Below, piece by piece: positions 1-52,317 of a stretch of DNA of 52,317 nucleotides. The notes below the pieces were generated by a model. That model was not told the origin of the DNA, made no database searches, and worked only from the letters and a program-made list of their open reading frames with translations. Each line of letters begins with the position of its first letter. The first letter of the stretch is position 1. The translations under genes and the position numbers were made by a program. This DNA is from Oscillospiraceae bacterium (GTDB taxonomy: Bacteria; Bacillota; Clostridia; Oscillospirales; Oscillospiraceae): NCBI GenBank assembly GCA_009781855.1, contig WQUY01000012.1, positions 1 through 52,317 of the forward strand, written 5' to 3'.

Positions 1-99
1 CGGAGTGTCTACGCCCCATGGATTTGATAGATCATAGATTTTTGGCATCTTTGTCTTGTCGAGATAGAATTTGCTCTTGTCTAGTGGCATATAGGCCAT
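1..99 (-). CDS. Cyclase-family metal-dependent hydrolase, N-terminal fragment
   Basis: The first 33 codons of a gene that runs off the left edge. ATG at 99 is preceded by a strong AGGAGG eight bases upstream. Residues 18-33 read MPKIYDLSNPWGVDTP, the opening strand pattern of the cyclase/kynurenine-formamidase-like family (PF04199). The metal-binding HxGTHxD motif would lie beyond the edge and cannot be checked. It is divergent from the transhydroxylase operon. Dihydrophloroglucinol cyclohydrolase, the ring-opening step of anaerobic phloroglucinol breakdown, is to my knowledge a member of this family, so that role is a reasonable inference from context. A formamidase or other amidohydrolase is the alternative. 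Family call moderately sure; substrate call inferred. Confidence 0.55.
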   Translation of the reverse strand, partial: MAYMPLDKSKFYLDKTKMPKIYDLSNPWGVDTP

Positions 100-267
100 G
101 GTATAATCCTCCTGAAATTATTAATTCATTGTTTTGTGTGGAGTTCAACTCACGTCCACACTGCCTAATATAAAACATCAGAAATGCATAAAAGTCAAGT
201 GCTTCACCTTAATTTCCCACAGAAAGCGCCTAGGTAGTGTTCCGGAGCGCAGATTGTCAAGGGCCTA

Positions 268-307
268 ACTAATGATTTTGTTGTTTTGCTCGGAACGGGT
301 CTCGTCG
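268..307 (-). repeat. 40-bp dispersed repeat, copy 1 (inverted relative to 30661-30700)
   Basis: This stretch is the exact reverse complement of 30661-30700 over 40 bases, about 30 kb away. A diverged third copy containing CGAGACCCGTT and AAAATCATT lies near 22878-22910. All three are intergenic. The rest of the 400-base gap (100-500) holds the divergent promoters and no open frame I would call. Confidence 0.85.
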
Positions 308-421
308 CCCTACACTTCGCAAAACAAAAAACCATCAGCCAGCCCCCCACATTCCACAAAAGCAAAAATGTCACATTGATATTTTTTGCTCATTAGCTTT
401 ACAATTTACGTTATAATTGCC

Positions 422-452
422 TTGACATTGGAACCATCCCATGGTTTAGTAT
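422..452 (+). promoter_or_regulatory. Candidate promoter of the transhydroxylase operon
   Basis: A consensus TTGACA at 422-427 is followed after 19 bases by TAGTAT at 447-452, about 50 bases before the first gene. The spacing is longer than ideal. A perfect TATAAT at 412-417 just upstream is an alternative -10 box, but it has no well-placed -35 partner. Confidence 0.35.
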
Positions 453-500
453 AGCCTATGATTATAAAGGAATAAGCAATTACAATAAGGAGGCGAAAAC

Positions 501-956
501 ATGGTAAGATGCTCAGTTGCTGACCCCAATGCACTCAGAGCGGCTGTGGACAGGTATTTCAGCACTTTTACCGGCGAATTGATCTGTGCGCTGCAACTTT
601 GGTATGAAGGTCTGGGCGGACAAGGTGTGCCCGGTGCAGCAGAAATGACGGCGATTACTGAAGCGATTGCAAATACTCCCGGATGGAAAGACATGGGAGA
701 CATGCGGTACGAGAAATTCGGCGTTCAAAAAAGCTTCAAACGCACCGAAAAACTTGACCTGCACGGCAAAAAAATGATACAGCACATGTTCAAAAGAGAG
801 GCGCTATACAAAGAGCCTGACGGAACGGTACTGAAAATCGTAACCTCAGAACTCTGGAACCTCAGGTGTTTTGAAGTCAAAAACGGCAAAATGACCGGTC
901 CGATGATTAAAATCCACCCGGATTCAGACCGCGCAAAAGCGCTTGTAGAAGCGTAA
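501..956 (+). CDS. Conserved-looking hypothetical protein, first gene of the transhydroxylase operon
   Basis: A 151-residue soluble protein with AGGAGG eight bases before the ATG. I do not recognise the family. There is no signal peptide, membrane segment or Cys cluster; it has only three or four scattered Cys. Composition is mixed alpha/beta, with a helical N-terminal half (residues 8-55) and a strand-rich, Lys-rich second half (about 70-140). It ends 54 bases before the transhydroxylase large subunit and has its own good ribosome binding site, so it is almost certainly co-transcribed with it. The position suggests an accessory role such as a chaperone for the molybdoenzyme, a substrate-binding protein or an upstream enzyme of pyrogallol supply. 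None of these is shown by sequence. Confidence 0.8.
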   Translation: MVRCSVADPNALRAAVDRYFSTFTGELICALQLWYEGLGGQGVPGAAEMTAITEAIANTPGWKDMGDMRYEKFGVQKSFKRTEKLDLHGKKMIQHMFKREALYKEPDGTVLKIVTSELWNLRCFEVKNGKMTGPMIKIHPDSDRAKALVEA

Positions 957-1010
957 GCGGCAAACAATGTTTGCCCGGCACAGCTCAAAAAGGAAAGGAG
1001 AATATAATTA

Positions 1011-3707
1011 ATGGCTGAAAAAGTAACGCATAGTATCGTCGTAGGCGGTGCGGTAACCATCCACACAGTCGACGGCGTAATCAGACGCGTAAGGCCGATT
1101 GTTCTGGATAACAACGACCCAAAAGGCTGGGTCATAAAAGCTCGCTCCAAAGTAGGCGGTCCGCAAGACACAGAATATACTCCAAACAGAAAGGTACAGC
1201 CTGCCTTTATTGCTCTGACAGAAAAAAACAGAGCATATTCATACGACCGTATCCGCTATCCGATGATTCGCGAGGACTTTGTAGAAACACCGGACGGCAA
1301 AAACCGCAATACAGAAAATCGTGGCACCTCAGGCTACAGACGTGCATCATGGGACGAGGCTCTTGACCTTGTCGTGCGCGAAATTAAACGTATCCACAAA
1401 CAATACGGACAAGAAGCGATAACCGCAATGACATCTTCCCACCACTCATGGGGTAATGTGGGTTATAAAATTTCGACTTTCGCAAGATTTTTCCGTATGC
1501 TCGGATACACAGAAGTAAAAGACAATCCCGACTCTTGGGAAGGCTTCACATGGGGCGCACCACACACCTACGGATATTACTGGCGCCTCGGCTGCCCGGA
1601 AACATTCGACCTGCTTGAAGACGGTCTGCAAAATGTTGAAACAATGATTATGTGGTCGCACGACCCCGACACAACCCACGGCGGTTATGCGGGCAATGAG
1701 TCGGTTATGTGGCGTCATTGGCTTGATGACATGGGTGTACAGTTCATTTACATCGATCCATTTAACAACTTCTCATCCATAAAGCAAGCTGACAAATGGT
1801 TTGCTCCACGTCCGGGAACAGACGCAGCGCTTGCTGAAGCGATTGCTTATGTTTGGGTTACGGAAGGCCTTTACGACAAAGAATATATTGCGAAACACGC
1901 CCACAGATTCGAAGAATGGTGTGATTACATCACCGGCAAAGGCACTGACAAACTCGCAAAAACTCCGAAATGGGCTGAGTATGAAACAGGCATCCCGGCA
2001 GCAGATATCAAAGCGCTGGCTCGCCGCTGGGCATCAACAAAGACCATGGGCGGTTCGGGAATGCGTGCAGGATTCGGCGGTGTGTGCCGTACAGTTAATG
2101 GCACGGAATTTGCGCGTACAATGGTACTCCTCTTTGCAATGCAAGGTATGGGCAAGCCCGGCCAAAATATGTGGGGCGGAAACACCGGCTCACCAATGGA
2201 TTATGATTTCTGGTTTGGCGGATACTCCGATCCGCTTGCAATGATTTGGAATGAACCGATTGCAGACAACGTCGCAGTCAACCCAGTTACCCAAAAGCTT
2301 TACAGACCTAATCTGCCTGATGCAATCCTCAATGGCCATTTTGAGTGGTATGGCGAGGGATTCTGCGGCCAGGGTATCGACCACGAATTTACAGAAAATA
2401 TTTACCCGAAACCCGGTTGCTCAAAGGTTCATATGTTCTGGCGTTATGGTGGAACATTCATGGGCACAATGCTTGACACGAACAAATGGGTAAGGATGTA
2501 CCAGAGTCCGGAACTCGAATTCGTAGTCAATCAGGACATACATTTCCACGGCGAGGCGCGTATGGCCGATGTCGTTCTTCCGGCATGTACAAGCCTTGAA
2601 AGAGTTGACATCGGTGAGCTATGTAGCTCCGGTAATGGTGGCTACCAATCTCACTCACAAACAGGCAATAGCTGGCAAGTCGTCGTATTCCAGGACAAGG
2701 CGATAGAACCTCTTTGGGATTCACGCTCAGACTACTGGATATTTGCTGAAACAGCCAAGAAACTCGGTTGGGGCGAGCAGTTTACCGAAGGCCGCACAGA
2801 GCTTGACTGGTGTAAACGTTATTGGGAAAAATCCGATCTTTGCGACAGAATTTCATGGGAAGATTTCATGAAAAAAGGCTATTTCGTACCCGGTGTGCCG
2901 GAAGACCGCGTTCGCCGTTACGGATTCCGTTGGTTTGCGGAAGGCTTCCCCTGCGACACCCCGAATCACAAACAATTCCAGGAAGAAGGAAAGCTCGGCA
3001 CATTCACAGGAAAATGGGAATTTGTTTCAGAGAGCCTTCAATACTGGGCACCGCACGATGAAATCAGAACTCCGATTGCAACGTACAAGCATTCATGGGA
3101 AGGCCATCATTCGATAAAAGCAAAGAAATATCCTTTCCATCTGATTTCACCGCACCCAAGGTTTGACTATCACACCCAACACAATTCATCGACGCCTTGG
3201 TTCTGGGAAATCCCGGAAAATAGGGTATATTTGAATGGAAATCCATACCTCGTTGCTCGTATCCATCCGGAAAAAGCAGCGGAAAAAGGAATCAAAGACG
3301 GCGATGTAATCGAGCTCTTCAACGAGCGTGGTTCTGTGCTGTGCGTGGCAATCGTTACATACCGTTGTGAAGTCAATACGATTCATGCTTTCGGTTCATC
3401 CGGTATCTACAACCCGGTAGAGCCTGGTATGGAATCCATGGATATCGGCGGTTGCGTCAATCTGTTGACACCCGGCAGACTGATTGGCGATATGGTACCC
3501 GGAATGGCGCCGAACTCAACGCTTATGGATGTCCGCAAATGGGAAGGTGAGCTTCCGAAAGGCCAATTCTTCGAAGATAAACTCGATAAGGTCGCAAAGG
3601 AAGGCGATCCGGATGCGGAAACCTGCATTGAGATCATTGAGGGCCATGGATTTGAAAAGATCCAGGAGAAAGTCCGGAAGAATTATTTGAAGGGAGCAGG
3701 TGTGTAA
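1011..3707 (+). CDS. athL: Pyrogallol-phloroglucinol transhydroxylase, large (molybdopterin) subunit
   Basis: An 898-residue member of the DMSO-reductase molybdopterin family. It lacks the usual N-terminal Fe-S Cys motif, as is known for the Pelobacter acidigallici transhydroxylase large subunit (about 875 residues). The active-site stretch DNPDSWEG falls at 171-178, putting Asp174, Ser175 (Mo ligand) and Trp176 at the numbers I recall from the Pelobacter structure. His144 and Tyr152 also coincide, and Tyr405 is one off from Tyr404. The enzyme moves hydroxyl groups between pyrogallol and a 1,2,3,5-tetrahydroxybenzene cosubstrate, a net non-redox isomerisation to phloroglucinol in the cytoplasm. 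The stop overlaps the small-subunit start as TAATG. Strong ribosome binding site AAAGGAGA. No Tat signal is seen. Confidence 0.9.
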   Translation: MAEKVTHSIVVGGAVTIHTVDGVIRRVRPIVLDNNDPKGWVIKARSKVGGPQDTEYTPNRKVQPAFIALTEKNRAYSYDRIRYPMIREDFVETPDGKNRNTENRGTSGYRRASWDEALDLVVREIKRIHKQYGQEAITAMTSSHHSWGNVGYKISTFARFFRMLGYTEVKDNPDSWEGFTWGAPHTYGYYWRLGCPETFDLLEDGLQNVETMIMWSHDPDTTHGGYAGNESVMWRHWLDDMGVQFIYIDPFNNFSSIKQADKWFAPRPGTDAALAEAIAYVWVTEGLYDKEYIAKHAHRFEEWCDYITGKGTDKLAKTPKWAEYETGIPAADIKALARRWASTKTMGGSGMRAGFGGVCRTVNGTEFARTMVLLFAMQGMGKPGQNMWGGNTGSPMDYDFWFGGYSDPLAMIWNEPIADNVAVNPVTQKLYRPNLPDAILNGHFEWYGEGFCGQGIDHEFTENIYPKPGCSKVHMFWRYGGTFMGTMLDTNKWVRMYQSPELEFVVNQDIHFHGEARMADVVLPACTSLERVDIGELCSSGNGGYQSHSQTGNSWQVVVFQDKAIEPLWDSRSDYWIFAETAKKLGWGEQFTEGRTELDWCKRYWEKSDLCDRISWEDFMKKGYFVPGVPEDRVRRYGFRWFAEGFPCDTPNHKQFQEEGKLGTFTGKWEFVSESLQYWAPHDEIRTPIATYKHSWEGHHSIKAKKYPFHLISPHPRFDYHTQHNSSTPWFWEIPENRVYLNGNPYLVARIHPEKAAEKGIKDGDVIELFNERGSVLCVAIVTYRCEVNTIHAFGSSGIYNPVEPGMESMDIGGCVNLLTPGRLIGDMVPGMAPNSTLMDVRKWEGELPKGQFFEDKLDKVAKEGDPDAETCIEIIEGHGFEKIQEKVRKNYLKGAGV

Positions 3708-4576
3708 TGAGATTAGGTATTGCTGTTGATTCACGCAGGTGCATGGGCTGCTGGTGCTGCTTTACAGCCTGTAAGGACGAACATTGCGGATTTGCCTCAA
3801 AGCTTTCCGCTGCGCAACCGATGATGGGTCAAAAATGGATAGATGTTCGTGAGTGGGAACGCGGGGACAGCTCAAGACGTGTAAAATCAGCGTCTGTAGC
3901 GACCTTGTGTGCGCACTGTGAAGAGCCGGCTTGTATGAAAGCAAGCAAAGACGGCGCTGTATATAAAAGGGATGACGGCATAGTGATTATTGACCCGGAT
4001 AAATCAAAAGGTCAAAAAGCAATTGTTGACGCTTGTCCGATAAAAGTTGTTTTTTGGAACGAAGAGCTTGAAATTCCGCAAAAATGCACCATGTGTGCAG
4101 AGTTGCTCGATGATCCGGAGTATCTTGCATACTTGGGTGACCCGGCGCTGAAACAGCCACGTTGCGTGGAGGCTTGTCCGAACCAATGTCTGTACTTTGG
4201 TGATCTTGATGACCCGAAATCAGATATTGCAAAGATTGTTGCCTCGCAAAAGAACACTCAGCTTGAAGAGTTCGGTGGCAAAGAAACTAATGTCAAGTGG
4301 CTCAATGTTCCGACAAGATTCCTCGCGGGCACGGTTTATCAGCCTGAGGAATTGGAAGAAGTCCTGATTGGTGCAAAAGTCAAACTGACTTGTAAGGAAA
4401 CAGGCGAAACTTGGGAAACTGAGACAAACTATTTCGGGGACTGGGAAGTTGAATGGCTACCCAAGAACAAAAAAATCGACGTAGTGATCAGCGCCGAAGG
4501 ATACAAACCAGTCACCTGCACCGCAAGTACCGAAAAAGACCATTATGTCGGCATGACATACATGGAAAAAGCGTAG
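3707..4576 (+). CDS. athS: Pyrogallol-phloroglucinol transhydroxylase, small Fe-S subunit
   Basis: A 289-residue electron-transfer subunit. The N-terminal two thirds carry several Cys groups for [4Fe-4S] clusters. The first is C12-x2-C15-x2-C18-x3-C22, followed by CAHCEEPAC, CTMC and CVEACPNQC. From about residue 205 there is a separate beta-rich domain resembling carboxypeptidase-regulatory/Cna-B-like folds. That extra C-terminal barrel is a hallmark of the transhydroxylase beta subunit and is absent from ordinary DmsB/NrfC proteins. The start overlaps the athL stop by one base, so translation is coupled. Length is close to the roughly 274 residues of the Pelobacter protein. The subunit pairing makes the substrate call much firmer than either gene alone. 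Confidence 0.9.
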   Translation: MRLGIAVDSRRCMGCWCCFTACKDEHCGFASKLSAAQPMMGQKWIDVREWERGDSSRRVKSASVATLCAHCEEPACMKASKDGAVYKRDDGIVIIDPDKSKGQKAIVDACPIKVVFWNEELEIPQKCTMCAELLDDPEYLAYLGDPALKQPRCVEACPNQCLYFGDLDDPKSDIAKIVASQKNTQLEEFGGKETNVKWLNVPTRFLAGTVYQPEELEEVLIGAKVKLTCKETGETWETETNYFGDWEVEWLPKNKKIDVVISAEGYKPVTCTASTEKDHYVGMTYMEKA

Positions 4577-4585
4577 AATATAGGG

Positions 4586-4604
4586 GGGCGGCATTCTGCC
4601 GCCC
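4586..4604. repeat. GC-rich hairpin repeat, copy 1
   Basis: GGGCGGCA, a three-base loop and TGCCGCCC make a perfect 8-bp stem ten bases after athS. The same hairpin, with the same CGGCATTCT core, follows the last gene of the right-hand island (50977-50998). No U-run follows, so it may be an attenuator or mRNA-stabilising REP-like element rather than a terminator. A degenerate relative (TAGGGGC...CCCGTCC) follows at about 4637-4661. Confidence 0.7.
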
Positions 4605-4700
4605 GTCTACCTGTAAACCCAAACGTGGAACCTGTGTAGGGGCAACTGTGTTCACCCGTCCAATCAATTCCACAACTAATTTACCAAAGGGAGAATATCT

Positions 4701-5894
4701 ATGCGAGAAGTAGTAATAGTAGACGCTTGCCGTACAGCCGTCGGCTCATTTGGCGGAACGCTCAAAGATGTAATGGCGGAAGAACTGGCACGCGTTGTAA
4801 TCAAGGGAATCCTAGACAGAACCGGAATAAAAAAAGAAGAAATAAACGAAGTAGTTCTCGGCCATTGCCGTCAATCTTCGGACAACCCGAATATCGCCCG
4901 CATAGCTGCGCTTCGTTGCGGAATTCCGGAAGAAATCCCCGCATACACAGTAATGAGACAATGCGCATCAGCGATGTCTGCCGTAGTTACAGCCGTGCAA
5001 AGCATTCAGGTTGGTGACAATGACGTAGTCATTGCCGGAGGAACCGAAAGCATGTCATCGGCTAATTTTTATTTAAGAAACCCGCGCTTTGGACTCGGCA
5101 CCGGCAATGTCACGCTCTTTGATGCGGTAACGGAAGGTCAATTCCAGTCACAGCCACAAGAGACATACGGTGTGTTCAACATGGGTGTAACTGCCGATAA
5201 TGTTGCAGCAAAACTTGGCATAACACGCGAAGATTCAGACAAATTTGCACTGCAAAGCCAGGAACGTGCTGCAAAAGCTATTGAAGAAGGCAAATTCAAA
5301 GATGAAATCGTTCCTGTAATTATCCCACAACGAAAAGGCGATCCAATAGTTTTTGACGTGGATGAATATCCGAGAAAAACAAACTTGGAAAAACTCGCAA
5401 AATTGCCGCCTGCGTTCGGGAAAGAAGGCGTGACAACCGCCGGAAACGCCTGTGGGCGCAACGACGGAGCATCTGCACTGCTTATAATGACTCCGGAGAA
5501 AGCAAAAGAGCTTGGACTCAAACCGCTTGCACGCTTTGTAAGCTATGCCACAACAGGCCTTGACCCGAAAATCATGGGTCTGGGCCCTGTAGAAGCGACT
5601 GAGAAAGCGTTGAAACGTGCAAACATGACGCTTGACCAAATCGACCTCGCAGAGCTCAATGAGGCATTTGCGGCACAGGCTATAGGTTGTGTGCGTGAAC
5701 TAGGCATCAGCGAGGAGATAACAAACGTAAATGGTGGAGCAATTGCGCTGGGGCATCCGGTTGGTTCTTCAGGTTGCCGCCTGATTGTAACGCTGATGCA
5801 TGAAATGCGCCGCAGAAACAACAAATATGGATTGGCCTCCCTCTGTATCGCCGGAGGTATGGGACAAGCAACAATAATCGAAGCGCTGTATTAA
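4701..5894 (+). CDS. Acetyl-CoA C-acetyltransferase (thiolase)
   Basis: A 397-residue thiolase of normal length. The acylation Cys is C88 (RQCASAMS), the general-base His is H352 (ALGHPVGSSG), and the second catalytic Cys is C382 (SLCIAGGMG). It converts acetoacetyl-CoA plus CoA to two acetyl-CoA, or runs in reverse. It lies 125 bases after athS, with AAAGGGAG before the ATG. In phloroglucinol fermentation the C6 ring-opened product ends as acetoacetyl units, so a thiolase here fits the last carbon-carbon cleavage. A butyrate-pathway or beta-ketoadipyl-type thiolase cannot be excluded from sequence, though position next to athLS favours the aromatic pathway. Confidence 0.92.
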   Translation: MREVVIVDACRTAVGSFGGTLKDVMAEELARVVIKGILDRTGIKKEEINEVVLGHCRQSSDNPNIARIAALRCGIPEEIPAYTVMRQCASAMSAVVTAVQSIQVGDNDVVIAGGTESMSSANFYLRNPRFGLGTGNVTLFDAVTEGQFQSQPQETYGVFNMGVTADNVAAKLGITREDSDKFALQSQERAAKAIEEGKFKDEIVPVIIPQRKGDPIVFDVDEYPRKTNLEKLAKLPPAFGKEGVTTAGNACGRNDGASALLIMTPEKAKELGLKPLARFVSYATTGLDPKIMGLGPVEATEKALKRANMTLDQIDLAELNEAFAAQAIGCVRELGISEEITNVNGGAIALGHPVGSSGCRLIVTLMHEMRRRNNKYGLASLCIAGGMGQATIIEALY

Positions 5895-5922
5895 AAACAA
5901 CACCGAAAGGAAATAAACAAAC

Positions 5923-6708
5923 ATGAATATTTTTGACCTAAAAGGCAAAACCGCAGTAGTCGTCGGCGGAGCCGGCGGGCTGGGCAAAGTAATAGCACAA
6001 GGCTTGCGCGATGCAGGCGCAAAAATTCTCCTCGCTGATCTCACTGAAGATTCGGTCAAAGCAGCAGCTGCAGAACTCGGCTCAGATGTAGAATGGTTTG
6101 TCGGCAACGCAGCAGTTGAAAGCGATGTAGAAGCGCTTGTTGCAGCAGCAAAAAAGAAACTAGGCAAAGTAACAATCCTTGTAAATGCCCAAGGTTTTAA
6201 CAAAAAACAAGATGCACTCGACGTTGATGTTGAAATGTTCCGCCAAATGCTTGATGCAAACATCACAGGATTTATGCTCACAGCAAAGCACTTCGGCCAT
6301 CACTTCAAAGAAAACGGCTATGGCAAAATCATAAACCTCTCCAGTGTTCGCGGCAAGATTGCCACACAAGGCCCTGGCAACGCAGGCTACTGTGCAACCA
6401 AAGGCGCAGTGGATATGCTCACAAAGCAACTGGCTTCTGAATTCGGTCAGTTCGGCGTGACAGTCAATGCAATCGGCCCGAACATCACAATGACACCACC
6501 GATGATGGCAATTTTCGAAATGCGTGCAAAAGCGGCTGGCGTCAGTGTAGATGAATATCTTAAACAACAAGGCAATGCCATTCCGATGCGCAGAATGGGT
6601 CAGCCGGAAGATCTCGTTGGCACAGCAGTATTCCTTGCAGCCCCGGCATCAGACTTTATGACCGGAAATATTCTTTATCCGGACGGCGGACTGACAGCAA
6701 TAGGTTAA
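5923..6708 (+). CDS. Short-chain dehydrogenase/reductase, candidate phloroglucinol reductase
   Basis: A 261-residue classical SDR. The nucleotide-binding glycine motif is GGAGGLG at 15-21, the catalytic serine is around 140-141 (NLSSVRG), and Tyr156-x3-Lys160 is present (YCATK). D39 after the second strand (LLADL) would normally favour NAD(H), although this is not decisive. It is 28 bases after the thiolase with a GAAAGGA ribosome binding site and is the last gene before a terminator. Phloroglucinol reductase and 3-hydroxy-5-oxohexanoate dehydrogenase are both needed after transhydroxylation; the former is an SDR as far as I recall. Automated annotation would probably call it gluconate 5-dehydrogenase or 3-oxoacyl-ACP reductase. 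Family certain, substrate inferred from context. Confidence 0.88.
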   Translation: MNIFDLKGKTAVVVGGAGGLGKVIAQGLRDAGAKILLADLTEDSVKAAAAELGSDVEWFVGNAAVESDVEALVAAAKKKLGKVTILVNAQGFNKKQDALDVDVEMFRQMLDANITGFMLTAKHFGHHFKENGYGKIINLSSVRGKIATQGPGNAGYCATKGAVDMLTKQLASEFGQFGVTVNAIGPNITMTPPMMAIFEMRAKAAGVSVDEYLKQQGNAIPMRRMGQPEDLVGTAVFLAAPASDFMTGNILYPDGGLTAIG

Positions 6709-6722
6709 TAAGTAACAAGAAG

Positions 6723-6760
6723 AGAGGCAGTTTCACAGCAAACGCTGAGAGACTGCCTCT
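6723..6760 (+). terminator. Hairpin ending the aromatic operon
   Basis: AGAGGCAGT at 6723-6731 pairs with ACTGCCTCT at 6752-6760, with a second inner stem (CAGC/GCTG). It is followed by only a short TT run. It lies 14 bases after the SDR stop. Confidence 0.65.
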
Positions 6761-6779
6761 TTGAGCAGAGAAAACAAAA

Positions 6780-8318
6780 ATGGAATCAAAAATGAATATG
6801 TTGAAAAAAATAGCACTCATGTGCATTACAATAATTATAGTTGCATTTATCGGCTCGTACAATTCATATGCGGCATCCGGCGAGCTTGCCGGTAGGGTAA
6901 TAATCCTCGATCCGGGACACGGAGAGCGGAGTACTAATGTCTTTGAGGGATACAATGAACATGTGGCCATGCTTTCGCTTGCGCATAGGATAAAACCATT
7001 GCTGGAGGCTCATGGCGCAAAAGTATACATGACACGCGCCACAGCTCAAGACGTATCGCTTCCGGCACGGACTGCTATGATAAATATTTTAGGGCTGAGC
7101 GCCGTGCGTGATGCGCATTTGAGAGACGCTCCGAATAGTGAGCACACCGCAAGAGAAGTTGCGCAAATAGACAGACTCATAGGCGTGATGCAAAGCATAA
7201 TCGATAATCCGCGTGAACAAGGCGAAATATACAAAAACACTCCTTTTGATCCGCTTACAAGCATCCATCCGGATATGAGAAGCGTGCTTGAGATTCAGAA
7301 CCACCCTGAAATAGCAGGGAGATTTTTGACAATATCGCTGCATTCGAATGCCACGGCCAGACCTATAAATACGGAGATCCACGGTGCTGATGTTTTCTTT
7401 ATTTCAAATGACCACAGAAACACACGCAACTATTTCACCGGCTTTGGATTTAGTGAACAGAGCAGGCAATTTGGTGAAATTCTAATCAGCAATATTGACT
7501 CTGTAGGAATTCAAAGGCGAGCGGTGCAAAGAGCCAATTTTTTCATACTCCGTGAAATCAATATGCCTGCGGTTCTTGTTGAAAATGGGTTTCACACAAA
7601 CCCACGCGACCGTGCAAATCTGCAAAATGACGATTTTCTAAACAGGCTGGCGGTTGCGTATCTGGATGCAATCAAAACGTATTTTTCCGGGATATCGCTT
7701 GATGGAAATATTACAGATGCTATCAATCGTCCGATTTCCACAAGTACTTCCGAGCCGGTGTTCTCCGATGTGCCTCGTGGAACATGGTACTTTGATGCAG
7801 TTTTACATGCATCAAATCAAGGCATTTTTGCAGGGACGGCACCGCAAGTGTTTTCGCCAAATACCGGGATGACACGAGCGATGTTTGCCACAGTGCTTTC
7901 GCGGCACGCAAATGTCAACTTCTGGGCATATAATGAAACACCATTTACGGATGTCATACAGGGTAGATGGTATGGGCATTCAGTGTCCTGGGCATATACA
8001 AACGGTATCATATCATTTGTCCAGGGAAATCAGTTTTATCCTCAGCAATATATAACCAGAGAAGAAATTGCCATGATGCTTTATAATTTGTTCCGCTTGA
8101 CGGACACTGCTCTGCCTATGGGAGACTATGGCACCTTTGCAGACCACGAGAATATTTCCATTTGGGCATATCCAGGCGTACAGGCAATGAGGGATATGGA
8201 TGTGATGAGGGGCGATGCTCGTAATAACTTTAACCCACAAAACAGAGCGACCCGTGCCGAGGTGGCGCAGATATTTCTCAATATAGCAGAACTTGACGAT
8301 TACAATGAAAAACATTAA
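6780..8318 (+). CDS. Secreted N-acetylmuramoyl-L-alanine amidase with three SLH domains
   Basis: A 512-residue exported cell-wall hydrolase. Residues 1-32 form a signal peptide with cleavage likely after SYAA. The zinc amidase (Amidase_3) domain starts at DPGHG (44-48) and includes SLHSN and the late VENGFHTN segment; a long insertion around 105-170 separates the first two motifs. Three SLH domains start at about 328 (FSDVPRGTWY), 389 (FTDVIQGRWY) and 453 (FADHENISIW) and would hold it to secondary wall polymer. It cuts the amide bond between muramic acid and L-alanine. The start is uncertain: the ATG at 6780 has a weak ribosome binding site, and the ATG at 6792 is possible. Confidence 0.9.
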   Translation: MESKMNMLKKIALMCITIIIVAFIGSYNSYAASGELAGRVIILDPGHGERSTNVFEGYNEHVAMLSLAHRIKPLLEAHGAKVYMTRATAQDVSLPARTAMINILGLSAVRDAHLRDAPNSEHTAREVAQIDRLIGVMQSIIDNPREQGEIYKNTPFDPLTSIHPDMRSVLEIQNHPEIAGRFLTISLHSNATARPINTEIHGADVFFISNDHRNTRNYFTGFGFSEQSRQFGEILISNIDSVGIQRRAVQRANFFILREINMPAVLVENGFHTNPRDRANLQNDDFLNRLAVAYLDAIKTYFSGISLDGNITDAINRPISTSTSEPVFSDVPRGTWYFDAVLHASNQGIFAGTAPQVFSPNTGMTRAMFATVLSRHANVNFWAYNETPFTDVIQGRWYGHSVSWAYTNGIISFVQGNQFYPQQYITREEIAMMLYNLFRLTDTALPMGDYGTFADHENISIWAYPGVQAMRDMDVMRGDARNNFNPQNRATRAEVAQIFLNIAELDDYNEKH

Positions 8319-8418
8319 AAACAAGCCGACTGCAAAATATTGGCCTTAGAAGCATATTGTCAAGGTGTTTAAAAAACGAAGAAAGAGAAGCCTCCGCCCC
8401 AGTATCTTCTATAGAAAG

Positions 8419-8451
8419 ACCACCCCGCTAGGCGTAGCCTGACGAGGTGGT
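8419..8451 (-). terminator. Terminator of murC
   Basis: ACCACCCCG and CGAGGTGGT form an outer stem around an inner AGGC-GTA-GCCT hairpin. On the minus strand it follows the murC stop by about 20 bases and is followed by CTTTCT. It may also end the convergent amidase transcript. Confidence 0.65.
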
Positions 8452-8470
8452 TATTAATTATCCATTATCA

Positions 8471-9841
8471 TCAATTGACAAGCATTTCTCCAACTTGATA
8501 AATATCTCCTGCGCCAACAGTCAGAATAATATCACCATCTCGGGCTATTGCACGTATATCTTCGGTCAACTTAGAAAAATCAGGATAGGAGATCGCATTA
8601 GGAACGGCATCTGCCAGCACAGCTGACGAAATGCTGGTATCGTTTTGCTCCCTTGCAGCGTAAATTGCAGCGAGGAATGTTACGTCTGCCCTAGAAAGCT
8701 CCCTGACGAAATCTGAAAACAAAGCCTTAGTTCGCGTGTAGGTATGCGGCTGAAATGCAAGAATGACGCGATTATAGTCAAGCGATGCTACGGCATCAAG
8801 CAAGGCGTGCAGCTCACTTGGATGGTGAGCGTAATCGTCATACACATCAGCGCCATTGAAACTGCCCTTGTACTCAAATCGTCTGCCAACTCCGTTATAA
8901 CTGCCGAGTCCCTCTTCGATTGCAGCAGCCGGGATCCCTATAGAAGCTGCAGCAGCTGCTGCGGCAAGAGCATTTTTTAGATTATGTGACCCGGGGATGT
9001 TGAGGGTGATTTTGCAAAAAGGTATACCATCATACAAAACATCCATGGATGGATTTCTGCCGGAAGCGTTAATATTTACGCCGCGGATTCTGACGCCCTC
9101 GCCAAATCCGAAAGTGATCAGCTTACGCCCCAGTGGTGCCAAAGCGTCCATAGTGTTTGCATCATCACCATTACAAACAATATGCCCATCGCTTGGCACA
9201 AGGGATGCAAACTTACGGAACGAACTTTTCAATTCTCCGAGGTCTTTAAAGAAGTCAAGATGATCTGCATCAACATTTAATACGACAGCTACAGTTGGGC
9301 TGAAATTATGAAAAGAATTATAATATTCACAAGACTCAACTGCGATAACATCACCCTTGCCTACGCGATAACCAGAACCGAGTATCGGCAGAGTTCCACC
9401 AATCATGATCGTCGGGTCGGTATCGGCGGCGAGTAATATTTGTGCCACCATAGAGGTTGTCGTGGTTTTTCCATGAACGCCGGAAATGCAGATGGCTTCT
9501 TTATATTCGCGCATAATATATCCCCATGCCATTGCGCGTTCGAAAACCGGGATATTCAATGTGCGGGCAGCCTTAATCTCATCATTATCTTCACGCGCAG
9601 CAGCAGTGCGGATGATTGCCCCTGCGCCATCGACATTTTCGGCATGATGGCCGATTTTGACATCGATCCCCATGCGGCGAAGCTTGACGATAACCGGGCT
9701 ATCGCTGACGTCAGAGCCGGTAACATTTATGCCCATGCCATGTAATATCTCAGCGAGTGGAGACATAGAAACGCCGCCGATTCCGACAAGGTGCATACGC
9801 TCCCCACTTTTTAAATGCTGCTCAAATCCGTCCAAATCCAT
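8471..9841 (-). CDS. murC: UDP-N-acetylmuramate--L-alanine ligase
   Basis: A 456-residue Mur ligase catalysing ATP-dependent addition of L-alanine to UDP-MurNAc, the first peptide step of peptidoglycan synthesis in the cytoplasm. The N-terminal Rossmann domain has VGIGGVSMS near 19-27. The ATP loop is GVHGKTTTTS (121-130), and the central and C-terminal domains include FQPHTYTRTK. Length is normal for MurC. MurC is favoured over MurD/E/F because of the GIGGxxMSxLA start and HGKTTT loop. It stands alone on the minus strand, not inside a dcw cluster. The ribosome binding site is weak. Confidence 0.95.
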   Translation of the reverse strand: MDLDGFEQHLKSGERMHLVGIGGVSMSPLAEILHGMGINVTGSDVSDSPVIVKLRRMGIDVKIGHHAENVDGAGAIIRTAAAREDNDEIKAARTLNIPVFERAMAWGYIMREYKEAICISGVHGKTTTTSMVAQILLAADTDPTIMIGGTLPILGSGYRVGKGDVIAVESCEYYNSFHNFSPTVAVVLNVDADHLDFFKDLGELKSSFRKFASLVPSDGHIVCNGDDANTMDALAPLGRKLITFGFGEGVRIRGVNINASGRNPSMDVLYDGIPFCKITLNIPGSHNLKNALAAAAAAASIGIPAAAIEEGLGSYNGVGRRFEYKGSFNGADVYDDYAHHPSELHALLDAVASLDYNRVILAFQPHTYTRTKALFSDFVRELSRADVTFLAAIYAAREQNDTSISSAVLADAVPNAISYPDFSKLTEDIRAIARDGDIILTVGAGDIYQVGEMLVN

Positions 9842-9986
9842 ACAACACCCACTTCTACTATTTGCATTAGCATCGGTTTACGATTATACTATCGTTGGTA
9901 ACAATTTTCAATAGCGAATTTATTTCAAGATGGAGATTAAAATTTCGCCGCATAATTATATTGTATATTGGTATTGAGAGGGTGCT

Positions 9987-11108
9987 ATGACTGAGCCATC
10001 AAACCGACAAGAGCCGACAGAGCCAATCGAACAAATACAGCCAATGGACGTGCCTGAATCGAAAGGCCAGACAGACCCAGTAGAGCCGTCCGGTCACAGC
10101 GCAAGAGATATAAAACGTGACTACAAATCGATATGCAGAAAACTCGGACTGATCATGTGCCTATATTTCGTGTGCAGAATTATTGGTGGAAGCATATCGA
10201 GCGTTATATTTGGACATGCAGATGTGATTGGACACACAGCCGCACACATCTTAGGCATGACGGTTGTTGTCATTTTTGTTTACATCATACCCATGTTGGT
10301 TACGGCACTCATGTTTGGAAGCATGAGTTACTATAACATCCGCAGTGTGCAGTTTCGGAAGCTTTACGAAAAACCGGAGCGGCTTGCCCGTGCGATTGGA
10401 ACATTTCCGGCAATGTACGGACTGGGATACGGCGTTGCCCTGCTGACGTTGCTATTGTCTTTTTTGATTTCACGCGCTACCGGTGGACAGACATTCATTG
10501 AAGACATACTCAGGCCAACAACCATCGAAACAACAACCAGCTTGGGCTCTGCTCTTGTAATGGTTTTTGTGTTGGTGGTCATTGCGCCGATATTCGAAGA
10601 GATTTGGGTCAGAGGCATCATGTATGATGCTTTGAAGCCGTACGGCACAGGCATCGCAATAATAATCAGCTCCATTATTTTTGGGCTTATGCATGGAAGT
10701 CTATATATGCTATTTTACACGACGGCTTTGGGCTTTGCCTTGGGATATGTACGCTACGCGACAAACTCACTGCTCATAGTTACAATACTTCATGCAATGA
10801 TCAATGCGGTCGCTGCTGGCATGTTGTTTATGATGACCATGACGGAAATCACTATGGAAGAAAGCGTAATTGTAAACACAGTGCAAAATGTATATATCCT
10901 AGCAGTTCTGGCGCTCATAATTGTTGGAATAATCGCATTTATTGTAAGAATCCCCACGATTCGGAGATACAAACTTGAAAATTCATGGAACAGCGTAAGC
11001 GGAGGTAGGAAAACAGCTTTGTTTTTCTTTTCGATTCCTGCTATAATCATGCTGGTTCTGGCATTTAATGAGCTGACAAACTATTGGCTAATCAGTTTGA
11101 TTCTGTAA
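9987..11108 (+). CDS. CPBP-family intramembrane metalloprotease
   Basis: A 373-residue polytopic membrane protein. It starts with a 45-residue hydrophilic, Pro/Glu-rich cytoplasmic tail and then has about eight hydrophobic segments. The CPBP (Abi/Rce1-like) motifs are all present: E204-E205-x3-R209 (EEIWVR), FGLMH at 232-236, and H269-x3-N273. An intact active site implies a working intramembrane endopeptidase. Substrates in Firmicutes are usually unknown; peptide or bacteriocin maturation and immunity are known roles in the family. It is followed 48 bases later by an ABC ATPase and permease on the same strand, so it may process or protect against something that transporter exports. Ribosome binding site GAGAGGGTG. 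Confidence 0.9.
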   Translation: MTEPSNRQEPTEPIEQIQPMDVPESKGQTDPVEPSGHSARDIKRDYKSICRKLGLIMCLYFVCRIIGGSISSVIFGHADVIGHTAAHILGMTVVVIFVYIIPMLVTALMFGSMSYYNIRSVQFRKLYEKPERLARAIGTFPAMYGLGYGVALLTLLLSFLISRATGGQTFIEDILRPTTIETTTSLGSALVMVFVLVVIAPIFEEIWVRGIMYDALKPYGTGIAIIISSIIFGLMHGSLYMLFYTTALGFALGYVRYATNSLLIVTILHAMINAVAAGMLFMMTMTEITMEESVIVNTVQNVYILAVLALIIVGIIAFIVRIPTIRRYKLENSWNSVSGGRKTALFFFSIPAIIMLVLAFNELTNYWLISLIL

Positions 11109-11156
11109 AGAGAAAGTACATTTTAAAGCTGACGAGATAAACATAAGGAGCAATCT

Positions 11157-12059
11157 ATGCTTAAAATAAGCGGACTCAAAAAAAGCTATAAAGGCTTTCC
11201 GGTGTTGACAAATCTGAATATGAATATCGAAAAAGGCGATGTATACGGATTCATCGGTACTAACGGCTGCGGAAAAACTACTACTATGAATATTATCTGC
11301 AACATAATACCCAAAGATGAAGGTGAGATAGCATTTGAAAATGAAAATGTCAAGATAGGCTATTTACCGGAATCACCGGCACTTTATGGTTATATGAATG
11401 GCTTTGAATATCTTGATTTTATCGGTGCATGTTGCGAATATGAAGGTGATATCAAGGCTCGGACAACAGAACTTTTGAACCAGACCGGCATGATGACCAG
11501 TGCGTACAGGCAAATAAAAGGCTATTCCAGAGGCATGAATCAGCGCATTGGAATAGCAGCGGCATTGTACCAAAACCCGGATTTGCTGATATTGGATGAA
11601 CCGACCTCGGCGCTTGATCCAGAAGGCAGGGCAGAGGTCATGGAGATAATAAAGCAGTTGGCAGGAGCGGGAGCTACCATAATACTCTGTACACACATAT
11701 TGGCGGATATTGAACGTGTGGCAAACAAAATAGGCATTCTCCGAAATGGCGTCATAGCTGCTGAGGGGACGATTTTGGATGTCAAAAAAAGGTTTGAGGG
11801 AGCAAATGCGATAAATATTAGGTTGCAATATACGCCTGCTGCCACGCATCCTGTTTGCAACATAGAGCAAGTTGAAAGATTCGAAATCTGGCATGGCGGC
11901 GTAACACTCTATGCAAAAAGCGACATCAGTGAAGCGGAGCTCTTCTACAAAGCGATTACCAATCTTGCGCAGCATAAAATCCTGCCGGAATCAGTTGAAA
12001 TAAAACGTCTGACGCTTGAACAAATCTATATCGGAATTAACAACGGCACATTAGTGTAG
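11157..12059 (+). CDS. ABC transporter ATP-binding protein
   Basis: A 300-residue nucleotide-binding subunit of an ABC-2-type exporter. Walker A GTNGCGKTT is at 34-42, the signature is YSRGMNQR in place of LSGGQ, Walker B and D-loop are LLILDEPTSALDP, and the switch His is in CTHI. The C-terminal 80 residues are the variable tail typical of drug, lantibiotic or Na+ exporters. The ATG follows AAGGAG. It is paired with the permease gene that starts 53 bases downstream and follows a CPBP protease. Substrate cannot be told; self-immunity or lipid/drug efflux are typical for this layout. Confidence 0.92.
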   Translation: MLKISGLKKSYKGFPVLTNLNMNIEKGDVYGFIGTNGCGKTTTMNIICNIIPKDEGEIAFENENVKIGYLPESPALYGYMNGFEYLDFIGACCEYEGDIKARTTELLNQTGMMTSAYRQIKGYSRGMNQRIGIAAALYQNPDLLILDEPTSALDPEGRAEVMEIIKQLAGAGATIILCTHILADIERVANKIGILRNGVIAAEGTILDVKKRFEGANAINIRLQYTPAATHPVCNIEQVERFEIWHGGVTLYAKSDISEAELFYKAITNLAQHKILPESVEIKRLTLEQIYIGINNGTLV

Positions 12060-12112
12060 CGCCATCACCTTAAGCTGGCAATCAAACCCCAAATGGAAAG
12101 GATTTGAGCATA

Positions 12113-12952
12113 TTGTCTGTACAAACAAGTGCATGTTTTAAAAAAGAAATTCAGGCCTTTACAAGAACAAAACGCCTGTTAATAATTATTCTGATACTCA
12201 TAGGGTGGGCAATGGTAGCGCCGCTGCTTATCAGAAGTCTGGGCGTTGCAATGGACGTTTTTGCACCTGTATACGATGAATTGGGCATGGACGTATCCGG
12301 GATGTCTGAACTATTTGCCACAAATGTCTCTACAGGCGTCATACCCGCAGTTTCAGACCTCACAACAACAGGGCTGATTGCATTTTTAATTCTCATAAAC
12401 GGCTTTGCAGGCGGAGAGCAGAAGAAACGGTCGATAATGATACCCAAAAGTGCAGGCCTTAGAAGCTTTGGGTACCTTTTTCCAAAATATATAATCTATC
12501 CGCTTACGGCAATTGTTCTGGCAATCATTGCAGCTTTCGTGTCGTGGGGAGCGTCGATAATCGTATTTGAGGTCAATGACATCACAGCACAGGGTGTCTT
12601 TCGGGGCGGAATGCTTGCCGGAGTGAGCCTGATGTTTTATATATGTATGCACCTGACATTGGGAACAGCTACCGGAAAAGCGGGTATGAGTTCGGTGATT
12701 TGTATCGTTGCATCCCTTCTGCTACCCAATCTTTTTGCAGTGTTGGGTGCGCAACAGGTATATAACCCGTTTATGCTCAATATGATGGCCGTCTCAGCTT
12801 TGGCAGATGACGCAATGCATAGACTCATGGCTCAGGAAATTTTTGCGACAGTCCTTGTAGCCCTGATATTGATGGTCATGCTATATTTCGTAGCGCTATT
12901 CGTGCAAAATGCGAAAAAAATCGACAACTCCGGTAACGCAATAAGTTTGTAG
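12113..12952 (+). CDS. ABC-2-type transporter permease
   Basis: A membrane protein of about 280 residues with six predicted hydrophobic segments. The first follows a short basic N-terminus (FTRTKRLLIIILILIGWA), then there is an extracytoplasmic loop of about 60 residues, and the last segment is near 250-270. It matches the ABC-2 permease layout and sits directly after the ATPase gene. The frame opens at a TTG at 12104, but that codon lies one base from the GGAAAGGA ribosome binding site. The TTG at 12113 has a normal 10-base gap and is preferred here. No ATG is available near the N-terminus. Confidence 0.85.
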   Translation: MSVQTSACFKKEIQAFTRTKRLLIIILILIGWAMVAPLLIRSLGVAMDVFAPVYDELGMDVSGMSELFATNVSTGVIPAVSDLTTTGLIAFLILINGFAGGEQKKRSIMIPKSAGLRSFGYLFPKYIIYPLTAIVLAIIAAFVSWGASIIVFEVNDITAQGVFRGGMLAGVSLMFYICMHLTLGTATGKAGMSSVICIVASLLLPNLFAVLGAQQVYNPFMLNMMAVSALADDAMHRLMAQEIFATVLVALILMVMLYFVALFVQNAKKIDNSGNAISL

Positions 12953-12969
12953 GTGCAACACATTCCGGC

Positions 12970-13007
12970 TTATGAAAAACTGCACTGTAAGCTCTTGTTT
13001 TTCATAA
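12970..13007 (+). terminator. Terminator of the CPBP/ABC operon
   Basis: TTATGAAAAAC (12970-12980) and GTTTTTCATAA (12997-13007) form a perfect 11-bp stem 18 bases after the permease stop. The T-rich 3' arm could serve as the U-run. Confidence 0.6.
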
Positions 13008-13101
13008 TGCCCAATAGCCATCAACTGCGAATATCTTGAAAAAATCAGTGCAGTATGATATTATGCGAAAAATATACCTTGCAGCAAAAAGGAAACAACA
13101 G

Positions 13102-14820
13102 ATGAACATTGAAGCACCTTGGCTGAGCGCATACGGAAATGTTCCGCACACTCTGGATTACCCGACCCACTCAATGGTTGGGCAAGTATTTGAATGTGCC
13201 GAAAAATACCCGGACAACATAGCGTATGACTTTTTCGGGTGCACCCAAACCTACCGGGGTCTCGCCAGAGAAATCCGAGCATGTGCAAAAGGACTTCTGG
13301 CCAGTGGTATAGCAAAAGGCGAGCGTGTAACGATATCTATGCCAAACGCCCCGCAATCTGTCATCATGTTTTATGCACTCAACCTGATTGGTGCAGTGGC
13401 AAGTCTTATACACCCACTGTCTTCGGAAGAAGAGCAGGTGCGTTATATCAATGCAAGCCGCAGTGTTGCGGTATTTACTTTGGATCAATTTGCGCAACAA
13501 CTAAAAACGCTGTTGCCGCGGACAACTGCAAAACTGCTTATACTTACAGGGGTTGAGGACGGACTCAAAGGAATAAAGAAACCTTTATACAAGCTGACAA
13601 AAGGCAGAAAGATAAAGCGTTGTCCGACCAATGCAAATCTGCTCAGATTTACAGATCTTATAGTAAGTGGGCGAGACTTTTCCGGAGCAATAGATGCGAG
13701 CATGAAAGATCATGATGTTGCGGCGATACTGTACAGCGGAGGCACCACTGGAACATCAAAAGGCGTAATGCTTACAAACCTGAACATAAACGCACTGGCA
13801 ATGCAAACAGAAGCGGCGGGCGACTGTGTTATGCCGGGTTACAAAATGCTCGCAATACTTCCGATATTCCATGGATTTGGTCTGGGGGTATGCATCCATA
13901 CAGCGCTTATCACCGGATCAACGACAATACTTGTACCGCAGTTTTCCCTGAAAGAATATGCAAAGCTGCTCAAAAAGTATAAACCGCACTACATCGCAGG
14001 AGTACCCACACTGTATGAAGCGTTGCTACGTATGTCGAACATCGAGAACCTGGACATGTCGCAGATGGTGGGCATCTTTTGTGGCGGCGATACACTATCC
14101 ATTGAACTAAAGAAAAAAGTCGATGCATTCTTGAAAAAACATGGCTCAAAAGAACAAATCAGAGAAGGTTATGGGATGACAGAAAGCGTATCTGCAAATT
14201 GTCTGACACCAAGAACATTCCATAAAGAAGGCAGTATCGGAATACCATACCCGGACATGCACATAAAAATAATCAAACCCGGCACGCAGGATAGACTTCC
14301 ATATGGCGAGGAAGGCGAAATCGTTATCTCTGGGCCAACTGTGATGAAAGGTTACGATAATAACGAAGAAGAAACCAACCAAACCCTCCAAAAACACGCC
14401 GATGGTCGGATTTGGCTTCACACGGGCGATTTGGGCATGATGGATGACGAAGGATTTCTGTTTTTTCGTCAGCGCATCAAAAGAATGATTATATCATCCG
14501 GATTTAACGTATACCCGTCACAAGTCGAAAATGTGATTGAAGCGCATGAAAGCATCCAGATTAGCTGTGTGATTGCAGTGCCCGATGATTTCCACATGCA
14601 ACGCATAAAGGCATTCATTGTCCTCAAAGATGGACAGGTGCCAACGGAAGAAATTAAGAAGTCAATAATTGATCATGTCAGAAAAAATGTCACGAAATAT
14701 GCCATGCCTCGCGAATTTGAATACCGCAAAGAACTGCCAAAAACACTGATAGGCAAAGTGGCGTACCTTGCACTTGAAAAGGAAGAACAGGAGAAACGAG
14801 AAAATGCCAAATTGGTTTGA
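13102..14820 (+). CDS. Acyl-CoA synthetase / AMP-dependent ligase
   Basis: A 572-residue ANL-superfamily adenylating enzyme that activates a carboxylic acid as acyl-AMP and then acyl-CoA. The P-loop-like motif LYSGGTTGTSKG is near 210-221, YGMTES near 356, HTGDLG near 440, and the C-terminal catalytic-Lys motif IGKVAYLAL near the end. The ATG at 13102 follows AAAAGGAAA; an upstream in-frame TTG at 13036 has no ribosome binding site. It overlaps gltX by 17 bases, an unusual coupling. Substrate is not readable. A medium/long-chain fatty acid is most likely, but an aromatic acid is conceivable in this organism. Confidence 0.88.
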   Translation: MNIEAPWLSAYGNVPHTLDYPTHSMVGQVFECAEKYPDNIAYDFFGCTQTYRGLAREIRACAKGLLASGIAKGERVTISMPNAPQSVIMFYALNLIGAVASLIHPLSSEEEQVRYINASRSVAVFTLDQFAQQLKTLLPRTTAKLLILTGVEDGLKGIKKPLYKLTKGRKIKRCPTNANLLRFTDLIVSGRDFSGAIDASMKDHDVAAILYSGGTTGTSKGVMLTNLNINALAMQTEAAGDCVMPGYKMLAILPIFHGFGLGVCIHTALITGSTTILVPQFSLKEYAKLLKKYKPHYIAGVPTLYEALLRMSNIENLDMSQMVGIFCGGDTLSIELKKKVDAFLKKHGSKEQIREGYGMTESVSANCLTPRTFHKEGSIGIPYPDMHIKIIKPGTQDRLPYGEEGEIVISGPTVMKGYDNNEEETNQTLQKHADGRIWLHTGDLGMMDDEGFLFFRQRIKRMIISSGFNVYPSQVENVIEAHESIQISCVIAVPDDFHMQRIKAFIVLKDGQVPTEEIKKSIIDHVRKNVTKYAMPREFEYRKELPKTLIGKVAYLALEKEEQEKRENAKLV

Positions 14821-16300
14821 TGATATGGAAAGCAAGATTCCGAAAGGCAAAGTCAGAACACGCTTTGCACCCAGCCCGACAGGATATATGCATGTTGGTG
14901 GGTTGCGCACCGCTTTGTATGCGTATCTGGTCGCGAAAAAAAGCGGAGGCACCTTTATTCTGAGAATTGAGGATACAGATCAAGCTCGGTTTGTCGAGGG
15001 TGCGACTGAAATAATAATCAAGACATTAAGCGACGCTGGAATGAATTATGATGAAGGCCCGGATATTGGCGGGCCGGTCGGCCCATATACCCAGAGTCAG
15101 CGGCGCGAAACTTACTTGCCGTATGCAGAGCTGCTCTGTGAAAAAGGCGCTGCTTACTATTGTTTTTGTGAGCTGGATGAACAGGACGAAACAGAAGACA
15201 GCGCTGAGGCTAAAGAAAGTGCATCCAAATTTCTGATGGAAGATGACCCCTGCCGCAACCTGCCATATGAAGATTCCAAACTAAGGGTTCAGTCGGGAGC
15301 ACCATTTGTCATCCGGATGAAAGCGCCGCGTGATGGAGCAACAACAGTCAGCGACATGGTGTTTGGCGATGTAACAACACAAAACAAAACGCTTGATGAC
15401 ATGGTGCTATTAAAAAGAGATGGAATGCCGACATATAATTTTGCCAATGTTATTGACGACCATCTGATGGGCATTACCCATGTCATGCGCGGCAGCGAGT
15501 ATATCAGCTCAACGCCTAAGTACAACATATTATACGAAGCTTTCGGATGGGAAATACCCCATTACATAACAGTATCTCCAGTGATGCGCGATGCACAGCA
15601 TAAACTGTCAAAACGGCACGGAGATCCGACATATGATGACTTGATTAGTCAGGGATATCTGCCCGAGGCATTGCTCAACTATGTTGCCCTTTTGGGCTGG
15701 AGCCCCGGAGGTGAGCGTGAAATTTTCACGCTTCAAGAAATGCTTGAGGTATTCGAAATCTCAGGAATATCAAAATCACCGGCAATTTTTGACATGGAGA
15801 AGCTAAAGCACTTCAACAGCGAATATATCAGGGCATTGTCAATTGACCAATTTACAAATCTGGCTGAGCCGTACATAAGGCAAACGGTCAGAAATGAGCA
15901 TATTCAAGCAAAAGCAATAGCGCAAATATTGCAGGCACGTTGTGAAAAACTGAGCGATATCCCCGAAAAAGTAGACTTTTTTGACGAGCTTCCACAATAT
16001 GATACAGAACTTTATGTGCACAAAAAATCTAAAACAGACAAAGTCATTTCAAAAGAAATGCTCCTGGCGGCGCTTCCGGTACTCGAATCAATAAATGTTT
16101 GGGATGTTGACAGCATTCACAACACGCTGATAGAATTGGCCGAAAAACTCGAAGTCAAAAACGCAACGCTCATGTGGCCGGTGCGTATAGCGATTTCAGG
16201 GAAAGCAGTAACCCCAGGCGGTGCAATTGAAATATGCTTTATACTGGGTAAAGACGAAACCCTCCGCCGGATAAGCGTTGGGATAGAGAAGCTAACGTAG
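14804..16300 (+). CDS. gltX: Glutamyl-tRNA synthetase
   Basis: A 498-residue class I aminoacyl-tRNA synthetase. The HIGH motif appears as HVGG at 30-33 within APSPTGYMHVGG, and the KMSKS loop as KLSKR near 266. The anticodon-binding alpha-helical C-terminal region is complete. It charges tRNA-Glu, and possibly tRNA-Gln for the amidotransferase route, which is common in Clostridia. The ATG at 14804 follows AGGAG and lies inside the end of the acyl-CoA ligase gene, so translation is probably coupled. Upstream in-frame codons to 14768 lack a ribosome binding site. Confidence 0.95.
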   Translation: MPNWFDDMESKIPKGKVRTRFAPSPTGYMHVGGLRTALYAYLVAKKSGGTFILRIEDTDQARFVEGATEIIIKTLSDAGMNYDEGPDIGGPVGPYTQSQRRETYLPYAELLCEKGAAYYCFCELDEQDETEDSAEAKESASKFLMEDDPCRNLPYEDSKLRVQSGAPFVIRMKAPRDGATTVSDMVFGDVTTQNKTLDDMVLLKRDGMPTYNFANVIDDHLMGITHVMRGSEYISSTPKYNILYEAFGWEIPHYITVSPVMRDAQHKLSKRHGDPTYDDLISQGYLPEALLNYVALLGWSPGGEREIFTLQEMLEVFEISGISKSPAIFDMEKLKHFNSEYIRALSIDQFTNLAEPYIRQTVRNEHIQAKAIAQILQARCEKLSDIPEKVDFFDELPQYDTELYVHKKSKTDKVISKEMLLAALPVLESINVWDVDSIHNTLIELAEKLEVKNATLMWPVRIAISGKAVTPGGAIEICFILGKDETLRRISVGIEKLT

Positions 16301-16330
16301 GCTGTGGGGAGTTTGACTCTCGTCAGCCTA
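16298..16330. repeat. Hairpin repeat family (GTTYGACTCYCG), copy 1
   Basis: TAGGCTG and CAGCCTA enclose a partly paired GGGGAGT/ACTCTCG core starting at the gltX stop codon. The core TTTGACTCTCGTCAGC recurs in variant form at 19494-19515 (minus), 24403-24426 and 41085-41108. It ends immediately before the ribosome binding site of the next gene, so it is unlikely to be a simple terminator. Confidence 0.6.
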
Positions 16331-16346
16331 ACCAGGAGGTAAACCA

Positions 16347-17096
16347 ATGACTCGAACAGTAAAGAATATTGTAATGGTTTTCACGTTGATAGCTGCGATA
16401 TTTCTTGTTATCTTTTGTGTTGAACTTATTATAGTAAATAGGGAAACAACCGAAAATGGGTCTGAACCCACCGTGTCCGCAGATACGCCCGATGAAAATG
16501 GTGAAGATGGGATGTCTGAAGAAAATGGATATTTTGATTCGCTTGAAGACTGGTATCTAAACGGGTTTGGTGAAGAAGATGGAGAATTTGGCGAAATAAT
16601 CATACCTGCACCCAGGGGAGAAACACGATTTGAAATGCCTACGCTTTTAGATGACTTGACACTTATTGCCTATGCGGATGAAGGTTTTTTCAACTTCTTT
16701 GAGGGCGAGTATAACTGGCTTTTCGCATATGCCTCAGAAGGCGAGGCATCGCTTCAGATATCGTTTGACCTCATAACGCATGAAGGAATTAGGGCGCTGG
16801 CCGGACGTGTATTGCTGAGACATCTTGATGATGGTGGACAATCGCGGGTTTTAGGGGAGCGAAATGTAGGTGCCTCAGATATTAGAGGCTATGCAGTGAT
16901 TAGTGAGGCAGAGGACAGGACAATTGAAGCATGGGTACATAGCTTGACCGGAAGCCCGACAGAAGCCATAGCAGTTGTTTTCTTAATCACCTATGAAAAC
17001 GAAGATCAAAGAGAGGCGCTTTTTGAAATTCTTGATACGCTTGAAATAATTTCTGATGACGATGAAGCAGTTGATGACGAAAGCGATGACGAATAA
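16347..17096 (+). CDS. Membrane-anchored extracellular protein of unknown function
   Basis: A 249-residue protein with one N-terminal membrane segment (about 7-28, VMVFTLIAAIFLVIFCVELI) and no clear cleavage site. The outside part is strongly acidic. A Glu/Asp-rich linker (about 33-90) is followed by a compact domain (about 95-232) with alternating strands, and a very acidic tail (EAVDDESDDE). Cys23 lies inside the hydrophobic core but is not in a convincing lipobox. I do not recognise the family. Perfect AGGAGG before the ATG. It is followed by a strong intrinsic terminator. Confidence 0.85.
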   Translation: MTRTVKNIVMVFTLIAAIFLVIFCVELIIVNRETTENGSEPTVSADTPDENGEDGMSEENGYFDSLEDWYLNGFGEEDGEFGEIIIPAPRGETRFEMPTLLDDLTLIAYADEGFFNFFEGEYNWLFAYASEGEASLQISFDLITHEGIRALAGRVLLRHLDDGGQSRVLGERNVGASDIRGYAVISEAEDRTIEAWVHSLTGSPTEAIAVVFLITYENEDQREALFEILDTLEIISDDDEAVDDESDDE

Positions 17097-17101
17097 GGTT
17101 G

Positions 17102-17142
17102 AAAAATGAAACTTGTGTTTGAAAAACTCAAGTTTCATTTTT
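17102..17142 (+). terminator. Intrinsic terminator
   Basis: AAAAATGAAACTTG (17102-17115) pairs perfectly over 14 bp with CAAGTTTCATTTTT (17129-17142), ending in five T. It follows the stop of the preceding gene by six bases. Confidence 0.88.
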
Positions 17143-17208
17143 GGTTAGAATTTGACGCACGTGTTTGACACGTGTTAAAATGCATAGGGTTAGAATTTGA
17201 CGCACGTG
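17143..17208. repeat. 21-bp direct repeat, two copies 45 bp apart
   Basis: A 21-base unit beginning GGTTAGAATTTGACGCACG occurs at 17143-17163 and again at 17188-17208. The second copy ends in the GTG start of the hicA remnant. The intervening DNA has CACGTG-type palindromes. This may be an old operator duplication or the scar of a mobile insertion. Confidence 0.8.
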
Positions 17209-17345
17209 AAAACAAGCGAACTAACCAAGTTAGCGAAAAAGCAAGGTTGCTGTTAAAACGGCATGGCTCGGAACACGATATATGGATAAATCCGAAAACA
17301 GGAACCACTGGAAGAATCCTATCGATTGGTAGCTTAAAACCCTAA
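17206..17345 (+). pseudogene. hicA: HicA-type mRNA interferase remnant, frameshifted
   Basis: From the GTG at 17206 one frame reads VKTSELTKLAKKQGC and then stops (TAA at 17254). The frame one base back continues LLKRHGSEHDIWINPKTG, ending at TAA 17343. RHGSEHDIW-NPKTG is the HicA signature around the catalytic His. A one-base deletion near 17247-17256 breaks the gene. The usual C-terminal residues and any HicB antitoxin are missing. The tail overlaps the end of the convergent ybaB gene. It is read as a decayed toxin gene. Confidence 0.75.
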
Positions 17346-17678
17346 ATTCAACCCGCCAGTCAGTTTGGACATAGACTCGCTCATACTCGTTTCAGCCTTG
17401 CGCAGCGCCTCATTGACAGCCGCAAGAATCAAATCCTGAAGCATTTCAACATCTTCGGGATCGACTGCGTCAGGCTCAATAACAAGCTGTTCCAGCTCAC
17501 GCTTGCCGCTAACAACAGCGGTTACAACGCCGCCGCCGGACTGAGCGGAATAAGTCTTTTCCTCAAGCTCAGTTTGCATCTTCATCATGTCAGCCTGCAG
17601 CTTTTGTGCCTGTTTCATCATGTTCATGTTCATACCGCCGCCGCCATAGCTGCCGCCGCGAAAACCGCCTTTACCCAC
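17334..17678 (-). CDS. ybaB: YbaB/EbfC-family nucleoid-associated protein
   Basis: A 114-residue protein with a Gly-rich lead (GGFRGGSYGGGG), then the MNMMKQAQKLQADMMKMQ helix and the strand-rich core typical of YbaB/EbfC. The family binds DNA as a dimer and is encoded directly after dnaX across most bacteria. Here it starts 27 bases after the dnaX stop. The start is a GTG at 17678 with AAGGAG nine bases before it. The third usual gene of the trio, recR, does not follow; the operon ends at the hicA remnant. Confidence 0.93.
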   Translation of the reverse strand: MGKGGFRGGSYGGGGMNMNMMKQAQKLQADMMKMQTELEEKTYSAQSGGGVVTAVVSGKRELEQLVIEPDAVDPEDVEMLQDLILAAVNEALRKAETSMSESMSKLTGGLNLGF

Positions 17679-17705
17679 TATAACATCTCCTTACTCTTAT
17701 TCAAC

Positions 17706-19475
17706 TTATTCAAAATTTACGATACCGAAAGTATCGACTAATTTTTCCAGTTTATCGTGCTTGCTTTGCGTAACAACACCCTCAAAAGACTCGACCCGCA
17801 AAAGAATCTCACGCCCCAGTACATTGCAAGCAGCATCCTTTATTAAATCAAAAAACATCTTAGACTCTATTTGCTGGACAGCGAATGGATTTCCGGCGCG
17901 TATAATGAGCGCATTATCTATAAGCTCAGCTGTTATATCGGAACTGTCGCTGAGCAGCGCATATACGGCAACTTCATCCTTTAGTATGTCGAGGATTTTA
18001 GCCCAGTAATCATTTGCTGCATTAGAAACAGTTTGGGTAGTTGTACCAATGCTCGCTTCAGTATGTTCTTCCGACACATCTATCGTTGATGGTTCAGCTG
18101 ACGTTTCCGGATCAGCAATATCTGTCGGTTTTGCCTTAGCCACCGGCTCCGTATTAACTTCCGGCGCATTTATTTCCTCTGGTTTTTCGTGTATCTCCGC
18201 TGCCGTTTCCGGCTCTGGCCATTCCGGTTCTTCTGTTTTAGCGACAGATGTTGCCTTAGTGTCCGTTTGCGAATGCACTTTAGGAACGCTTGTTGTATTT
18301 GACGCAACCTCGGTAGTTGCATGTTCTATATACGCAGCACCTGGCACTCTGTCAGACGATTCCAGCCTAACGATCCTTGCTAAAAGGGCTGAAGTGTCAT
18401 CAAGCAATCGTTCGTCACAAAGCCGAATGAGGCACATTTCAGCAGCCAGTCTCACGCTTCCACCGTGCACGATACCTAATGAAGCCTCGCGAAGTACTTC
18501 TAACCCGGAAAAAAGACGCTCGGACTTCATTTTTGAAAAAGAAGAAAGCTCCGAACGGCTGTAACTGCTGCTCAATAGTGGGGAATCGGGAGCCAATTCG
18601 AAGATAAGAAGGTCACGATATAATGATGCCAATTCACGCAGAAGCGCAGTGATATCCTTACCATCATCGTATAACTGATCAAGAATCAAGAGCGCAGCCA
18701 CTGTACCCCTGTTTGCAACAGCTTCCGCAAGCTGCAAAAGCTCTGCTTGTCCGGCCAGTCCAATCGTGTCAAGAACCCGTTGCAAATCGATATCAGAATC
18801 AGTTGCACACTGATCTAACAGAGATAATCCATCACGCATTGACCCATCTGCCAGCGCCGCAAGCTTCTCTTTTGCTTCAAGGGAGAGAGATATAGATTCT
18901 TTGTCTGCAACGTAGCTCAGGCGCGATGCAATGGTTGCGGGCGATAATCGTCTGAACGAAAACCTTTGGCAACGAGACAGGATAGTTGATGGAACTTTGT
19001 TGAGTTCAGTTGTAGCTAAAATGAACAACAGATGCTCAGGAGGTTCTTCAAGAATTTGCAAAAGCGCGTTAAAAGCAGTCGTTGAGAGCATATGAACCTC
19101 ATCAACGATATAAACGCGCTTTTTGACCGAGGCCGGAGAATAGACAGCTTCATCAAGAAGGGCTCGGATATCGTCAACCCGGTTGTTTGATGCGGCTTCA
19201 AGCTCAAGCACATCAAGTATACTGCCACTCTCGATGCCTTTACAGGAGGAACATTTATTGCAAGGTTCACCATCTTCGTGGTTGAGGCAGTTTACAGCGC
19301 GTGCAAGGATTTTAGCACAGGTAGTCTTGCCGGTGCCGCGTGTTCCAACGAACAAATAGGCATGAGACAGCCTCCCGGAAGCAACCTGTCTGCACAGAGT
19401 AGACGTGATGTGTTCCTGTCCGGTAACATCACCAAAATATCGGGGACGATATTTTCTATACAAAGCCTGATACAT
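17706..19475 (-). CDS. dnaX: DNA polymerase III subunit gamma/tau
   Basis: A 589-residue clamp-loader ATPase. Motifs are P-loop GTRGTGKTT (44-52), a zinc module of C63, C72, C75 and C78, Walker B in YIVDEVHML, and the SRC sensor ILSRCQRFSFRR. Domain III is followed by an acidic linker of about 110 residues rich in Glu, Thr and Ala (about 390-500) and a C-terminal polymerase-binding domain. It loads the beta clamp at the replication fork. The SRP RNA lies just upstream on the same strand, an arrangement well known in Firmicutes. The ribosome binding site is GAGGG. Confidence 0.96.
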   Translation of the reverse strand: MYQALYRKYRPRYFGDVTGQEHITSTLCRQVASGRLSHAYLFVGTRGTGKTTCAKILARAVNCLNHEDGEPCNKCSSCKGIESGSILDVLELEAASNNRVDDIRALLDEAVYSPASVKKRVYIVDEVHMLSTTAFNALLQILEEPPEHLLFILATTELNKVPSTILSRCQRFSFRRLSPATIASRLSYVADKESISLSLEAKEKLAALADGSMRDGLSLLDQCATDSDIDLQRVLDTIGLAGQAELLQLAEAVANRGTVAALLILDQLYDDGKDITALLRELASLYRDLLIFELAPDSPLLSSSYSRSELSSFSKMKSERLFSGLEVLREASLGIVHGGSVRLAAEMCLIRLCDERLLDDTSALLARIVRLESSDRVPGAAYIEHATTEVASNTTSVPKVHSQTDTKATSVAKTEEPEWPEPETAAEIHEKPEEINAPEVNTEPVAKAKPTDIADPETSAEPSTIDVSEEHTEASIGTTTQTVSNAANDYWAKILDILKDEVAVYALLSDSSDITAELIDNALIIRAGNPFAVQQIESKMFFDLIKDAACNVLGREILLRVESFEGVVTQSKHDKLEKLVDTFGIVNFE

Positions 19476-19493
19476 AAACTTTTTCCCTCAATT

Positions 19494-19515
19494 AAACGGG
19501 AGTCAAACTCCCATC
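19494..19515 (-). repeat. Hairpin repeat family (GTTYGACTCYCG), copy 2
   Basis: On the minus strand GATGGGAGTTTGACTCCCG forms a short perfect GGGAGT/ACTCCC hairpin between the SRP RNA and dnaX. It shares its core with copies at 16306, 24403 and 41085. Confidence 0.6.
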
Positions 19516-19572
19516 GGTTTTGCCGGGAGCTCTTAGCCATTGCTCCGCCGAAAGACCGCACACCGACCTTTG

Positions 19573-19843
19573 AAAATGCAATATACCCGCTGACTTGACA
19601 GCCGGCTCGAAGTCGGTTGCCTTGCGGCACACGTAAGATTTCGCTTAATGCTGCTCGGTTCCCCGCCTGACATGATTCACGAATTTACGTTGCGCAAGAC
19701 CGACTCTTCATCGCTGCTTATCAAGGGCTGACGATACATCACAAGTCCGGGGGACGGGATTCATTCCTGCTGTAGCGGGTTGCAGGTTATAGGGCACCGC
19801 TAACTCCCCAACTAGTGCGGCCTTTCGCCGGAGCAAAAAGGCT
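19573..19843 (-). ncRNA. ffs: Signal recognition particle RNA (large, Bacillus type)
   Basis: On the minus strand the Alu-domain core reads GTTGGGGAGTTAGCGGTGCC followed by TATAACCTGCAACCCGCT. The S-domain apical loop is TGTCAGGCGGGGAACCGAGC then AGCATTAAG, the conserved helix-8 signature that binds Ffh. The two ends pair (TGCAACCCGCT with AGCGGGTATATTGCA) to close the long helix 5. The length of about 250-270 nt matches the large SRP RNA of Gram-positive bacteria. Position just upstream of dnaX agrees. Ends are approximate: the 5' end is placed seven bases after the -10 box and the 3' end at the closing stem. Confidence 0.93.
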
Positions 19844-19849
19844 CTCGAC

Positions 19850-19878
19850 ATTATACTATGGTTTATGAGCATTATCAA
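19850..19878 (-). promoter_or_regulatory. Promoter of the SRP RNA
   Basis: On the minus strand TTGATA (19873-19878), exactly 17 bases, then TATAAT (19850-19855): a near-consensus sigma-A promoter just upstream of the RNA. Confidence 0.85.
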
Positions 19879-19915
19879 GCGACAATTTTGTTAATTGTGT
19901 CTTCAAGAAAAACAC

Positions 19916-19944
19916 TTTACATCTTGGGAAATCTATGTTAGTAT
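19916..19944 (+). promoter_or_regulatory. Promoter of rpsO
   Basis: TTTACA at 19916-19921, 17 bases, TAGTAT at 19939-19944. It faces away from the SRP RNA promoter and would give rpsO a 5' leader of about 155 nt. Confidence 0.65.
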
Positions 19945-19951
19945 ACTTTGA

Positions 19952-20092
19952 ATTGAGTTGGCTGGTGATATAAACCACAATTTCGCCGCTCAGAATCCAT
20001 GCGCTTAGTTTCAGGACAACGCCGCTTTGCGGATTCTTTCCGCCTGATACTCAGCCATAGGACATACAGGTCTTACAAAATATGACCAGAAG
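19952..20092 (+). promoter_or_regulatory. Structured rpsO leader, candidate S15 autoregulatory RNA
   Basis: TCAGG (about 20011) and CCTGA (about 20048) close a multi-helix element that encloses GCCGC/GCGG and GCGG-ATTCTTT-CCGC helices. Ribosomal protein S15 commonly represses its own mRNA by binding such leader folds that mimic 16S rRNA. Which fold is the binding site here is inference. Confidence 0.4.
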
Positions 20093-20108
20093 AAAGGAAC
20101 TTTTTACA

Positions 20109-20375
20109 ATGATCACAAAAGACCAAAAAACTGACGTAATCGAATCAAACCGCACCCATGCAACGGACACAGGCTCACCAGAAGTGCAAATTGCAATTCT
20201 GACCGAGCGCATCAGGCAACTGACAGAACATCTAAAAGTCCACAAGAAAGACAAACACAGCGAACTTGGACTTCTAAAAATGGTTGGACGCCGCCGCAGC
20301 TTGCTTGATTATCTTGCAAACAAAGACATTGAGCGTTATAGAGCATGTATCGCTAAACTAGGCATTAGAAAATAA
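20109..20375 (+). CDS. rpsO: 30S ribosomal protein S15
   Basis: 88 residues, the usual S15 length. Conserved stretches are [23 protein letters not shown] and [15 protein letters not shown]. It binds the central domain of 16S rRNA early in 30S assembly. The ATG at 20109 is preceded by GAAAGGA; the in-frame ATG at 20082 would overlap that ribosome binding site and add nine residues foreign to S15. It is followed by pnp, the widely conserved rpsO-pnp order. Confidence 0.97.
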
Positions 20376-20382
20376 GGAAAAA

Positions 20383-20417
20383 TGGAGCCGCTCTGGTGAA
20401 CTTCCAGCTCGGCTCCA
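20383..20417 (+). other. rpsO-pnp intergenic hairpin
   Basis: TGGAGCCG pairs with CGGCTCCA over 8 bp, with an inner CTGG/CCAG stem. No T-run follows. It may be a weak terminator or, by analogy with Escherichia coli, an RNase III processing site linked to pnp autocontrol. The rest of the gap to 20642 shows no other clear signal. Confidence 0.5.
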
Positions 20418-20642
20418 ACGTATACCCCCTACAATTATTTCTATCCAAATCCGGGCACGATCCCATAGCAGTTGAAAATGCATCCGAAAAACATCGACAT
20501 TACGAAACCGGTTCGCAACCCCCCTTGAAAAATTTCAGAAACTCGCGAACTACAGCTTAGATACCGCAAAAATAGGATCGGATATATTTTCAAGTGCTAA
20601 GAGATTTGCTGCTTCGGAAAACTAAAAGGAGAATGAACGCAG

Positions 20643-22772
20643 ATGATTATTCAAAAAAGAGAATTTCCGAACGAAAAGAAATACACAATGGAATTCGCAG
20701 GGCGTACACTGACGCTCGAAACAGGCAAACTTGCGGAACTATGCAACGCCGCAGTCCTCGTTCGCTACGGCAAAACAGTAGTACTCGTAGCAGCGACAGC
20801 ATCACCCAGACCGCGTGATGGTATAGACTTCTTCCCGCTTTCCGTAGATTTCGAAGAAAAACTATATGCAGTCGGCAGAATCCCGGGCGGATTCTTACGC
20901 AGAGAAGCAAGACCTGGAGAACGCGCAGTGCTTGCAGGACGCATGATTGACAGACCTATGCGCCCACTGTTTCCGGACGACCTCCGTAATGACGTAGCAA
21001 TTACCTGCACGATTATGGCAGTTGACCACGATTGCTCACCGGAAATTGCAGCGATGGTAGGTGCCTCGGCAGCCATATCAATTTCAGATATCCCATTTAA
21101 TGGACCGATTGCTGGTGTTGGCCTGGGTCTTATAGACGGACAGTTTATAATCAACCCGACAACAGCGCAACGCGAAGTATCAGAAATGTACTGCACAATA
21201 GCATCCACATCAAGCAAAGTTGTAATGATTGAAGCTGCTGCAAATGAAGTGCCCGACGATATAGTACTCGAGGGAATAAAACATGCGCACGAAGCAATTC
21301 AACCGGTTATCGCATTAATCAATAAAATGGTCGCAGAAATAGGTAAGCCAAAGTTTGAATATGCAAAAGCATCATTCAACGAAGAGCTTTTTGCAAAACT
21401 CGTAGACAAATATATGGAAGACGTAAAACATGCCATGGACACCGACGACAAAAATGTGCGCGAAGAGCGCTTCAATGAAGTCGTTGGTCGTATGATTGAA
21501 GCATTTGGCGAAGAATATCCTGAAATAAATGCTCAAATGGAAGAGATAACATATAGGGTACAGAAGAAAGTCGTCAAAGCATGGCTGCTTGAAGGCAAAC
21601 GCGTTGACGGAAGAGCGATGAACCAGATTCGCCCGTTGGCAGCGGAAGTTGGACTTTTGCCGCAAGTACATGGCTCCGGCTTATTCACACGCGGTCAGAC
21701 CCAAGTTCTTTCTATAGCAACACTCGGAACAATCTCCAATGCGCAAAAACTCGACACGATTTATGAAGAAGAAACTAAACGCTATATGCACCACTACAAT
21801 TTCCCATCCTTCTCGGTTGGCGAAGCCCGTGGGTCGCGCTCGACATCAAGACGTGAGCAAGGCCATGGTGCGCTTGCAGAAAAAGCACTGGAGCCTGTTT
21901 TGCCCGGCGTTGGTGAGTTCCCATATGCTATCCGTGTTGTATCAGAAGTACTCTCATCCAACGGCTCGACATCACAAGGTTCGATTTGCGGTTCTACACT
22001 GGCGCTCATGGATGCCGGTGTGCCTATAAAAGCTCCGGTAGCCGGAATATCCTGCGGCCTCATCTCAGATGGCGACGACTGGACGACATTTATTGACATC
22101 CAGGGCGTGGAAGACTTCCATGGCGAAATGGACTTCAAAGTCGGCGGCACTAAAAAGGGTATTACAGCGATTCAGATGGATCTTAAAAACGACGGTCTGA
22201 CAATGGAAATCATCAAATCTGCATTTGACATGTGCCTTGAAGCAAGAGTCCAGATGATTGACGAGATTATGATGCCATGTATATCAAAACCGCGTGAAGA
22301 GCTGGCTGAAACTGCCCCGAAAATGATTATGATGAAAATTCATCCCGACAAAATCAGGGAAGTCATTGGCAGTGGCGGCAAAGTGATACAAAAAATCGTC
22401 GCAGACACAGGTGCAAAAGTCGATATCGAAGACGACGGCAGCGTGTTTATCGCTTCTCCTGACATTGAAGCATGTCGTGCGGCAAAACAAATCATTGACA
22501 ATATCGTGTTTGTTCCTGAAGTCGGAAAGCTCTATTATGGTAAAGTTGTGCGCATCATCCCAATCGGCGCGTTTGTTGAGCTTGTTCCGGGTAAAGACGG
22601 CATGGTGCACATTTCAAAACTCGAGAATCGCCGAGTTGAGAAAGTCGAGGATGTACTCAACGAAGGTGATATGACTTGGGTTAAAGTTATGGAAATTGAT
22701 GACCGCGGCAGAGTAAATCTTTCAAGAAAAGATGCAATAAAAGATCGTGAAGCACAAGGTTTCAAGGATTAA
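20643..22772 (+). CDS. pnp: Polynucleotide phosphorylase
   Basis: 709 residues, full length. It has two RNase PH-like cores (about 1-225 and 310-545) joined by an alpha-helical domain, then a KH domain (IREVIGSGGKVIQKI, about 560-600) and an S1 domain (GKVVRIIPIGAFVEL, about 620-690). It degrades mRNA 3' to 5' by phosphorolysis and can add heteropolymeric tails. The FRREARPGERAVLAGRMIDR motif and the GSRSTSRREQGHG phosphate-binding site are intact. The ribosome binding site AAGGAG is 11 bases before the ATG. Confidence 0.97.
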   Translation: MIIQKREFPNEKKYTMEFAGRTLTLETGKLAELCNAAVLVRYGKTVVLVAATASPRPRDGIDFFPLSVDFEEKLYAVGRIPGGFLRREARPGERAVLAGRMIDRPMRPLFPDDLRNDVAITCTIMAVDHDCSPEIAAMVGASAAISISDIPFNGPIAGVGLGLIDGQFIINPTTAQREVSEMYCTIASTSSKVVMIEAAANEVPDDIVLEGIKHAHEAIQPVIALINKMVAEIGKPKFEYAKASFNEELFAKLVDKYMEDVKHAMDTDDKNVREERFNEVVGRMIEAFGEEYPEINAQMEEITYRVQKKVVKAWLLEGKRVDGRAMNQIRPLAAEVGLLPQVHGSGLFTRGQTQVLSIATLGTISNAQKLDTIYEEETKRYMHHYNFPSFSVGEARGSRSTSRREQGHGALAEKALEPVLPGVGEFPYAIRVVSEVLSSNGSTSQGSICGSTLALMDAGVPIKAPVAGISCGLISDGDDWTTFIDIQGVEDFHGEMDFKVGGTKKGITAIQMDLKNDGLTMEIIKSAFDMCLEARVQMIDEIMMPCISKPREELAETAPKMIMMKIHPDKIREVIGSGGKVIQKIVADTGAKVDIEDDGSVFIASPDIEACRAAKQIIDNIVFVPEVGKLYYGKVVRIIPIGAFVELVPGKDGMVHISKLENRRVEKVEDVLNEGDMTWVKVMEIDDRGRVNLSRKDAIKDREAQGFKD

Positions 22773-22794
22773 TAAATAGTTTTCTTGGCGGTGG

Positions 22795-22945
22795 AGGGGC
22801 GACCACTCCATCAGGCTTCGCCTGCCAGGTTACACAGGGTATTTGTGATGGTTTTCGAGTTCGCGAATGTAGGGAGACGAGACCCGTTCTGAGCGAACGA
22901 GAAAATCATTGGAAATACCCAGCGTTCCCCCCTCCGATGGAGGGG
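22795..22945. repeat. Cluster of short intergenic repeats
   Basis: The gap after pnp holds AGGCTTCGCCT, a small hairpin. It also holds a diverged copy of the 40-bp repeat (CGAGACCCGTTCTGAGC, AAAATCATT) and an outer GGAGGGG/CCCCTCC complementarity between both ends. No coding potential is seen. Confidence 0.5.
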
Positions 22946-22975
22946 AATGGTTGCTCATTCTAAGCGAAATCATTA

Positions 22976-23014
22976 AAAACAGGTTGATTGCCACTGTGGC
23001 AATCAACCTGTTTT
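22976..23014. terminator. Bidirectional terminator between pnp and degV
   Basis: AAAACAGGTTGATTGCC, a five-base loop and its exact complement form a 17-bp perfect stem with A-run and T-run flanks, placed between convergent genes. Confidence 0.92.
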
Positions 23015-23034
23015 AAGCTAATTTGCGCTTTGTA

Positions 23035-23946
23035 TTATTTGCCGGGATAAAATTTTGCCTCATACTCTTGTCGGGTCATATCAGCTTCGAAGAACAAAGC
23101 AACTGTGCCGGGTCCTGAATGAGCACCGATAACCGGACCGATTTCAACGATAATAAACTCGTTTACATCAACAGCGGCTTTAATAAGCTCTGCAAGAGTG
23201 TTTGCATCATCTATACAATCACCATGGCCAATCAGAACAGTATCCAGTTTTTTTGTATCAGGATTTAAGCTGCGCTGCATTTGGCTGACTAAAGTCTCTA
23301 GTGCGGCCTTGCGCCCGCGAGCCTTATCCTTTAGCTTCAGAGTGCCGTCCGGAGCGACATTAAGCAGAGGCTTGATACCAATAATAGAACCGGCAACAGC
23401 TTGCAACTTGCTCACCCTGCCACCACGATGCAGGAAATGAAGATCATCGACGGTAAAGAGAGAAAAGCACTTATCCCTGTTATCTTCAAGAAACTTAACA
23501 GTATCTGGGAGGGAAAGCCCCTCGGCACGCTTCTTGATGGCTAGCGCAGTGAGCAAGCCGATACCGGGTGCAGCATTCAGGCTGTCAAAAGTGAAAATCT
23601 GACAATCAGGATAGGCCTCTTTAACTTCTCCTAAAGCAATAACAGAATTTTGATATGTGCCGGATAACCCGCTGCTCAAAGAAATGTGGAGCAGAGGCTC
23701 GTTGCGCTTTGCATACTCAGTAAAAACCTCAGCAAAAGTCTCGGGGTTAATCAAAGTGGTCCCGGCTTTGCTGCCTGCCCGAAGCTTTGTGTAGAACTCA
23801 GAGCTTGAAATGTCTTGCCAACGACCTTTGTAATGCCAATTTTCATCCAGTTGGAAAGGAATTGGAGTGACCGCCAGATTGTGCTTTTCGATGTATTGCG
23901 GAGGAAGATCGTTTCCGGTGTCTATCATTATAGTAAATTGACTCAT
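23035..23946 (-). CDS. DegV-family fatty-acid-binding protein
   Basis: 303 residues, the standard length. Family landmarks are IMIDTGNDLP near the start, SLSSGLSGTYQNS (about 95-107), FDSLNAAPGIGLL (about 125-137) and DLHFLHRGGRVSKL (about 167-180). DegV/FakB proteins hold a fatty acid between two alpha/beta domains and hand it to fatty acid kinase. Which fatty acid this one carries is unknown. It is a single gene with AAAGG before the ATG. Confidence 0.92.
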   Translation of the reverse strand: MSQFTIMIDTGNDLPPQYIEKHNLAVTPIPFQLDENWHYKGRWQDISSSEFYTKLRAGSKAGTTLINPETFAEVFTEYAKRNEPLLHISLSSGLSGTYQNSVIALGEVKEAYPDCQIFTFDSLNAAPGIGLLTALAIKKRAEGLSLPDTVKFLEDNRDKCFSLFTVDDLHFLHRGGRVSKLQAVAGSIIGIKPLLNVAPDGTLKLKDKARGRKAALETLVSQMQRSLNPDTKKLDTVLIGHGDCIDDANTLAELIKAAVDVNEFIIVEIGPVIGAHSGPGTVALFFEADMTRQEYEAKFYPGK

Positions 23947-24054
23947 AATACTATACCTTTCTGAAATTTAACTAATCATATCATAATGTAATATTAAAAC
24001 ACTAATTATGTATGAAAATTCATTATTTGTTCACAATGTTCTCGTAAGAAAGCC

Positions 24055-24339
24055 TCAACCACCGCTGGTTACAGGCAGTATAAGCACATCGTCACCATCT
24101 TTTAGTAGCATTTCTGCCCCTCCCAGAACCGCTGCGCTGGTCCCGTTGACCAAGATTGCAACCCGTAGCTCAGGATAGCCGGTTTCGTCGCAAACGGCAT
24201 CGTAGAAATCCTGCCCATAAGTGCCTGTCATATTTCTGAGCAACTCGTGAAGCGAAGCGCCATCCGGTAACTCGACAAAGACTTTTCTGCCCGAAATTAT
24301 TTTCGCAATCGAATGAACCGTCCGAATCTGAATGACCAT
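24055..24339 (-). CDS. MoaD/ThiS-type sulfur carrier
   Basis: A 94-residue ubiquitin-fold protein ending in Gly-Gly (PVTSGG), the diagnostic C-terminus that is adenylated and thiocarboxylated. MoaD donates sulfur for molybdopterin, the cofactor ligand of both molybdenum and tungsten enzymes. It lies 162 bases downstream of, and on the same strand as, AOR no. 1. MoaD-like genes often accompany AOR genes, so it probably serves tungstopterin synthesis. It is somewhat longer than a classical MoaD (about 80), with an insert near 45-60 (FYDAVCDETGYPELR). Confidence 0.88.
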   Translation of the reverse strand: MVIQIRTVHSIAKIISGRKVFVELPDGASLHELLRNMTGTYGQDFYDAVCDETGYPELRVAILVNGTSAAVLGGAEMLLKDGDDVLILPVTSGG

Positions 24340-24384
24340 ATGGAACTTTGACTCCCTTCCTGCAAAGCTAAGTTTTCAGATGAA

Positions 24385-24426
24385 GCTGGCGAGAGTCGAA
24401 CCGATGGGCGTTCGACTCTCGTCAGC
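24385..24426. repeat. Hairpin repeat family (GTTYGACTCYCG), copy 3
   Basis: GCTGGCGAGAGTCGAAC (24385-24401) pairs with GTTCGACTCTCGTCAGC (24410-24426) over 17 bp with one wobble and an eight-base loop. It sits between AOR no. 1 and the MoaD-like gene and could attenuate or process that transcript. Confidence 0.7.
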
Positions 24427-24501
24427 GAACCCTCAGAAGCACCGACTAGCCATCCTGGCTATTTCCTGGGAAGTGCTTTATAGATAGAGCTCCGGACAAA
24501 G

Positions 24502-26379
24502 TTACACAAACTTTTTGAGTAGTTCAAACTCCTGCTTCATACCGAGAGACTTTAACTTCTCTTCGGTGGGCACACCATCCTTTGTCCATCCGCGATCTTC
24601 ATAATATTCATCGAGCATGAAATCAACTTCGTTTTGAGGAATATAAGCGCCTTTTGCGCCGCCCTCTTTCATAGGCTCGGTTTTTATACGTTCGGGGAAA
24701 TCATCTTCGGAGCGGGTAAAGCCTTCACGAACATTGAAAATCTTCGCGGCATTATTGACGCGCTCACCTATGGTGTAGATATCCTCGGCGGTGTACGTGG
24801 TACCGGTCAGCGCATTGACGATATCGGCAGCATTCTGCTGACAGACCCCGGCAAGCGCCATATCCAAAACAAACCCGCACATCGGAAATGAATCGCATGT
24901 AACAGCCCTGACATCCTGGTTCCATTTTGTAAGTTTGCCTTTACCCTCATAGGCAAGGCGGTCAACCGGGTAAGGAATCGGAACGGAGAACATCTCCTGA
25001 AAGGCATAGCCCAGACAGTGGTCAGCGCCGGTATAACCTGTGGCATAGTTTAAGCCGTGAGCCTTTGCTCCGCGAACATCATAACCAGGAAGCTCCAAGC
25101 CTTTAACATGCATGGCATATTGCTCAGACCCTTTACCAATCTGCTCTGCAGCTTTTTGTACACCATCAGCCAAAATTGCGCCAATGCCGTCCCTGTGGGC
25201 GATTTTATGTACCATGGTTATCATTGCCTCAGCATTACCCCAATGCAAATCAATACCGTCGAGATCATCTTTGGTTAAAATACCTTTTTCATAACACTCC
25301 ATGGCAAAAGCAATAGAAACACCGCAGGAAATGGTATCCATGCCGTACTCGTCACATAGTTTGTCTGCGGCAATGACCTCGTTGAAGCTCTTCATCAGCG
25401 TCGATCCGCCGAATGAGTAAATCGTTTCAAATTCCGGAATAGAAGCAGTGCCTTTGTATGGGCCCGATTTGGCAAGCTTAACCTGAGAACAGCCGACCGG
25501 GCATTTATAACAAAATTCTCTGGTATGGTTGAATTCGTTTTGACCGACCTCACTGCCAAAGGAATCAAGAGGATCCCATTCGCCCGTGTTGGCAAAATTC
25601 TTTGTTGGGAAAACACCCATTTCATACATATGATCGATAATGCCGGGAGTACCGCCTTTAGAGAAAGTTGGATACATAATGGGGCTTTCTTTCATGGCCT
25701 GAAGCATTGATTTCACAGCCGTTTTGAAAGCTTCTGGATTTGCAATTGGCACAGGTTCTGTGCCGCGAATTGCGATTGCTTTAAGGTTCTTTGAGCCCAT
25801 TACAGCACCAACACCCTTGCGTCCAGAAGCATGACGCTCATTGATAATGGAAGCATACAGATTCAGGTTTTCACCGGCCTGACCGATACACGCAATGCGT
25901 ACATTCTGGTCGCCTATGGTGTCTTTGATAAAATGCTGAGTATCCATAGTGTTAAGACCCCAGAGATGCTTTGCATCTCTGAAAGATACCCTACCGTCTT
26001 TTATCCAAAGATATGTGGGCTTTTCTGCTTTGCCCTCAACAATGATCATGTCGTAACCTGCAAACTTTATCTCTGCCGGAAAATGCCCACCGCTGCTCGA
26101 CTTTGCTACAGCGCCGGTAAGCGGTGACTTTGCAGTAACCACAACCCTGCTGGCACAAGGCACATCTGTTCCAGCGCATGGGCCAAGCGAGAAATACAAG
26201 TTGTTTTCAGGGCCGAGCGGGTCGCATTTAGCCGGAACCTCTTCAAGCATATATCTGATGCCAACACCCGCGCCGCCCAGATATTTTTCTGCAACATCCT
26301 GTCTCAAAGGCTCCTCAGCAAATTTCTTTTCAGTAAGATTGATACGTAACACCTTACCAGTATAACCGCCTTTAAACAT
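24502..26379 (-). CDS. Aldehyde:ferredoxin oxidoreductase family protein, no. 1
   Basis: 625 residues, typical of the tungsten-pterin AOR family. It has the N-terminal GYTGKVLRINLT strand, pterin-binding regions, the [4Fe-4S] motif C290-x2-C293-x3-C297 (CYKCPVGC), and a distal fourth Cys region near CDSFPMCGF. It oxidises aldehydes to acids with ferredoxin, or does the reverse in acid reduction. No separate electron-transfer subunit is adjacent. It is followed by the MoaD-like gene. It shares layout but only partial sequence with AOR no. 2 at 41295. Aldehyde range cannot be told; a general detoxifying or amino-acid-derived role is likely. Confidence 0.92.
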   Translation of the reverse strand: MFKGGYTGKVLRINLTEKKFAEEPLRQDVAEKYLGGAGVGIRYMLEEVPAKCDPLGPENNLYFSLGPCAGTDVPCASRVVVTAKSPLTGAVAKSSSGGHFPAEIKFAGYDMIIVEGKAEKPTYLWIKDGRVSFRDAKHLWGLNTMDTQHFIKDTIGDQNVRIACIGQAGENLNLYASIINERHASGRKGVGAVMGSKNLKAIAIRGTEPVPIANPEAFKTAVKSMLQAMKESPIMYPTFSKGGTPGIIDHMYEMGVFPTKNFANTGEWDPLDSFGSEVGQNEFNHTREFCYKCPVGCSQVKLAKSGPYKGTASIPEFETIYSFGGSTLMKSFNEVIAADKLCDEYGMDTISCGVSIAFAMECYEKGILTKDDLDGIDLHWGNAEAMITMVHKIAHRDGIGAILADGVQKAAEQIGKGSEQYAMHVKGLELPGYDVRGAKAHGLNYATGYTGADHCLGYAFQEMFSVPIPYPVDRLAYEGKGKLTKWNQDVRAVTCDSFPMCGFVLDMALAGVCQQNAADIVNALTGTTYTAEDIYTIGERVNNAAKIFNVREGFTRSEDDFPERIKTEPMKEGGAKGAYIPQNEVDFMLDEYYEDRGWTKDGVPTEEKLKSLGMKQEFELLKKFV

Positions 26380-26397
26380 TCGAAACTCCCTTCGTAT

Positions 26398-28146
26398 TTA
26401 AATTTTATTTTTTATTTCATTTTCAGCAATTGCTTTAAATTCTTCAAAACTCATAGCGCCGATATCACCATCTAAACGCTTACGAACAGTGACAAGCCCA
26501 CTCTCTGCCTCCTTGTCGCCCAAAACAAGCATGTAGGGGATTTTTTGTAATTGGGCTTCGCGTATTTTAAACCCAATCTTCTCACTGCGAAAATCAGTTT
26601 CAACCCTCATGCCTGCGTTGCTTAAATTTTCAGCAATGGCTTCTGCATAATCACGAGTCCGATCGGTGATTGGCATAACAATGACTTGAACCGGAGCAAG
26701 CCAAAGTGGGAATGCACCAGCATAATGCTCGGTTATGATGGCGATGAAGCGTTCGAGAGACCCAAGGGCAGTTCTGTGAATCATGACAGGCCTGTGTTTC
26801 TCTCCATCTGCACCAACATATTCAAGTTCAAAGCGCTCCGGCATCTGGAAATCAAGTTGGAGCGTGGCACATTGCCAGGTGCGACCCAGGCAATCCACAA
26901 GGTGGAAGTCAATCTTAGGCCCATAAAAAGCGCCGTCGCCGGGATTGAGCTTATAATTGATTTTTTTTGCAACAAGTGCCTCTTCAAGCAGTTTTTCAGC
27001 AGCGTCCCACCTATCGACCTCACCCATAAATTTTTCGGGGCGGGTGGAAAGCTCCACTTTATAATCAAATCCAAAGACCTTGTAAATCCGATCGACGAGA
27101 TCGATTAAAGAGGTGATTTCGTCTGGAATCTGCTCGGGAGTCATGTATAAATGCGCATCGTCTTGTGTGAAGTTTCGGACACGCATCAGTCCGTGCAGCG
27201 CACCACTAAGCTCGTGACGATGAACGACCCCAAGCTCAGCCATACGCACCGGCAATTCACGGTAACTCCACATTTTGCGTTTAAAGGCAAGCATACCGCC
27301 GGGGCAATTCATAGGCTTGATTGCAAAGCCTACGTCATCTATATCGGTAAAATACATATTGTCTTTGTATAAATCCCAGTGACCGGAACGCCGCCATAAA
27401 TCCTCATTGAGAATCAATGGTGTACTGATTTCAACATAACCTGCTCTTCTATGCTCTTCGCGCCAGAAATTGACCAGCTCATTTCTAATCACCATGCCTT
27501 TTGGGAAGAAAAACGGAAAACCCGGCCCCTCATCAAACAGGGCAAACAAATCAAGTTCACGGCCAAGCTTTCTGTGGTCGCGCAGTTTGGCCTCTTCAAT
27601 CCTGTGCAGATGCTCGTCCAGCTCAGGCTTGCTCATGAAACATGTGCCATATACACGCTGAAGCATTTTATTGTTGGAATCACCACGCCAATATGCACCG
27701 GTACAACTGGTGAGCTTCAGGGCGTTCGCTTTGACCCTTCCGGTCGAATCAACATGAGGACCTGCACAGAGATCGACAAAATCGCCCTCACGATAAAAGC
27801 TGATTACAGCATCCTCAGGAAGATCGTTAATGAGCTCAACTTTATAAGGCTCGTCCTCATCTCTGGCCCACTTTAAAGCATCTGCTCTGGATAGCTCAAA
27901 ACGCTCTAAAGGAAACTTTTCCTTACAAATCTTGCGCATCTCGGATTCAATCTGTTCAAGCACCTCAGGAGTAATAGTCTCGGAGACGTCGATATCATAA
28001 TAAAAACCGTCGGCAATAGCAGGCCCAATGGCAAATTTCGCATCGGGGAACAACCGTTTTACCGCATGTGCAAGGATGTGTGAAGACGTATGACGATATG
28101 CATTTTTATAATCTTCATTTTCAAAAGTGTATAAGTTTTCAGACAT
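26398..28146 (-). CDS. thrS: Threonyl-tRNA synthetase lacking the TGS domain
   Basis: A 582-residue class II synthetase. The editing domain is intact (HTSSHILAHA near 18-27; DLCAGPHV). Class II motifs and the catalytic zinc site (MNCPGGM, HRHELSGAL) are present, and the anticodon-binding domain is complete. Most bacterial ThrRS are about 640 residues and begin with a TGS domain of about 60 residues, which is missing here. The ATG has AGGAG and the upstream DNA holds no in-frame extension, so the short form is real. It ends 18 bases before AOR no. 1 on the same strand and may be co-transcribed with it. Confidence 0.95.
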   Translation of the reverse strand: MSENLYTFENEDYKNAYRHTSSHILAHAVKRLFPDAKFAIGPAIADGFYYDIDVSETITPEVLEQIESEMRKICKEKFPLERFELSRADALKWARDEDEPYKVELINDLPEDAVISFYREGDFVDLCAGPHVDSTGRVKANALKLTSCTGAYWRGDSNNKMLQRVYGTCFMSKPELDEHLHRIEEAKLRDHRKLGRELDLFALFDEGPGFPFFFPKGMVIRNELVNFWREEHRRAGYVEISTPLILNEDLWRRSGHWDLYKDNMYFTDIDDVGFAIKPMNCPGGMLAFKRKMWSYRELPVRMAELGVVHRHELSGALHGLMRVRNFTQDDAHLYMTPEQIPDEITSLIDLVDRIYKVFGFDYKVELSTRPEKFMGEVDRWDAAEKLLEEALVAKKINYKLNPGDGAFYGPKIDFHLVDCLGRTWQCATLQLDFQMPERFELEYVGADGEKHRPVMIHRTALGSLERFIAIITEHYAGAFPLWLAPVQVIVMPITDRTRDYAEAIAENLSNAGMRVETDFRSEKIGFKIREAQLQKIPYMLVLGDKEAESGLVTVRKRLDGDIGAMSFEEFKAIAENEIKNKI

Positions 28147-28211
28147 AAAAAATCAACTCCTAATCAGCAAGGAGTTTACACTGAAAACGCCGAAATGTCA
28201 AGAAAACGCAC

Positions 28212-28538
28212 CTATCTATCAAGCGTTTCGTCAATCCACTTCATATAAGCAGGCAAACCGCCGGTGATAGGCAATTGAATGATTTCAGGCACTTTATAAG
28301 GATGATTTCTCCAAATCGCTGTTTGAAGCCTTTCGTACAGCACCGACTTGGACTTAATCAGCATAAGCACCTCGTTTTCATCACAAGTTTCGCCATCCCA
28401 AAAATAAACACTCTCAATAGGAAAAATCTGCACACAAGCAGCTAGCTTCTCATCAACGAGAAGCCTAGCCAGCATTTTTGCAGATTTTTTATCTGGACAA
28501 GATGTAGTTACGAGGAGATACTCACCCCTACAAGCCAT
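28212..28538 (-). CDS. cutA: CutA1-type divalent-ion tolerance protein
   Basis: 108 residues of ferredoxin-like fold. Family landmarks are LVTTSCPDKKSAKMLARLLVDE, AACVQIFPIESVYFW and a late HPYKVPEIIQLPI. CutA1 forms stable trimers; copper tolerance is the historical role, but its biochemical function is not settled. The ATG follows GGGAGGG. Confidence 0.93.
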   Translation of the reverse strand: MACRGEYLLVTTSCPDKKSAKMLARLLVDEKLAACVQIFPIESVYFWDGETCDENEVLMLIKSKSVLYERLQTAIWRNHPYKVPEIIQLPITGGLPAYMKWIDETLDR

Positions 28539-28624
28539 GAAATCCCTCCCAATTCATATCAGACTGCAGGCAAACCAATCCCACAGGACAGATTCCCAAT
28601 CAGTTGTGACATGTGATGATGCAA

Positions 28625-28927
28625 TTAGAAAAGTCTTTCGTATTGCCGCCTCGCGTAAAGAACTCTTCGCAGCTCAACGGTATTGCCGTTGATTACATAG
28701 AAAACTATGTAGTTTTCTATCGGTAGCAGCCTATATCCGCGCAATCTAAGTTGCGTATCCCTTGATAAAGGGCAGTTTTCCGGCGCTTTGGCAAGCATTG
28801 AAGCTTTCTCAATAAATAAATCAAAATACTGCAATGCCGCGTCTGGCGACAATGTATCAAGATGCTCAATAACATCGATAAAATCGTTCTGCGCTGCAGG
28901 AGAAATTATTACATTATACCTTTCCAT
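28625..28927 (-). CDS. RelE/ParE-superfamily toxin
   Basis: 100 residues. The start YNVIISPAAQNDFIDVIEHL and the end YRLLPIENYIVFYVINGNTVELRRVLYARRQYERLF match the RelE/ParE fold; the C-terminal Arg/Tyr set is typical. The ATG at 28927 lies within the last codons of the antitoxin gene and has GAGG before it; the TTG at 28936 is less likely. Whether it cuts mRNA on the ribosome (RelE) or poisons gyrase (ParE) is not decidable here, though the RRVLYARRQYERLF ending leans to ParE-like plasmid-stabilisation toxins. Confidence 0.88.
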   Translation of the reverse strand: MERYNVIISPAAQNDFIDVIEHLDTLSPDAALQYFDLFIEKASMLAKAPENCPLSRDTQLRLRGYRLLPIENYIVFYVINGNTVELRRVLYARRQYERLF

Positions 28928-29186
28928 TGACCTCAACCCTCAATTTCTTTACAAATTCTGCAAAGTCTACGCCCCCAGACCCGGCAGCAATTTCGGACTC
29001 AGCTTCTGCAAGCTTGGAGTAAAGTTCAAGCTGCGCTTGTTGGCGTTCATACATGTCAACGCTAAGAACCACCATGTCGCCAACACCGTTTTTTGTAATG
29101 AACACAGGCTCACGGGAGGTGCGACAAAACTCACTGATTTCGTTCGAGTTGTTCCTAAGGTCTGAGATGGGTCTAATATTGGGCAT
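28914..29186 (-). CDS. Phd/YefM-type antitoxin
   Basis: 90 residues. The N-terminal DNA-binding part (IRPISDLRNNSNEISEFCRTSREPV then FITKNG, MVVLS) is that of Phd/YefM antitoxins; the remaining Glu/Ala-rich helix should bind the toxin. It overlaps the toxin start by 14 bases, the usual coupled order. It probably represses its own promoter. Confidence 0.88.
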   Translation of the reverse strand: MPNIRPISDLRNNSNEISEFCRTSREPVFITKNGVGDMVVLSVDMYERQQAQLELYSKLAEAESEIAAGSGGVDFAEFVKKLRVEVNGKV

Positions 29187-29229
29187 AATTCACACAACCT
29201 TTGATAATTATTTGTACATTCATGCTATA

Positions 29230-29243
29230 ACTATACTTATAGT
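29230..29243. promoter_or_regulatory. Candidate antitoxin operator
   Basis: ACTATA-CT-TATAGT is a perfect 6-bp inverted repeat about 45 bases before the antitoxin start, in an AT-rich promoter-like stretch. Palindromes of this kind are typical Phd/YefM operators. Confidence 0.4.
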
Positions 29244-29311
29244 ATTATTGTATCATCATATTCATAGTCTGGTCAATGACCGTTTGAAAAAAGTTCAAAT
29301 TGCGTGTGCTT

Positions 29312-29416
29312 GGCCGCGACCCTCACTAAACTTGACTATAACTGTCGTTGAAGTCTGCGTTTGTTCGGTCATGTCCGAGCAAGCTCGGCCGCGACCCTCA
29401 CTAAACTTGACTATAA
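29312..29416. repeat. 30-bp direct repeat, two copies 75 bp apart
   Basis: A 30-base unit opening GGCCGCGACCCTCACTAAAC and ending TTGACTATAA occurs at 29312-29341 and 29387-29416 with no mismatch. Each unit contains TTGACTATAA, so each could present a -35-like box. No function is known. The remaining gap up to the MerR promoter is AT-rich and shows nothing else. Confidence 0.85.
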
Positions 29417-29546
29417 ACTATTGTGCAACACACAGGTCAATATAAACAAGATGAAAAAACTACACAAATATTAAAAAATTGCAAATAGAGTTTATACAAA
29501 TTGTACAAATAAGATTATTAAAAGACAAAAATACTCAACAAAACTA

Positions 29547-29575
29547 TTGCCCAGCTGTTTTCCTTATGCTATGAT
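29547..29575 (+). promoter_or_regulatory. Promoter of the MerR-type regulator
   Basis: TTGCCC (29547-29552), 17 bases, TATGAT (29570-29575), 31 bases before the start codon. Confidence 0.6.
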
Positions 29576-29606
29576 TTGAAAATAATCTGGAGAGGGGTGT
29601 AAATCA

Positions 29607-30419
29607 ATGACAGATAGCGGATTATTAACAATCAGTGATTTTGCTAAGTATTCCAGAACGACACGTGACACACTACTGCACTATGACAGAATTGGCCTCC
29701 TATCACCAGTCTCGCGCGGAGAAAACAAATACCGATACTACTCCAATACCCAATTGGCTGTTGTAAACGTAATCCGTACTTGCCAGAATCTCGGCATGAC
29801 ACTCGAAGAAATCAAAAGTCTTAAAGACAGAAGAACACCTGAACTGTTTCGTGAAGTATTTACACATCAAATTGAGAAAATTGACAAAAAGATAGAAGAA
29901 TGGATACGTGCCCGGAAACTGCTATTGACACTTCAAAAAACAATTCATTCGGTTTCGGATGTTGATGAAGATAAGATAGCGATTCAATTTCTCCCTGCGG
30001 AAACAATAATCATGGGAGAAGTGAATGATTACAGCAACGGAAGGACATTTTTCGACACATTGCTCAGCTTTTACGAGTTGATCGGAAACAAATACGCTGA
30101 CATTGATTTGAATTATCTGGTGTGCGGCATATTTTCTGCTCAGCGGATAAAGCAGCGAGACTGGGTAGGGGCAGACAGATTTTACTTCTACAGTTCGGAA
30201 GGGCAAGATGAACGACCGGCGGCACTTTATGCCGTGGGGTATATGCGTGGCGGATACAGCGACCAATTATTTGGGAGAATTATCGACTACATTGAAGAAA
30301 ACAATTTTGAAGTATGTGGCCCGGCATACGAAGAGTACCCAATCAACGAGATATTTGTGATGGAGTCCTCGAATTATCTCATGCGCATACTGATAACCGT
30401 GCGGGACAAAAATCACTAG
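29607..30419 (+). CDS. MerR-family transcriptional regulator with C-terminal effector domain
   Basis: 270 residues. The winged-helix MerR domain spans about 6-75 (LTISDFAKYSRTTRDTLLHY, YRYYSNTQLAVVN, LGMTLEEIKSL). A long dimer coiled coil follows at about 85-120, then a C-terminal domain of about 150 residues resembling GyrI/BmrR-type small-molecule binding. It is likely an activator responding to a hydrophobic or cationic drug-like ligand. No target gene is adjacent: the antitoxin operon is divergent and the next gene is convergent, so it probably controls its own promoter or a distant locus. Ribosome binding site GGAGAGGGG. Confidence 0.9.
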   Translation: MTDSGLLTISDFAKYSRTTRDTLLHYDRIGLLSPVSRGENKYRYYSNTQLAVVNVIRTCQNLGMTLEEIKSLKDRRTPELFREVFTHQIEKIDKKIEEWIRARKLLLTLQKTIHSVSDVDEDKIAIQFLPAETIIMGEVNDYSNGRTFFDTLLSFYELIGNKYADIDLNYLVCGIFSAQRIKQRDWVGADRFYFYSSEGQDERPAALYAVGYMRGGYSDQLFGRIIDYIEENNFEVCGPAYEEYPINEIFVMESSNYLMRILITVRDKNH

Positions 30420-30436
30420 TGGTCGATTACGACGAA

Positions 30437-30470
30437 TAAACTGCCGGGAGCTTAGGCTCTCGGCAGTTTA
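30437..30470. terminator. Bidirectional terminator
   Basis: TAAACTGCCGGGAG (30437-30450) pairs with CTCTCGGCAGTTTA (30457-30470), 14 bp with one wobble. It lies between the convergent MerR gene and the small rubredoxin-like gene. Confidence 0.85.
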
Positions 30471-30474
30471 TAGT

Positions 30475-30591
30475 CTATTCGTCTTCTAAGGGCTTGAACT
30501 TTGAAGCAGGCGCTTTGCAAATCGGACATTGCTCTGGCGGCTCTTCTCCTTCGTGGATATAATTGCACACAACACATATAAACTTCTTCAC
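30475..30591 (-). CDS. 38-residue rubredoxin-like protein
   Basis: A small frame with a GTG start at 30591, AAGGAG five to six bases before it, and a terminator right after its TAG. The peptide has two Cys pairs, FICVVCNYIHEG and EQCPICKAP. These are the paired CxxC knuckles of the rubredoxin domain seen at the C-terminus of rubrerythrins, without the diiron domain. It should bind one Fe (or Zn) through C6, C9, C22 and C25. Free-standing copies of this mini-domain occur in Clostridia. The role is electron transfer or metal-linked sensing, not established. Confidence 0.82.
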   Translation of the reverse strand: MKKFICVVCNYIHEGEEPPEQCPICKAPASKFKPLEDE

Positions 30592-30660
30592 AGCAGTCTC
30601 CTTCCAATTAGTTTTTTTATGATGATTACGTTCCTATTGCTTTGCCCAACAGACCACTAG

Positions 30661-30700
30661 CGACGAGACCCGTTCCGAGCAAAACAACAAAATCATTAGT
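30661..30700 (+). repeat. 40-bp dispersed repeat, copy 2
   Basis: Starts CGACGAGACCCGTTCCGAGC and is the exact reverse complement of 268-307. It sits just past the 3' end of ddh, in non-coding DNA. Confidence 0.85.
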
Positions 30701-30718
30701 CAGCCCCCACCCTAAGCA

Positions 30719-31693
30719 CTAAAGCAGTTCTTTTACCAATGTGGCATAATCCTTTGGCGACAAATAGGCAAGAGGAATATCAAATACAGTTTTTGCCCCA
30801 AAATCGCCTTTGCCATAAAATCGGTAACATGCTCTGGCACAAGCGACCATTACACTTGCCGTAAACTCAGGATTTGATTCGAGATTCAAAGAAAACTCGA
30901 CAACATGCTCATGCGCCCCCGTTTTTCCACTATGAATAACCATACCCCCATGAGGCATCTTTGAATGCTCCGCAAGCAACTCTTCCTCGCTTATGAAGCT
31001 GACAGTCGTGTCATAATCTGCGAAATAGTTTGGCATAGTTTTGATTTTTTTCTCTATGACGGCTCTATCTGTGCCCAGCTCAGCAACTACAAAACATTCG
31101 CGCAGATGCTTTTCTCTGGTTTCAAATGATGGGCGCTGCCCCGATCGTACAGACGCAACGGCTTTGTCGATAGGGATTGTGTACTGTACGGCATTTTGAA
31201 CACCGTCAATTCTCCTGAGCGCATCTGAATGGCCTTGTGAAACGCCGCGCCCCCAAAAAGTATATGTGATGCCATCTGGCAAAATCGACTCAGACATAAG
31301 CCGCATCATCGAAAAGAGCCCGGGATCCCAACCAGAGGAAATAATTGCACAATTACGCTTTGCAGCAGCATTTACCGATTCAAGATATTCAGGTATTTTG
31401 GCATGTGTATCAAAGCTACAAACGACATTGAACATCGAAGCAAAGTATGGACACTGATCTGCCAAATCAGTTGCTGAACCACCGCACAGAAGCATAACAT
31501 CTATTGCTTCGCGCTTGTGCTCAGCATCTTGTATAGCATATACAGGAACGCGACTATCCGCAAGGATTACCTCAGCCGGATTCCGTCTGCTAAAGACCCC
31601 GGCAAGCTCCATGTCAGGCGTGGCATGAACGACCTTTTCTGCACCTTTACCGACATTTCCATATCCGACAATACCTATGCGAATTTTTTTCAT
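30719..31693 (-). CDS. ddh: meso-Diaminopimelate D-dehydrogenase
   Basis: 324 residues. The N-terminal NADP-binding motif is GIVGYGNVGKG (7-17), and there is strong family identity in VFSRRNP, CSFDTHAKIPEY, SSGWDPGLFS and GRGVSQGHSDALRRIDGV. It makes meso-DAP from tetrahydrodipicolinate in one NADPH-dependent step, bypassing succinylation or acetylation, for peptidoglycan and lysine. It is the last gene of a three-gene minus-strand operon after a LysA-like decarboxylase and an F420-ligase-like protein. The ribosome binding site is GGGAGG. Confidence 0.95.
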   Translation of the reverse strand: MKKIRIGIVGYGNVGKGAEKVVHATPDMELAGVFSRRNPAEVILADSRVPVYAIQDAEHKREAIDVMLLCGGSATDLADQCPYFASMFNVVCSFDTHAKIPEYLESVNAAAKRNCAIISSGWDPGLFSMMRLMSESILPDGITYTFWGRGVSQGHSDALRRIDGVQNAVQYTIPIDKAVASVRSGQRPSFETREKHLRECFVVAELGTDRAVIEKKIKTMPNYFADYDTTVSFISEEELLAEHSKMPHGGMVIHSGKTGAHEHVVEFSLNLESNPEFTASVMVACARACYRFYGKGDFGAKTVFDIPLAYLSPKDYATLVKELL

Positions 31694-31715
31694 TTGGTAG
31701 CCTCCCTAACAGCCT

Positions 31716-33047
31716 TTAAATCTCATTTTCCAACATCTGCTCCATAGTCTGTCGCTTGCGAATCAACTTCAAGTCCCCGCTGCTTGTAAATAATACCTCA
31801 GGAACCTGCGTATGAGAATTATAATTAAATGGTGCCAGTGAGGAACAATATGCACCTGTGCCGCCAATCACTGCCAAATCGCCGATTTCAGGCTCTGCCA
31901 TTTTGCGGCTGATGGCATGACCATCGGCATCCAATGTCTGGCAATCTCCGCTTTCACAGCATTTTCCGGCAACGACGGCGCTGTAATTTCCGGAAATGTC
32001 GGAGAACTCAGATGACTTTACATGAGCACCATCACCGGATAATATATAAATTGGATGCTGCGAACCATAGTAAAGAGGTCTTGGATTGGTTTCCATACCG
32101 CCGTCCGTCAAAATGAAACTTTTTATTGCGGTATCTTTTTTGTCAATCACCTTTGTAAGGATATAACCGCTGTTGGCAACAATAAATGTGCCGGGTTCTA
32201 TCTCCATCTTTAGCTTGCGCTTATGTTTTTTATTAAACTTCTCGATTTGTGTTTTTGCATATTTACCAAGAAACTCAATATCCGCAGCCTGCTCATCCGG
32301 CATACGAGCCTCCTTTAGCCCACCGCCGAAGCAAACAGAATCTGTCTCTTTAAAATGCTTCTCAATGATGCCAAGCTCAATATCTATGTTTTGCCGCCAC
32401 ATTTCAGTATCGGCACCCGAACCTATATGAACATGAACATGCTTGAATTTGATCCACTTACCCCACGCATACTTCAGTGCCTCATCAATATCTGACAAGT
32501 GAATTCCAAAACAGGAGTACTCATCGCCAGTATTTCGCGTTGCAGACTCGCCCGAACCGACACCCGGATGGATTCTGATGCCCGGCTCAATATAATTTTC
32601 ACATGCAAAGTCACCGATAAGATAAAGTTGACGCAGTGAGCAAACATTATACTTCAGGCCATCAAGCAGCAAAGACTTGAGCAAATCCAAATTTTGGCCA
32701 GAATAGACCTCCTGTGTCGTCAGCATGATTTTTTCGTATGGTATACCTGCCAGATGTGCCCTGATCACCTCATTTAGTGAACTTGCGTCAAAGTGCAGTC
32801 CGGCATCGTGAATAATCTTGAGTAAGGTTCGGTTAGGATTAGCTTTTATAGCATATCTTACAGTCAGCCCATATGCGTGAGGCATTTTAAGACAATCCTG
32901 ACAGCGATTAAGAATCATTGCTTCATCATATATATATATCGGTGTGCCAAATTCCTCAGCCGCACGAGCGGCCGCAACAGAATTAAACCTGCTAAACTGG
33001 TTGAGTCTTGTAATATCTCCGTTAATCAATTTATTTCTATTCTCCAA
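31716..33047 (-). CDS. Diaminopimelate decarboxylase-like PLP enzyme
   Basis: A 443-residue fold-type III PLP decarboxylase (LysA/ornithine decarboxylase family). The PLP Lys is K68 in RYAIKANPN. The glycine loop HVHIGSG, the phosphate-binding FGGGLKEA and the Cys of AGKCCESGD are present. The neighbouring ddh argues for meso-DAP decarboxylation to lysine. Sequence around the substrate pocket (EPGTFIVANSG, GGMETNPRPLYYG) differs from textbook LysA, so a related D-amino-acid or carboxy-polyamine substrate is possible. The start is a TTG at 33047 seven bases after the upstream stop, with only a weak ribosome binding site, implying coupled translation. Confidence 0.82.
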   Translation of the reverse strand: MENRNKLINGDITRLNQFSRFNSVAAARAAEEFGTPIYIYDEAMILNRCQDCLKMPHAYGLTVRYAIKANPNRTLLKIIHDAGLHFDASSLNEVIRAHLAGIPYEKIMLTTQEVYSGQNLDLLKSLLLDGLKYNVCSLRQLYLIGDFACENYIEPGIRIHPGVGSGESATRNTGDEYSCFGIHLSDIDEALKYAWGKWIKFKHVHVHIGSGADTEMWRQNIDIELGIIEKHFKETDSVCFGGGLKEARMPDEQAADIEFLGKYAKTQIEKFNKKHKRKLKMEIEPGTFIVANSGYILTKVIDKKDTAIKSFILTDGGMETNPRPLYYGSQHPIYILSGDGAHVKSSEFSDISGNYSAVVAGKCCESGDCQTLDADGHAISRKMAEPEIGDLAVIGGTGAYCSSLAPFNYNSHTQVPEVLFTSSGDLKLIRKRQTMEQMLENEI

Positions 33048-33053
33048 TATCCG

Positions 33054-34232
33054 CTATTCGCTTGCGTAATTTTTAAAATAATTCTGTACCAAAACTATCG
33101 GAGTCCCGCGATCTCCGCTACCCGAAACCAAATCACATAAGCTTCCGACAAGATCATGAATCCTGCGCGGAGTTGTTCCGCCGGAAGCGGCATCGCCGAC
33201 CAAATTCTCATTTTTGTTTTTGATTCGCTGACGAATACTCTCGGTAAGGGAATCGCCAGATAAATCAGCAAAATCATTGTCTGCTACATATTTGATTTTA
33301 AGCTCATTTGGAGTGCCACATAAACCATCAGTGAACGCAGGGGAAACAACAGGGTCAGCAAGTTCCCAAATCCCGCCTGCTGGATCTTTAAAGCAACCAT
33401 CGCCATAAACCATAACCTCTAAAACTGAGCCTGTACGTTTTTTCAGCTCGGCCTGGAGCTCTAAAACAAACGCTTTAGTGTCTCTTGGAAACAACTTGAC
33501 AGAATGATTTGTTGCCTTATTTGAACCCAGAAGCCCATACTCGCTAAATCCGCTGTTGTCCACAGGCTTGTTCATTATGTCGTCCAGAAGCAAACACTTG
33601 TCTGCACCGGATTTCATTATAAGTGCCTGTGTTCTGTGACGTGTGTGGATATCACAGCAGAGTACATTTTTGGTATAGTTCAAAATATAAGTAGGGTCAT
33701 TAGAGAAGATGATTTCACAGTTTCCACCGACACTCTTGTAGTATTCGATGTAGTCAACACCGGTGAAAGCGTGCACTGTGTCCATGCCAAAAATATCACG
33801 AAATTCTTTTTCCGTAAAACTGTCCACATAAGGATTTACGCCCATTTCGTCACATTTCGTAATATCAACCAGCTTATTCCCAACCTCATCGCGAGGATAG
33901 GAAAGCTGAATATATAACTTGTCACAGCCTCCGGCAATCCCCTCCAGCACACTCGCAAAGCGGTTTCGCGAAAGAATCGGAAAAACAAGGCCTAAAGTCC
34001 CTCCACCGAATTTGCAGCGCACATCTTTTGAGATATCTTTGAGTGTCGCATAATTACCCTGTACACGCCCAACCACAGCCTCTGTCACCCCTACAATATC
34101 ACCATCATTGAGGGAATAACCGCTGCCCTGCGCAGATTCCAGAAGGCAATCACATATAAGATTGATAATATCGTCGCCCTGCTTGAAAATTGGTGTCACA
34201 ATGCCCCTTGTAATAACGCCTGTGTTCCGCAC
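33054..34232 (-). CDS. Coenzyme F420-0:L-glutamate ligase-like protein
   Basis: 392 residues. The N-terminal part (VTPIFKQGDDIINLICD, LNDGDIVGVTEAVVGRVQGN) matches the F420_ligase/CofE fold, which joins glutamate through an amide bond using GTP. The C-terminal half has acidic and Asp-Gly motifs (VYGDGCFKDPAGGIWELADP). Start is a GTG at 34232 with GGAGG seven bases before it. No other F420 biosynthesis gene is in the window and most Clostridia do not make F420. Its place ahead of LysA-like and ddh genes suggests it ligates an amino acid in DAP, cell-wall or related metabolism. Family call fairly sure; function open. Confidence 0.75.
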   Translation of the reverse strand: MRNTGVITRGIVTPIFKQGDDIINLICDCLLESAQGSGYSLNDGDIVGVTEAVVGRVQGNYATLKDISKDVRCKFGGGTLGLVFPILSRNRFASVLEGIAGGCDKLYIQLSYPRDEVGNKLVDITKCDEMGVNPYVDSFTEKEFRDIFGMDTVHAFTGVDYIEYYKSVGGNCEIIFSNDPTYILNYTKNVLCCDIHTRHRTQALIMKSGADKCLLLDDIMNKPVDNSGFSEYGLLGSNKATNHSVKLFPRDTKAFVLELQAELKKRTGSVLEVMVYGDGCFKDPAGGIWELADPVVSPAFTDGLCGTPNELKIKYVADNDFADLSGDSLTESIRQRIKNKNENLVGDAASGGTTPRRIHDLVGSLCDLVSGSGDRGTPIVLVQNYFKNYASE

Positions 34233-34320
34233 TTTTTATGCCTCCATTCTGCAAACCCATCTGCTTTATGATTGACCCCAGTTTATAATGAAATACATCT
34301 CATGTCAAGTTTTCGCAGGG

Positions 34321-34350
34321 TTGCAAAACAAAAGGAATATGTGCTATAAT
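34321..34350 (+). promoter_or_regulatory. Promoter of the DHH phosphoesterase gene
   Basis: TTGCAA (34321-34326), 18 bases, TATAAT (34345-34350) with an extended TG at 34342-34343. The transcript would carry a leader of about 105 nt with an extra AAGGAGG at 34357-34363 and an ACCGG/CCGGT hairpin (about 34396-34425) of unknown purpose. Confidence 0.7.
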
Positions 34351-34461
34351 CAAACCTAAGGAGGAGCCTGGCTACGCTTGCTAGCACGTGAGTGACCGGC
34401 ATCTTAATGCAAAGTGCTTCCGGTACGTATAGACAACAACTTTACATATAGGAGGGGTATT

Positions 34462-35376
34462 ATGAGACTTCTTACAAGGTCGGATTTTGACGGTTTGGCA
34501 TGTGGTGCGTTGCTCAAGTATCTGAGCATAATCGATAGCTGGAAATTTGTTCATCCAAAAGACATGCAAGATGGACTGGTTGAAGTCACCAGTGATGATG
34601 TCCTTGCGAACGTGCCATATGTAAAAGGCTGTGGCATGTGGTTTGATCACCACTCCAGTGAAGGGGATAGGATTGATTCAGAAATAGAATTTGAAGGAAT
34701 ATGCCGGATTGATGACAGCGCCGCCCGACTGATTTACGAATACTTTGGCGGAGCAGACAGAATGCCCCATTTTTCTGAAATGGTTGATGCGGTTGACAAA
34801 GTTGATTCTGCAAAACTGACAAAAGACGAGATTTTAGATCCAAAAGGTTGGGTGCTGTTGGGATTTCTGATGGATCCACGCACAGGACTCGGACGATTCA
34901 GAGATTTCCGCATAAGCAATTATGAGCTGATGGAAAAACTAATTGATGCATGTGCGACCCAAACCATAATCGAAATACTGCAAAATCCTGATGTTCAAGA
35001 AAGAATCAAGCTCTATTTTGAGCAAGACGCCCTTTTTAAAGAAATGCTGGAAAAATACAGCAGAGTCGATGGAAACATTATCATCACAGATCTGCGCGAT
35101 GTCGAGACAATCTATACCGGCAACCGCTTTCTCATATACAGCCTGTTTCCTAAACAAAATATTTCAATCTGGATAGTAGACGGAAGAGCGAAGCAAAATG
35201 TTGCCATTGCAATTGGGCACAGTATTTTAAACAGAACATGTTTTACAGACGTTGGAGATATGGTGCTCAAATACGGCGGAGGTGGGCACTTCCAAGTTGG
35301 AACCTGCCAGGTGCCATATAACGATGCCGACAAAATACTGACCGAGATGATTGCGTCCATTAAAGCGGACAACTAA
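34462..35376 (+). CDS. DHH-family phosphoesterase
   Basis: 304 residues. Metal-binding motifs are RSDFDG (6-11), D62-H63-H64 in FDHHSS, and a conserved Asp in DAVDKVD; the C-terminal DHHA1-type domain carries GGGGHFQVG. The family includes exopolyphosphatases, nanoRNases and c-di-AMP phosphodiesterases. This stand-alone cytoplasmic form lacks the membrane and GGDEF parts of GdpP, so an NrnA-like or related role is more likely. The ATG at 34462 has a strong AGGAGG; the in-frame ATG at 34414 has none. Confidence 0.9.
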   Translation: MRLLTRSDFDGLACGALLKYLSIIDSWKFVHPKDMQDGLVEVTSDDVLANVPYVKGCGMWFDHHSSEGDRIDSEIEFEGICRIDDSAARLIYEYFGGADRMPHFSEMVDAVDKVDSAKLTKDEILDPKGWVLLGFLMDPRTGLGRFRDFRISNYELMEKLIDACATQTIIEILQNPDVQERIKLYFEQDALFKEMLEKYSRVDGNIIITDLRDVETIYTGNRFLIYSLFPKQNISIWIVDGRAKQNVAIAIGHSILNRTCFTDVGDMVLKYGGGGHFQVGTCQVPYNDADKILTEMIASIKADN

Positions 35377-35388
35377 TCAATAGAATAC

Positions 35389-35419
35389 AGCGCCTGGCGA
35401 ATCCACACCGCCAGGCGCT
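35389..35419. terminator. Bidirectional terminator between the DHH gene and nagB
   Basis: AGCGCCTGGCG (35389-35399), nine-base loop, CGCCAGGCGCT (35409-35419), then TTT. Perfect 11-bp GC-rich stem between convergent genes. Confidence 0.92.
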
Positions 35420-35438
35420 TTTGAATGTATTGCTTATT

Positions 35439-36158
35439 TTAGCAAAGCGATGCTGCCGCTTTGTCCAGAAATACAGTTGTATTGGGATGCAGTAATAAAA
35501 AGCAAGCCGGAACATCCGTATGAATGACCCCTTCAAGCAGCTTCTTTGCAATAGGAGCCTTGCCCTCGCCGGAGATAATCAAGACAATCTGCCGAGAGCG
35601 GAAAATCTCGCCGATGCCCATAGTCAGCGCCCTAGTGGGCTGCACTTCGTTTTTGCCAAAGAAACGTGCATTGGCGGTGATAGAACTCTCAGTAAGCTCG
35701 GTCAAGTAGGTTCCCATGCTATATGAAACAGAGGGTTCATTAAACCCTATATGCCCATTATGACCAATGCCAAGCAACATCAGATCGATACCACCGGCAG
35801 CAGCAATCTCTTCATCATATCTCTTGCATTCGGCAATAGCATCTTTTGCCTCGCCGTTCGGAATATCGTGTTTAGAAAGATTTACCTTGCTAAAGAAGTT
35901 GTCATGCATGAAGTAATCGTAACTCTGCTGATGACTTTTTTCAATGGGATAGTATTCGTCCAAGTTAAAGGATCTGGCTTTTGAAAAATCTATTTCTTTT
36001 GCCTCATACCTTCTGGCGAGTTCCTCATAAAGCCCAATGGGTGTACTCCCGGTTGCAAGACCCAAAACGGAGTTTGGTTTTGTCTTTAACTGTGCAGCGT
36101 ATATGTCCGCGGCAGCACAGCAAACATCCTGATAAGTATCCAATACGATTTTTTTCAT
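35439..36158 (-). CDS. nagB: Glucosamine-6-phosphate deaminase
   Basis: 239 residues, the short Firmicute form. Motifs are GLATGSTPIGLYEEL (substrate phosphate), FNLDEYYPI (catalytic Asp), and LGIGHNGHIGFNEP with the catalytic His. It converts glucosamine-6-phosphate to fructose-6-phosphate and ammonia, linking amino-sugar use to glycolysis. No nagA or nagE is next to it. Strong AGGAGG ribosome binding site. Confidence 0.95.
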   Translation of the reverse strand: MKKIVLDTYQDVCCAAADIYAAQLKTKPNSVLGLATGSTPIGLYEELARRYEAKEIDFSKARSFNLDEYYPIEKSHQQSYDYFMHDNFFSKVNLSKHDIPNGEAKDAIAECKRYDEEIAAAGGIDLMLLGIGHNGHIGFNEPSVSYSMGTYLTELTESSITANARFFGKNEVQPTRALTMGIGEIFRSRQIVLIISGEGKAPIAKKLLEGVIHTDVPACFLLLHPNTTVFLDKAAASLC

Positions 36159-36219
36159 AGCTAGCCTCCTAAAATTGAAGATTGCCCTGCCCTTTCTGCG
36201 GAAGGAGTAGGGCTCATGG

Positions 36220-38844
36220 TTAATCTTTCAAAGCCGCCTGAGCCGCAGCAAGACGTGCTATGGGTACGCGAAATGGTGAACAAGAAACATAGTCAAGACC
36301 TATCTTATGGCAAAACTCAACAGAAGATGGGTCGCCGCCATGTTCGCCGCAAATACCAAGTTTTATATTCGGCCGAGCTTCACGGCCGAGCTTCACAGAG
36401 ATTTCCATGAGCTTGCCAACGCCAATCTGGTCTATCCTAGCAAATGGATCGGATTCGAAAATCTTTTTTGAGTAATACTCATCAAGGAACTTGCCCGCAT
36501 CATCGCGTGAAAAACCAAAAGTCATCTGGGTCAAGTCGTTTGTACCAAATGAGAAGAATTCAGCTTCCTTGGCTATTTCATCGGAAGTAAGACAGGCGCG
36601 TGGAATTTCAATCATTGTGCCGACCAAGTATTTTAGATTGCTTCCGGCCTCACTGATAAGCTCATCGGCCACCTGACACACAATGTTTTTGATATAAACA
36701 AACTCTTTGACCTCGCCAACGAGCGGAATCATGATCTCAGGGATGAGATTCCATTCGGGATGCTTTTTCTTGACATTGATTGCAGCTTTTATGACAGCCT
36801 TTGTCTGCATCACGGCGATTTCCGGATAAGTGACAGCAAGGCGACAACCGCGATGTCCCATCATTGGATTAAATTCATGCAGAGACTCGATGATGGCCTT
36901 GATTTCAGAAACTGTCTTGCCCTGCGTTTTTGCAAGCGCCTCAATGTCCGCTTCGTCAGTCGGCAAAAACTCATGTAAAGGCGGATCAAGAAAACGGATT
37001 GTTACAGGAGCTCCCTCCATGGCTTCGTAAATGCCCTCGAAGTCAGCCTGCTGCATGGGCTCCAGTTTTTCAAGAGCCTTCTCTCTTTGCTCAACGGTCT
37101 CGGAGCAGATCATCTCGCGAATTGCAGGGATACGATCATGCTCAAAGAACATATGCTCGGTTCGCGTTAGTCCGATACCCTCTGCACCAAAATCGCGTGC
37201 AGCTTTGGCATCCTTTGGAGCGTCCGCATTGGTTCTGACCTTGAGTCTTCTGTATTTGTCTGCCCAGGCCATGATGCGCCCAAACTCGCCGCCAATCGAA
37301 GCCTCGGTTGTTTTGATGGCCTCGCCATATATATGTCCTGTTGAACCATCAAGGCTGATCCAGTCACCCTCATTATATACCTTGCCGCCCAGTTCAAATT
37401 TTTTGTTATCCTCATCCATCTTAATTGAGCCGCAGCCTGCGACACAACAGGTTCCCATGCCACGGGCGACAACCGCCGCATGTGATGTCATACCACCACG
37501 GACAGTGAGGATGCCCTGAGCAGCATTCATACCCTCAATATCTTCCGGAGAAGTTTCGAGTCGAACCAAAATAACTTTCTCACCGCGCTCAGCCCATGCT
37601 TTGGCCTCTTCCGCTGTAAAAACGGCACGTCCGGCAGCAGCGCCTGGTGAAGCGGCAAGCCCGGTTCCAATCGGAATAGCGGCATTTAATGAAGCGACAT
37701 CAAATTGAGGGTGCAAAAGCGCATCGAGTGATTTGGCCTCGATCATAAGCACTGCATCCTTATCGGTAATCGCGCCCTCGTCAACCAAGTCGCAGGCAAT
37801 TTTCAGCGCAGCCGCTGCAGTACGCTTGCCGTTACGTGTCTGGAGCATAAATAGCTTTTTGTCTTCTATGGTAAACTCCATGTCTTGCATATCGCGGTAG
37901 TGGCCTTCAAGGGTATTACATATTTTTACAAATTCATTATATGCGCTCGGCATGACTTCTTTGAGTTCTTCTATGTTCTTTGGGGTGCGGATACCGGCAA
38001 CGACATCTTCACCTTGAGCGTTCATGAGAAACTCACCAAAAAGCTTTTTTTCGCCGGTGGCTGGGTTACGGGTAAACGCAACGCCTGTGCCGGAAGTTTC
38101 GCCAAGATTTCCGAATACCATCTCTTGAATATTGACAGCGGTGCCCCAATCGCCAGGTATCCCATACATGCGGCGATAAGAGATGGCGCGTGGATTATTC
38201 CAAGAACGGAAAACGGCCTTTATTGCACCCATGAGCTGAGTTTTTGGGTCGTCCGGGAACTCCTGGCCAATCTTTTTTTGATACTCATCTCTGAAACGAT
38301 GGGCAAGCTCTTTCAAATCATCTGCGGTCATATCAATATCATCGGTGATATTTTTCTCATGTTTGAGTTCATCAATAAGCTCTTCAAAATACTTCTTGCC
38401 GACCTCCATGACGACATCAGAATACATTTGAATGAATCTTCTGTAACAGTCAAAAGCCCAGCGAGGGTTGCCGCTCTTTGCGGCCATGGCCTCAACAACC
38501 TTGCCGTTGAGGCCAAGATTCAAGATTGTATCCATCATACCCGGCATTGAAGCGCGTGAACCTGAGCGAACGGAAACCAAAAGCGGGTTTTCAGCATCGC
38601 CGAATTTTTTTCCGCTAATCCTTTCAAGTTTGTCGATATATTGCATAATTTCGTTCTGTACGGAATCATTAATAATCTCGTTGTCATTGTAGTATTGTGT
38701 ACATGCTTCTGTGGTGACGGTAAATCCCTGCGGAACAGGCAATCCGAGGCTGATCATCTCAGCGAGATTAGCCCCTTTGCCACCCAGCAGCTCTTTCATG
38801 GTTCCATTTCCTTCTGAGAACAGATAGACAAACTTTTTGCTCAT
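36220..38844 (-). CDS. ppdK: Pyruvate, phosphate dikinase
   Basis: 874 residues from the ATG at 38844 (AGGAGGG five bases upstream); the ATG at 38862 lacks a site. It has an N-terminal ATP-grasp domain (GGKGANLAEM, RSGSRASMPGMMDT), a central phosphohistidine domain with the catalytic His in GGMTSHAAVVARGMG near 450, and a C-terminal PEP-binding barrel ending CGEHGGDPSSVEFC. It interconverts pyruvate + ATP + Pi and PEP + AMP + PPi. In anaerobes it often runs toward pyruvate in PPi-dependent glycolysis, or toward PEP when growing on acids. The latter would suit an organism that makes acetyl-CoA from aromatics. Confidence 0.96.
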   Translation of the reverse strand: MSKKFVYLFSEGNGTMKELLGGKGANLAEMISLGLPVPQGFTVTTEACTQYYNDNEIINDSVQNEIMQYIDKLERISGKKFGDAENPLLVSVRSGSRASMPGMMDTILNLGLNGKVVEAMAAKSGNPRWAFDCYRRFIQMYSDVVMEVGKKYFEELIDELKHEKNITDDIDMTADDLKELAHRFRDEYQKKIGQEFPDDPKTQLMGAIKAVFRSWNNPRAISYRRMYGIPGDWGTAVNIQEMVFGNLGETSGTGVAFTRNPATGEKKLFGEFLMNAQGEDVVAGIRTPKNIEELKEVMPSAYNEFVKICNTLEGHYRDMQDMEFTIEDKKLFMLQTRNGKRTAAAALKIACDLVDEGAITDKDAVLMIEAKSLDALLHPQFDVASLNAAIPIGTGLAASPGAAAGRAVFTAEEAKAWAERGEKVILVRLETSPEDIEGMNAAQGILTVRGGMTSHAAVVARGMGTCCVAGCGSIKMDEDNKKFELGGKVYNEGDWISLDGSTGHIYGEAIKTTEASIGGEFGRIMAWADKYRRLKVRTNADAPKDAKAARDFGAEGIGLTRTEHMFFEHDRIPAIREMICSETVEQREKALEKLEPMQQADFEGIYEAMEGAPVTIRFLDPPLHEFLPTDEADIEALAKTQGKTVSEIKAIIESLHEFNPMMGHRGCRLAVTYPEIAVMQTKAVIKAAINVKKKHPEWNLIPEIMIPLVGEVKEFVYIKNIVCQVADELISEAGSNLKYLVGTMIEIPRACLTSDEIAKEAEFFSFGTNDLTQMTFGFSRDDAGKFLDEYYSKKIFESDPFARIDQIGVGKLMEISVKLGREARPNIKLGICGEHGGDPSSVEFCHKIGLDYVSCSPFRVPIARLAAAQAALKD

Positions 38845-38862
38845 AATACCCTCCTGTATCAC

Positions 38863-39155
38863 ACAAATGTTTTGCCATTAGGCAATTTCCGGCGAAAACT
38901 GTCTACACTTAGCGTAGTTGAAGTACTTCAATGATTTAGCGTCCCAATAAAGGACTTAGTTTGTACAGCGAACAGTATACATCAAATTTTTCCAAAATAA
39001 CAGGAGCTTTTGCTAAAAGTTAAAAATTCATAAAAAATCAAGCAGATTTTGTTGAAAAGTAATTTATTGGTTGCAAGAAACTCAGACAAAACCACACGAA
39101 GATTATAAAAATTTCTGCAAAGGTTTGAAATTATCACTTAAAATAAAATTTGCAC
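38863..39155. other. Gene-free region between divergent ppdK and the catabolic island
   Basis: About 290 bases of AT-rich DNA. It must carry the ppdK promoter, but I see no convincing -35/-10 pair. No repeat family member and no open frame with a ribosome binding site were found. Confidence 0.5.
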
Positions 39156-39184
39156 TTACAAAATAACAAAAGAATTGGTATACT
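39156..39184 (+). promoter_or_regulatory. Promoter of the first gene of the catabolic island
   Basis: TTACAA (39156-39161), 17 bases, TATACT (39179-39184), about 33 bases before the start codon. Confidence 0.6.
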
Positions 39185-39217
39185 TGAGCAAATAACCAAA
39201 AAGGAAGCAGTTGTTTT

Positions 39218-40135
39218 ATGGATATTACAAAAAATGAAATTAGCAACTTTGCAAAATCTCTTGGAATGAGCAAGTGTGGTTTTGCGGGTGTAGATAGATT
39301 TGCACAATCACCCAAGGGCAACCATCCCTGTGACATTTTGCCTGGTTGCAAGTCGGTTATAGTTATAGGCTCAAATCTTCTGGATGGAGTAGTTCAAGCC
39401 AATTTCCGAGCCTTTGAAGACGGTCGCCAAGATCTAAAAGGCATATATGGCACATATGGCTATACGATGTTGCCCAATTTTGAGCTCACATACTCTTGCT
39501 ATGCAATTGCAAAATTTATTGAATCCAACACCGGAGCGCTTGCCACCCCATGCTCTACCGGCCCCATGACTAATGGTATGCAAATAAGCATTCGTCATGC
39601 CGCTGTTGCAGCTGGATTGGGTGAGTTCGGATACATGAGTATTGTACTCACCCCTGAATATGGCCCACGTATTCGTTTTGGTGTAATCCTTACCACACTT
39701 GAGTTGGAGCAAAGCCCGATGTACAACGGGCCAAGACTCTGCAATCCGGAAAAATGCGGAATATGCGCAATGGTTTGCCCAACGGGTGCAATTCGAGCGT
39801 GTGGTACTCATGAACTGGATCATATAGAGATGGGAGACAAAAAATATGATTACACCCATGTTGATGTGCCGAAATGCCGAAAGGCGCTCCAGTCCATGAC
39901 AAAACAACTCGGTGGGGCAGAAGATTATCTGCCAACCGAAAACCCGACCATTGAGCAGCTTTTTGAAGCTGAGGCACAAATGCCAATAGGAGGCAGAGGC
40001 TTGCAACATATCGACTCATGGAATTGCGGCAGATGTCAAATGTATTGCCCGGTAGGTGATTGGAGTGCGCGATACAAACAAAGGGGGCTGAGTAGAGGTC
40101 CTAAATTCGCGTTTGGAGATGAAGACAAACACTAA
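39218..40135 (+). CDS. QueG/reductive-dehalogenase-like iron-sulfur protein, no. 1
   Basis: 305 residues. The middle part (about 105-165: TNGMQISIRHAAVAAGLGEFGYMS, GPRIRFGVILT) is the nitroreductase-like segment shared by epoxyqueuosine reductase and reductive dehalogenases. Two cluster motifs follow: C180-x2-C183-x3-C187-P and C270-x2-C273-x3-C277-P. It lacks the HEAT-repeat tail of true QueG and any Tat signal, so it is a soluble cytoplasmic relative. It may carry a corrinoid, but the sequence does not show one. It starts the island, 33 bases before a LysR gene. Role: electron delivery or a reductive step in the island pathway, by inference. Confidence 0.82.
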   Translation: MDITKNEISNFAKSLGMSKCGFAGVDRFAQSPKGNHPCDILPGCKSVIVIGSNLLDGVVQANFRAFEDGRQDLKGIYGTYGYTMLPNFELTYSCYAIAKFIESNTGALATPCSTGPMTNGMQISIRHAAVAAGLGEFGYMSIVLTPEYGPRIRFGVILTTLELEQSPMYNGPRLCNPEKCGICAMVCPTGAIRACGTHELDHIEMGDKKYDYTHVDVPKCRKALQSMTKQLGGAEDYLPTENPTIEQLFEAEAQMPIGGRGLQHIDSWNCGRCQMYCPVGDWSARYKQRGLSRGPKFAFGDEDKH

Positions 40136-40168
40136 TCAGTAGCGTGGGGTAAACAGGGGGGAACGAAT

Positions 40169-41056
40169 TTGAATACATTTCAATTGCAGTGCTTTGTCAC
40201 ACTATCGAATACTGCGACATTTAGTGAAGCCGCAGAAAGACTGTATATTTCACAGTCATCGTTTTCAAACAATATTCAATCAATTGAACAAGAACTGGGC
40301 GTAAATCTCATTGTCCGAGGAAAAGGTATGCTCACATTCACAGAAGCGGGAACTGTTTTTCTATCATATGCAAAAAGAATAGTTGATGAGTTTGAAAAAG
40401 TGCCACTACTTCTGCGTGACTACAAAAGTTCACTGGAAAACAGGGTTTTGATATATGCAGACCCTCTGAGCAGCTATGCGTACAACACGCTGCTTGTTGA
40501 GTTTAATAAAGAGCATCCTGAGATTCAAACAGATATTATCGAAATAGGTGACGAAACCCTATATAACATGATGGAATCAAACAACAATATCATCGGTATT
40601 GTGTTTTCACCAACAAAGAAAGCGCATCTGGGCACAATGTGTCTCACGCTTGTTTCCGATAGGTTGGCAGCCCTTGTGGTCAAGTCGCACCGGCTTGCGT
40701 TGAGCCGCCGCATCAAGGTATCAGAAATCAGGAATGATGAAATCCAAATCATCTCAGACAGGCAATCTCGTTTTTTGAATGACTTTACATTGGCACAGTT
40801 TCGAAAAGAAGGATTTATTCCAAATGTAGCGCCTCTGGATTTATGGTACAACACGGCAAAGGAGACAATCAGAGAGCTTGGTATTTCTGCAGTGTTTCCT
40901 GAGCAAGTGGCAAAAATTTTTCTCCGGCCTGGCTTGAGAGTTGTGGGGCTTGATGTGGAGAAGTTCTACATCAACGTAGTCATGTCAGAAAACTGTAAAA
41001 ATGCAGCAGCCATGTGCTTTTATAATTACGCATCAGAGTTTTTGAAAAGAAAGTAA
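40169..41056 (+). CDS. LysR-family transcriptional regulator
   Basis: 295 residues. The N-terminal winged helix spans about 1-60 (FVTLSNTATFSEAAERLYISQSSFSNNIQSIEQELGVNLI), followed by the linker helix and a periplasmic-binding-like effector domain (about 90-290). The start codon is TTG with GGGGGGAA upstream. It lies between the first Fe-S gene and AOR no. 2 and is the only regulator in the island, making it the prime candidate to control these genes through the 36-bp element at 41133 and 44466. Co-inducer unknown. Confidence 0.93.
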   Translation: MNTFQLQCFVTLSNTATFSEAAERLYISQSSFSNNIQSIEQELGVNLIVRGKGMLTFTEAGTVFLSYAKRIVDEFEKVPLLLRDYKSSLENRVLIYADPLSSYAYNTLLVEFNKEHPEIQTDIIEIGDETLYNMMESNNNIIGIVFSPTKKAHLGTMCLTLVSDRLAALVVKSHRLALSRRIKVSEIRNDEIQIISDRQSRFLNDFTLAQFRKEGFIPNVAPLDLWYNTAKETIRELGISAVFPEQVAKIFLRPGLRVVGLDVEKFYINVVMSENCKNAAAMCFYNYASEFLKRK

Positions 41057-41075
41057 ATACTATTACAACTATTGC

Positions 41076-41114
41076 ATTAAAGCTGATGGGCGTTCGATTC
41101 CCGCCAGCTTTAAT
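41076..41114. repeat. Hairpin repeat family (GTTYGACTCYCG), copy 4
   Basis: ATTAAAGCTG (41076-41085) and CAGCTTTAAT (41105-41114) form a 10-bp outer stem round a GGG/CCC inner pair. The core GATGGGCGTTCGATTCCCG matches copies at 16306, 19494 (minus) and 24403. It follows the LysR gene by 20 bases and may stop its transcript. Confidence 0.65.
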
Positions 41115-41132
41115 TTGCCATTTGTGCAAATA

Positions 41133-41168
41133 AATCGTCATTTGGCAAGTTAATGTGTCCATATTTGA
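41133..41168. promoter_or_regulatory. 36-bp shared element, site A (upstream of AOR no. 2)
   Basis: The core CGTCATTTGGCAAGTT and the following TGTGTCCATATTTGA match site B at 44466-44501 at 31 of 36 positions. Within site A's neighbourhood TTGCCA (41115) and TGGCAA form an inverted pair 20-odd bases apart, the dyad type LysR proteins use. It lies 127 bases before the AOR start. Confidence 0.65.
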
Positions 41169-41294
41169 TAGCGAACTTGCCCATAATGGACTCCAAATCT
41201 ATTTACTCCAAAAAGTTGCTGGTGTATAATGCCGAAAATGATATTTGCGGAGAAGTCGCAAAATTATATCAAGACGAAAAGGAGAAACTTAAGA

Positions 41295-43148
41295 ATGCAC
41301 GGATTTGTTGGTAAAGTACTAAAGGTAGATTTAAGTGATCAATCCTTTATAATCGAAGATTTGAACGAACAATGGGCAAAAGATTTTTTGGGAGGGCCTT
41401 CACTCGGTGCCAGATATCTCTATGATCTCATGCCTGCAAATACCCCTGTTTACGCTCCGGAAAGTGTGATTGGTTTTGTAAGCGGGCCGGTCAACGACAC
41501 AAAATCCTTTATGGGCGGCAGATATACAGTGGTCAGCAAATCACCGGTTTATAACGGATTTAACGACTCAAACTCAGGTGGCACATTCGGTCCATATTTG
41601 AAGAGGTCAGGGTTTGATGCTATTTTTGTTAAAGGCATCTCAGAAAAACCGGTCTATCTATTCATTGATGACAGAAAAGTGGAATTCCGTGATGCCTCTG
41701 CGCTATGGGGCAAAAAAACAGTCGAAACCGAAGAAGCGCTGAGAGCAGAAATCGGAGATAATAATTTCTGTGCAGCACTCATAGCCCCTGCTGGTGAACG
41801 TCTATCACATATGGCTGCGATCATGAATGATGGCCACCGCGCTGCGGGCAGAGGCGGTTCCGGTGCAGTTATGGGCTCTAAGAAGCTAAAAGCAGTGGTG
41901 TGCCGCGGTACGCACACAGTCACTGTCGAAGATACTCAGGCTATAAAAGACATCAACAAATCCTGGCGCGCATATGCCGATGGCCCCGATGGGGCGAGAA
42001 TTGGCCCATGGAGTACACATGGCACAGCGGCTAACTACGAGCATTGTGTACTTCTGTCAGATGCCGGTATCAAAAACTGGGGTGGCCAACCTGCGGATAT
42101 GCCAGAAGAAATGGTCAAGCCACTGACAGGTGAAGTCATGGACGCGAAATACAAGGTCAAAAAATATGCATGCCATACCTGCAACATTGGCTGCGGTGCG
42201 GAATACCATGTTAAAGAAGGCGATTTGGATTACAAAACAGATCGTCCGGAATACGAAACGCTTGGCGCATTCGGCAGCATGTTGCTCAATAGTGATCCGG
42301 TCAGTGTAACATATTGCAATCTCCTTTGTAATGAATACGGCTTTGACACCATTTCAATGGGCGGTACCATTGCGTGGCTGATGGAGTGTTATGAAAATGG
42401 GCTTTTCACACTTGAAGAGCTAGAAGGTATTGACCTCAAATGGGGCAATGCAGAGGCAATCATGGCTATGACAAAGAAAATTTGCGACTACGAAGGTATT
42501 GGCGTTCACCTGCATGATGCAACCGTTAAAGCTGTCGCGCATTTTGGTCGTGGTGCTGAGTATCTTGGTGAAGCAAGTGGAATAGAGATTCCTCACCATT
42601 GCGGAAGATGCAATCCGGGCATGGCAAGAACATTTACATTCGACCCGACTCCGGGCAGGCATGTAAAGGGCGGCAGAGGTGCAGGTTACGGATTCGCGCC
42701 GCCTGAAGTGAAATATAACTACGACGATTTTGGCGAGCCAGACAAAGCAGGCGTTATCAATGCTGAATATGATAATCTGTCCGGGTTCTGCCATTTTGCA
42801 TTTCTTCTTGAGCCTGGTTCTAAGTTTAAGTATCTCGATGCGGTGTTCGGTCATAAGCACACGAGAGAAGAGCTGGATGTTTTGGGATTGCGATCGTTTG
42901 CAATGCGTGCCGCATTTAACATAAGAGAAGGCATTACAAGGAAAGACTACAAAATCTCTCCGCGCAATATCGGAGAGCCGCCAATTGAAGGAGGCCCTCT
43001 GGATAACGTCACTATTCCTCTTGAAAATCTGGCCGACCAGTTTTTTACAGCAATGAATTGGCATGTGGATACAGGTATTCCAACCAAAGCGTTTCTGGAA
43101 GAAATCGGCGGGCTGGAATGTGTGCTCAAAGATATCTACCCAGCATAA
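41295..43148 (+). CDS. Aldehyde:ferredoxin oxidoreductase family protein, no. 2
   Basis: 617 residues from the ATG at 41295, which has AAAAGGAGA upstream; the frame opens 22 codons earlier without a site. Family features are the N-terminal GFVGKVLKVDLSD, FMGGRYTVVSKSP, GSGAVMGSKKLKA, the [4Fe-4S] motif C293-x2-C296-x3-C300 (CHTCNIGC), and a distal Cys in SGFCHFAF. It is a tungsto-bis-pterin enzyme using ferredoxin. It has clear differences from AOR no. 1 around the active site (HHCGRCNPGMARTFTFDPTPG), so a different aldehyde or even a ring-type substrate is possible; BamB-type ring reductases belong to this family. It is placed in the island under the shared element. Confidence 0.9.
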   Translation: MHGFVGKVLKVDLSDQSFIIEDLNEQWAKDFLGGPSLGARYLYDLMPANTPVYAPESVIGFVSGPVNDTKSFMGGRYTVVSKSPVYNGFNDSNSGGTFGPYLKRSGFDAIFVKGISEKPVYLFIDDRKVEFRDASALWGKKTVETEEALRAEIGDNNFCAALIAPAGERLSHMAAIMNDGHRAAGRGGSGAVMGSKKLKAVVCRGTHTVTVEDTQAIKDINKSWRAYADGPDGARIGPWSTHGTAANYEHCVLLSDAGIKNWGGQPADMPEEMVKPLTGEVMDAKYKVKKYACHTCNIGCGAEYHVKEGDLDYKTDRPEYETLGAFGSMLLNSDPVSVTYCNLLCNEYGFDTISMGGTIAWLMECYENGLFTLEELEGIDLKWGNAEAIMAMTKKICDYEGIGVHLHDATVKAVAHFGRGAEYLGEASGIEIPHHCGRCNPGMARTFTFDPTPGRHVKGGRGAGYGFAPPEVKYNYDDFGEPDKAGVINAEYDNLSGFCHFAFLLEPGSKFKYLDAVFGHKHTREELDVLGLRSFAMRAAFNIREGITRKDYKISPRNIGEPPIEGGPLDNVTIPLENLADQFFTAMNWHVDTGIPTKAFLEEIGGLECVLKDIYPA

Positions 43149-43164
43149 TAATAACTAAAAGAAT

Positions 43165-43196
43165 GGGGCGGCGCACTTTATGAAGTGAGCCGCCCC
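43165..43196. terminator. Bidirectional terminator between AOR no. 2 and the Zn-ADH gene
   Basis: GGGGCGGC (43165-43172) and GCCGCCCC (43189-43196) with an inner CACTT/AAGTG stem, between convergent genes. Confidence 0.82.
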
Positions 43197-43220
43197 GAAC
43201 TGATTAAAAAGACTTTAGCG

Positions 43221-44348
43221 CTATGCTTCGTTGCAGATGATGACATTTTTGATGGGGCTACCGTTTTCCGCATCGTCAATGGCTTCTTTGATATCATCAA
43301 GCTTGTATTTTTTGGTGATGAATGAATCGAGATCAACCTGGCCGGTGCGGTACATTTCCATATAGAGTGGAACATCACGACGCAGTGTGATGCCACCCAT
43401 TACACAACCGGTGATTTTTTTGCTGAGCAAAACCTCCATGAAGTTAAACTCGTCCATCTGTTCATTTCTGGGGTGACCATGCCCAACAACGACCATCTGT
43501 CCATACGGAGCAGTGATATCATAAGTCATGCGCTTTACCTTGCCCGCAACGGCGACCATGCTATGATCGACGCCATAACCAACCTTGGCATTGCCTTTTG
43601 TGATTTCATGGACAGCCTTGACAACATCTTTGGTCTCTTTGGGGTTGATGCAGTGCGTCGCCCCGTATTTTTTGGCAAGCTCCAATTTTGCAGGATTGAT
43701 GTCAATCGCAATAATCGGGACACATCCGCAATATTTTGCGCCCATAATTGCAGACAGGCCTACACCTCCGCAACCGACAACAGCATAGCTTTGGCCTGGC
43801 TTAGGTTGTGAGCGATTGAGTACAGCGCCAAAGCCGGACATGAATCCACAAGCCAAAATAGATGCAATTTCAAAAGGAATGTCGTCATCAACTTTGCACA
43901 CTGCGGACTCATGGGTATTGCAATATGTGGCAAAACCGGAAGCGCCTGACATGGTTTGAACGATGCGTTCTCCATTGAGGCGCGTAAATGGGCTGAGCTC
44001 ACGAAATGACATAGGCGGAATATTTTCACAGAACCAGTGGCGGTCATTGTAGCACTGTACGCAGTTTCCGCAGCCTTGGCGAATCAATGAACTGAGTACA
44101 CGATCGCCGGGCTTTACATAAGTGACTTGCTCACCAACAGCATCTACGATGCCTGCAATTTCATGCCCTGCAGAGCCGGGGCCGTCATACTCGCCATGTT
44201 CACCGTCCAAACCGTGGATATCACTATGGCAAATCGTACATGTCATAACCTTGATGCGCACATCATTTGGGCCGGGCTCGGCCAGTTCTACCTCTTCGAC
44301 AACGATTTCCTTTCCCATTTTGGGTGCGACTGCCAGTTTAACTCTCAT
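43221..44348 (-). CDS. Zinc-dependent alcohol dehydrogenase
   Basis: 375 residues from the ATG at 44348 (GGGGGAG eight bases upstream). Catalytic zinc ligands are C40 and H62 (CTICHSDIHG; GHEIAG), with the structural zinc Cys set C93, C96, C99 and C107 (GCGNCVQC...C). The Rossmann motif is GCGGVG. It is a medium-chain NAD(P)-dependent dehydrogenase acting on a primary or secondary alcohol or its aldehyde. It is divergent from the second Fe-S gene with site B between them, so the two are probably co-regulated. Substrate not readable; aryl and branched alcohols are common in this subfamily. Confidence 0.92.
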   Translation of the reverse strand: MRVKLAVAPKMGKEIVVEEVELAEPGPNDVRIKVMTCTICHSDIHGLDGEHGEYDGPGSAGHEIAGIVDAVGEQVTYVKPGDRVLSSLIRQGCGNCVQCYNDRHWFCENIPPMSFRELSPFTRLNGERIVQTMSGASGFATYCNTHESAVCKVDDDIPFEIASILACGFMSGFGAVLNRSQPKPGQSYAVVGCGGVGLSAIMGAKYCGCVPIIAIDINPAKLELAKKYGATHCINPKETKDVVKAVHEITKGNAKVGYGVDHSMVAVAGKVKRMTYDITAPYGQMVVVGHGHPRNEQMDEFNFMEVLLSKKITGCVMGGITLRRDVPLYMEMYRTGQVDLDSFITKKYKLDDIKEAIDDAENGSPIKNVIICNEA

Positions 44349-44465
44349 TATTAAGCTCCCCCAATCCATAATTATTTAATCCAAAATCGCCCATATAACA
44401 TAACAAAACGTCGATTTTCACATGATTGATTTGCACAAGTATATAGATTTTTTTAAGTTATAATC

Positions 44466-44501
44466 AATCGACATTTGGCAAGTTTTTGTGTCCGTAATTG
44501 A
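44466..44501. promoter_or_regulatory. 36-bp shared element, site B (Zn-ADH / Fe-S divergent gap)
   Basis: The core CGACATTTGGCAAGTT and TGTGTCCGTAATTGA match site A (41133-41168) at 31 of 36 positions. It begins two bases after a TATAAT at 44459-44464, so a bound regulator would sit on the promoter start region. The gap 44349-44629 holds no other feature I can support. Confidence 0.65.
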
Positions 44502-44629
44502 ATCGAAAAAACGAGTGTTTTCAAGGACTTTTTTAGCTAAAGAGGATGACAAACGAGACATCAGATGATAAATTACTTATTAATCATAGGTGAAATCGTA
44601 TTCACATATTTTGAAAGGATACTTAATGA

Positions 44630-45571
44630 ATGACAAGAGAAAAATTACAAAAGCTCATTAATGACTTTAGCGACAACTCAACGCTAAACTACCTTAGTGC
44701 AAAGGGCACCCATAAAGATACTGATACAGACAATTATGCAAAAAACAACATGTATCAGCATGTCGGTAATGGCTTTGATGATGATATGCTCGGAGCTGAT
44801 GAAGAAAGCGGGCTAATCGGTATGCGTTTTTATCGACATCCGGTTTTTGCGATTGCAAGAGCAGACGACCCGATGTTTGAAGATATCAAACGTCCTGAAG
44901 TTGTTGGCAAACATCACCTCAACCCCACAGATTGGCTCAGTGATGCAAAGTCAGTTATTACATTTTTCCTGCCTTTTAACCATGACACTGTTGAAGCGAA
45001 CAAGAAAGATCCTGAAGTGCCCGCGATTGAGTGGGTTTGTACGCGTGTAGATGGGCAGAGATTTCTCCTGGCTTTAGGCACTGCTGTGCGTAATGCACTT
45101 ATCGAAGAGGGATATACCGCAGTGGCTCCGTATACCGAGGACAACTACATCATGCAAGTGAACCTAGAGCCGCCACCCGGTACAGAACATGTGCCACCAT
45201 ACTCAACCAACTGGTCAGAGCGGCATGTAGGTGTGGTTACCGGTCTGGGGACATTCGGTCAGTCAACAAACTTTATCTCAAAAATCGGCTGTGCAGGCAG
45301 GCTAATCAGTGTTGTAACCAGTTGGGAAATTCCACCCGATGAGCGTGAATATGGAACAGACTGGCTGGGATACTGCAACGACTGTGGTCTTTGTATCAAG
45401 AAGTGTAAAGGTAATGCGTACTATCCTGACAGACATGGAAAAGACCATGCGCTGTGCAGCAAGCAAATTCGGAAAGTTTGCGAACCATTTGCACCACGGT
45501 ATGGATGCGGAAAGTGCCAATCAGGCATTCCGTGTGAGTATACGCCACGACCTAAGAAAGGCAAAAAATAA
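44630..45571 (+). CDS. QueG/reductive-dehalogenase-like iron-sulfur protein, no. 2
   Basis: 313 residues. The central segment (about 145-235: LALGTAVRNALIEEGYTA, SERHVGVVTGLGTFGQSTNFISKIG) is the same nitroreductase-like core as in QueG and reductive dehalogenases. The C-terminus is Cys-rich: C249-x2-C252-x2-C255-x3-C259, then C276, C284, C293, C296 and C302. The second cluster motif is irregular (CGKCQSGIPC), lacking the usual CxxCxxxCP. The gene starts a plus-strand run to the end of the island. It may hand electrons to, or reactivate, an island enzyme. Ribosome binding site GAAAGGA. Confidence 0.8.
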   Translation: MTREKLQKLINDFSDNSTLNYLSAKGTHKDTDTDNYAKNNMYQHVGNGFDDDMLGADEESGLIGMRFYRHPVFAIARADDPMFEDIKRPEVVGKHHLNPTDWLSDAKSVITFFLPFNHDTVEANKKDPEVPAIEWVCTRVDGQRFLLALGTAVRNALIEEGYTAVAPYTEDNYIMQVNLEPPPGTEHVPPYSTNWSERHVGVVTGLGTFGQSTNFISKIGCAGRLISVVTSWEIPPDEREYGTDWLGYCNDCGLCIKKCKGNAYYPDRHGKDHALCSKQIRKVCEPFAPRYGCGKCQSGIPCEYTPRPKKGKK

Positions 45572-45591
45572 AAAATTCGGAGGCACAAAAC

Positions 45592-45882
45592 ATGTCAATA
45601 AGAGTAGTAGCAAGGCATAATATTAAACCTGAGAAATTAGACGAATTCATTAGCCTGATGAAACAACTTGTTGAAAACACAAAGCGCGAAGACAGCGGTG
45701 TTATTAACTATGGCCTATTTCAGGACATAACAGACCCTAACTGCATAGCAATGCTTGAGGAGTGGGAAAGCGAAGAAGCTATTGCTGAGCATCTGAAAAA
45801 ACAGCATTTCCTCGACCTTCTGCCAGCAATGAGAGCATGTATGGCAGGCCAATCAACTTTTAATAACTTTAAGTCAATATAA
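45592..45882 (+). CDS. Antibiotic biosynthesis monooxygenase (ABM/YgiN-like) domain protein
   Basis: A 96-residue dimeric alpha/beta-barrel type protein. Landmarks are IRVVARHNIKPEKLDEFISLMKQLVENT at the start and MLEEWESEEAIAEHLKKQHF in the middle. Family members include cofactor-free quinol monooxygenases, haem-degrading enzymes and cyclases or decarboxylases acting on phenolic or polyketide substrates. Oxygen use is implausible in this anaerobe, so a non-oxidative isomerase or lyase-type role on a quinol-like intermediate is more likely. It is 20 bases after the Fe-S gene with GGAGG, clearly in the same operon. Confidence 0.85.
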   Translation: MSIRVVARHNIKPEKLDEFISLMKQLVENTKREDSGVINYGLFQDITDPNCIAMLEEWESEEAIAEHLKKQHFLDLLPAMRACMAGQSTFNNFKSI

Positions 45883-45900
45883 CAGAAAGGACAAAGAAGC

Positions 45901-47157
45901 ATGAGAATACCTAATATGGAGTTTGGCCTTAGGCAACATATTTACCAAGGCGCGGGATGCGTATCTACGATTAAAGACATATTAGCACGCGAAAACTGGA
46001 CACGTGTTTTGCTTGTATGTGGACCCACCTTGTATAAATCCGGAGCGGTCAAGCATATCGAAAACCACATCAAAGAATCCGGTGCGCAGGTCGAGGCTTT
46101 CACCAATATCCGCCCAAATCCGGAAGCGGAGACTATCGACAATGAGGGCGTGAAATTGGCGTTGAAATTCAAGCCAGATGTCATCGTTGCCTGTGGCGGC
46201 GGTAGTACATTGGATACCGCAAAAGGCATTGCTATAGTCGGTGATTCAGGCAAGCCTGTCTTAGACTTTATTATCCCCAAATTCCCGCCGGGCACAAAGG
46301 CAACACACAATACACTGCCAATGGTAGCGATTCCAACAACAGCGGGTACAGGCAGTGAAGTTTGTAAAAATGCGGTTATCTCTGACAAAGACGGACTGAA
46401 ATTAGTGATTGCACATGATGCGATTGTACCAAAGTATGCCTTGCTTGATCCTGATTTGCTCAAGACAATGCCAGCATCTGTTGCCGCAGCGACAACTATG
46501 GATGCCTTTGTCCAGGCACTGGAAACTTACACAAATCGTAATGCCAACGATTTTACACGTACTCAGTCCTTGCGCGCACTCGAACTCGTAGGCAAGTATA
46601 TTAGAGCTTATGTTGCAAATCCTGCAGATGAAGAAGCGGCAAATGGCATCAGTCTGGCATGTATGTATGCTGGATTTTCACTGGGCTATGCAGGAATAGG
46701 GCAAGTTCACATTCTTTCTCATCCATTGGGTGAAGCGCCGTTTGATATCGCCCATGGTGATGCATGTGCGATGCTGCTACCAGCGGTCATAGAATTTAAT
46801 GGGCTGGCATGTAAGGAATTATATAGAGCAGCTTATAATGCCCTGACGGGCGAGCATCTTACAAGTGCAGAATTTGAAGTGCAATACCTCATAGATTGGG
46901 TTGTAGAGCTCAATTCAGATATTCATGTGTGTAGAGATAAATCATTTTCAGATTATGGCTATGTTGAAAAAGAGCATCTGGAAATGATCATGCAACATCC
47001 GATTGTTTCAGGTGCGCTGGCACGCAATGGGACGGCAGATTCGACTGAGTTTCCGCGCCATACCAGCGCTGATGATATGCGTTATCTGGTTAAGCGTACT
47101 GCCATTTATTCTCAGGCGCAAGCAGACTTTGCCAAAGCGCTGCTTGAGGATGTGTAA
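45901..47157 (+). CDS. Iron-containing alcohol dehydrogenase, no. 1
   Basis: 418 residues of the group III ADH family. The NAD-binding GGGS is at 99-102. Metal-site positions are D201, Q205, H270 and H285, with H274 beside them (HILSHPLG, AHGDACA). The first His of the usual Asp-His-His-His set is Gln here (DAFVQALE), a variant also met in other members, so the metal may be Zn or bound differently. It probably interconverts an aldehyde and a primary alcohol with NAD(H). It lies 18 bases after the ABM gene and before the structured leader of the glycyl radical gene. The ATG follows AAAGGA. Confidence 0.92.
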   Translation: MRIPNMEFGLRQHIYQGAGCVSTIKDILARENWTRVLLVCGPTLYKSGAVKHIENHIKESGAQVEAFTNIRPNPEAETIDNEGVKLALKFKPDVIVACGGGSTLDTAKGIAIVGDSGKPVLDFIIPKFPPGTKATHNTLPMVAIPTTAGTGSEVCKNAVISDKDGLKLVIAHDAIVPKYALLDPDLLKTMPASVAAATTMDAFVQALETYTNRNANDFTRTQSLRALELVGKYIRAYVANPADEEAANGISLACMYAGFSLGYAGIGQVHILSHPLGEAPFDIAHGDACAMLLPAVIEFNGLACKELYRAAYNALTGEHLTSAEFEVQYLIDWVVELNSDIHVCRDKSFSDYGYVEKEHLEMIMQHPIVSGALARNGTADSTEFPRHTSADDMRYLVKRTAIYSQAQADFAKALLEDV

Positions 47158-47163
47158 ATAATA

Positions 47164-47313
47164 TCAGAGGTCATTCAAATTTCCTTGGAATCAAGTAATA
47201 TGCCCCGAATTTTTTGTGCGTATGGGTCAGCTTGCCCGACATGCGCGAAAAACCGTGTCATACCACTTGATTCCGGTTTGACTCTGAGCTGCAAATGACC
47301 TACTTAAGGAGGA
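47164..47313 (+). promoter_or_regulatory. Structured 5' leader of the glycyl radical gene, candidate cis-regulatory RNA
   Basis: Nested long-range complementarity is seen directly. AGGTCATT (47168-47175) pairs with AATGACCT (47294-47301), GGAATCAAGT (47187-47196) with ACTTGATTCC (47265-47274), and TATG (47199-47202) with CATA (47259-47262); an inner hairpin (GCG-ATG / CAT-CGC) spans about 47218-47246. TCAGAG (47164-47169) can instead pair with CTCTGA (47282-47287), which competes with the outer helix. The 3' side ends five bases before AAGGAGG. Mutually exclusive helices next to a ribosome binding site are a switch-like design. It matches no riboswitch class I know. Confidence 0.6.
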
Positions 47314-47319
47314 GTGTTT

Positions 47320-49743
47320 TTGTTTAAGCTCAGCCCAATAACCGATAGAGTCTCAAAAACTCGTGAAAAGTATCGGGAAGCAGCGCCTGCAATCTGCCTT
47401 TCCCGGTACAAGCTGATTACAGAATATTATAAAAACAACCCTGCCCAGAGCGGGATTTTAAGGCGTGCACGCAACTTTAAAAATATCTGTGAGCACATCG
47501 CTATACGTGTTGAAGAAGGTGAACTCATAGTAGGCACTGCGACATCCATGTATAGGGGTGTGCAACTCTATCCGGAGCATTCGATTGCCTGGATACTGGA
47601 CGAAGTGCGTACAGGGCTTATTTCAACGCGTGACTGTGATCCTTACCTGATCTCTGACGAGGACAGAGATTATTTGCTCGAAACAGGTGACTATTGGATT
47701 GGAGAATGCAATAGCGCAAAGGTTGATGCCTATATTCCAAATGGTTGGTTTGGCCATGCGCCTAACGGAGTTACGTTGTTTGGAAAAAGCGGACAGGCCC
47801 AACATCCTGTTGGCCACTTCATAACAAGCTATGACCGCGCTATAAATGTTGGATTTGGTGCGATAAAGGCTGAGGCTGAGATGCATATCAGCAGATTAGA
47901 AAAAGAAAGTATCCCGGCTGAAACGATTGACAACTACAACTTCTACAGAGCGGTTGCGATCGTCTGTGAAGGTGTGATTATTCTTGCAAAGCGTTATGCA
48001 GCACATGTTTCGGAGCTGGCTGAAAATGAAGAGCATAATAGCCGCAAGCAGGAAATGCTCATGATGGCCGACACACTCAATTGGATTATGGAAAATCCAT
48101 GCCGCAATTTCTTTGATGCTGTTCAAGCGACATATATGTATCAAATCTGCATGACTTTGGATGGTTGTATGCACGCCATAAGCTATGGCAGAATTGACCA
48201 ATACTTTGGGAAATTTTATGAGCAAGACATCAGCGCCGGTGTGCTTACCCCTGCATATGCACAAGAGATTATAGACATGTTCTTCATAAAAACCGCAGAA
48301 ATCAACAGAGTTTGGGGACATGTAGCAACGCGGACAACAGGTGGCTACACAACCAATCAACTCATAACACTAGGTGGTGTGACCAAAGAGGGTGCCGATG
48401 CAACAAATCCTGTGACCTACATGTGTTTGCAAGCTTCAGCGCGGCTTGTGTTGCACACGCCTCCGCTTGCGATGCGCATCCATGAGGATACCCCGGCGGA
48501 GCTATGGGAGGCAGCCATCGAAACAACAAGGCTGGTTGGAGGGATTCCGACATTTGAAAATGACGACATGATTATCCCTGCGCTCATGAAGCGTGGATTG
48601 AGTTTAGAGAGCGCAAGAAACTATGGCTTGATTGGTTGTGTTGAACCGGCAGGGTGTGGTGATGAATGGCCGACATGCGGCGGTACAGGCACGGACACCT
48701 ACCTGAACCTCATGGGTACGCTTATGCTGGGGATCAACAATGGTTATTATACAATGCCGGACAGATGGGGTAACGTTTCGGATAATCAAGTAGGATTGCC
48801 AACAGGGTATTTATACGAAATGGAATCCATGGAAGAAATCGTTGATGCATATAAAAAGCAGACTGAGTTTTTTGTGCAGTGGTATGCCAAATATGTGAAC
48901 TCCTATGAGTATGTTACTCGCCAAAATATACCATTGCCGGTAATCTCAGCAACAATGGAAGGATGTATGGAGTCCGGAAAGGACGTGACATGGGGCGGTG
49001 CAAAATATAACTCTGTAGGTGTGGCCGGTGTTGGCATAGGCAATGTTGCAGACAGCCTTAATATAATCAAACATCTGTGTTTTGACACAAAAAAGTGTAC
49101 AACCAAAGAGCTATATGATGCAATCATGGCCAATTGGGACGGCTATGAAGAGTTATATCACTATATCGTCTCTGCTGCACCTCACTTTGGTAATGCGGAT
49201 AGTCAGGCGGACATGTTTGCCGCTGAGGCATCAGAAATATTTGTTGATGCGGTTGACGCGTGCAGCGGTCCGAGATGCAAGTTTGCTGCGGGCCTGTATC
49301 CCGTTACAGTGCACGTTATCATGGGCGCCATGACACAGGCAACGCCCGACGGTCGCCGCAAAGGAGAGCCGTTGGCTGATGGCATATCACCTGTGCAGCA
49401 GATGGACAGACAAGGGCCGACCTCATCGCTTTTATCCATCAGCAAAATAGACCAGAGCCGCTACTCAAATGGCACGCTGCTCAACATGAAATTTCATCCC
49501 AGCTCAGTTTCAAATGAAGAAGGCATTACAAAGATGGCACATCTGATCAAGGCTTATTTTGGTATGGGCGGTATGCAAATGCAAATAAACTTTGTCTCTG
49601 CAGATGAGCTGCGAGAAGCTCAGCTAAAGCCACAAGAGTACAAAAACTTAGTCGTCCGTGTGGCCGGATTTTCTACATATTTTGTCGATCTCTTTGAAGA
49701 TTGTCAAAATGATTTGATCAACAGAACCGAATATGCATTTTAA
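47320..49743 (+). CDS. Glycyl radical enzyme of the diol dehydratase / choline TMA-lyase type
   Basis: 807 residues counted from a TTG at 47320, seven bases after AAGGAGG; a GTG at 47314 is only one base from that site. The fold is pyruvate formate-lyase-like. The thiyl-radical Cys440 and acid/base Glu442 lie in GLIGCVEPAG; the glycyl radical Gly783 is in RVAGFSTYF, with Phe where most members have Tyr. The GCVEP motif and GHFITSYDRAINVGF and SYGRIDQYF stretches place it with dehydratases and C-N or C-S lyases, not with formate-lyase or aryl-succinate synthases. The product is probably an aldehyde, matching the AOR and ADH genes around it. No radical-SAM activase is encoded in the window. Confidence 0.92.
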   Translation: MFKLSPITDRVSKTREKYREAAPAICLSRYKLITEYYKNNPAQSGILRRARNFKNICEHIAIRVEEGELIVGTATSMYRGVQLYPEHSIAWILDEVRTGLISTRDCDPYLISDEDRDYLLETGDYWIGECNSAKVDAYIPNGWFGHAPNGVTLFGKSGQAQHPVGHFITSYDRAINVGFGAIKAEAEMHISRLEKESIPAETIDNYNFYRAVAIVCEGVIILAKRYAAHVSELAENEEHNSRKQEMLMMADTLNWIMENPCRNFFDAVQATYMYQICMTLDGCMHAISYGRIDQYFGKFYEQDISAGVLTPAYAQEIIDMFFIKTAEINRVWGHVATRTTGGYTTNQLITLGGVTKEGADATNPVTYMCLQASARLVLHTPPLAMRIHEDTPAELWEAAIETTRLVGGIPTFENDDMIIPALMKRGLSLESARNYGLIGCVEPAGCGDEWPTCGGTGTDTYLNLMGTLMLGINNGYYTMPDRWGNVSDNQVGLPTGYLYEMESMEEIVDAYKKQTEFFVQWYAKYVNSYEYVTRQNIPLPVISATMEGCMESGKDVTWGGAKYNSVGVAGVGIGNVADSLNIIKHLCFDTKKCTTKELYDAIMANWDGYEELYHYIVSAAPHFGNADSQADMFAAEASEIFVDAVDACSGPRCKFAAGLYPVTVHVIMGAMTQATPDGRRKGEPLADGISPVQQMDRQGPTSSLLSISKIDQSRYSNGTLLNMKFHPSSVSNEEGITKMAHLIKAYFGMGGMQMQINFVSADELREAQLKPQEYKNLVVRVAGFSTYFVDLFEDCQNDLINRTEYAF

Positions 49744-49766
49744 TATTATAAAGGGGATATAAACTG

Positions 49767-50954
49767 ATGTTAGATTTTGAATTTTATGCACCAACAAGAA
49801 TAATGTTTGGTAGAGATGCTTTGGCAGGGTTGCCGGCTCAGCTTCATAAAGCAGAAGCAAAGAAACTGTTTCTTGTACATGATGGCAGCAAAGGTACACA
49901 ACACATCGTAGATGAGGTTGAGCAAGTACTCAAAGCAAACAATATCTCATATGTTGAGTTTTCAGGAATTCAACCCAATCCGCTGCTTTCACGTGTTGTA
50001 GACGGCGTTAAGGTTTGCAAGAAAGAAAATATAGACTTCATACTGGCTGTCGGCGGAGGTAGTGTAATCGACACCTGCAAGGGTATCGCAGCTGGGGTCA
50101 AGCTTAAAGACAATGAAGATATTTGGAAAGATTATCTGTTTCCTAAAAACAGATTCACAGATGCAATACCCATGGGTGTTGTTCTGACTATTCCTGCTGC
50201 CGGTAGTGAAGCTTCGTTTGGCACTGTAATTACACATGATGAGCTTAAAATGAAGAGATACAGCGGGGGAGAAGCACTGCTTCCGAAGTTTGCAATCCTA
50301 AATCCTGTTTTTACAACATCTCTGCCGCCTTACATGACGGCTTGCGGTGTGTTTGATATCCTTTCACATCTTATGGAACGTTATTTTGTGAACTTTGATC
50401 ATATCGATTTATCAGACCGTATGATTGAGGCGGTTGCCCGAACTGTACTCAACTGCGCTCCGGTTCTTGTAAAAGATCCGACAAATTATGATGCGCGAGC
50501 CGAAATTATGTGGGCTGGATGTGTTGCGCACAATAAAATTCTTGAAATGGGTCGTACGCATGGTGACTGGGCAAGCCATGATATTTCACATGAAATAAGC
50601 TCAACCTATGATGTTGCCCATGGTGCAGCGCTGGCGATTATTACCCCCGCCTGGATGAAATATGTGTATAAGCATAATCCTGCGAAGTTCCACCAATTTG
50701 CTGTACGTGTGTTTGATATTGACATAGCATATGACAAGATGGATTGCATCGCTGAGGAGCTGGTGGATCGTCTTGTAAACTTCTGTAAAGTTATGGGTCT
50801 GGCGACAACGCTCAGCGAGATTGATATTGACAGCAGCAAGTTTGAACTTATGGCAAGCAATGCGCTGGATGGTAGGGAGCATGTGGGTACGGGCAATGGT
50901 ATCTATTTGCTTAATAAGGAAGATGTACTCAATGTACTGAAAATGGCGGAGTAA
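49767..50954 (+). CDS. Iron-containing alcohol dehydrogenase, no. 2 (butanol dehydrogenase/YqhD type)
   Basis: 395 residues. Motifs are GGGSVIDTCKG (97-107), the metal set D197, H201, H271 and H285, with H275 alongside (WASHDISHEISSTYDVAHG). The full Asp-His-His-His site and the DVAHGAALAI motif point to the BdhA/YqhD subgroup, NAD(P)H-dependent reducers of aldehydes. It starts 23 bases after the glycyl radical gene with AAAGGGG, so the aldehyde made by that enzyme is its likely substrate. It is the last gene of the island. Confidence 0.93.
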   Translation: MLDFEFYAPTRIMFGRDALAGLPAQLHKAEAKKLFLVHDGSKGTQHIVDEVEQVLKANNISYVEFSGIQPNPLLSRVVDGVKVCKKENIDFILAVGGGSVIDTCKGIAAGVKLKDNEDIWKDYLFPKNRFTDAIPMGVVLTIPAAGSEASFGTVITHDELKMKRYSGGEALLPKFAILNPVFTTSLPPYMTACGVFDILSHLMERYFVNFDHIDLSDRMIEAVARTVLNCAPVLVKDPTNYDARAEIMWAGCVAHNKILEMGRTHGDWASHDISHEISSTYDVAHGAALAIITPAWMKYVYKHNPAKFHQFAVRVFDIDIAYDKMDCIAEELVDRLVNFCKVMGLATTLSEIDIDSSKFELMASNALDGREHVGTGNGIYLLNKEDVLNVLKMAE

Positions 50955-50976
50955 CAAAAAAGCATCACAACTCGTA

Positions 50977-50998
50977 GGGGCGGCATTCTTGCCGCCCC
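50977..50998. repeat. GC-rich hairpin repeat, copy 2
   Basis: GGGGCGGCA, loop TTCT, TGCCGCCCC: a perfect 9-bp stem 22 bases after the island's last stop. The same element follows athS (4586-4604). It is likely the end of the island transcript. Confidence 0.75.
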
Positions 50999-51165
50999 GC
51001 TTGTATAGATATTGTTTGTTTTGCAGGGGAAATGGTCTGTCGGAGTGTCACTTTTTTTGCTTGCAACGCATAGGCAGTATGTTTTTGGGTGGTAGGTGAA
51101 ACTGTCGTCAGCAACAATGCTTGCAAATATCATGACCTCACCGCCATTCCCCAATTGAAAAGTAC

Positions 51166-51477
51166 TCAGCGGCTCCTTTGAATCCTTTTTATTAAATGCA
51201 AAATATAAGAACCTAACTTGAGTATAGCAATTGCGATAACCCAACATATGAAGAGATTTACGCCAATTTGCACTGTATTAAATGAAAATTGGAAAGGAAC
51301 ATCAGAACCAGCAGCCGCCAAGAAGTCACGGCCAAAAATAGTCAAAAAATAGCCTGGAAACCCGACTGAATACACGCCCTCGCCAAATCCCTCCGTTGGT
51401 TGAATGGTCAAGAAAGTTCCGATGAGAAAAAATGCTGCCGTTAGAATTACTATAATAAAATTTTTCTTTGCCCGCAT
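51166..51477 (-). CDS. Small membrane protein of unknown function
   Basis: 103 residues from the ATG at 51477, with GAGGAGGG five bases upstream; the frame opens 29 codons earlier without a site. Two hydrophobic segments lie at about 7-25 and 70-93 with a Gly/Phe-rich outside loop between them, and the tail is basic (LHLIKRIQRSR). The layout is an N-in, C-in hairpin. I do not recognise the family. It is a separate unit on the minus strand, convergent with the island. Confidence 0.75.
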   Translation of the reverse strand: MRAKKNFIIVILTAAFFLIGTFLTIQPTEGFGEGVYSVGFPGYFLTIFGRDFLAAAGSDVPFQFSFNTVQIGVNLFICWVIAIAILKLGSYILHLIKRIQRSR

Positions 51478-51576
51478 TACGTCCCTCCTCATCAGATGGT
51501 TTACCATCAATGCGCTTTTTCTTCTTATCTCTGTTCTATAAATTCCAATGTGAGCGTGTTGCATTAATATAGGATG

Positions 51577-52189
51577 TTAGCCCGGCCATACTAGTGTTCT
51601 ACTCCACGTGTCATTGATGGTAAACCCAACACCACCAACGCCTTGTACAGCTGCCCCAACAAACCAAGTGCCAACGGCGTGTACTGTCCATAAAAACGGG
51701 TTGCTATGTCCGCTCCCACTGTGGAGTGCTTTGTCCTCTGTGTGTCCATGTTATACCTGGTTGAAATCCGCTTATCCAAGAATTAGTCAGCGAGACATTA
51801 AGCGGAATATTGGCTCCAGCCAGTTGGTAGCTAATTTGAATGTTTCGCCAAGTAGTTATCCCTTGAATCGCCGGCAAGGGTGCCCACCACGAATAGCTTC
51901 GACTACGATTTGTTGAGAATGGCGAAATCATGAACTCCTGCGATTCAGCTGTTGCAACCACGTCTAATGTACACAACTCGTTTGCATTTGTCAATGCAAC
52001 GAAAGCTCTTATAAACAGCTCTAGTTCGTAAATAGAGTCAAACTCCAGCAATGCATCACCACGTTCAGACAAATCTGACAAACTTTCGTTATTTTGTTCA
52101 TAAGGGAAAAATGAAATTTCTACACCGAAATCTAAAGTCTCAAGCCGAGTTATTAAAGAATCTACACTTATAGGTTCAACTAACTCCAT
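51577..52189 (-). pseudogene. Unknown gene, probably frameshifted near 51707-51712
   Basis: From the ATG at 52189 a 161-residue frame runs to TAG at 51704 (about residues 1-155: acidic, no signal peptide; ends TWTHRGQSTPQWERT). A shift of one base just before that stop lets reading continue SGHSNPFLWTVHAVGTWFVG and on through GVGFTINDTWSRTLVWPG to TAA at 51577. That tail is Trp/Gly-rich and in keeping with the Trp-rich stretch before it, so the two look like one protein of about 203 residues. I do not recognise it. A sequencing error would explain it equally well. The ribosome binding site is weak. Confidence 0.5.
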
Positions 52190-52317
52190 TTCTGTGAGCC
52201 TGTTTCGACTTTGTAGACAAAATGAATATCAAGTTACTCACGTTATCGCATAATTGCTTTAAATAGCTTGATAATTTAAGATAAAATAATATGCGCCTGC
52301 GGCAAGTCCGACGCTTC

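Follow-up and report, generated by a model that had tools for sequence, protein, structure and literature searches.

A glycyl radical enzyme (GRE) from an Oscillospiraceae bacterium is, on our best reading of its sequence, a member of an uncharacterized branch of dehydratase/eliminase-type GREs, for which no described member was found in the open-licence literature. Its gene is one of nine within positions 39218–50954 of the window, the term used here for the whole 52,317-nucleotide stretch of DNA analyzed (contig WQUY01000012.1). All nine were confirmed as full-length open reading frames (ORFs) of the families listed in Table 1, from ORF translations and, for all but QueG2, Pfam or NCBIfam matches. 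A preliminary description of this DNA had placed these genes at or near the same coordinates and read them as an eight-gene catabolic island; the genes are as named but number nine, and the separate standing of the GRE was borne out while a coherent nine-gene pathway was not. The pyrogallol transhydroxylase that it had mentioned in the window is real. We assign a probability of roughly 45% to the reading in which the GRE is an eliminase encoded in an operon with QueG2, ABM, FeADH1, and FeADH2 and would make a carbonyl compound that is reduced by FeADH2 and perhaps by FeADH1.

Table 1. Features of the GRE locus, with positions in the window
Feature	Length	Position	Strand	Characteristics
QueG1-like double [4Fe-4S] protein	305 aa	39218..40135	+	weak RDH/QueG matches, Fer4
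LysR-family regulator	295 aa	40169..41056	+	PF00126, PF03466; 33 bp past QueG1
AOR-family aldehyde:ferredoxin oxidoreductase	639 aa	41229..43148	+	PF02730, PF01314
Zinc alcohol dehydrogenase (Zn-ADH)	382 aa	43221..44369	−	PF08240, PF00107; class III/P ADH relatives
QueG2-like Fe-S protein	313 aa	44630..45571	+	Cys clusters 249–259 and 276–302
ABM-domain small protein	96 aa	45592..45882	+	PF03992, 65.7 bits
FeADH1	418 aa	45901..47157	+	PF00465; one metal-ligand His replaced
Spacer before GRE	155 nt	47158..47312	+	long imperfect inverted repeat
GRE		47314..49743	+	PF02901 581.6 bits, PF01228 106.5 bits; Cys442, Glu444, Gly785
FeADH2	395 aa	49767..50954	+	PF00465; DxxxH intact; begins 23 bp past GRE

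Placement of the glycyl radical enzyme

Membership in the GRE family is indicated by the PFL-like and Gly_radical domains together with the catalytic residues Cys442-Val-Glu444 and Gly785, which are retained along with the GCVEP and RVAGFS motifs. Translation probably begins at TTG 47320 rather than GTG 47314, since AAGGAGG lies just upstream and the start then agrees with those of the relatives. The protein falls below every NCBIfam equivalog cut-off listed, scoring 480 bits for CutC (cut-off 1050), 509 for HypD (1100), 572.5 for HpfG (1000), and 489 for HpsG (1000). Among solved structures, glycerol dehydratase (1R8W) matches it best by sequence, with 523 bits and 36% identity; lower scores go to isethionate lyase (361 bits), HpsG, PflD, YbiW, HplG, the arylacetate decarboxylases, and the arylsuccinate synthases.

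In a 47-row tree, the window GRE and 33 relatives form a 34-row group with 100/100 support. The 13 rows outside it comprise four dehydratases of the glycerol and propanediol kinds, CutC, three HpfG, one HypD along with a pair of its relatives, and two proteins that were not typed, the three HpfG and the one HypD being over their cut-offs. The long CutC and HypD branches meet in this tree, a caveat that concerns the opposite side of the split. The tree holds no isethionate lyase, HpsG, PflD, YbiW, HplG, arylacetate decarboxylase, or arylsuccinate synthase; also omitted from the trees were a Chloroflexi relative of 29% identity (L012), copies of the window GRE, a near-copy of L008 (L011), the L180 GRE, which is split, and those of L155–L162, loci examined for their neighbors only. 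Rather than grouping with 1R8W, 5I2A, and 9RCO, the window GRE sits on the separate 100/100 branch, and cut-offs and trees set it apart from choline lyase, glycerol/propanediol dehydratase, HypD, and HpfG, so that the tight clustering which would have refuted the preliminary description was not found; isethionate lyase is outside the trees, yet scores far lower than glycerol dehydratase. Assignment as a choline, hydroxyproline, sulfopropanediol, or glycerol/propanediol enzyme is excluded by cut-off or tree. HpfG shares with the window GRE the GRE dehydratase type, but the genome has a separate HpfG (contig C78; 1004.7 bits, over the cut-off).

Close relatives are sparsely distributed. At E ≤ 1e-150, matches occur in two of 295 genomes of the order and seven of 321 of the class, the own genome being counted in both and the class-level matches including sister clades and one GRE of the glycerol dehydratase type (G599). 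Within the genus, some GRE is present at E ≤ 1e-100 in 13 of 19 genomes and one of at least 55% identity in six of 19 (own genome included). GRE matches of all kinds reach eight per genome in one genus. The bacterium itself encodes three GREs: that of the window, a 55% paralogue at C15, and the HpfG at C78.

Predicted active site and sequence divergence

In glycerol/propanediol dehydratases, the substrate pocket contains a His, a His-Ser pair, and the Asp of a WHD segment, which have roles in glycerol dehydratase. A search of the open-licence literature retrieved no paper on the roles of these glycerol dehydratase pocket residues. The window GRE keeps the two His that align with those of the GHV and NGHS motifs. 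In place of the NGHS Ser, however, it has Ala, where its 13 fellow members of a 14-row clade have Gly, and an EWP(A/T)CGG loop four residues longer stands where glycerol dehydratase has the WHD segment following the catalytic Cys; the glycerol/propanediol pocket is present only in part. An 8-row sister subclade carries GCQEI where the window GRE has GCVEP.

A structure model computed from 10 sequences (pLDDT 80.8, falling below 50 in residues 449–460, the loop after Cys442) is predicted to share the fold of glycerol dehydratase and the propanediol dehydratases (5I2A, 9RCO–9RCR), which rank best by Foldseek E-value with TM-scores of 0.90–0.92; these TM-scores are not specific to dehydratases, as HypD, CutC, and other GREs reach 0.82–0.92. 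Likeness to these dehydratases extends to the Cys-x-Glu motif, the glycyl loop, the two aligned active-site His, and an Fe-ADH neighbor, which also adjoins the GRE in a locus of the glycerol dehydratase type (L179). Set against this are an identity of 35–36%, the separate branch, the altered pocket, and the lack of an adjoining activase gene. The same pocket changes bear on whether the enzyme instead cleaves a C–N, C–S, or C–C bond, as do CutC, isethionate lyase, and the decarboxylases: CutC too is without the Ser, and the loop exchange fits such a reaction. We consider this unlikely, given that glycerol/propanediol dehydratases rank highest by both sequence and Foldseek E-value and that the GRE keeps two His that CutC lacks.

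The window GRE has the longest end branch of its 14-row clade and, at sites invariant in its 13 clade relatives, carries 38 private changes, compared with 0–10 in each relative. Nine of the 38 fall in pocket-side segments chosen beforehand, a weak enrichment that is not significant (P 0.08); a segment set picked post hoc gave P 6e-5. Such divergence, with no activase adjoining, might be expected if the enzyme were a paralogue of the C15 GRE that has degenerated or lies idle. That explanation appears improbable in view of the open frame, the full set of catalytic residues, and the tight operon-like spacing, and the changes near the pocket could mean altered specificity. We regard it as probable that the window GRE is active as an eliminase.

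The neighboring genes and their conservation

The nine genes fall into three units, QueG1-LysR-AOR (+), Zn-ADH (−), and QueG2-ABM-FeADH1-GRE-FeADH2 (+). The last is likely a single operon because of its close same-strand spacing, with successive gaps of 20, 18, 156, and 23 bp; promoter and terminator scans of the locus gave nothing beyond chance. The spacer before the GRE, folded as 47155–47312 (MFE −47.8 kcal/mol, z −4.0), could form a long hairpin and is without an Rfam match. No GRE activase is encoded in the 39218–50954 cluster; the genome has two TIGR02494 activases over the cut-off, one beside the 55% paralogue at C15 and the other at C1.

Metal-dependent Fe-ADHs carry a DxxxH metal motif. 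In an alignment, eight of nine other Fe-ADHs display it and the ninth (L174) reads DTYAK; residues 201–205 of FeADH1 are DAFVQ (D201xxxQ205). FeADH1 had no match at E ≤ 1e-80 in 249 other sampled genomes of the family, which include only four others of the genus (as in the QueG2 and FeADH2 searches), nor at E ≤ 1e-70 in 328 other sampled genomes of the phylum. Relatives of FeADH2 reach 45% identity in other genera. As for the ABM protein, a 57% relative lies ~2.5 kb from a GRE in G305, and another ABM protein ~1.2 kb from a GRE in L177.

The two QueG-like proteins share with QueG and reductive dehalogenases a double-cluster Cys pattern (residues 175–187 and 270–277 in QueG1), and residues 93–193 of QueG1 match a reductive dehalogenase. 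They differ from both in that QueG1 scores far below the cut-offs of TIGR02486 (reductive dehalogenase; 49.9 bits, cut-off 160.35) and TIGR00276 (QueG; 40.8 bits, cut-off 200), QueG2 is without a match in Pfam or NCBIfam at E ≤ 0.001, and the two are found together repeatedly in catabolic clusters. QueG2, whose single-sequence structure model has a pLDDT of 31, was judged QueG-like by visual inspection of its cysteines and cross-matches QueG1 relatives at 28–30% in L073, L075, and L077. At E ≤ 1e-10, 39 of the 249 sampled genomes of the family besides its own contain a match to it, and among the best 11 of 46 other QueG2 matches, whose neighborhoods were examined, relatives of QueG1 and QueG2 adjoin in six (L071, L073, L074, L075, L076, and L077), with a LysR gene between them in L076. 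Near QueG2 relatives also lie genes for URO-D-like proteins (L072, L074, L075, and L077), an OYE-type reductase (L071), a MoaF-like protein (L073), and, Pfam-confirmed, aconitase X and an FAD oxidoreductase (L077). OYE, URO-D, and, in L157 (whose GREs are outside the tree), MoaF genes likewise neighbor GREs of the branch studied here, so the same kinds of partner gene accompany both the QueG pair and the GRE branch. The pair itself is absent from the 40 other GRE loci, and among the loci examined it occurs together with a GRE only in the window. The QueG genes, previously counted as part of the pathway, are thus present but belong to a separately recurring pair, and the best explanation is that the pair and LysR derive from a separate catabolic module.

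The family motif of AORs is CxxCxxxC with a distal Cys. Both AFOR_N and AFOR_C domains and this pattern (C315, C318, C322, and C521, the candidate Fe-S ligands) place the window protein in the AOR family by sequence, and the tungsten AORs 1AOR and 9MQX, its best solved relatives, share both features, with the difference that no partner subunit gene was recognized beside the window AOR. The genome holds eight AOR-family genes in 2.4 Mb, so the proximity of one to the GRE may be chance. No GRE or QueG relative was found in any of the 10 other AOR-centered loci examined (L095, L132–L139, and L144), and nine of these, including that of a 66% AOR relative in G305, have no Fe-ADH relative either. 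In the tenth (L144), Fe-ADH and Zn-ADH relatives lie 4–6 kb from the AOR with OYE genes between.

Conservation of the neighbors was surveyed in 41 GRE loci (window included) with home-made profiles whose few seeds were picked by eye, several of them among the genes then counted. QueG proteins were detected in one locus (the window), AOR in two (the window and L174), Fe-ADH in six (the window, L009, L174, L175, L179, and L182), OYE-type reductases in eight (scores above 500, three matches of 45–62 bits being dropped), URO-D-like proteins in 10, and activases in 11. Pfam confirmed the Fe-ADHs of L174, L175, L009, and L182 and the AOR of L174. Absence of a neighbor is weak evidence in short contigs or stretches (L004, L007, L019, L083, L084, and loci of ~5 kb). 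L011, where a longer antisense ORF masks the GRE, gave no ORF matches in the profile scan and was covered by tblastn, which over 17 GRE loci returned, besides GREs and the genes of the window itself, a single 27% Zn-ADH match (L008). Nine GRE-centered loci (L082–L090) contained one relative only, the ABM protein of G305. The expectation that the neighbors would be conserved in related genomes was therefore not upheld for the set of nine in the loci examined, and a conserved nine-gene system is rejected on these GRE-, QueG-, and AOR-centered surveys.

One distant genome speaks for a link among part of the set. G711, a single-contig genome from another family, carries in succession an AOR, an activase, a 60% GRE, and an Fe-ADH family gene on one strand within ~7 kb, the AOR and the Fe-ADH both within 3 kb of the GRE. 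Such a joint occurrence was expected 0.003 times over 14 loci and observed once (singly, AOR once against 0.17 and Fe-ADH once against 0.26), in a case that was noticed post hoc, among catabolic genes that cluster anyway, and with expectations computed from rounded genome sizes, from GRE ends that in two cases are approximate, and from Fe-ADH lists including a few matches under the Pfam cut-off. The G711 genes are not orthologues of those in the window: the AORs are 27% identical, and tblastn with FeADH1 and FeADH2 at E 1e-6 did not pick up the Fe-ADH. Apart from the window, 14 loci with close-clade GREs were assessed, and two of them have an Fe-ADH within 5 kb (expected 0.38); in G621, it lies ~3 kb from the GRE, with no AOR within 280 kb.

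These distributions also bear on the explanation that the locus is a chance neighborhood of two or three unrelated modules, with AOR, Zn-ADH, and QueG unconnected to the GRE. The restriction of the QueG pair to one GRE locus, the AOR loci without a GRE, the abundance of AOR genes in the genome, and the opposite strand of Zn-ADH all favor it, and we regard it as a serious possibility, at somewhat less than even odds. It is opposed by the QueG2-ABM and ABM-FeADH1 gaps of 20 and 18 bp, the OYE, URO-D, and MoaF genes common to both settings, and the G711 locus.

Proposed chemistry and its meaning

In the favored eliminase/Fe-ADH reading, a radical-SAM activase from another part of the genome would install the radical on Gly785 in trans. 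Cys442 would then take a hydrogen atom from a hydroxylated substrate, and Glu444 would aid loss of a neighboring group, probably water, to give an aldehyde or ketone, which FeADH2, and perhaps FeADH1, would reduce with NAD(P)H. Were the product an aldehyde, the nearby AOR could convert a portion to the acid, using ferredoxin, and the substrate would thereby be disproportionated. Counted in favor of this reading are the gene spacing, the kept motifs and His residues, the dehydratases as best matches, L179, and G711; counted against it are the lack of an activase in the cluster, the AOR loci without a GRE, the eight AOR-family genes of the genome, the His loss in FeADH1, the nonorthologous genes of G711, the two of 14 Fe-ADH loci, and the unspecific TM-scores. 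That the GRE product is handled by the adjacent Fe-ADHs seems slightly favored overall, the link to FeADH2 being likely, whereas participation of the AOR in the same pathway is possible but doubtful; QueG, LysR, and Zn-ADH are best regarded as one or more adjoining modules. The earlier logic of an elimination giving an aldehyde for AOR and ADH thus gains modest support from G711, its AOR step being the weakly supported part.

The open-licence literature searched yielded no description of a pathway with these genes, and PMC9295118 was the only paper found there to bring together the terms glycyl radical enzyme, AOR, and alcohol dehydrogenase. A broader and more speculative proposal, which we think rather unlikely as a whole, is that the 34-row branch constitutes an undescribed Clostridia GRE group with several reactions that, with OYE-type, URO-D-like, MoaF-like, and QueG-like partners, would act in the breakdown of plant compounds or other cyclic ones, with the window enzyme adapted to a novel substrate and coupled to Fe-ADH and AOR.

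Characterization of new GRE subfamilies has tended to reveal distinct anaerobic reactions, those of choline, hydroxyproline, and sulfonates among them. The most informative fact to emerge here is accordingly the GRE branch for which no described member was found, rather than the island. With its recurrent partner genes, the branch offers candidates for the anaerobic breakdown of compounds that are perhaps plant-derived.

Catalytic-site variation in the island enzymes and their relatives

One subclade of the glycyl radical enzyme (GRE) tree, comprising eight members, carries GCQEI at the catalytic Cys in place of the GCVEP motif of the window GRE. Two GRE loci derive from the same genome (G594): L182, where a full-length GRE is adjoined by two short GRE fragments, and L180, where one GRE was matched as two separate BLAST pieces. 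In FeADH1, the Fe-ADH family protein encoded 5′ of the GRE, the first metal-ligand His is replaced by Gln; His occupies this position in 8 of 9 other aligned family members. The intervening spacer is predicted to fold into a long hairpin. No Rfam family matched it, and no second copy was found in the window or the comparison loci examined.

Features of the window and the comparison loci
Feature	Location	Remarks
Pyrogallol hydroxytransferase large subunit, then Fe-S subunit	1011-4576	Large subunit, 745 bits to 4v4c
Bacterial large SRP RNA	19556-19820 (- strand)	
FeADH1	45901-47157	
155-nt spacer, long hairpin	47158-47312	Predicted folding, z -4.0
GCQEI GRE subclade members	L009, L010, L038, L039, L088, L175:14059-16503, L178:10543-12987, L182:9500-11950	
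AOR (51%) near two OYE genes, Fe-ADH relative and Zn-ADH relative	L144:10069-18340	Genome G335

Other genes within and beyond the window

Thiolase and SDR genes follow those for the pyrogallol hydroxytransferase subunits, reaching 6708. The 2.4 Mb genome encodes eight AOR-family genes, two of them within the window. No GRE is present at the AOR locus of G335. A pair resembling the two QueG-like Fe-S proteins, QueG1 and QueG2, recurs in six loci (L071, L073, L074, L075, L076 and L077), in most of which URO-D, OYE, MoaF or aconitase X genes lie nearby.
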